Below are positions 1 through 32,737 of a stretch of 32,737 bases of DNA, one piece after another. Each line of letters begins with the position of its first letter. The stretch's first letter is position 1. Made by a program: the position numbers and the translations under genes. The notes under the pieces were generated by a model. The model had not been told where the DNA came from, ran no database searches, and saw only the letters and a program-made list of their open reading frames with translations. Source of the DNA: Propionibacteriaceae bacterium (GTDB lineage Bacteria > Actinomycetota > Actinomycetes > Propionibacteriales > Propionibacteriaceae); the NCBI GenBank assembly GCA_031272825.1, contig JAISTE010000072.1, positions 1 through 32,737 on the forward strand, written 5' to 3'.

Positions 1-1740
1 ATCACCGACGAGGTCAGCTACGAGGGCCTGATCCCGGGCGTCGAATACGAACTCAAGGGCAAGCTGTACGACAAGTCGACGGGCGACCCGCTGAAGGTTG
101 ACCTCGACGGCAACGGCACGCTCGACGAGGTGACGGCCTCCAAGAAGTTCACTCCGACCGATCCGTCCGGCAAAGAGACGCTTGAGTTCACCTTCCCGGC
201 CGCGGCGCTTGCCGGGCACGCGGTGGTCGTGTTCGAGGATCTGTACCAAGATTCCAAGAAGATCGCCACGCACTCGGACATCACCGACGTCGGCCAGACG
301 ACGGAGATCCCGCAGTTCAAGACGACGGCCACCGACAAGCTCGACGGCGACAAGATCATCGACGCCAACGTCGGGGCGGTCATCGTCGACACCATCAAGT
401 ACTACAACCTGACGCCGGGCAAGACCTATAAGGCCGAGGGAACGCTGATGGACAAGGCCACCGGCAATCCGATCCTGATCGACGGCAAGCAGGTCACGGC
501 CTCCAAGGAGTTCAAGCCGACCACCGCCACCGGCACGGTCGACATTGAGTTCGGGCCGTTCGACGCAACCACGCTCGCCGGATCGAAGGCCGTCGCCTTC
601 GAGAAGGTGTACGACGTGACGGCCGGCGGAGTGCTCATCGGCACCCACGAGGACATCACCGACGTCGATCAGACCGTCGACCTTGAGGGCATCCGCACGA
701 CGGCTACCTTCACCGATGGCTCCAAGGTGCTCAAGACCACCACTCAGGTAGTGATCGAGGATGTTGTCGAGTATTTCGGGCTCGACACCACCAAGACCTA
801 CACGCTTCAAGGCACGCTGATGGACAAGGCCACCGGCAAGCAGATCCTGGTGAACGGCTCGCCGATCGTCGGGTCTGCTTCCTTCCAGCCGACCGCCTCG
901 TCCGGATCTGAAAAGGTGTTCCTTTCCTTCGATGTGACGCCGCTGGTGCCGGCTCTCAACAACCCGAACGAGCCCTACACGCTTGAGATCGTGGTGTTCG
1001 AGAAGCTGTACATCGGCACGACCTTCATCGCCGGGCACGAGGACATCAACGACGGCGGCCAGACGGTCACCGTCATCCCGCCGGTCAAGGCGCCCAAGCC
1101 GTTGGTCGACATCGAAAAGTGGAGCTGTGACTCCGGCCATCCGGTCGGCGACCACGACACCTTCGACGACGCCAGGGCACTGGATGCCGAAACCGACCAC
1201 CAGATTTGCTTCACCATCACGAACATCGGCACCGAGCCGCTGGTCATGATCAAGGTGAGCGACAAGCTGATCGCCGGTGTGAACGAGCTCGAGAACATCT
1301 CCTGCGACTTCACCAAGGCCGTCGATCCGAACCAGGTCAACTCCGTTCCCGCCAACCAATCCCTGACGCTGGTGGGCGTGAACGAGTGGAAGGCCTACGT
1401 GCCAGCGGGCGGAACCGCCCAGGAGACGCCCACCACCGGAACCGAGTGGAACGGCCCGCTGCTGGTCGGAGCCTCATTCGACTGCACAGCCACACTGCCA
1501 GGCCTGTCGGTTGGGCAGACGCACTCTGACACCGCCACCGTCGAGGGCGTCGGCTTCTGGTCCGGCATCCCGGTGATCGACTCCGACGACTGGCACGGGC
1601 TCCCGCCTGAAGAGGACAGCCCGACCACGCCGCACATCCCGTTCACCGGTCTTAGCGACGGAATGCTGCCGCTAGCCGGAATCGGGTTCATGGCGGTAAT
1701 CGTCGGATTCGCCGCCCGGAGGTTCGGCCGCAGGAGCTGA
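1..1740 (+). CDS. VaFE-repeat (Cna-B-like, Thr-Gln ester bond type) surface-anchored adhesin, 3' part of gene, 5' truncated by window edge
   Basis: Reading frame is open from base 1 (ITDEVSYEGLIPGVEYELKGKLYDKSTGDPL...). Repeats of the form YxxLTPGKTYKAEGTLMDKATG...VxFEKxY...HEDITDVxQT. C-terminus has PHIPFTG, then a hydrophobic stretch and RRFGRRS tail, i.e. a sortase signal. Confidence 0.9.
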   Translation: MTDEVSYEGLIPGVEYELKGKLYDKSTGDPLKVDLDGNGTLDEVTASKKFTPTDPSGKETLEFTFPAAALAGHAVVVFEDLYQDSKKIATHSDITDVGQTTEIPQFKTTATDKLDGDKIIDANVGAVIVDTIKYYNLTPGKTYKAEGTLMDKATGNPILIDGKQVTASKEFKPTTATGTVDIEFGPFDATTLAGSKAVAFEKVYDVTAGGVLIGTHEDITDVDQTVDLEGIRTTATFTDGSKVLKTTTQVVIEDVVEYFGLDTTKTYTLQGTLMDKATGKQILVNGSPIVGSASFQPTASSGSEKVFLSFDVTPLVPALNNPNEPYTLEIVVFEKLYIGTTFIAGHEDINDGGQTVTVIPPVKAPKPLVDIEKWSCDSGHPVGDHDTFDDARALDAETDHQICFTITNIGTEPLVMIKVSDKLIAGVNELENISCDFTKAVDPNQVNSVPANQSLTLVGVNEWKAYVPAGGTAQETPTTGTEWNGPLLVGASFDCTATLPGLSVGQTHSDTATVEGVGFWSGIPVIDSDDWHGLPPEEDSPTTPHIPFTGLSDGMLPLAGIGFMAVIVGFAARRFGRRS

Positions 1741-1764
1741 TAGGAAGTAATCGATAGAGGAAAA

Positions 1765-1794
1765 GTTCGAGGGGCCTTTCGGGGCCCCTCGAAC
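1765..1794. terminator. Hairpin between convergent genes, probable bidirectional terminator
   Basis: 12-bp perfect stem GTTCGAGGGGCC (1765-1776) / GGCCCCTCGAAC (1783-1794), 6-nt loop; followed by TTTTCC when read on the minus strand. Confidence 0.75.
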
Positions 1795-1804
1795 ACTTAA
1801 GCCC

Positions 1805-3082
1805 TCAGTTTTTTCGGTAGTGGCTGTTCGCCACCCAGCGCGAGTACGCCTCCTCGGTGACTTCGCCCTTCCAGGACATGTCGGCGAAGAACCGCCCCGA
1901 ATCGCGCACCCGGCGCTCCTGGGTGTCGTAGTCGAGCTCGACCAGGCCGAAGCGCGGCTCTTCGCCCTCGACCCACTCCCAGTTGTCGGTGAAACACCAG
2001 TGGTAGTAGCGCTTCACGGGCAGGCCGGATTCGGCCAGGGCCTTCAGGTGGTCATACAGGAAGCGCGAGCGCCAGGCGTCGGCGGCATCCGCGGTGCCGT
2101 TCTCGGTGATGTAGATCGGCGCGGGGAAAATCTCGTCGAGCCGACGGCAAATCTGAGCGATCCCCGCCGGATAGATCTCCCAGCCCAGATCGTTTACCGC
2201 GACGTTCGGGGCCACCTCCTCGGTGAACCCGCGCACGATATTGGGCGTGTAGTAGTTAACCCCGTGGAAGTCGGCGTACTGGCCCGGCTCGATGCCGTTT
2301 CGCTTGAACGGCGGACGAATCTCGCCCAGCGTCATCGCCTTGACCAGCGCTCCTTGGAACAGGTAGGCCATCGCCCTGGCCCCGGCCCAATCCAGCGGGT
2401 TGGTCTTGCGCGCCGGACGGAAGAGCCGCAGGTGATGGGCAACCCCAACCTTGGCGTCGGGCTGGATGGAGTGGATGGTGTTGTACATTGCCACGTGGGC
2501 CTCAATGCAGGTTTGCATCACCTTGAGCGTGTCCTTGAGGGATTTCTTCCCCGGCGGCCAGACGCCGAAGTACCACCCCTGCGTGGCGTAGACGTTCGGC
2601 TCGTTGATAGTGATCCATTCGTCGACGAGCCCGCCGAGCCGCTCGACCACCTGGCGGGTGTAGCGGGTCAAGATGGTGACGGCGTTCGGGTTCTCGAACC
2701 CGCCGAGCTCCTCGAACCACCACGGGTTGTTGAAATGGTGGAGGGTGACCAAGGGTTTTATGCCCGACGCGCACAGCTCGGTCAGTTCGTCGGCGTAGTG
2801 ATCCAGCGCCGGCCCGGAAAAGACGCCCGGCTCGGGCTCGATCCGCGCCCACTCCAGCCCCATGCGGTAGTGCTTCACGTTCAGATCGAGCAGCAGCTCA
2901 AGATCTTGGTCGACGCGGTTCCAGTGATCGGCGGCCCGCTCGGGCGTCGATCCGTCGGCGACGTTGCCTGGCACGTCCGCCCAGTGCTGCCAGTTGGAAT
3001 CGACGCGCCCGCCCTCAATCTGAGTGGCGGCGGTGGCCACGCCCAACTCGATCCCGTTCAAACTAAAGCCGTTAACAGCCAT
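1805..3082 (-). CDS. Glycoside hydrolase family 1 (beta-glucosidase-type)
   Basis: 425 aa; GH1 motifs WITINEPNVYATQGW (acid/base) and YITENGTAD (nucleophile); N-terminal GVATAATQIEGG. Confidence 0.93.
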   Translation of the reverse strand: MAVNGFSLNGIELGVATAATQIEGGRVDSNWQHWADVPGNVADGSTPERAADHWNRVDQDLELLLDLNVKHYRMGLEWARIEPEPGVFSGPALDHYADELTELCASGIKPLVTLHHFNNPWWFEELGGFENPNAVTILTRYTRQVVERLGGLVDEWITINEPNVYATQGWYFGVWPPGKKSLKDTLKVMQTCIEAHVAMYNTIHSIQPDAKVGVAHHLRLFRPARKTNPLDWAGARAMAYLFQGALVKAMTLGEIRPPFKRNGIEPGQYADFHGVNYYTPNIVRGFTEEVAPNVAVNDLGWEIYPAGIAQICRRLDEIFPAPIYITENGTADAADAWRSRFLYDHLKALAESGLPVKRYYHWCFTDNWEWVEGEEPRFGLVELDYDTQERRVRDSGRFFADMSWKGEVTEEAYSRWVANSHYRKN

Positions 3083-3121
3083 ACTTCATCGTAAGACGCC
3101 AATGCGGCGGGGACAAGCTGA

Positions 3122-3158
3122 GATGGGGACGGCCACACCAGTGGAGGCCGTCCCCATC
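3122..3158. terminator. Intergenic hairpin, possible terminator or attenuator between small peptide gene and GH1
   Basis: 13-bp perfect stem GATGGGGACGGCC (3122-3134) / GGCCGTCCCCATC (3146-3158), 11-nt loop; no U-tract. Confidence 0.5.
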
Positions 3159-3170
3159 GGAATAGTGCTA

Positions 3171-3362
3171 TTAGATCTTGAACATTTCCTTCTTGTAGCA
3201 ATACATACTCCTAGGGATACTGCCGTAGGCCTTTGCTACCGCCTTTACAACCTTGGTCTCGGTTTGCTGGCTGGCGGACGCCGCCTGGGCGGCGGCGGCA
3301 AATCCGGCGATCCCTAGCGCGAGGCCTACGATGGCTGCGACTGCGACACGGATGTTCTTCAT
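3171..3362 (-). CDS. Small secreted cationic peptide (63 aa, signal peptide)
   Basis: MKNIRVAVAAIVGLALGIAGFAAAAQAASASQQTETKVVKAVAKAYGSIPRSMYCYKKEMFKI. Perfect GAGGAGG ribosome-binding site just upstream of the internal ATG at 3362 (CCGAGGAGGAAACATG). The longer track ORF to 3485 has no comparable RBS and runs into the upstream terminator. Confidence 0.7.
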   Translation of the reverse strand: MKNIRVAVAAIVGLALGIAGFAAAAQAASASQQTETKVVKAVAKAYGSIPRSMYCYKKEMFKI

Positions 3363-3449
3363 GTTTCCTCCTCGGTCGTTGCGGGCAGCCGAAAGGCCGC
3401 CCCTTACGAAGAAGAGTTTTCTGGCGGCCAGTTCGTGCATCCGGAATCC

Positions 3450-3495
3450 AAAAAGGGGAAACAACTCCCAAGCCGAGAATCTCACTTGGGAGTTG
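3450..3495 (-). terminator. Rho-independent terminator of the upstream amino-acid permease gene
   Basis: 11-bp perfect stem CAACTCCCAAG (3462-3472) / CTTGGGAGTTG (3485-3495); on the minus strand followed by TTTCCCCTTTTT. Confidence 0.8.
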
Positions 3496-3515
3496 CGGCC
3501 CCAGTGCTGTGCCGT

Positions 3516-4973
3516 TTAGTCCATGGCTTCCGAGCTGGCCTCCAGGGATTCGAGCTCTTCTTCGAGCGCCTCGACCGGGTGCTTCTTGGCTACCGCCTTG
3601 CGCACCAGGTAGACCGCGCCCAGGAAGACGAACCACAGCGGGGAGAGCAGCTCGGCGCGCAGCGTCGCCGGATCCATGGCGAGGATGCCGACCATCACCG
3701 CGAAGAAGCCCAGCACTACCCAGCACATGAGCCGACCGGCAGGCATCTTGTACGTCGAAGCCTCGTGGCGCTCGGGGTACTTCACCCGGTAGCGCAGGTA
3801 GGCCACCAGGATCGAGCCCCAGGCGAAGATGAACATCACCGACGAAACCGTCGTCGCGTAGGTGAACGCCTCGATGATCGTGTCGGAGGCATACAAAAAC
3901 GCCAGGCCCGGCAGGATGCACACAGTAGAGAAGATCAACGCGTTGGCCGGAACCGCGGACTTGGACAGCCAACCGAAGAACTTCGGGGCCAGCTTCGTCT
4001 GCGCCAGGCCGTAGAGCATCCGGGAGGTCGAGTAGACACCCGAATTCATCGACGACGCCGCCGCCGTCAGCACCACGAAGTTCACCACCGACGCGGCCCC
4101 GAACAGGCCCGTCAGCGAGAACATCTGCACGAACGGCGAGATTTCCGGATTGATCGACAAGAACGGCGTCACCGTCAAGATGGCCGCCAGCGCGAACACG
4201 TAGAAGACGACGATCCTGACCGGAATCGCGTTAATGGCCTTCGGCAAGGTCTTTTCCGGATTGGCCGTCTCGGCTGCTGCCGTCCCGGCCAGCTCGATGC
4301 CCTCGAACGCGTAGAACGCGATCTGGAACCCAGCCAGGAAACCCATAAGCCCATTGGGGAACATGCCCCCGCCTTCGAGGTTGAGAACATTTCCGAACGA
4401 CGCCACATCACCGTCGGGCGAAACGAAGCCGGTGAAACCCAGGTACAGGGCCGTCACGATCAGGGCTCCGATGGCGACGATCTTGATCAACGCGAACCAG
4501 AACTCGATCTCGCCGAACGCGCGCACAGCGACCAGGTTGAGGCACAGCACCAGCGCGAGGACGCAGGCGGCGGGCACCCACTTCGGGCATTCGGGGAACC
4601 ACCACAGCACATAGGAGGTGACGGCGGACAGGTCGGCCATGCCGATCGTCACCCAGCAGGCCCAATACGTCCAGCCGGTGAAGAAGCCCATGCACGGGCC
4701 GCACATGTCTTCCACGCAGTCGCGGAAGGAATGGTATTTGAGGTCGGACAGCAGCATCTCGCCCATCGCCCGCATGACGAAATACAGGAAGAATCCGATG
4801 ATGGCGTAGATGAAGATGATCGACGGCCCGGCGAGGTAAATCGTCTTGCCGGAGCCCATAAACAGGCCGGTGCCGATGGCTCCGCCGATGGCGATCATTT
4901 GGAGGTGGCGGTTACCTAAACCGCGCTTGAGTTCGTGGGGGTTGGTTTTGGACAATGCTCTGCTTTGATGCAT
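3516..4973 (-). CDS. APC-superfamily amino acid permease (AAT family, possibly D-alanine/D-serine/glycine transporter CycA-like)
   Basis: 485 aa; LKRGLGNRHLQMIAIGGAIGTGLFMGSGKTIYLAGPSIIFIYAIIG is the AAT-family N-terminal signature; neighbour of ald supports an alanine substrate by inference. Confidence 0.9.
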   Translation of the reverse strand: MHQSRALSKTNPHELKRGLGNRHLQMIAIGGAIGTGLFMGSGKTIYLAGPSIIFIYAIIGFFLYFVMRAMGEMLLSDLKYHSFRDCVEDMCGPCMGFFTGWTYWACWVTIGMADLSAVTSYVLWWFPECPKWVPAACVLALVLCLNLVAVRAFGEIEFWFALIKIVAIGALIVTALYLGFTGFVSPDGDVASFGNVLNLEGGGMFPNGLMGFLAGFQIAFYAFEGIELAGTAAAETANPEKTLPKAINAIPVRIVVFYVFALAAILTVTPFLSINPEISPFVQMFSLTGLFGAASVVNFVVLTAAASSMNSGVYSTSRMLYGLAQTKLAPKFFGWLSKSAVPANALIFSTVCILPGLAFLYASDTIIEAFTYATTVSSVMFIFAWGSILVAYLRYRVKYPERHEASTYKMPAGRLMCWVVLGFFAVMVGILAMDPATLRAELLSPLWFVFLGAVYLVRKAVAKKHPVEALEEELESLEASSEAMD

Positions 4974-5066
4974 TTTCGCTCCTTACTTCCACCTGGGGGA
5001 TGGGCTTCCCACTTTAGCGGGCACAGCGGAAACGCCAGTGTCTCCGATATCGCATTCCACCCTTTG

Positions 5067-5097
5067 GCAGGCCGCCCGCTAATCGCGGACGGCCTGC
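5067..5097. terminator. Hairpin downstream of ald
   Basis: 8-bp arms GCAGGCCG (5067-5074) / CGGCCTGC (5090-5097) with additional internal pairing CCGC/GCGG; lies 26 nt past the ald stop. Confidence 0.45.
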
Positions 5098-5122
5098 GTA
5101 AACCCCCAGATGTGCGTGCCGC

Positions 5123-6241
5123 TTATGCGGCGAGCACCGAGTCGAGGCTGATTGCCTGATAGCCCCAGGCGTCTGCCACCGGCTGGTTGGTCAGCTGGCC
5201 GCGATAGGTGTTCAAGCCCTTGGCCAGCGCGGGATCGTCGTGCAGGGCCTTCTGCCAGCCCTTGTCGGCGATCTTCGTCACGTAGGACAGCGTGGCGTTG
5301 GTCAGCGCGTAGGTGCTGGTGTAGGGCACCGCGCCCGGCATGTTCGCCACGGCGTAGATGATGGCGTCGTGGATCGGGTAGGTCGGATCCTCGTGCGTGG
5401 TGGCGTGCGTGCCCTCGAAGCAGCCGCCCTGGTCGACGGCGATGTCCACGAACACCGTGCCCGGCTTGGCCTGGGCGATCATGGCGTCGGAGACGAGCTT
5501 CGGGGTGCGAGCGCCGGGAACCAGCACCGAGCCGATGACCAGGTCGGCGTCGGAGATGGCCTCTGCGATGGCGTGTTCGGTCGAATACATGGTCTTCACG
5601 TGGCCGGAGTACTCGGCGTCGATCTGCGCCAGGCGCTGCAGGTTGATGTCGAAAATGGTGACGTCCGAACGCAGGCCATAGGCGACGCGCGCGGCGTTCT
5701 GCCCGGCGGTACCGGCACCGATGACGACGACCTTGGCCGGGGCCACGGACGGAACGCCGGTGATCAGCTTCCCGTTGCCGCCGAACGGCTTCATCATGTG
5801 GTTCGAGCCGACCAGCGTGGATAGGCGGCCTGCGACCTCGCTCATCGGGGCGAGCAGCGGCAGGTAGCCGTCGGAGCACTGAACGGTCTCATAGGCGATG
5901 GCCGTCGTGCGGGACTTGAGTAGGGCGTCGGTCTGCTCCTTGTCGGCGGCTAGGTGCAGGTAGGTGAACACCACTTGGTCTTCGCGCAGGAACTGGTACT
6001 CGCTCTCGATCGGCTCCTTGACCTTGAGCAGCAGCTCGGCGGCCGCCCAGGTGTCGGCTGCGGTCGGAAGCATCTTGGCCCCGGCGTCGATGTAATCCTG
6101 ATCCGAGATGCCGGAGCCGATGCCGGCCCCAGCCTCAATCATGATCTCGTGGCCGTGGCTGGAAAGTTGGTGGACGCCCGCCGGTGTGATGGCAACGCGG
6201 TTCTCTTGGGGCTTGATCTCCTTCGGAACACCTATCTTCAT
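5123..6241 (-). CDS. ald: Alanine dehydrogenase
   Basis: 372 aa; MKIGVPKEIKPQENRVAITPAGV, KVKEPIESEY, VVIGAGTAGQNAARVAYGLRSDVTIFDIN, VDIAVDQGGCFE. Confidence 0.96.
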   Translation of the reverse strand: MKIGVPKEIKPQENRVAITPAGVHQLSSHGHEIMIEAGAGIGSGISDQDYIDAGAKMLPTAADTWAAAELLLKVKEPIESEYQFLREDQVVFTYLHLAADKEQTDALLKSRTTAIAYETVQCSDGYLPLLAPMSEVAGRLSTLVGSNHMMKPFGGNGKLITGVPSVAPAKVVVIGAGTAGQNAARVAYGLRSDVTIFDINLQRLAQIDAEYSGHVKTMYSTEHAIAEAISDADLVIGSVLVPGARTPKLVSDAMIAQAKPGTVFVDIAVDQGGCFEGTHATTHEDPTYPIHDAIIYAVANMPGAVPYTSTYALTNATLSYVTKIADKGWQKALHDDPALAKGLNTYRGQLTNQPVADAWGYQAISLDSVLAA

Positions 6242-6366
6242 GGCTCTCCTTCGAGTAGTTGGGGGCTTATAGCCCTTTTAGCCCAATTTTCGCTTCGCTG
6301 GCTGAGCGGTTTGGCTGAGTTGGGCGTCATTGTCAAGGAATTTCTTCGGCGCGGGGTTTGGGTGAA

Positions 6367-6404
6367 AGAAACTTCACCGGCGCGGGCACGGTTTAGAAGT
6401 TTCT
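6367..6404. promoter_or_regulatory. Inverted repeat in the divergent ald / lrp-like intergenic region, candidate regulator-binding half-sites
   Basis: Perfect 9-mers AGAAACTTC (6367-6375) and GAAGTTTCT (6396-6404), centre-to-centre 29 bp; related GAATTTCTTC near 6338. Confidence 0.4.
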
Positions 6405-6463
6405 GCAGCGCAAACTAGACTGGGCTTGCCAGATAAGGCGCGGCCAAAGGATTGGTGGTGTGG

Positions 6464-6922
6464 ATGAGCACCGAGGGTTTGGACGATATCGATCTCCAGA
6501 TCGTCAAGTCTTTGTTGCGCGACGGCAGGATGCGCTCGCGTGCCATCGCCTCCGAGTGCGGAATCTCAGAATCGACGGCCCACAACCGGATCAACCGCCT
6601 GATCGATAAAGGGGTTATCAAGGGATTTCGCGCGGACGTCGACTTGGCTGTGCTCGGGCGTCCGATGCTGGCGAACATCTTGATCCGCTTTACGCAAAAC
6701 GCCCGCAACCGGATGCTGCACTCGGCGAAGATCATCGCGAAGCAGCCGGGGGTAGAAGAGGTCTTGTTCTTGGCCGGTTCCTACGATCTGTCGGTGAAGC
6801 TCGCCTGCGAGGACTCGAACGCGCTGCGCGACTTCGTCGTCCGCCTCTCGGCCCACCCGGAGATCGCCAGCACGGAAACGTCGGTCGTCATGGAACGGAT
6901 AGTGGGCGAGATCGTGGATTGA
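6464..6922 (+). CDS. Lrp/AsnC-family transcriptional regulator (divergent from ald)
   Basis: LDDIDLQIVKSLLRDGRMRSRAIASECGISESTAHNRINRLIDKGVIKGFRADVD is a canonical Lrp HTH; the track ORF begins at GTG 6452, ATG 6464 is also possible. Confidence 0.93.
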   Translation: MSTEGLDDIDLQIVKSLLRDGRMRSRAIASECGISESTAHNRINRLIDKGVIKGFRADVDLAVLGRPMLANILIRFTQNARNRMLHSAKIIAKQPGVEEVLFLAGSYDLSVKLACEDSNALRDFVVRLSAHPEIASTETSVVMERIVGEIVD

Positions 6923-6934
6923 CGGGAGTTGGTT

Positions 6935-7073
6935 GACCCTGTCATCTCTTTCCCCTACCCGCGCCATCGCCCGCTTTCCCTACCTTCTTCAGCCCGCACT
7001 TTCCCTACCCTCGTCATCCCGCGCTTTCCCTACCCTCGTCATCCCGCGCTTTCTCCACCTTCGTCATCCCGCG
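6935..7073. repeat. Degenerate 25-bp tandem repeat array (about 5 units plus partial)
   Basis: Consensus CTTTCCCTACCCTCGTCATCCCGCG; units at 6948-6973, 6974-6998, 6999-7023, 7024-7048 (identical to previous) and 7049-7073. Confidence 0.85.
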
Positions 7074-7179
7074 CGCAGTCGCGGGATCTCCCCCACTCTG
7101 ACGCTGACACCCTCCCTCAACCCCGATCACGGGTCGTCGTAAGCACCCATTGGTATGACGTCGCCATAGACTTGCGGCC

Positions 7180-8445
7180 ATGAACTGCCTGGTTGCTCTC
7201 GGGGGAGGGACGTCCCCGGTTATCAATGCTTCGCTGCTCGGCGTGATCTCGTCTTGGAAGGACGCCGGTCTTGGCCGGATCTTCGGCGCCTATCACGGCA
7301 TTGAGGGTGTTTTGCTCGAACAGCTTGTCGATCTCACCGACCAGCCCGAGGGTGAGCTGGCGAAGCTGCGCCATACTCCGGCGTCGGGCTCCATTGGAAC
7401 CTGCCGCTACAAGCTCGCTCCCGACTCTGAGGACTACGGGCGGATCGTCGACGTGCTCGCCGCGCACGAGGTGGGGTTGTTCGTCTATATCGGCGGCAAC
7501 GATTCCATGGACACCGCCGATAAGGTGGCGCGCCTGGCCCGCTCCCGAGGTCTGGATCTCAACGTGGCGGGCGTTCCGAAGACGATCGACAACGATCTGG
7601 GCGACGAAGATCGCACCCTCATAGACCACACACCCGGTTACGGCTCGACGGCCCGCTACTGGGCGATGCTGATTCGCGAGCTCGAAGAGGAGAACCGGGG
7701 GATGATCTCTGAACCGGTCTCCGTGTTTCAGGCGATGGGCCGTCGAGCGGGTTTCATCACCGCGGCTGCCCGGCTGGGCGATCCAAACCGTGAGAGCCCC
7801 CTGCAGCTGTACTTCGCCGAAACCGGCATCGGCTTAGAACATCTCATCGACAACGTGGATCGGGAGGTAAGAACTCGAGGCCGCTGCATGGTGGTACTCA
7901 CCGAGGGTTTCGACGTGGGCGATATCGGCGCGGCCCGCGACGGCTTCGGGCACGTGGAGTTCGGCGCCTCGGGAACCAGCGCGCAACAGGTCGTGGTGAA
8001 CGCGCTCAACGCCCACGGGCTTCCGGCCAGGGGGCTGGCTACCGGGCAGCTGCCGGGGGTACTGCAGCGCATGACGAGCGTCTTTCGCTCCACGGTAGAT
8101 GTGGAAGAGGCCTACGAGGTCGGGCGCAAGGGGGTTGAGGTTGGGTTAGGTCAGTCCGGGTTTATGGCGACGATCCTGCGCAAGCCCGGCCCTGACTACG
8201 GCGTTTACTATGACAAGGTTCCGCTGGAGGTGATCGCCAACTCCGAGCGGTTTTTGCCCGTCAGCTGGATTGCCCCCAGCGGCATCGACGTCACCGACGA
8301 CTTCGTGGAGTACGCACAGCCGCTGATCGGCCAGGAGATGTACCCGATGCCGCTGGTCGGCGGCCTGCAGGACTTCGCCAGGTTGGAGCGAATCGAGGTC
8401 TCGCAAAAGCTGCCGGAGTATGTGCCGGTGAACTGGCGGGGATGA
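7180..8445 (+). CDS. 6-phosphofructokinase family, PPi-dependent-like
   Basis: 421 aa; FVYIGGNDSMDTADKVAR, AGVPKTIDNDLGDEDRTLIDHTPGYGSTARYWA, FQAMGRRAGFITAAARL; nucleotide loop is GGGTSPVINA rather than GGDxPGxN. Confidence 0.82.
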   Translation: MNCLVALGGGTSPVINASLLGVISSWKDAGLGRIFGAYHGIEGVLLEQLVDLTDQPEGELAKLRHTPASGSIGTCRYKLAPDSEDYGRIVDVLAAHEVGLFVYIGGNDSMDTADKVARLARSRGLDLNVAGVPKTIDNDLGDEDRTLIDHTPGYGSTARYWAMLIRELEEENRGMISEPVSVFQAMGRRAGFITAAARLGDPNRESPLQLYFAETGIGLEHLIDNVDREVRTRGRCMVVLTEGFDVGDIGAARDGFGHVEFGASGTSAQQVVVNALNAHGLPARGLATGQLPGVLQRMTSVFRSTVDVEEAYEVGRKGVEVGLGQSGFMATILRKPGPDYGVYYDKVPLEVIANSERFLPVSWIAPSGIDVTDDFVEYAQPLIGQEMYPMPLVGGLQDFARLERIEVSQKLPEYVPVNWRG

Positions 8446-8468
8446 GTGGGGGCAGCAGGCCTCCTGAA

Positions 8469-8599
8469 CTCGTCATCCCACGCGGGAGCGAAGCGAGGTC
8501 ATGCTGCGCGAAGTCGCAGTACGCGGGATCTCCTCTGTATGTCCAAAATCGTCCATAGTAGATCCTGCGACTCCGCTTCGCTCCGCGCAGGATGACGAG
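8469..8599. repeat. 131-bp palindromic REP/MITE-like element
   Basis: Outer arms CTCGTCATCC (8469-8478) / GGATGACGAG (8590-8599); internal GGAGCGAAGCG / CGCTTCGCTCC and GTCGCAG...GGATCT / AGATCCTGCGAC continue the inverted similarity. Confidence 0.75.
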
Positions 8600-8631
8600 T
8601 GGGGTACCCGTCTCTCCTCACTCTTCACACC

Positions 8632-8676
8632 CCTCGCCTCTCGCCTCTCGCCTCTCGCCTCTCGCCCCTCGCCCCC
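8632..8676. repeat. 7-bp simple tandem repeat (CCTCTCG)n
   Basis: CCCTCGCCTCTCGCCTCTCGCCTCTCGCCTCTCGCCCCTCGCC read directly. Confidence 0.85.
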
Positions 8677-8743
8677 CAATCTTCTGTAATCGATTTCACG
8701 AGCCCTTCTTGCTCGTCTAGACTTTGCTTTGTCTGGCTCGCTG

Positions 8744-8790
8744 TTGACAGGCACGCGAGCCTGGCAGTAGGGTATTGAAACGATTCAATA
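8744..8790 (+). promoter_or_regulatory. Promoter overlapped by LacI-type operator, upstream of the carbohydrate operon
   Basis: TTGACA (8744-8749), 18-bp spacer, TAGGGT (8768-8773); near-perfect 18-bp palindrome TATTGAAACGATTCAATA (8773-8790) with central CG. Confidence 0.65.
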
Positions 8791-8822
8791 CTGTTGGATG
8801 ACAGATTTCGCGAGGAGGCGAA

Positions 8823-10301
8823 ATGTCTGAGGCTTATATGGCCGCTGTGGACTTGGGCGCGTCCAGCGGGCGCGTGATACTCGGCGTGCTCGGTTCAGGG
8901 AAGTTCGAGCTGCGCGAGATGAAGCGCTTCCCCAACGGCCCCACACAAATGGACGACGGCATCCACTGGGACGCCGAAACGCTATTCGCAAATATCAAAG
9001 ACGGCATTCAGAAGGCCATCGATGCATCCGGCGGGGAACTGCGCTCGGTGGCCGTCGATACTTGGGGCGTCGACTACGGGCGATTTTCCGGCGGTCAGCT
9101 GCTGGAGCCGCCCTTCAATTACCGCGACGGACGAACTAACGGAATCCCCGAAAAATTCTTCCAGTCCTTCCCGCGCTCTCAGCTCTATGCCGAGGCCGGG
9201 CTGCAGGTGATGGACTTCAATACCATCTTCCAGTACGCCGCTTCCCAGGACATGGACTGGGCCGGGGTCGACCGGGTGTTGCTCATGCCTGACCTGTTCT
9301 CATATTGGCTGTGCGGCGCGGAAGTGGCCGAGGTCACCATCGCCTCGACGACCGGGCTTGTGAACCCCCGAACCCGCCAGTGGGCACCCAAGCTCACCGC
9401 CCACTTGGCCGATGAGTACGGGCTGCCGTTCCCCGGCGTCCTGCCCCGGCTTGTCGAACCGGGCACGATCCTAGGCAAGACTAAACCCGGGATGTTCAGC
9501 CAGCAGCTCGACGTCATCGCGGTCGGCGGACACGACACCGCCTCAGCGGTTGCCTCCGTTCCGGCATCCACAAGCAATTTCGCGTTCATCTCCTCGGGCA
9601 CCTGGTCGCTGGTCGGTTTGGAGCTGCCCGAGCCGGTGCTCAGCGCCGAATCCGAAGCCGCCGATTTCACCAACGAGCTCGGCGTCGACGGCACAGTCAG
9701 GTATCTCAAGAACGTTATGGGCCTGTGGGTGCAAAACGAATGTATGCGCATATGGCGCGAGCAGGGCCGCGAACAGAACCTCATCGAGTTGCTGATCGAA
9801 GCCGCCAAGAGACCGGCGTTGGACGTCGTCGTAGATGTGACGGACGATCGGCTCCTGCCGCCGCAAGACATGCCCGCCACGTTGAAGCTCTTGGCCGCCG
9901 AGCACGGGCAGGTACTGGACGACGATCCGGTCGCCGTCACTCGCTGCGTGATGGACTCCCTGGCCCTGGCCTACCGCTCCACGATCACCCAGGCCGCCAA
10001 GCTGGCCGAGCGGCAGGTGGACGTGGTGCAGATCGTCGGCGGGGGGTCGCAAAACAAGCTGCTCACCCAGCTCACCGCCGAAGCTACAGGGCTGCCGGTC
10101 GTGGCCGGGCCAGTGGAGGGGACGGCGATGGGCAATCTGCTCGTCCAAGCCCGGGCGCTCGGGCTGCTGCAAGGCGATCTGCTGGCCCTGCGCGAAGTCG
10201 CCAAACGCTCGTCCGAACTCGTCGAATACGCCCCCGGCAAGCTGGATCTCCCGCAAGAACGCTGGGACGCAGCACTGGAACTCGTAAAAGGAAAGAAATG
10301 A
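8823..10301 (+). CDS. FGGY-family carbohydrate kinase, rhamnulokinase-like
   Basis: 492 aa; MAAVDLGASSGRVILG, VAVDTWGVDYGR, VGGHDTASAV, FISSGTWSLVGLE, QIVGGGSQNKLLTQLTAEATGLPVVAGPVEGTAMGN; RBS GAGGAGG. Confidence 0.9.
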   Translation: MSEAYMAAVDLGASSGRVILGVLGSGKFELREMKRFPNGPTQMDDGIHWDAETLFANIKDGIQKAIDASGGELRSVAVDTWGVDYGRFSGGQLLEPPFNYRDGRTNGIPEKFFQSFPRSQLYAEAGLQVMDFNTIFQYAASQDMDWAGVDRVLLMPDLFSYWLCGAEVAEVTIASTTGLVNPRTRQWAPKLTAHLADEYGLPFPGVLPRLVEPGTILGKTKPGMFSQQLDVIAVGGHDTASAVASVPASTSNFAFISSGTWSLVGLELPEPVLSAESEAADFTNELGVDGTVRYLKNVMGLWVQNECMRIWREQGREQNLIELLIEAAKRPALDVVVDVTDDRLLPPQDMPATLKLLAAEHGQVLDDDPVAVTRCVMDSLALAYRSTITQAAKLAERQVDVVQIVGGGSQNKLLTQLTAEATGLPVVAGPVEGTAMGNLLVQARALGLLQGDLLALREVAKRSSELVEYAPGKLDLPQERWDAALELVKGKK

Positions 10302-11464
10302 AAATCGTCAACACCCACGTGCACATGCCGCCGAATTTCTCGGCCTTCGATACCGTCGCCGAGTGCGTGGAAGCCGCGATGGCCGAGGGGGCCGCCGCGA
10401 TCGGCATCTCCAACTTCTACGATCAGTCCGTCTACCGCGTGTTCGCCGATCTGGCCGAGGCCGCGCACATCCTGCCGCTGTTCGGGCTGGAGTTCATCAC
10501 GCTCGATCCGGAGCTCGAATCGCTGGGTATCAAGGTGAACGACCCGGCCAACCCCGGCCGCATGTACCTCACCGGCAAGGGCATTTCCCCGTTCATCGCC
10601 AAATCGGCCACCGCCGAGGCGACGGCTCGGGCCATCCGCGAGGGCAACGATGCGCGCGCCCGCCAGCAGATCGAGCAGGTCGCCGCCTGGTTCTCCGCCA
10701 ACGGCTACGAGACCGGCATAACCGCAGGAACGATTGCCAAACAGGTGGCCCTGCGCGGGGACGTCCCCGTCGAATGGGTCTCCATTCAAGAGCGCCACAT
10801 CGCGCGTGCGTTCGAAGAATGGGTGAGCGCGCTGCCCGAAGGCGAGCGCATCCGCGCGCTGGAGGCCGTCTTCGGCGGCCCCGCCAAATCGCCTGATAAC
10901 CCGGTGTCACTGCAGGGAGAAATCCGCTCGCGGCTGCTCAAGGCCGGAACCCCCGGCTTCGTGCCCGAGGTGCCGCTCAGCTTCGACACCGCCTACCAGT
11001 ACATCCTGGAGATGAAGGGCATCCCCGTCTATCCGACGCTGGCCGACGGTGTGCTGCCCGTCTGCCAGTACGAAACGCCGCCCGCCGAGCTGGCCCAGAA
11101 GCTGCTTGACAAGGGCATTTATGCCGCCGAGATCATTCCGATCCGCAACACTCGGGCCGTCACCGACGAGTACGTAAAGGCGTTCACAGAGGCCGGGTTG
11201 GTCGTCATGGCGGGCACCGAGCACAACACGCTGGATCGCATCCCGTTCGACCCTGCCTGCGTCGATGGCCCGCTCAGTGATTACGCGAGAGCCGAGTTTT
11301 ACAAGGGGACGTGCGTGGTCGCGGCCCACCAGCAGCGCATCGCCGAGGGGCGGCCCGGGTTCGTCGATGCCGAAGGGAATCGCACTGCCGCACCCGTGGC
11401 GTCGTTTATCGAGCTCGGCAAGGAACTTATCGAAAACCCAGCAAGTCGAAAGGTGGTGGCATGA
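10298..11464 (+). CDS. Divergent PHP-like metal-dependent hydrolase, function unknown
   Basis: 388 aa from ATG 10298 (ATGA overlap with kinase stop). NTHVHMPPN at N-terminus, GLEFITL, MAGTEHNTLDRIPFDP; the N-terminal extension in the track ORF (9725-) is antisense/out-of-frame read-through. Confidence 0.75.
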   Translation: MKIVNTHVHMPPNFSAFDTVAECVEAAMAEGAAAIGISNFYDQSVYRVFADLAEAAHILPLFGLEFITLDPELESLGIKVNDPANPGRMYLTGKGISPFIAKSATAEATARAIREGNDARARQQIEQVAAWFSANGYETGITAGTIAKQVALRGDVPVEWVSIQERHIARAFEEWVSALPEGERIRALEAVFGGPAKSPDNPVSLQGEIRSRLLKAGTPGFVPEVPLSFDTAYQYILEMKGIPVYPTLADGVLPVCQYETPPAELAQKLLDKGIYAAEIIPIRNTRAVTDEYVKAFTEAGLVVMAGTEHNTLDRIPFDPACVDGPLSDYARAEFYKGTCVVAAHQQRIAEGRPGFVDAEGNRTAAPVASFIELGKELIENPASRKVVA

Positions 11465-13410
11465 GCCACGCAGCTGAAATCATCGAGGTGGCCAACCGCT
11501 TCGGCGCCGACCTCGAATACACCCGCGCGGGCGGCGGCAACTGCTCGTATAAGCAAGACGGCGTTCTGTATATCAAGCCCAGCGGGGTTTCGATGGCATC
11601 GCTGACCGAGGCCGATCTGGTGCCGCTCAAGCTCGACGTCCTCATGGATGCGTTGTACTCGGATAAGCCTGTTGACGGCGATCCGGTTCGCGTTGCCGCC
11701 CAGGCCGCGCAGCTGGGCAACTATGAGCGACGGCCGTCGGTGGAGATTCTCTTCCATGCTCTGATGCCCGAGACCCTGGTTTTCCACACACACCCGCTGG
11801 TCGCCAACGCCCTCACCTGCAACGCCGACGCCGAGGAGCTCACCGAAAAACTGTTCGGTGACAAGGCGGTTTACGTGCCTTACACCGACCCCGGGGTTCC
11901 GCTCGCCCGCGAGGTCGACGCCCGGCGCAAGGCCTTCACCGCGCGCACCGGCCTGGCCGCGCCCCCGATCACGTTCCTGGGCAACCACGGGTTCATCGTC
12001 GCCGGGGAGACCGGCGCCGAGGTGTCCGAGCGCGTCGAATGGCTGACGGCCGTGATCCAGGGGGCGATTGATTCCGCGCCCGCCGCTGCGTCCGAGGGCG
12101 ATGCGCAGAATGTCGACGACCTGATCCTCGCGCTCGCGCCGACCCTGCGCGGGCTGCTCGGCGATACCGCGCTCCCGATCGTCACCTCGGATTCGAGCGC
12201 GTTCGTCCAAGCTAACGCGACCGCCGACAACGCCATCGTCGCCCAAGGCCCGCTCATCCCAGACCAGATCGTCTACGCGGGCTCGCTGCCGCTCGTCGTC
12301 GAAGATTCCGATCCCGAGAAGGCAAAACAAGCTCTCGGTGCATATAAAGAGGCCAACGGCGTCAACCCGAACGTGGTCGTCGTACCAGGAAAAGTAGTGT
12401 TCGGGGTTGGGGCGAGCCTGGCCGCGGCCCAAACCGCCCTCGGGACCTTCACCGATTCGCTGCGGGTGGCGCGCGACGCCAACGCCATCGGTTCCGTGCG
12501 CACCCTCACCGCCGAGCAGCGGCATTTCATCGAGCATTGGGAATCCGAGTCCTACCGCAAGAAGATCAACGCATCGGCCCACACTGGGCGGCTGGATGGC
12601 AAGGTCGTGCTGATCACCGGGGCCGCGCAGGGATTCGGGCTGGGGATAACCGAAGAGGTCATCTCCGAAGGGGCCACGGTCGTCCTCGCTGATCTCAACT
12701 TTGAGCTGGCTGAGGCGAACGCCGAGCGGCTGGCCGGTCAGCACGGGCAGGGCCGGGCGCTGGCCGTCAAGGTGAACGTTTCCGACGAAGAATCCCAAGC
12801 CGAGGCCATTACCCAGGTGGTGAAGGCGCTGGGCGGGGTCGACGTCTTCATCTCGAACGCCGGAATCGCGCGGGCCGGATCGGTGTACGAGCAGACCGCG
12901 CAGATTTTCGATCTGGTGACGTCGGTCAACTACAAGGGATATTTCCTGGGGGTGAAGGCCGTCGCCCCGATCATGCGGGCCCAGCACCGGGCTAACCCGG
13001 GCGTGTGGCTGGACATCATCGAGATCAACTCGAAGTCCGGCCTGGAGGGCTCGAAGCGCAACTTCGCCTACTCAGGCTCGAAGTTCGGCGGCATCGGCCT
13101 CACGCAGTCTTTCGCGCTCGAACTGGTCGAGGACGGCATCAAGGTCAACGCCATCTGCCCCGGCAACTATCTCGACGGGCCGCTGTGGTCCGATCCCGAG
13201 CGCGGGCTGTTCGTGCAATACCTGAACGCCGGGAAGGTCCCCGGCGCCAAGACCGTCCAAGACGTGCGCGACTACTACGAATCCAAGGTTCCCATTGGCC
13301 GCGGCTGCCTGCCGTCCGACCTTGCCAAGGCCGTGTACTACATCGTCGACCAGGCCTACGAGACGGGCCAAGCCGTGCCCGTCACCGGCGGCCAGAACAT
13401 GCTCAACTAA
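11461..13410 (+). CDS. Bifunctional class II aldolase / short-chain dehydrogenase fusion, SDR part SrlD-like
   Basis: 649 aa, ATGA overlap with preceding gene. Aldolase: YTRAGGGNCSYK, FHALMPETLVFHTHPLVANAL, LGNHGFIV. SDR: KVVLITGAAQGFGLGI, ISNAGIA, YSGSKFGGIGLTQSFALEL, YYESKVPIGRGCLPSDL...TGQAVPVTGGQNMLN. Confidence 0.88.
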   Translation: MSHAAEIIEVANRFGADLEYTRAGGGNCSYKQDGVLYIKPSGVSMASLTEADLVPLKLDVLMDALYSDKPVDGDPVRVAAQAAQLGNYERRPSVEILFHALMPETLVFHTHPLVANALTCNADAEELTEKLFGDKAVYVPYTDPGVPLAREVDARRKAFTARTGLAAPPITFLGNHGFIVAGETGAEVSERVEWLTAVIQGAIDSAPAAASEGDAQNVDDLILALAPTLRGLLGDTALPIVTSDSSAFVQANATADNAIVAQGPLIPDQIVYAGSLPLVVEDSDPEKAKQALGAYKEANGVNPNVVVVPGKVVFGVGASLAAAQTALGTFTDSLRVARDANAIGSVRTLTAEQRHFIEHWESESYRKKINASAHTGRLDGKVVLITGAAQGFGLGITEEVISEGATVVLADLNFELAEANAERLAGQHGQGRALAVKVNVSDEESQAEAITQVVKALGGVDVFISNAGIARAGSVYEQTAQIFDLVTSVNYKGYFLGVKAVAPIMRAQHRANPGVWLDIIEINSKSGLEGSKRNFAYSGSKFGGIGLTQSFALELVEDGIKVNAICPGNYLDGPLWSDPERGLFVQYLNAGKVPGAKTVQDVRDYYESKVPIGRGCLPSDLAKAVYYIVDQAYETGQAVPVTGGQNMLN

Positions 13411-13427
13411 CTCAACTGAGGAGAGAA

Positions 13428-15134
13428 ATGACATTCCCAGCAACCATCAAGGCCGTCCAGTTCGTCGGCAAGGATCAGATCGTCATCAACGACGCCAAAC
13501 CCCTGCCCGAGCTTCAGCCTCACGAAATCCTGCTTCAGCCCGAGGCCTGCGGCATCTGCTTTTCCGATACCAAGCTGCTCCACGCGTTCGAGGATCACCC
13601 GCGCAAATCCGAGGTTGTGTCCGTGAGCGTTTGCCCCGAATCGGCCTCCCACAAGTCCTTCGACCCTACGGTCGACGAAGCCGAGCTGCTCGCCGAGGTG
13701 GCCGCGATCCCGTCGTACAAGCCGAATATGAGCGCGACCGTGCCCGGGCACGAGCCGGTGGCGCGGATCGTCGCCGTCGGTTCTGCGGTGGAGCGCCATG
13801 AGGTCGGCGAGCGCGTGCTGGTTCAGACCGATTACCGCCACCTGCCGACCGCCCGCTCGAACGCCGCATTCGGCTACAACTTCGAGGGGGCCTTGCAAGA
13901 ATACGTGATCGTCGACGAGCGGGTCGTCATCGATCCCATGAGCGGCGAGCGCTTCCTCATTCCGGTTTCCGACGAGCCGACCGCCTCTCAGGTGGCGCTC
14001 ATCGAGCCGTGGGCGTGCGTCGAGGCCGCGTACGCCTGGGGCGAGCGGCAGGTTATCGAGACGGACGGACGCACGCTGGTCGTCGCCGATCCCGGGCATC
14101 TGGTGGCTGGGTTACTTGAGATTTTGGGTGACTCGCAGCCGGACGTCGTACAGCTGTTGGGTGAGCCCGGAGAACTGGCCGGATACGAGGGCCTGGTTCA
14201 GCTGGGCGCAAAACACGAAGTGGAGGGCGATTTTTCGGACATTATCTACTTCGGTGCTGACCCCGATCAGATCGAGTGGTTGGGTTCGATCCTCGCTCCG
14301 AAGGGCATCCTGAACGTGGTGACGGGCGGGGTCGAGATTTCCCGCGACGTTTCGGTCGACGTCGGGCGTGTGCACTACGACCTGATTCGTTTCATCGGGA
14401 CGAACGGGCACCTGGCCTCGGAGGCGTACAAGCGCATCCCGGAGCTATGCGAGCTTAAAGAGGGCGACAAGGTCGCGATCGTGGGAGCCGCCGGGCCGAT
14501 GGGGCTGATGCACACCATGCGCACGGCGGTCAGCGGCGTGGCGGGCGTCTCCATGGATGCCGTCGACGTCGACGATGCGCGCTTGGCGCACCTGGCTGAG
14601 GCCGTCGGGCCGTTCGCGGCCAAGAACGGAGTGCCCGCGACCTTCCGCAACTCGAAGACCGAGCCGCTGGAACCGGGCTATGACTACGTATCTTTGATGG
14701 TTCCGGCCCCCGTGCTGCTCTCGCAGGCCATCGGCCTGGCCGGGGACAATGCGGTGGTGAACGCGTTCGCGGGTTTTGCCGTCGGCACCCAGGCGGAGGT
14801 CGACTACAACGCGATCGCAGCCCGCGGGGTTTACCTGTGCGGGACGTCGGGCTCGCGCATCCAGGACATGAAGACGATGCTGGCCAAGGTCGAAGCCGGG
14901 GTGTTGGACACCAATGTCTCGCTGTGGGCCGTCACCGGCTTCGCGGGCTTCCAGGACGCCATCAACGCCGTCATCGACCGCACGAGCGGCGGCAAGATCA
15001 TGGTCTACCCGTCTGTTCCCGAGCTTGGCCTGACTCCGCTGGATAAGCTGGCCGAGACGCTGCCCGAGGTGGCCGCCAAGCTCGACAACGGTCGCTGGAC
15101 GAAGGCGGCGGAGCAGGCGCTGCTGGGCCGCTGA
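13428..15134 (+). CDS. Medium-chain alcohol dehydrogenase family, L-sorbose-1-phosphate reductase (SorE)-like, 568 aa with duplicated Rossmann-type region
   Basis: N-terminal ACGICFSD and VPGHEPVARIVAVG (GroES-like); KVAIVGAAGPMGLMHTM, DAVDVDDARLA, GVYLCGTSGSRIQDMK, SGGKIMVYPSV; RBS GAGGAGAG. Confidence 0.82.
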   Translation: MTFPATIKAVQFVGKDQIVINDAKPLPELQPHEILLQPEACGICFSDTKLLHAFEDHPRKSEVVSVSVCPESASHKSFDPTVDEAELLAEVAAIPSYKPNMSATVPGHEPVARIVAVGSAVERHEVGERVLVQTDYRHLPTARSNAAFGYNFEGALQEYVIVDERVVIDPMSGERFLIPVSDEPTASQVALIEPWACVEAAYAWGERQVIETDGRTLVVADPGHLVAGLLEILGDSQPDVVQLLGEPGELAGYEGLVQLGAKHEVEGDFSDIIYFGADPDQIEWLGSILAPKGILNVVTGGVEISRDVSVDVGRVHYDLIRFIGTNGHLASEAYKRIPELCELKEGDKVAIVGAAGPMGLMHTMRTAVSGVAGVSMDAVDVDDARLAHLAEAVGPFAAKNGVPATFRNSKTEPLEPGYDYVSLMVPAPVLLSQAIGLAGDNAVVNAFAGFAVGTQAEVDYNAIAARGVYLCGTSGSRIQDMKTMLAKVEAGVLDTNVSLWAVTGFAGFQDAINAVIDRTSGGKIMVYPSVPELGLTPLDKLAETLPEVAAKLDNGRWTKAAEQALLGR

Positions 15135-15171
15135 GCCATTGCAACTTTTTGCCTACACCGAGTAACCTACC

Positions 15172-15185
15172 CTTCAGCGCTGAAG
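15172..15185. promoter_or_regulatory. Perfect 14-bp palindrome upstream of the signalling operon, candidate operator
   Basis: CTTCAGCGCTGAAG at 15172-15185, 32 bp before the histidine kinase start. Confidence 0.35.
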
Positions 15186-15216
15186 TATCCCAGCACGGAG
15201 GCGCTGGAGGGGAACC

Positions 15217-16389
15217 TTGGCTGACTTGGAAGGCCGCAAACCTGGCACGCTCATGGCACGCGTTTACAAGGCCATGTTCATCGTGCGCGTGGTCTGCGCG
15301 GCCCTGCTCGTCATCGAAAACATCGCCGAGCTGGATTTCGGCTTCGATCTGTGGATCGCGGTGCTCGCCCTCGGGCTCTCCATCTACGGCTACATCAACT
15401 CGCGCGACGACCGCACGTGGACATGGATCGCCAGAACCCTGCTGGTGATCCATGTCCTGGTCGGTGCCATGGTGTACATCGCTAATCCGGAATCCGCAGT
15501 TTCACCGTCTTACTTCATGGTCACCGTGATGGCCCTCGGCGGCTCGCTGCTGCCGCTGCAGTGGATCGCGCTGGTGGCTTCAGATCTGCTTGTCGCGGTC
15601 GGGTTCGTGCTCGAACCCAGCCGCCCAAACGACCTCCACACCTACGCCCAGGTTTTCTCCGTGCTCGTGTTCTCCGTGGCCGGGTTCTACGTGGGCCGGC
15701 GGATGGTGTCCATCATCTCCCAGAACCAACACCAGTGGGGGCGGTTCGTAAAGATTCGCGAACAACGCTCGCTCGCCGAGGAACGGCTGCGGGCCACCTC
15801 CCGGATGCATGACACCGTCTCCAAAGAGGTGATGGGCTCGCTGATGCTCTCTCAGGAGCTCGACGCCAAACTACAAGACACCCCATACGCCGAAGAATCC
15901 GCCCAGCTGGTCGCCGGGCTGGAGAAGGCCCAGTTCGAATCCAGGCAGCTGCTCTTGGATCTGCGCGGGCGCGTCGACCCTTCGCTGGAGGAGGGCTTCG
16001 AGCAGGGGTTCGCCCGGCTCAAGCGGCAATATCCGTTCGAGATCGAGGTGGACACCGACCCCGAGTCGATGGCCTATCTTTCCGATTTCGAGCTGCAGAT
16101 CGTGCGGGTGGTGAGCGAGCTGGTCGAAAACGTGCACAGGCACGCGCACGCGACCAAGGTCGTCATCGTTATGAAGCGCGAATTCGGCGGGGCCTACATT
16201 TCCGTATCTGACAACGGCATCGGGATGCAGGGCGTCGATCTGGAGAAGAAGTGGGAGGACGGCCACTTCGGCATCCGGGGAATTCAGGAGGCGGTCTGGG
16301 CCAGGGGCGGGCGCTTCGAGGTCAAGACCGGGCCGGACGGAACCACGATAGAGATACATTTTCAAGTGCTTAGGGGGGCGTTCAATTGA
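15217..16389 (+). CDS. Membrane sensor histidine kinase (NarX/HisKA_3-like)
   Basis: 390 aa (TTG start); several N-terminal hydrophobic segments, RMHDTVSKEVMGSLMLS phospho-acceptor region, ENVHRHAHATKVVIVM and ISVSDNGIGMQG ATPase motifs, HFGIRGIQEAV. Confidence 0.88.
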   Translation: MADLEGRKPGTLMARVYKAMFIVRVVCAALLVIENIAELDFGFDLWIAVLALGLSIYGYINSRDDRTWTWIARTLLVIHVLVGAMVYIANPESAVSPSYFMVTVMALGGSLLPLQWIALVASDLLVAVGFVLEPSRPNDLHTYAQVFSVLVFSVAGFYVGRRMVSIISQNQHQWGRFVKIREQRSLAEERLRATSRMHDTVSKEVMGSLMLSQELDAKLQDTPYAEESAQLVAGLEKAQFESRQLLLDLRGRVDPSLEEGFEQGFARLKRQYPFEIEVDTDPESMAYLSDFELQIVRVVSELVENVHRHAHATKVVIVMKREFGGAYISVSDNGIGMQGVDLEKKWEDGHFGIRGIQEAVWARGGRFEVKTGPDGTTIEIHFQVLRGAFN

Positions 16390-16736
16390 AAATCTTGTTG
16401 GTTGACGACAACGCGACGATCCGCGCCGGGCTCCACTCAAAGCTCAAGCGGCTGGGGGTTGAGGGTGTAGTGGAGGCCGCCGATGGCGTCGAAGCGCTGG
16501 AGACGCTGGATAAACAGGCGTTTGACTTGGTGCTTTGCGATATGCGGATGCCGCGCTTGGACGGCCTGGGAGTGCTGCGCGAGGTCGTCGGCACCCCGGT
16601 GGTGATGCTTTCCAACTACGAAGACGAAGCGACGATCCAACTGGCGATGAACGCCGGCGCCGCGGGCTTCCTGTCCTACGGCGAGTTCTCGGACGCCAAG
16701 CTGCGGGAGATTCTGGAACTGGTGCCGGTCAGCTAA
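16386..16736 (+). CDS. Stand-alone response regulator receiver (no output domain)
   Basis: 116 aa; MKILLVDDNATIRAG, LVLCDMRMPRLDGLGVL, VVMLSNYEDEATI, NAGAAGFLSYGE. TTGA overlap with histidine kinase stop. Confidence 0.88.
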   Translation: MKILLVDDNATIRAGLHSKLKRLGVEGVVEAADGVEALETLDKQAFDLVLCDMRMPRLDGLGVLREVVGTPVVMLSNYEDEATIQLAMNAGAAGFLSYGEFSDAKLREILELVPVS

Positions 16737-16797
16737 TCCTCTGTTACCTTTCACCCGCCCAGAAGTAGTTACGGTTGTAGCTATGAAGGGACGTGAG

Positions 16798-17334
16798 ATG
16801 TCTGCTGAGCCGCAACTCGCGGCCGTCGAACCGCTGCCGGTTCGCACGGAGGCCGACGCCACCCACCGCGCTGTGGAGCGCTACGGGCAGATGGTGTTTG
16901 GCGTCGCGCTTACGCACACGCGCAATCGGGGGGATGCCGACGACGTCTTCCAAGAGGTGTTCTTGGCCTACCACCGGCGTCAGCCCATGTTCAACGACGA
17001 CGAACACGAAAAAGCCTGGCTGCTCAACGCCACGCTGAAGCTGGCCAAGAAGGCGAACTCGACCTCTTGGCGCACCCGGGTGGTTCCGATCTCGGACGAC
17101 GTGGAGGTGCCGCAGGACAGCTTCGAATTTGCGACGGACGAACAACAGCGGGTCTTCGCCGCGCTCAGTTCCCTGCCCGAGAACTATCGGACGGTGCTGC
17201 ACTTGTTCTATTTCGAGGATCAGTCGGTCAAGCAAATCTCCGAGATGTTGGGAATCTCGGAGGCGGCCGCCAAGATGCGGCTGAGCAGAGGCCGGGCCCT
17301 AATGCGGGAAAACGGAGGGTTGGATGATGAATGA
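16798..17334 (+). CDS. ECF-type RNA polymerase sigma factor
   Basis: YGQMVFGVALTHTRNRGDADDVFQEVFLAYHRR (sigma2) and LSSLPENYRTVLHLFYFEDQSVKQISEMLGISEAAAKMRLSRGRALMRE (sigma4). ATG 16798 has a GAAGGGA RBS; the longer ORF starts at 16783. Confidence 0.92.
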   Translation: MSAEPQLAAVEPLPVRTEADATHRAVERYGQMVFGVALTHTRNRGDADDVFQEVFLAYHRRQPMFNDDEHEKAWLLNATLKLAKKANSTSWRTRVVPISDDVEVPQDSFEFATDEQQRVFAALSSLPENYRTVLHLFYFEDQSVKQISEMLGISEAAAKMRLSRGRALMRENGGLDDE

Positions 17335-19243
17335 CATTTTCAAGCAATTGCACGATCAGATGAAGCCGAGGCAGGAGCTGCTCGATCAGCTCGACGCCAA
17401 ACTCAAGAAAGCCGACGAAGTGCCGGTTCACAAGGGCAAGGCCAGGGAGGTTTTCTCCGGGCTGCTCGCCGCCGCCTGTTTCGCGCTGCTGGCCGGTGTG
17501 GTGATCATCTCGCAGCCGACCGCCCGCACCGTTTCACAGGCGCCAAGCGAGGGCGAGGTGGTTGCGGTTCAGGCCGCCCCGGCGGCTGACTACGCCGAGC
17601 TGTATTCGTCGGTGAAGTCGATCTGGGATCAGGCCCATCGGAACAGCGGTTGGGCAGCGCCCGAAGGCGCCCCCCAAGCCATGCCCGCCGGGGCGGCAAG
17701 CAGCGAAGTCGGCGTCCTCTATTCCGGAACCAACGTCCAGGTCGAGGGCATCGACGAGGGCGACATCGTCAAGACCGACGGCAAGACCATCTTCGTCGTC
17801 AAGGATCAACAGGTGTTGGCCGTCAGCGCTGAGGGTGCGGACTCGAAGCTGCTCTCGACCATTTCCGTCGCGGATGATGCCAAGATCGGCGACGGCAAGC
17901 GCCTGGGCGATGTGCAGGAAATGATGTTGGCGGGGAACCGGTTGGTGGTCGTCGCCTCTGTGTACAACCCCACGGACTTCTACGAAGGCGAAAACGGCAA
18001 CGCTCAACAGGACTACGAGGTGGCCGAAACCCGTGCCTACCTCTATGACATTTCCGCCCCTAACAACCCGAAATACGTGAGTGAGTTCGGCCAATCGGGC
18101 AGCTACAAGACCACGCGGCTGCTGGGCAACACGCTCTACCTCGTCACCGAATACGTGATTGGCGAAGAACCAGTGGAGGCCGTGCCGGAAAGCTTTGTGC
18201 CGCAGGTTTCTACCGGCGGGACGTCGTCGCTTATGGATGCGGCCAAGTGCCAGGTGGCACCCGAGGCCGATCAGACGGCCTACTCCGTCACCACCGGGAT
18301 CGACCTCACTAGCGCCAAGCGCACCGGCGAGCTTTCCGTGCTGGGCGGTGCGGAGACCGTCTACATGTCTGAGACGAACCTGTACCTGGCCAAGACCGAT
18401 TGGAATTACACGGCGACGACCGAGGCTACCAACGTCCAGCTGGCCCGCATCTCGCTAAACGGCGGGGTCCCGAAGCTCGAAGCCCAGGCCAAGATTCCGG
18501 GCTACTTGCTCAATCAGTTCGCGCTGGACGAGTACGAGGGCTACCTGCGGGTGGCTACCACCACCGTCGGGAACGACGTCCAGCTCACCATTCTCGATTC
18601 GTCACTTTCCAAGGTGGGACAGATCAAGAGGATCGCCAAAGACGAGGCACTGCAGTCCGTGCGCTTCATGGGGGCTGTCGGCTACGCGGTTTCCTTCAAG
18701 CAAACCGATCCGCTGTTCGCCCTTGACCTGGCCAATCCGGCCAAGCCCAAGGTGATCTCCGAGCTCAAGCTCCCCGGCTTCTCCTCCTACCTGCACCCGT
18801 GGGGCGACGGGCTGCTGCTGGGCCTGGGATTCCCCGGGGACGAGAACGGCACGACGCAAGGGATCAAGCTCTCCATGTTCGACGTCAGTGATCCGGCTTC
18901 CATGAAAGAGATCGCTCAGAAGGTGATCAAGGCGGATTACTCCCCGGCAACCGACGATCACAAGGCAATATATGTGGACGTCGAGCGCTCGTTGATTGGA
19001 TTCGCCGCGGGCAGCTATGGCTACTACGAGGGCGATGACACCGCGAGCGAAGACTATCTGGTCTACAGCTACGCGGACGGAAAGTTCAAGAAGGTCGGCG
19101 AGGTGGACTTGGCAGACATCGGCGAGACCGGGCAGGTTCGCGGGCTGCAGATCGGCGACGGCTTCTACGTGGCCGGGCCCAAGCAGGTCGGGGTTTACAC
19201 GCTCGACGGACTTAGGGAAGTCGGGGCCGTGGGGTTGGGCTAG
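17324..19243 (+). CDS. Membrane-anchored beta-propeller protein, candidate anti-sigma factor / sensor
   Basis: 639 aa; about 45-aa cytosolic N-terminus, single TM (VFSGLLAAACFALLAGVVIIS), then VQVEGIDEGDIVKTDGKTIFVVKDQQVLAV and repeated propeller-like blades (C-terminal beta-propeller family). Overlaps sigma factor stop. Confidence 0.85.
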   Translation: MMNDIFKQLHDQMKPRQELLDQLDAKLKKADEVPVHKGKAREVFSGLLAAACFALLAGVVIISQPTARTVSQAPSEGEVVAVQAAPAADYAELYSSVKSIWDQAHRNSGWAAPEGAPQAMPAGAASSEVGVLYSGTNVQVEGIDEGDIVKTDGKTIFVVKDQQVLAVSAEGADSKLLSTISVADDAKIGDGKRLGDVQEMMLAGNRLVVVASVYNPTDFYEGENGNAQQDYEVAETRAYLYDISAPNNPKYVSEFGQSGSYKTTRLLGNTLYLVTEYVIGEEPVEAVPESFVPQVSTGGTSSLMDAAKCQVAPEADQTAYSVTTGIDLTSAKRTGELSVLGGAETVYMSETNLYLAKTDWNYTATTEATNVQLARISLNGGVPKLEAQAKIPGYLLNQFALDEYEGYLRVATTTVGNDVQLTILDSSLSKVGQIKRIAKDEALQSVRFMGAVGYAVSFKQTDPLFALDLANPAKPKVISELKLPGFSSYLHPWGDGLLLGLGFPGDENGTTQGIKLSMFDVSDPASMKEIAQKVIKADYSPATDDHKAIYVDVERSLIGFAAGSYGYYEGDDTASEDYLVYSYADGKFKKVGEVDLADIGETGQVRGLQIGDGFYVAGPKQVGVYTLDGLREVGAVGLG

Positions 19244-20184
19244 TCCCGACCTCGCGCTGCGGCCTGCTTCACCAAACGGGCACAGACCTCTCCGAAGTCC
19301 AATCCTGCGGCTTCGACGGCCATGGGCATGAGCGAGGTTTCCGTCATTCCCGGGGCCGAGTTGATCTCGATGAAGACCGGGGTGCCGTCGGGCCGGATGA
19401 TGGCGTCGGTGCGGCTCAAGTCCCGCAGACCCAGGATGCGGTGGGCGGAGAGCGCCAGCTCCGCGACCGCCTGGGCCGCCGCGTCCGAGATGTCGGCCGG
19501 AGTGGTGAACTTGGTTTCCCCGGCGGTGTAGCGGGCGGTGTAGTCGTAGAAGCCCGAGACCGGGTCGATCTGGACTGCGGGCAGGGCCTGTAGTTGGCCG
19601 TCGAGCTCGAGGACGGAAACCGCAACCTCTGTGCCTTCGACGTACTCTTCGACGATGTTCACATCGCCGTAGGCGAAGGCACCCACCATGGCCTGTGGGA
19701 GTTCGGAGAGCTTGTCCACGCGCGTCGCCCCTAGTGAGGAGCCCGAGCGGACGGGTTTGACCATCATCGGGAAGCCGATGTACTCGGCCAGGGCCTTGAC
19801 CAGGTGCCCGGCCCCCAGCTCGGTGAACATGTCATGCGGCAGGACGGCCGAACGCGGCGTCGTCAGCCCGGCTTCGGAAACCAGCGGCCCGGCGATCGCC
19901 TTGTTGAACGCCCGCCGGCAAACCGAGGGGCGGGAGCCGACGTAGGGGACGCCGAGCAGTTTCAGCGCCTGCTGGAGGCCGCCGTCCTCGCCGACGCCGC
20001 CGTGGAGCGTCGGGAAAACTACCGGATCGTCGATGGATTTGAGAGTGTCAACCAAGGTGGCGGTGACGTCGGATTCGATGACGTCCAACCCCGCCGACTT
20101 CAGCGCTTGGGCCACGCGGCGGCCCGAGTGCAGCGAAACCTCGCGTTCGTGGGAAAGCCCACCGGCTAGGACAACGACTTTCAT
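19240..20184 (-). CDS. ddl: D-alanine--D-alanine ligase
   Basis: 314 aa from MKVVVLAGGLSHEREVSLHSG at 20184; VFPTLHGGVGEDGGLQ, MMVKPVRSGSSLGATRV, SGFYDYTARYTAGETKFTTPADI, VFIEINSAPGMTETS. The track ORF to 21210 is frame read-through. Confidence 0.95.
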   Translation of the reverse strand: MKVVVLAGGLSHEREVSLHSGRRVAQALKSAGLDVIESDVTATLVDTLKSIDDPVVFPTLHGGVGEDGGLQQALKLLGVPYVGSRPSVCRRAFNKAIAGPLVSEAGLTTPRSAVLPHDMFTELGAGHLVKALAEYIGFPMMVKPVRSGSSLGATRVDKLSELPQAMVGAFAYGDVNIVEEYVEGTEVAVSVLELDGQLQALPAVQIDPVSGFYDYTARYTAGETKFTTPADISDAAAQAVAELALSAHRILGLRDLSRTDAIIRPDGTPVFIEINSAPGMTETSLMPMAVEAAGLDFGEVCARLVKQAAARGRD

Positions 20185-20192
20185 GCTCACTC

Positions 20193-21533
20193 CTAGAGAA
20201 TATCGGGCGCGGGGCCCTGGCCGTGCTGATCTTTGCCCGTCAGCGGGGCTTGTTCGGGCGATGTCTGCCCGTCTTCCAGTGCGTCGAGGCCGAAGGTGGC
20301 GCGCATGGCCAGCTCGGCCTTGATGACGTCGCCAAGCCGACGTGTTCCCTCGAAAATGCGCTCTGGCGTGGGGAAACAGTAGGACAGGCGCATGTAGCGC
20401 GAGCCGAAGCCGTCGGCATAGAACGCCGGGCCCGGCACGTAGGCGACCTTCGCGGTGACGGCCCTGGGCAGCATCGCCTGCGAATCCAGGCCCTGCGGCA
20501 GCTGGGCCCAGACGAAGAAGCCGCCCGCCGGGTGCGTCCAGGTCATGCCCTCGGGCATGTGCTTGGCCAGGCCGTCCTCCATCGCGTCGCGGCGGGCGCG
20601 GTACATGTCGTTGAATTCGACGATCTGGGAACGCCAATCGAAGGTGTCGAAGTAGGTCTTGACAAGGAATTGCGAGAACACCGAGGGGCAGAGCGTGGCC
20701 GCCTCCTGGGTGAGCACCAGTTTTTCGCGCACCGCCGGGGGAGCGACGATCCAGCCCAGCCGCACCCCGGGGGAGAAGATCTTCGAGAAGGAGCCCAGGT
20801 AGATGATTTGGTCGGATTCGAGCGAGCGCAGCGCGGGCTTGGGTGTGCCGTCGATGGTGAGCAGGCCGTAGGGGTTGTCTTCGAGGATGAGAAGGTGTTC
20901 CTTTTCGGCGAACTCGACCAGTTCCCGTCGGCGCTCCATGGTCTGGGTGATGCCCGACGGATTCTGGAAGTTGGGGATCGTGTACAGGAACTTGGCCGTT
21001 TTCCCTTGTGCGCGCACGGTTGCGAGCGCCTGATCGAGGGCGGCCATCGAGATTCCGTCGCCGTCCATCTCCACATGGACGATCTGCGCCTGGTACGCGG
21101 CGAACGTGGAAAGGGCGCCCACGTACGTCGGGGCTTCGGTCAAGATGACGTCGCCGGGATCGATGAACACGCGGGTGAGGATGTCGAGGCCCTGGGTCGA
21201 GCCAGCGCACATGACGACGTCGTCGGGATTCGCGTTGACGCCCTCCAGCGCCATGATCTCGCAGGTCAGCTCGCGGATGAACGCCTCACCCTGGCCCGAG
21301 CCGTACTGCAGGGCCTGGGTTCCGTGGTCGGCAATCAGTTTGGCCGCCGCCTCCCCGAGGGCGGCGCGCGGCAGGTCTTCGATATTGGGCATCCCGCCGG
21401 CCAGCGAGACGACCTCAGGCCGGTTAGCTACGGCAAACAGCGAACGCACAGCGGATACTTGCAGCCCGTTGGTTCGGGCAGCGTAACTATCCAGGTACCG
21501 GTCCAGCCGTGTCTCATGCCGCTCAAGACTCAC
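20193..21533 (-). CDS. PLP-dependent class I/II aminotransferase (2-aminoadipate/LysN-like)
   Basis: 446 aa; EVVSLAGGMPNIEDLP, LQYGSGQGEAFIRE, TIPNFQNPSGITQTMERR, YLGSFSKIFSPGVRLGWIV. Confidence 0.92.
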   Translation of the reverse strand: MSLERHETRLDRYLDSYAARTNGLQVSAVRSLFAVANRPEVVSLAGGMPNIEDLPRAALGEAAAKLIADHGTQALQYGSGQGEAFIRELTCEIMALEGVNANPDDVVMCAGSTQGLDILTRVFIDPGDVILTEAPTYVGALSTFAAYQAQIVHVEMDGDGISMAALDQALATVRAQGKTAKFLYTIPNFQNPSGITQTMERRRELVEFAEKEHLLILEDNPYGLLTIDGTPKPALRSLESDQIIYLGSFSKIFSPGVRLGWIVAPPAVREKLVLTQEAATLCPSVFSQFLVKTYFDTFDWRSQIVEFNDMYRARRDAMEDGLAKHMPEGMTWTHPAGGFFVWAQLPQGLDSQAMLPRAVTAKVAYVPGPAFYADGFGSRYMRLSYCFPTPERIFEGTRRLGDVIKAELAMRATFGLDALEDGQTSPEQAPLTGKDQHGQGPAPDIL

Positions 21534-21617
21534 GCGGGTCAGGCTATCACTTGGGCCGATGCCCCGATTTTGGGTGGACGGTCGTGGTTGGGTTTGGCGA
21601 GGATGTGGTAGGAGAGG

Positions 21618-22595
21618 CTATCTGCGCAGTTCGTGCGGCAGGGCGAAGGCCAGGGATTCTTTCACCAGCTCCGTTTCCTCGGCCTGGGGGAAGCCGAGCT
21701 CTTGCAGCTTCGACAGCACCCCTTGAACCAGGTCATCGGGGACGGACGCGCCCGAGGTGACCCCGACCGTCTGTACTTCTTCAAGCCAGGCGGGATCTAT
21801 GCCGCCGGCGTCGTCGACTAGGTGGGCGGCCTTCGCTCCCGAGGCCAGGGCGACCTCGACCAGCCGAACCGAGTTCGATGAGTTGGGCGAACCGACCACG
21901 ATCACCAGATCTGATTGGGAGGCGATCTCGTTGACGGCCCGCTGCCGGTTGGAGGTGGCGTAGCAGATGTCGTCCTTGGGAGGGTTGACCAGGTGCGGGA
22001 AGCGCTCCTTCAGGCGGCTCACGGTTTCGTCTGTTTCTGCTAGCGAGAGCGTGGTTTGGCTCAGCCACGCGACGTCCGATTCCGGGTCGAGCGTGAGCGA
22101 ATCCACATCTGAGGGGTGCTGGATGAGTTCGATGGCATCCGGGGCCTCGCCCGTCGTACCCTCAACTTCTTCGTGGCCGGCGTGGCCGATGAGCAGGATC
22201 TTCAGCCCTTGGGCGGCGAAGCGCTTGGCTTCCTTGTGTACCTTGTTGACCAGCGGGCAGGTGGCGTCGATGGCGTGCAGGCCGCGCTCTTCGGCCTCTT
22301 TTCTAACCGCGGGCGAGACTCCGTGCGCGGAAAACACGACGGTGGCCCCGGCGGGTACCTCGGAGAGCTCCTCGACGAACACGGCACCTTGTTTTTGCAG
22401 CCGCTCAACCACGTGCTTGTTGTGCACGATCTGCTTGCGCACGTAGATCGGCGCCCCGAAGCGCTCAAGCGCCTGCTCGACGGTCACCACGGCACGCTCA
22501 ACCCCGGCGCAGTACCCGCGCGGGGCGGCAAGAAGCACACGTTTCGGCACGTGGGCAAGTGTAGTCACGCGTACTAATAGCCCGGCTTTCATCAC
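21618..22595 (-). CDS. ispH: 4-hydroxy-3-methylbut-2-enyl diphosphate reductase
   Basis: [81 protein letters not shown]. True start may be the GTG at about 22550. Confidence 0.95.
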
Positions 22596-22621
22596 CGCGA
22601 GGCATTAACCGAGCCCAACCT

Positions 22622-22637
22622 ACGTAAACGCTTACGT
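22622..22637. promoter_or_regulatory. LacI-type operator upstream of the lacI-family gene (probable autoregulation)
   Basis: ACGTAAACGCTTACGT, near-perfect 16-bp palindrome with central CG, 30 bp before ATG 22667. Confidence 0.6.
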
Positions 22638-22666
22638 TTTCGTCGGTTGTGTGGCAGAGTAGGGGT

Positions 22667-23677
22667 ATGGCTGTTTCGATCGAAGATGTCGCGCGCAAAG
22701 CCGGGGTGTCTACTGCCACTGTTTCTCGAACCCTGCGCGGTCTCGACGGCGTCGGCGAGGAGACGCGAAAGCGCGTCCAGGCCATCGTCAAGGAGCTGCG
22801 CTACGTCCCGTCGGTCGCGGCATCCAACCTTGCCAGGGGATCGACGCGAACCATCGGCGTCGTCGCACCCTCCGTCTCGCGCTGGTTCTTCGGTGCCGTC
22901 ATTGAGGGGGCGGGGACGGTGTTCGCCCAGCGCGGCTACGACGCCATCTTGTGCGCGCTGCCCGACAAGAACCCCCCGCGTGCGCTCTTCCACGCCGACT
23001 CGTTGCGCAACCGCGTCGACGGCGTGCTCATCGCTTCTACCTACTTCAATGCCTATGAGGTCGACGAACTTCGCTCGCTGGATCTGCCCGCAGTCTTTAT
23101 TTCCGTGGCCCAGCCGGGCTTTTGCCACGTGGGAATCGACAATCAGGCGGCGGCGACGAAGGCCGTCGAACATTTGATTGAACTCGGCCACCGAACCATC
23201 GGGCACATCTCCGGCAGACCCGAGTATTCCGCGCGCTACATTCCCTCCGCCGCCAGAACGGAGAGCTACCGCCAGACCCTCGCCGAGCACGGGCTGGAGG
23301 TGCACGACACCCTCGAAGCTCCCTCCGATCTCACCGCCGCCTCGGGTTACCACGCGGCGATGGAGCTGCTGGAACGCCGCCCCGACGTCACTGCAATCTT
23401 CGCCGTCTCCGACGAGGTGGGCATGGGCGTCATGCAGGCGCTGAAGGAAAAGGGCCTTGTTGCGGGCCGGGACGTCTCGGTAGCGAGCATCGACGGCCAC
23501 GACCTTGACGACGCCGCCGGGCTAACCAGCGTCGACCAGCATGTGTACAAACAAGGGATTGCGGGGGCGACGCTGCTGCTCGACCAGATTGACACACAGA
23601 CTGCCCCGCAGTCCATCATCCTCGATACCGATTTGGTGGTGCGCTCCTCGACGGGGCTGCTAGATTCAGCCTCGTGA
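22667..23677 (+). CDS. LacI-family transcriptional regulator
   Basis: MAVSIEDVARKAGVSTATVSRTLRGLDGVGEETRKRVQAIVKELRYVPSVAASNLARGSTRTIGVV; periplasmic-binding-like effector domain. Confidence 0.95.
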   Translation: MAVSIEDVARKAGVSTATVSRTLRGLDGVGEETRKRVQAIVKELRYVPSVAASNLARGSTRTIGVVAPSVSRWFFGAVIEGAGTVFAQRGYDAILCALPDKNPPRALFHADSLRNRVDGVLIASTYFNAYEVDELRSLDLPAVFISVAQPGFCHVGIDNQAAATKAVEHLIELGHRTIGHISGRPEYSARYIPSAARTESYRQTLAEHGLEVHDTLEAPSDLTAASGYHAAMELLERRPDVTAIFAVSDEVGMGVMQALKEKGLVAGRDVSVASIDGHDLDDAAGLTSVDQHVYKQGIAGATLLLDQIDTQTAPQSIILDTDLVVRSSTGLLDSAS

Positions 23678-24684
23678 AGTACCGCTATCTTGGAAATTCA
23701 GGGTTGAAGATCACCGAGCTGGTCTATGGAAACTGGCTCACCCACGGCTCGCAGGTCGAAAAGGACACCGCGCTGGAGTGCATCAAAGCCGCTCTCGACG
23801 CCGGAATCACCTCCTTCGACACTGCCGACGTCTACGCCAACGGCGAGGCCGAACGCATCCTTGGCAAGGGGCTTAAGGGCCTGCGCCGCGAGGGGCTGGA
23901 GGTTTTCACCAAGGTCTACTGGCCGGTCGGGGAGAAAGGGCCCAATGACGTCGGCCTTTCGCGTAAGCACATCATGGAGGGCATCGACGGTTCGCTGCGG
24001 CGTCTGAAGATGGATTACGTCGACGTCTACCAGGCTCACCGCTACGACACCGAAACCCCGCTGGAGGAGACGATGAACGCCTTCGCCGACGTGGTGCACT
24101 CCGGCAAGGCCCTCTACATCGGCGTCTCCGAGTGGAGCGCCGACCAGATCCGCGCCGGCGTCGCCTACGCGCGCGACCTGGGCATCCAGCTGATCTCCTC
24201 CCAGCCGCAGTACAACATGCTGTGGCGGGTGATCGAGCCCTGGGTTCAGCCCACCTGTGAGGAGCTCGGCGTGACACAAATCTGCTGGTCACCCATTGCG
24301 CAAGGGGTTTTGACGGGCAAGTACCTGCCGGGCCAGCGTCCGCCGAAGGGATCCCGTGCGACGGACGAACACGGCGGCGCCTCGACGATCAAGAGCTACC
24401 TGCGCGACGACGTCATCACCCGCGTGCAAAAGCTCCGCCCGATCGCCGACGAGGTGGGCCTGTCCCTGGCGCAGCTCGCGGTCGCCTGGGTACTGCAAAA
24501 CCCGAACGTCTCGGCCGCCATCATCGGCGCGTCCCGCCCCGAGCAGATCACCGAAAACGTCGGTGCCTCAGGTGCGGTAATCCCGCCCGAGCTGATGGCC
24601 AAGATCGACGAGGTTCTAGGCGACGCCGTAGTGCGCGACCCGATGAAGACAATCGAGCGCGCGCCGAAGGTTCGTCCGGCGTAG
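23674..24684 (+). CDS. Aldo/keto reductase
   Basis: 336 aa, GTGA overlap with lacI gene; MKYRYLGNSGLKITELVYGNWLTHG, GITSFDTADVYANGEAERILGK, RLKMDYVDVYQAHRYD, AAIIGASRPEQI. Confidence 0.93.
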   Translation: MKYRYLGNSGLKITELVYGNWLTHGSQVEKDTALECIKAALDAGITSFDTADVYANGEAERILGKGLKGLRREGLEVFTKVYWPVGEKGPNDVGLSRKHIMEGIDGSLRRLKMDYVDVYQAHRYDTETPLEETMNAFADVVHSGKALYIGVSEWSADQIRAGVAYARDLGIQLISSQPQYNMLWRVIEPWVQPTCEELGVTQICWSPIAQGVLTGKYLPGQRPPKGSRATDEHGGASTIKSYLRDDVITRVQKLRPIADEVGLSLAQLAVAWVLQNPNVSAAIIGASRPEQITENVGASGAVIPPELMAKIDEVLGDAVVRDPMKTIERAPKVRPA

Positions 24685-24698
24685 GCAAGACGAAAGGT

Positions 24699-24730
24699 GG
24701 CCGGGTACCCGCAATCCCGAGTACCCGGTC
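24699..24730. terminator. Hairpin downstream of aldo/keto reductase gene
   Basis: CCGGGTAC (24701-24708) / GTACCCGG (24721-24728), 12-nt loop; no clear U-tract. Confidence 0.5.
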
Positions 24731-24805
24731 GTACCCCACTCACTTGAACGTGTTATCGGGCTTCGGTCGCCACGCGCTCGGTAGGCTTGGGCAAGGAGGT
24801 TGGCT

Positions 24806-26377
24806 ATGAAAGAGTTGCCGCTCGGGATTCAGACGTTCGCTGAGGTGCGCGACGGCTACGTGTACGCCGACAAGACTGGTTACGTTCAGCAGCTGGCCGA
24901 GGACGGCAAATACTTCTTCCTCTCCCGCCCCCGCAGGTTCGGTAAGTCGTTGTTCGTCGACACCCTTAATGAGGCGTGGGAAGGGAACCGGGAACTGTTC
25001 GAGGGGCTGGCGCTAGCTGAGACGGACTTCTCGTTCGAGCCGCATCCGGTGGTGCGGCTGGATATGTCGACGGTCGATATAAGTTCTCCTGCCCGGCTTG
25101 AGGAGGATTTGCTCTCGAATCTCGCAGATAGGGCTGCCGCCGATGGTCTTGTGATAGAGGATAAGCTTGTGATCGGGTACTTTCGTTCCTTGATTCTTGG
25201 GCTGTCCCGCAAGTATTCGAAGCGGGTGGTGGTGTTGATCGATGAGTATGACAAGCCGATCATCGAGTACATCAATGACAAGCCGCGGGCTGAGGCAAAC
25301 CGGGCGGTACTGCGCGGGTTGTATGGTGTGTTGAAGGGCCTAGATGCTCACCTGAAGTTCGTGTTCTTGACAGGTGTATCAAAGTTCACCCGTCTGTCCT
25401 TGTTTTCAGTGTTGAACAATCTGACTGACATCACCTTGGTTCCGGATTATGCGAATATTTGCGGCATAACCGAGCCAGAGTTCGACGATCTGTTCTCCGA
25501 GCATCTTGCGGCGGCACTCGCTCGGGGCAACTCGGGCGAGAAGAGTATGGCGGGGCTTCGTCAAAAGGTGTTCGACTGGTACGACGGCTACTCGTGGGAT
25601 GGGAAGAGTAGCGTTTTCAATCCGTTCTCGTTGCTGAGCTTCTTCCAGTTCGGAGTGTTCAGCCCGTACTGGTATTCGTCGGGTACACCGTCGTTTCTGA
25701 TGAAGACGTTGAAGGGCCGACCGCGGGTGTTCCTCGACGTCCAAGACGAGCCCATCTCGACGCTTGACCTTGACTCTCACGAGATTGAGGACGCCCCGCC
25801 AGCATCGTTGCTGTTCCAAACCGGTTTTCTGACGGTGAAGAACGTCGACTACATGATGACCCCGCCGGTGTATCAGGTGGGTTTCCCGAACCTGGAAGTG
25901 TCGACGTCCTTTGCTAAGAGTTTCATGCTAGACGGCCTGGGTGTGCCGGACGCAGACAACCGGGCTCTCAAGCTAGTGAAATCCCTCATGGCTGGCGATG
26001 CGGGCGCCTTGGAGGACGCACTTGCTGGGCTGTTCGCGTCGATCCCATACAACTTGCACCAGGGCAACGAGGCTTACTATCACTCGCTGTTCTTGGCTTT
26101 CATGCAGTCGATCGGTCTTAGGGTTGAGGGTGAGGCTGCGGTCTCGGGTGGCGAGGCCGACGGCATGCTGGACATGCCGACTGGTCATTCGTACGTGATC
26201 GAACTCAAGTACTCCAAGGACGACGAAGCGGATCTAGATGCGCTGGCAACCAAGGCCTTGAACCAGATCAAGGCGAAGGGCTACGCCGACCGCTACAAGG
26301 GCACGGACAGGAGCGTTCACCTCATAGGCGTCGCGGCCTCCGGCAAGGGGAATGTCAAGGTAGTCGTCGGGGCTTAG
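24806..26377 (+). CDS. AAA-ATPase-like / PD-(D/E)XK nuclease-like protein (AAA-ATPase_like + PDDEXK_9 architecture)
   Basis: FAEVRDGYVYADKTGYVQQL, FLSRPRRFGKSLFVDTL (Walker A-like), RVVVLIDEYDKPIIEY (Walker B), C-terminal SYVIELKYSKDDEADLDALATKALNQIKAKGYADRY (nuclease-fold motif). AAGGAGG RBS before ATG 24806. Confidence 0.88.
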   Translation: MKELPLGIQTFAEVRDGYVYADKTGYVQQLAEDGKYFFLSRPRRFGKSLFVDTLNEAWEGNRELFEGLALAETDFSFEPHPVVRLDMSTVDISSPARLEEDLLSNLADRAAADGLVIEDKLVIGYFRSLILGLSRKYSKRVVVLIDEYDKPIIEYINDKPRAEANRAVLRGLYGVLKGLDAHLKFVFLTGVSKFTRLSLFSVLNNLTDITLVPDYANICGITEPEFDDLFSEHLAAALARGNSGEKSMAGLRQKVFDWYDGYSWDGKSSVFNPFSLLSFFQFGVFSPYWYSSGTPSFLMKTLKGRPRVFLDVQDEPISTLDLDSHEIEDAPPASLLFQTGFLTVKNVDYMMTPPVYQVGFPNLEVSTSFAKSFMLDGLGVPDADNRALKLVKSLMAGDAGALEDALAGLFASIPYNLHQGNEAYYHSLFLAFMQSIGLRVEGEAAVSGGEADGMLDMPTGHSYVIELKYSKDDEADLDALATKALNQIKAKGYADRYKGTDRSVHLIGVAASGKGNVKVVVGA

Positions 26378-26380
26378 CCC

Positions 26381-27040
26381 TTAGATTGCGGGCGTCGAAG
26401 CGTTGTCGCCGTAGAAGACTATTCCGGCTTCCAAGTTCTTCCGATACTGGCATTTGCGTGAATAAAGCAAGTTGTCATGTAAACAGCGCCGTGCATCAGA
26501 GCACTCAGCGTAGAGCGAACAGCACCCGAAAGCGTCACCAGTCGACGAATAGTTGCGATAGCGGAGCTCAATTACCTCTCGCACCCAGGCGTAGAACGGG
26601 TCGTCCATCTGGTTAAGGGTAAGTGTGATGGTGTCTCTGGAGCCGTTGGATTGGACATCACCTTGATAGCCAGGTAGTGGAAGCTCGTGCCAGGATTCGT
26701 ACACCGATACTTGGGCGGCTGCGGGTCTAAAGTCAAACCTGAAGAGAAGCTTCTCCTGAGAACCCAGCTGGAATGTGGCGGACGCCGGGTAGTGTTCTTC
26801 GACGAACAACACTATCGTGCTGGCGAGCTGACCCTTGAGGAAAGCTGCGGTGTCAGACTTGCTTCGCAGGGGACGCTCGCGGAGTAATACTTGGCCTTCT
26901 TTAAGCCCGCTGGCTTCGAGGAAATCCTGGACGATTGTCGCTACACGGGCCTCGACGGTTGCCTTGACTTGGGGCAGAGATCCCTCATGGGTGACGTCCG
27001 CTGCGCCGCCTACGCACTCACATTCTTCGGGTTGCGTCAT
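26381..27040 (-). CDS. Hypothetical protein with C-terminal Cys-rich motif (CC-x5-C-x5-C-x9-C)
   Basis: 219 aa; FGCCSLYAECSDARRCLHDNLLYSRKCQYRKNLEAGIVFYGDN near C-terminus; convergent with the ATPase gene and divergent from the exonuclease gene. Confidence 0.7.
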   Translation of the reverse strand: MTQPEECECVGGAADVTHEGSLPQVKATVEARVATIVQDFLEASGLKEGQVLLRERPLRSKSDTAAFLKGQLASTIVLFVEEHYPASATFQLGSQEKLLFRFDFRPAAAQVSVYESWHELPLPGYQGDVQSNGSRDTITLTLNQMDDPFYAWVREVIELRYRNYSSTGDAFGCCSLYAECSDARRCLHDNLLYSRKCQYRKNLEAGIVFYGDNASTPAI

Positions 27041-27158
27041 GACCGCATTCTAGGACTCCAAGATGCCAGCCAGCGAGCCGCTATTATTTGTGGCAACCGT
27101 GATGGTCTATGGGGATAGACCATGATCTCAGTTCACGGAGCTCAATGATAGGAGTGCG

Positions 27159-28229
27159 ATGGCCCGGAATTCGTTTCTTGTCTTCGACGTGGAGACGCCG
27201 AACCGTAGGCAGGATCGAATCTGTCAGCTAGGCATGGTTCGCGTTTATCCAGGCGAGAAGCACCCTGTGCCTCGCGGCTTGCTCATCGACCCCGAGGCTC
27301 CCTTTGATGATGTGTGCGTTTCGGTTCACGGAATTGAGGCACAGCACGTCTATGGGAAGCCAACCTTCCCGGACTTGTGGTCGCAGGGGCTAAAAGAAAT
27401 CTTTGAGAGCTCGGTTTTGGTGGCACACAATGCCGCTTTCGACCTATCGGTACTGTCGAAGACTCTGGCTTTCTACCGTATCCCCCAGCCGGAGATTGTA
27501 TACATGGACACCTTGGAGCTCGCCAAGTCCTTCTACCCCGGGCTTCCCAACTATAAACTTCCCGTAGTATGCGAACATGTGGGCTTTCCGCTGGCGAACC
27601 ACCACGATGCCGGGGCGGACGCCGAGGCTGCGTACCACGTTCTCGACGAAACTCTTCGGCGTTTCGGGGCTGCCGCATTGGCGCCTCGAACATACAACTC
27701 GGTACTGCCTGTCAAAGAAGACCCGCTTGAGGGAATGCGTAATGTCCTGGCGTCGATCGCGGCAGATGGGCGAGTTGACTTTCAAGAAGCGCTCGAGCTT
27801 CGTCTGTGGATGGACGAACATCAGGAGGTTCTCCCAGCCAAGTTGTACGACAAGTTCGCAAGCCTGCTTTTCGAAGTACTCTACGATGGTCAAATCGACG
27901 CCGACGAAGAGCGCACCTTGTTGTCGGAGTTCAGGGACTTCACTCAACCTGCAGAAGCGACGTCGGAGAGAGTTGACCTAGCTGGCAAAACTTGTGTTCT
28001 TACCGGTGACTTCAAGCACGGATCGAAGGCCGCTGTCACTGATCACATCAGCGCGGCCGGTGGCGTGGTCAAGAGCGGGGTAACCAAGAAAACGGACTAC
28101 GTAATCATCGGATCCTATGGCTCAGAGCGCTACAACTTCGGGACATACGGAGGCAAGGTTCTGAGAGCAAGGGAACTTCAAGAACAAGGATTGCCTATTC
28201 AGATCATCTCGGAGGATGCCCTCTACTGA
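27159..28229 (+). CDS. DEDDh 3'-5' exonuclease with C-terminal BRCT domain
   Basis: 356 aa; FLVFDVETPNRRQDRICQLGMV (Exo I), VAHNAAFDLSVLSKTL (Exo II), HHDAGADAEAAYHVL (Exo III); LAGKTCVLTGDFKHGSKAAVTDHISAAGGVVKSGVTKKTDYVIIGSYGSERYNFG (BRCT). Confidence 0.9.
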   Translation: MARNSFLVFDVETPNRRQDRICQLGMVRVYPGEKHPVPRGLLIDPEAPFDDVCVSVHGIEAQHVYGKPTFPDLWSQGLKEIFESSVLVAHNAAFDLSVLSKTLAFYRIPQPEIVYMDTLELAKSFYPGLPNYKLPVVCEHVGFPLANHHDAGADAEAAYHVLDETLRRFGAAALAPRTYNSVLPVKEDPLEGMRNVLASIAADGRVDFQEALELRLWMDEHQEVLPAKLYDKFASLLFEVLYDGQIDADEERTLLSEFRDFTQPAEATSERVDLAGKTCVLTGDFKHGSKAAVTDHISAAGGVVKSGVTKKTDYVIIGSYGSERYNFGTYGGKVLRARELQEQGLPIQIISEDALY

Positions 28230-28288
28230 GTGGTGATCTGCCGGGCGGTGCTCATGTAGTCAAGGCTGTTGCCCCCCCACAAGCTCCT

Positions 28289-28339
28289 TTGTCCGGGAAT
28301 AACCTCCGGGTTAGAATAGTTGAGTCTGGTGCGCTCAAC
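28289..28339 (+). promoter_or_regulatory. clpB promoter with HAIR-like (HspR-binding) inverted repeat
   Basis: TTGTCC (28289-28294), 17-bp spacer, TAGAAT (28312-28317); GTTGAGT-N7-GCTCAAC at 28319-28339 matches the architecture of HAIR (CTTGAGT-N7-ACTCAAG). Confidence 0.7.
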
Positions 28340-28368
28340 TAACTTGGGCGCTTGAGAACGAGGAGATT

Positions 28369-30957
<2,589 letters not shown>

Positions 30958-30975
30958 CAGGCTAAATACAAAGCG

Positions 30976-31001
30976 ATGGGCCGCCCCGAGGGGCGGCCCA
31001 T
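30976..31001. terminator. Hairpin between convergent clpB and MFS genes
   Basis: ATGGGCCGCCCC GA GGGGCGGCCCAT, near-perfect palindrome; short or no U-tract. Confidence 0.65.
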
Positions 31002-31020
31002 ACTCGCAGGAGAGGAAGGC

Positions 31021-32346
31021 CTATGCGGCCTTTTCTACGTCTTCTACGTCGATCTCGGCGTTGCGGCGCTCGCGCAGGCGCACGATGCGGTGGCCGAGAA
31101 TGTTGGTCAGGACAAAGCCCAGCACGCACAGGCAGAACATGATCGTGAAGATGATCTGGTATGCCTGCGTCGGGTCGGCCTCGTACTTATCCAGGATTGA
31201 TCCGAACAGCGGATAGGCCCAAAGCCCCGGGGAATACCCGATGAAGGAGGCCACCGACATCGCGGCGGCACCCATGGCCTTAGGCACGTTCGACTCGCCG
31301 ATCGGCGCGTAGTAGACGCCGCGGATCAGGTAGGCCGCGAGGGTTGCCACCAGCAGCAGCGCGACGGCCAGGATCACGAACGAGTTGTTGTGCGGCACCA
31401 GCAAGCAGCCGCCGATACCCAGGCCGAGCAGTAGGTAGCACCAGCGCATCCAGTGCGCCGAGGTCTTGAACTTGGCGTCGGCAGTCAAGCCCGAGATCGG
31501 CCCGGCGACCCAACGGGTGACGTTCGAGCCCAACAGGCCGAACAACCCGGCCACTGCGACCGGCAGAATGTAGACCTTCTGCAGGTACGGGACGAAGTAC
31601 GTCGAGACTGCGACGAAGGTGGTGTAGACGCAGCACGCGGCGATGCCAGTCAGCCACACTTCCGGAAGCCGCAGGGCCTTTAGCAGGCCTGACAAGGCGA
31701 TCTTCGTGCGTTCCATCTGGCCCGAAACCCCGATGAAGTCCTCTTCGGGAAGGACGAACCACACCAGCGCGGCCGAGCACAGGGTTACGCAGGCGTTGAA
31801 GATGATCGCGAACTTGATGCCCATGAGAGTTTGGCCGAACAGCGTGTAGATGCCGATGACGATGGCGTTCTGGATGAACACCGTCATGCCGCGGCCAAAT
31901 TCGAGGAAGCCGAAGGCTGTGGCCTGGGAGTCTTCCTTGGCGATGGCGCGCACGGACTTGAGGACGGTCGCCCAGTACAGCGGCTCGACGCACAGGCCCA
32001 GCAAGATGAAGCAAGGAACCATCATCGCGAAGTTCTTGTTCGGGTACAGGGCGATGAACATGCCCAGGCAGCCGACGATCGCGGTGTTGACAGAGAGTAC
32101 CTTGCGGATGGAGAAACGGTCTTGGATCCAGCCCAGGGGCACGTTGCCGAAGGTGGCGCAGGCGCCGATGATGCCCATGAGGACGCCGAACTGGGCGTTG
32201 GTAACCCCCAGATTTTCGACGAACGGATCGTAGAGCACCTCGCGGATCGCCTGGAATGAGTAGATGATCTGCGAATTGGTCGCGATGATGACGAAGTAGA
32301 TCAGGGTCTTCTTGGAAAAGCCCAGCTTCGCAAGCGGATTTGCCAT
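31021..32346 (-). CDS. MFS transporter
   Basis: 441 aa with about 12 hydrophobic segments; GNVPLGWIQDRFSIRKVLSVNT is the MFS loop 2-3 signature region; AAGGAGG RBS. Confidence 0.88.
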   Translation of the reverse strand: MANPLAKLGFSKKTLIYFVIIATNSQIIYSFQAIREVLYDPFVENLGVTNAQFGVLMGIIGACATFGNVPLGWIQDRFSIRKVLSVNTAIVGCLGMFIALYPNKNFAMMVPCFILLGLCVEPLYWATVLKSVRAIAKEDSQATAFGFLEFGRGMTVFIQNAIVIGIYTLFGQTLMGIKFAIIFNACVTLCSAALVWFVLPEEDFIGVSGQMERTKIALSGLLKALRLPEVWLTGIAACCVYTTFVAVSTYFVPYLQKVYILPVAVAGLFGLLGSNVTRWVAGPISGLTADAKFKTSAHWMRWCYLLLGLGIGGCLLVPHNNSFVILAVALLLVATLAAYLIRGVYYAPIGESNVPKAMGAAAMSVASFIGYSPGLWAYPLFGSILDKYEADPTQAYQIIFTIMFCLCVLGFVLTNILGHRIVRLRERRNAEIDVEDVEKAA

Positions 32347-32355
32347 GGTGCCTCC

Positions 32356-32737
32356 TTATGCGGTTGCCAGGGTGGCGGATCGGGCCTTATCAAGGCGGGA
32401 TTGGAGCTCTTCACCGGCGGCGAGCGCCCGGGCCAGGAAGGTGTCGTCTTCGGGGTCGCGCTGCGAAACCTCCAACGTAAGCGGAGATTCGAGCGGGGAG
32501 CCGGCGAGAAGCGAGATAAGGGCGTCCCAGTTGTAATCCTCGGTGAAAGGAATCTTGTGCTGATCGCACTTGGTCATATTTGGGCAGTCTTCCCAATAAT
32601 CTTCGCTTTGCAGCCCGACGTTGTCCGAGAGGTGCACGAAGAAGATGCGGTCTTGGAATCGACGGGCGAGCTCCAGTGGGTCTGCGGTGTTAGTGCAGTT
32701 CCCGTGCCCGTTGTCGAAGCACATGCCGACGAACTCG
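32356..32737 (-). CDS. Sugar phosphate isomerase/epimerase-like TIM-barrel protein, C-terminal part; N-terminus beyond window
   Basis: Frame open to window end (EFVGMCFDNGHGNCTNTADPLELARRFQDRIFFVHLSDN...YNWDALISLL). Confidence 0.75.
   Translation of the reverse strand, partial: EFVGMCFDNGHGNCTNTADPLELARRFQDRIFFVHLSDNVGLQSEDYWEDCPNMTKCDQHKIPFTEDYNWDALISLLAGSPLESPLTLEVSQRDPEDDTFLARALAAGEELQSRLDKARSATLATA

What the first reader, a model, noticed from the sequence alone, without database searches (positions are those of the whole stretch)
24806..28229. Possible accessory patch: ATPase-nuclease, Cys-motif protein and DEDDh exonuclease-BRCT
Between the LacI/AKR operon and clpB, three genes carry nucleic-acid-processing signatures in a convergent/divergent arrangement: Walker A/B plus PD-(D/E)XK; a Cys cluster; Exo I-III plus BRCT. 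Base composition looks less GC-rich than the flanks by eye. Such a combination could be a defence or DNA-repair cassette.
Basis: partly seen in the sequence, partly recalled or inferred. Interest (0 to 1): 0.62.

Follow-up and report, generated by a model that had tools for sequence, protein, structure and literature searches.

The report
Split exonuclease plus cysteine-protein mobile module
Two of the three flagged genes are halves of a previously unnamed module, a DNA-end-type exonuclease plus a cysteine-motif protein that in other bacteria is nearly always next to it or fused to it and often sits in prophages, while the third gene (an ATPase-nuclease) is probably an unrelated passenger in the same foreign DNA patch.

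Summary
Three intact genes lie in a ~3.6-kb patch (24685-28311), GC 0.55-0.57 against 0.61-0.65 in the flanks, with atypical codon use. Homology to congeners stops at both edges, and the genes are absent or nearly absent from relatives.

The reading "three-gene cassette" is only partly right. P0001 (AAA-ATPase_like + PDDEXK_9) shows no linkage: 0 of 117 module loci. P0002 (Cys motif) and P0003 (DEDDh + helical bundle + BRCT) are a real unit. Using the Cys motif alone as bait, 52 of 53 full-length relatives with room on both sides are adjacent (<500 bp) or fused to a DEDDh/BRCT protein. There are 19 fusions in either order, and all 63 unfused pairs lie on the same strand; the window's divergent layout is unique in the sample. 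P0002 matches no Pfam, NCBIfam, PHROGs or PADLOC family and no PDB fold.

DEDDh-BRCT genes, with or without the Cys partner, recur between repressor and integrase in temperate phages. P0003's sister, in a same-family genome, lies in such a position. The patch is therefore probably ex-prophage cargo. The best guess for function is a lysogen-expressed nuclease acting on invading DNA; that step is inferred. The PADLOC "PDC-S48" hit is non-specific.

The parts
24685..28311 (.). low-GC accessory patch between AKR gene (ends 24684) and clpB (starts 28369)
   Evidence: GC 0.55-0.58 vs 0.61-0.66; nucleotide homology to congeners ends at 24678 (AKR side) and begins at 28312-28316 (clpB side); AKR and clpB are not neighbours in the congeners examined, so an exact empty site cannot be drawn
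24806..26377 (+). P0001: AAA-ATPase_like + PDDEXK_9 nuclease protein (passenger; not linked to the module elsewhere)
   Evidence: PF09820 2.3e-54, PF08011 7.2e-16; Walker B VVVLIDEYDK, E-x-K motif VIELKY by eye; 0 of 117 module loci carry it
26381..27040 (-). P0002: Cys-motif partner protein, 219 aa, helix + beta-sheet domain followed by C-terminal Cys domain
   Evidence: no Pfam/NCBIfam/PADLOC/PHROGs family; AF2 pLDDT 84.7, pTM 0.79; no PDB fold match; 52/53 relatives linked to DEDDh/BRCT
26402..26530 (-). Cys domain of P0002, residues 171-213: FGCC-x5-CSD-x3-C-x10-C-x-Y-x2-NL-x2-G-x2-FYG-x-N
   Evidence: near-invariant in 69 relatives
27041..27158 (.). 118-bp divergent intergenic region between P0002 and P0003
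27102..27123 (.). perfect 9-bp inverted repeat ATGGTCTAT-GGGG-ATAGACCAT, possible operator or hairpin
   Evidence: 0.3% of 5000 simple shuffles of the intergenic region hold such a repeat; single copy in the genome
27159..28229 (+). P0003: DEDDh 3'-5' exonuclease - helical bundle - BRCT protein
   Evidence: PF00929 1e-21; D10, E12, D95, H149, D154 conserved in 75-76 of 76 rows; AF2 model, DnaQ-fold PDB matches E 1e-9
27159..27668 (+). DEDDh exonuclease domain of P0003 (residues 1-170)
27723..27944 (+). four-helix (TerB-like by resemblance) domain of P0003 (residues 189-262)
   Evidence: TerB likeness is inference, no Pfam hit
27981..28226 (+). BRCT domain of P0003 (residues 275-356)
   Evidence: BRCT Pfam 1e-9 to 2e-4 in fused relatives L027, L030, L033, L049

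Best explanation
The patch is horizontally acquired. P0002 and P0003 are the two halves of one functional unit, a DEDDh exonuclease-BRCT protein with a Cys-domain partner, which elsewhere travels as cargo in the lysogeny cassette (repressor - module - integrase) of temperate phages and other mobile elements. P0001 is an unrelated passenger ATPase-nuclease. Most likely working: the BRCT and helical domains bring the exonuclease to DNA ends, nicks or gaps; the DEDDh domain removes nucleotides 3' to 5'; the Cys protein, probably metal-bound (zinc or iron-sulphur) and in the same complex, confers target recognition or switches activity. The net effect would be exclusion of competing phages or plasmids in the lysogen. 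Shown: pairing and fusion, catalytic residues, mobile-element context, foreign composition. Inferred: the complex, metal, substrate and defence outcome.
For: Pairing: 52/53 full-length Cys proteins with sequence on both sides are adjacent or fused to DEDDh/BRCT; 78/83 counting contig edges. 19 fusions in both orders, 63 unfused pairs all on the same strand, mostly overlapping or within 30 bp. Fused proteins confirmed by Pfam. Catalysis: DEDDh residues conserved throughout. Mobility: 18/19 viral and 27/63 genomic module loci carry an XRE regulator, serine recombinase or integrase within the few kb held, 0/17 control loci; XRE - DEDDh-BRCT - Cys - integrase in L207; same position for DEDDh-BRCT in phi 12 and Javan310. 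P0003's sister (99/99 support) in same-family genome G050 lies between an XRE gene and an integrase. Composition. Precedent: Tha, an S. aureus prophage anti-phage system in an operon with the former 'xis' gene near int (PMC11087260). Some neighbours match defence families (Drt2, ZorD-like, SoFic).
Against: No phage repressor, integrase or convincing att repeats remain in the window. No direct defence evidence: PDC-S48 is non-specific, and defence-gene neighbours were counted without a matched control. The window pair is divergent, unlike every other pair seen, so co-expression is not certain. DEDDh-BRCT proteins also occur without the Cys partner (18 of 19 in viral contigs), so the partner is not needed for every version.
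Confidence: 0.45

Rival explanations
1. The module serves the mobile element itself: the exonuclease and Cys protein process DNA ends during integration, excision, circularisation or early replication of the phage or island, with no role against other elements.
For: Position beside integrase and repressor; BRCT resembles that of NAD-dependent DNA ligase, which binds nicked DNA (established knowledge).
Against: The same module occurs with serine recombinases, tyrosine integrases, or neither, so it is not tied to one recombination chemistry; it sits on the repressor side, typical of lysogen-expressed cargo; more than half of the genomic loci show no integrase in the stretch held, as in the window.
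Confidence: 0.25
2. It is a stand-alone host DNA-repair or end-trimming function spread by transfer, not tied to phage conflict.
For: DEDDh + BRCT is a repair-type combination; 36 of 63 genomic module loci lack an XRE/integrase neighbour in the few kb held.
Against: Very sporadic: 89 pattern matches in 84,980 genomes, and P0002 found in only this genome of 397 across the phylum; low GC; repeated gain or loss of the partner (10 label changes on the tree). Housekeeping repair genes are not distributed like this.
Confidence: 0.15
3. All three genes form one defence cassette.
For: One contiguous patch, all low GC, all absent from most relatives.
Against: P0001 homologs are absent from all 117 module loci (0.9 Mb); P0001 relatives occur on plasmids of Bacteroidota, Pseudomonadota and others, annotated as plain ATP-binding proteins; P0001 GC3 (0.74) differs from P0002/P0003 (0.63).
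Confidence: 0.05
4. Decayed remnant: a degraded prophage fragment whose genes no longer work.
For: No other phage genes in the window; pair rearranged to divergent.
Against: All three frames are intact, with all catalytic and Cys residues kept; plausible ribosome-binding sites before P0001 and P0003.
Confidence: 0.1

Closest known systems
Phage lysogeny-cassette exonuclease genes such as phi12p04 of Staphylococcus phage phi 12 and Javan310_0002 (annotated 'DNA polymerase exonuclease subunit' / 'DinG family ATP-dependent helicase'), PHROGs 192 and 3989
   Same: DEDDh + BRCT architecture aligning over the whole of P0003 (22-25% identity); same repressor-integrase location
   Different: no Cys partner detected; function equally unknown
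DnaQ-like / PolC-type proofreading exonucleases (PF00929)
   Same: fold and DEDDh catalytic set
   Different: carries helical and BRCT domains; restricted to accessory DNA
PADLOC candidate PDC-S48
   Same: P0003 hits it at 4.4e-38
   Different: a housekeeping DEDD protein scores 7.9e-35, so the hit reflects mainly the exonuclease domain, not membership
AAA-ATPase_like / PDDEXK_9 proteins (PF09820 + PF08011), for P0001
   Same: both domains over cut-off
   Different: ordinary member of an uncharacterised family
Small proteins of Bacillus phage G (Gp674, Gp497), structural lead for P0002
   Same: Foldseek E 4e-3, prob 1.00, TM 0.37-0.54
   Different: 139-140 aa proteins of unknown function; 8-15% identity; weak, a lead only

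Membership tests
DEDDh 3'-5' exonuclease superfamily (P0003) | Exo I DxE, Exo II D, Exo III H-x4-D | tested here: met
   D10/E12/D95/H149/D154, conserved in 75-76 of 76 family rows; PF00929 1e-21
BRCT (P0003 C-terminus) | BRCT sequence profile and alpha/beta fold | tested here: met
   Pfam weak (0.073) but LigA models 4e-9, relatives up to 1e-9, predicted fold
DEDDh-BRCT + Cys-partner module | adjacent or fused Cys-motif protein with DEDDh/BRCT protein | tested here: met
   118 bp apart in the window; 52/53 relatives linked
DEDDh-BRCT + Cys-partner module | co-directional genes (seen in all 63 unfused pairs; a usual, not a defining, feature) | tested here: not met
   window pair is divergent
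Prophage | integrase, repressor, structural genes, att repeats | tested here: not met
   none in the patch; so 'derived from', not 'is', a prophage
PADLOC PDC-S48 | specific HMM match beyond the generic DEDDh domain | tested here: not met
   controls match nearly as well
Anti-phage defence system | protection against phage | not testable with these tools
   needs plaque assays
AAA-ATPase_like / PDDEXK_9 (P0001) | both domains above curated cut-off | tested here: met
   184.7 and 58.5 bits
Three-gene cassette P0001-P0002-P0003 | linkage of the three in other genomes | tested here: not met
   0/117 loci

The most novel reading that the evidence does not exclude
P0002 founds an undescribed protein family with an unassigned fold and a new five-cysteine metal or redox domain, which acts as the dedicated sensor or specificity subunit of a mobile DEDDh-BRCT exonuclease: a new type of prophage-encoded exclusion system that exists in split and fused forms across Bacillota, Bacteroidota, Verrucomicrobiota and, here, an actinobacterium-like host.
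Probability: 0.35. Interest if true: 0.8.

Novelty: new variant of a known kind. Interest (0 to 1): 0.56.

Why it matters
A protein family absent from Pfam, NCBIfam, PHROGs and PADLOC turns out to be almost always bound genetically to one nuclease type, which gives an immediate, testable partner and mechanism. Nuclease genes between repressor and integrase occur in many temperate phages of Firmicutes, including S. aureus, and are annotated as polymerase subunits or helicases; this pairing offers a handle on what they do. If it is an exclusion system, it adds a new kind of prophage-borne immunity.

Tried and rejected
PDC-S48 as proof of defence: rejected after a control. P0001 as part of the module: rejected. 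Exact insertion or empty site: AKR and clpB are on separate contigs or positions in the congeners examined, so no empty site could be drawn. Plasmid and phage collections for P0002: no hit. PDB fold search for P0002: nothing below E 0.26. Profile search of PDB sequences: nothing. Pfam scan of 69 P0002 relatives: only scattered weak hits; the one strong hit is BRCT, in one member, probably from a fused neighbour. Rfam and tRNA in the window: none. Literature on DEDDh-BRCT phage genes: no paper found. Defence-island enrichment: individual defence-like neighbours seen, but without a matched control this is not counted as enrichment.

Full report
CHECK OF THE OBSERVATION. The three ORFs exist at 24806-26377 (+), 26381-27040 (-) and 27159-28229 (+). 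P0001 carries PF09820 and PF08011 above cut-off. P0003 carries PF00929. P0002 has no Pfam, NCBIfam, PADLOC or PHROGs family. The patch is compositionally distinct: GC 0.55-0.58 in 1-kb windows against 0.61-0.66, GC3 0.74/0.63/0.63 against 0.79-0.87, and worse fit to the flanking genes' codon use. Nucleotide homology to congeners runs to 24678 on the AKR side and restarts at 28312-28316 just before clpB. In the congeners examined AKR and clpB are not neighbours, so the patch sits at a rearranged junction and no clean empty site can be shown.

PRESENCE IN RELATIVES. P0001: 2 of 30 congeners including this one, the other 49% identical on another contig; PF08011 in 1 of 98 family genomes. P0002: only this genome in 198 family genomes and 397 phylum genomes with the single sequence, and again only this genome in 397 phylum genomes with a 69-sequence profile. 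P0003: only distant DEDDh-domain hits in congeners, but one close relative in the same family, G050 (7e-66).

THE CYS MOTIF AS BAIT. Nothing was found for P0002 in plasmids, phages or, by single-protein search, viral contigs. A degenerate DNA pattern for C-x-Y-x2-N-[FILMV]-x2-G-x2-F-Y-G found 28 viral and 89 genomic stretches. Outside the searched part, the upstream CC-x5-CS-x4-C is present in essentially every member, so this is a true family. The genome hits are mostly Clostridia, with some Bacteroidota, Verrucomicrobiota, Kiritimatiellota and others. That makes it rare and sporadic (89 stretches in 84,980 genomes).

THE PAIRING. Several of these proteins are fusions: Cys domain + DEDDh + BRCT (L027), DEDDh + BRCT + Cys domain (L030, L033), DEDDh + Cys domain (L035), helical + BRCT + Cys domain (L049); Pfam confirms RNase_T and BRCT. 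A profile of DEDDh-BRCT was then run over all 117 loci. Of 53 long-form Cys proteins with at least 1.5 kb on both sides, 52 are adjacent (<500 bp) or fused; counting contig edges 78 of 83. In 82 linked loci there are 19 fusions (15 with the Cys domain C-terminal, 4 N-terminal) and 63 neighbours, all on the same strand, in either order, 58 of them overlapping or within 30 bp. A second class of short proteins with the motif at the N-terminus and other C-terminal regions (13 loci) is never linked. Caveats: some loci are near-copies (L039/L045/L048, L041/L046, L113/L137), and the profile seeds included P0003 and three fusions. Neither explains the result for the unfused majority.

REVERSE TEST. 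Starting from the exonuclease, only 1 of 19 full-length DEDDh-BRCT proteins in viral contigs had the Cys partner, and none of the plasmid and phage examples did. So DEDDh-BRCT is the wider family and the Cys partner marks a subset. On a tree of 76 proteins the Cys label needs 10 changes, with 0 of 500 shuffles as low, so it is clustered but gained or lost repeatedly (L040 is labelled without Cys only because its motif lies at a contig end). P0003 is sister to the G050 protein with 99/99 support.

CONTEXT. In L207 the order is XRE regulator - DEDDh-BRCT - Cys protein - integrase. In phi 12 and Javan310 the DEDDh-BRCT gene lies between the repressor and the integrase, and likewise in G050 across a contig break: XRE - exonuclease | integrase. 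Among 113 neighbours of genomic modules the commonest Pfam families are HTH_3 and related HTH domains, recombinase/resolvase and phage integrase, followed by S24, Fic and IrrE. XRE or recombinase genes are in 18/19 viral and 27/63 genomic module loci and in 0/17 control loci; none is in the window. Hence the pair is mobile-element cargo, and the window copy is probably cargo left or moved without its phage.

P0001. None of the 117 module loci encodes a P0001 relative, and its relatives on plasmids are plain ATP-binding proteins of many taxa. It is best treated as a separate acquisition; its GC3 also differs.

STRUCTURE. P0003 is predicted as DEDDh domain, four-helix bundle (189-262) and BRCT (275-356) (pLDDT 79), with DnaQ/PolC/DinG exonuclease domains as PDB matches. 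The catalytic residues D10, E12, D95, H149 and D154 are conserved in 75-76 of 76 rows. P0002 is predicted with good confidence (pLDDT 84.7, pTM 0.79): a long helix, a beta-sheet, a second helix, then the Cys domain. It has no PDB fold match (best E 0.26) and a weak match to small uncharacterised proteins of Bacillus phage G (E 4e-3).

REGULATION. The 118-bp region between the divergent pair holds a perfect 9-bp inverted repeat at 27102-27123; 0.3% of 5000 simple shuffles hold one as good, and it occurs once in the genome. An operator or hairpin is possible; this is a single-sequence observation.

MECHANISM. Shown: the pairing, the conserved active site, the conserved Cys set, mobile context and foreign composition. 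Inferred from family knowledge: BRCT domains of the ligase type bind DNA ends or nicks, DEDDh domains degrade 3' ends, and compact Cys sets usually bind zinc or Fe-S. The most likely role, given lysogen-side location, sporadic spread and precedent for prophage immunity genes near int in S. aureus (Tha, PMC11087260), is exclusion of other phages or plasmids (about 0.45). Self-service to the element (0.25) and repair (0.15) remain open. The PADLOC PDC-S48 match must not be used as support, because a housekeeping DEDD protein from a congener matches at 7.9e-35.

VERDICT. I rate it a new variant of a known kind (prophage-borne nuclease cargo) with an undescribed partner family.

Noticed in passing
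window 27102-27123: Perfect 9-bp inverted repeat with 4-nt spacer in the divergent promoter region of P0002/P0003; single copy in the genome.
   Followed up: partly
L028, L032, L037, L044 and L034, L038, L052: Short-form phage-contig proteins with the same Cys motif at the N-terminus joined to unrelated C-terminal regions, never near DEDDh-BRCT: the Cys domain is a reusable module.
   Followed up: no
L195 3001-3933 (phi 12), L196 2992-3915 (Javan310): DEDDh-BRCT genes annotated as 'DNA polymerase exonuclease subunit' or 'DinG family ATP-dependent helicase' although about 310 aa long, fully accounted for by DEDDh and BRCT.
   Followed up: partly
L049 11865-13301; L120 1634-2536: Cys-module loci whose partner has BRCT-side parts but no detected DEDDh domain, suggesting the BRCT-Cys core can act without that nuclease.
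   Followed up: no
PADLOC models PDC-S48 (PDLC05027/PDLC05028): The models match generic DEDDh exonucleases, including a housekeeping one in L007 at 7.9e-35, and may produce false defence calls.
   Followed up: yes
window 28320-28340: TTGAGT-N7-GCTCAAC dyad upstream of clpB, resembling the HspR/HAIR heat-shock operator (recalled, not tested); lies at the right edge of the patch.
   Followed up: no
L054 3538-5172 (G023): A congener carries a P0001 relative (49% identity) at another locus without P0002/P0003.
   Followed up: partly
L053 223-2986 (G009): A congener has two DEDDh exonuclease genes close together, one with a BRCT domain and no Cys partner, a few kb from a recQ-like gene.
   Followed up: no
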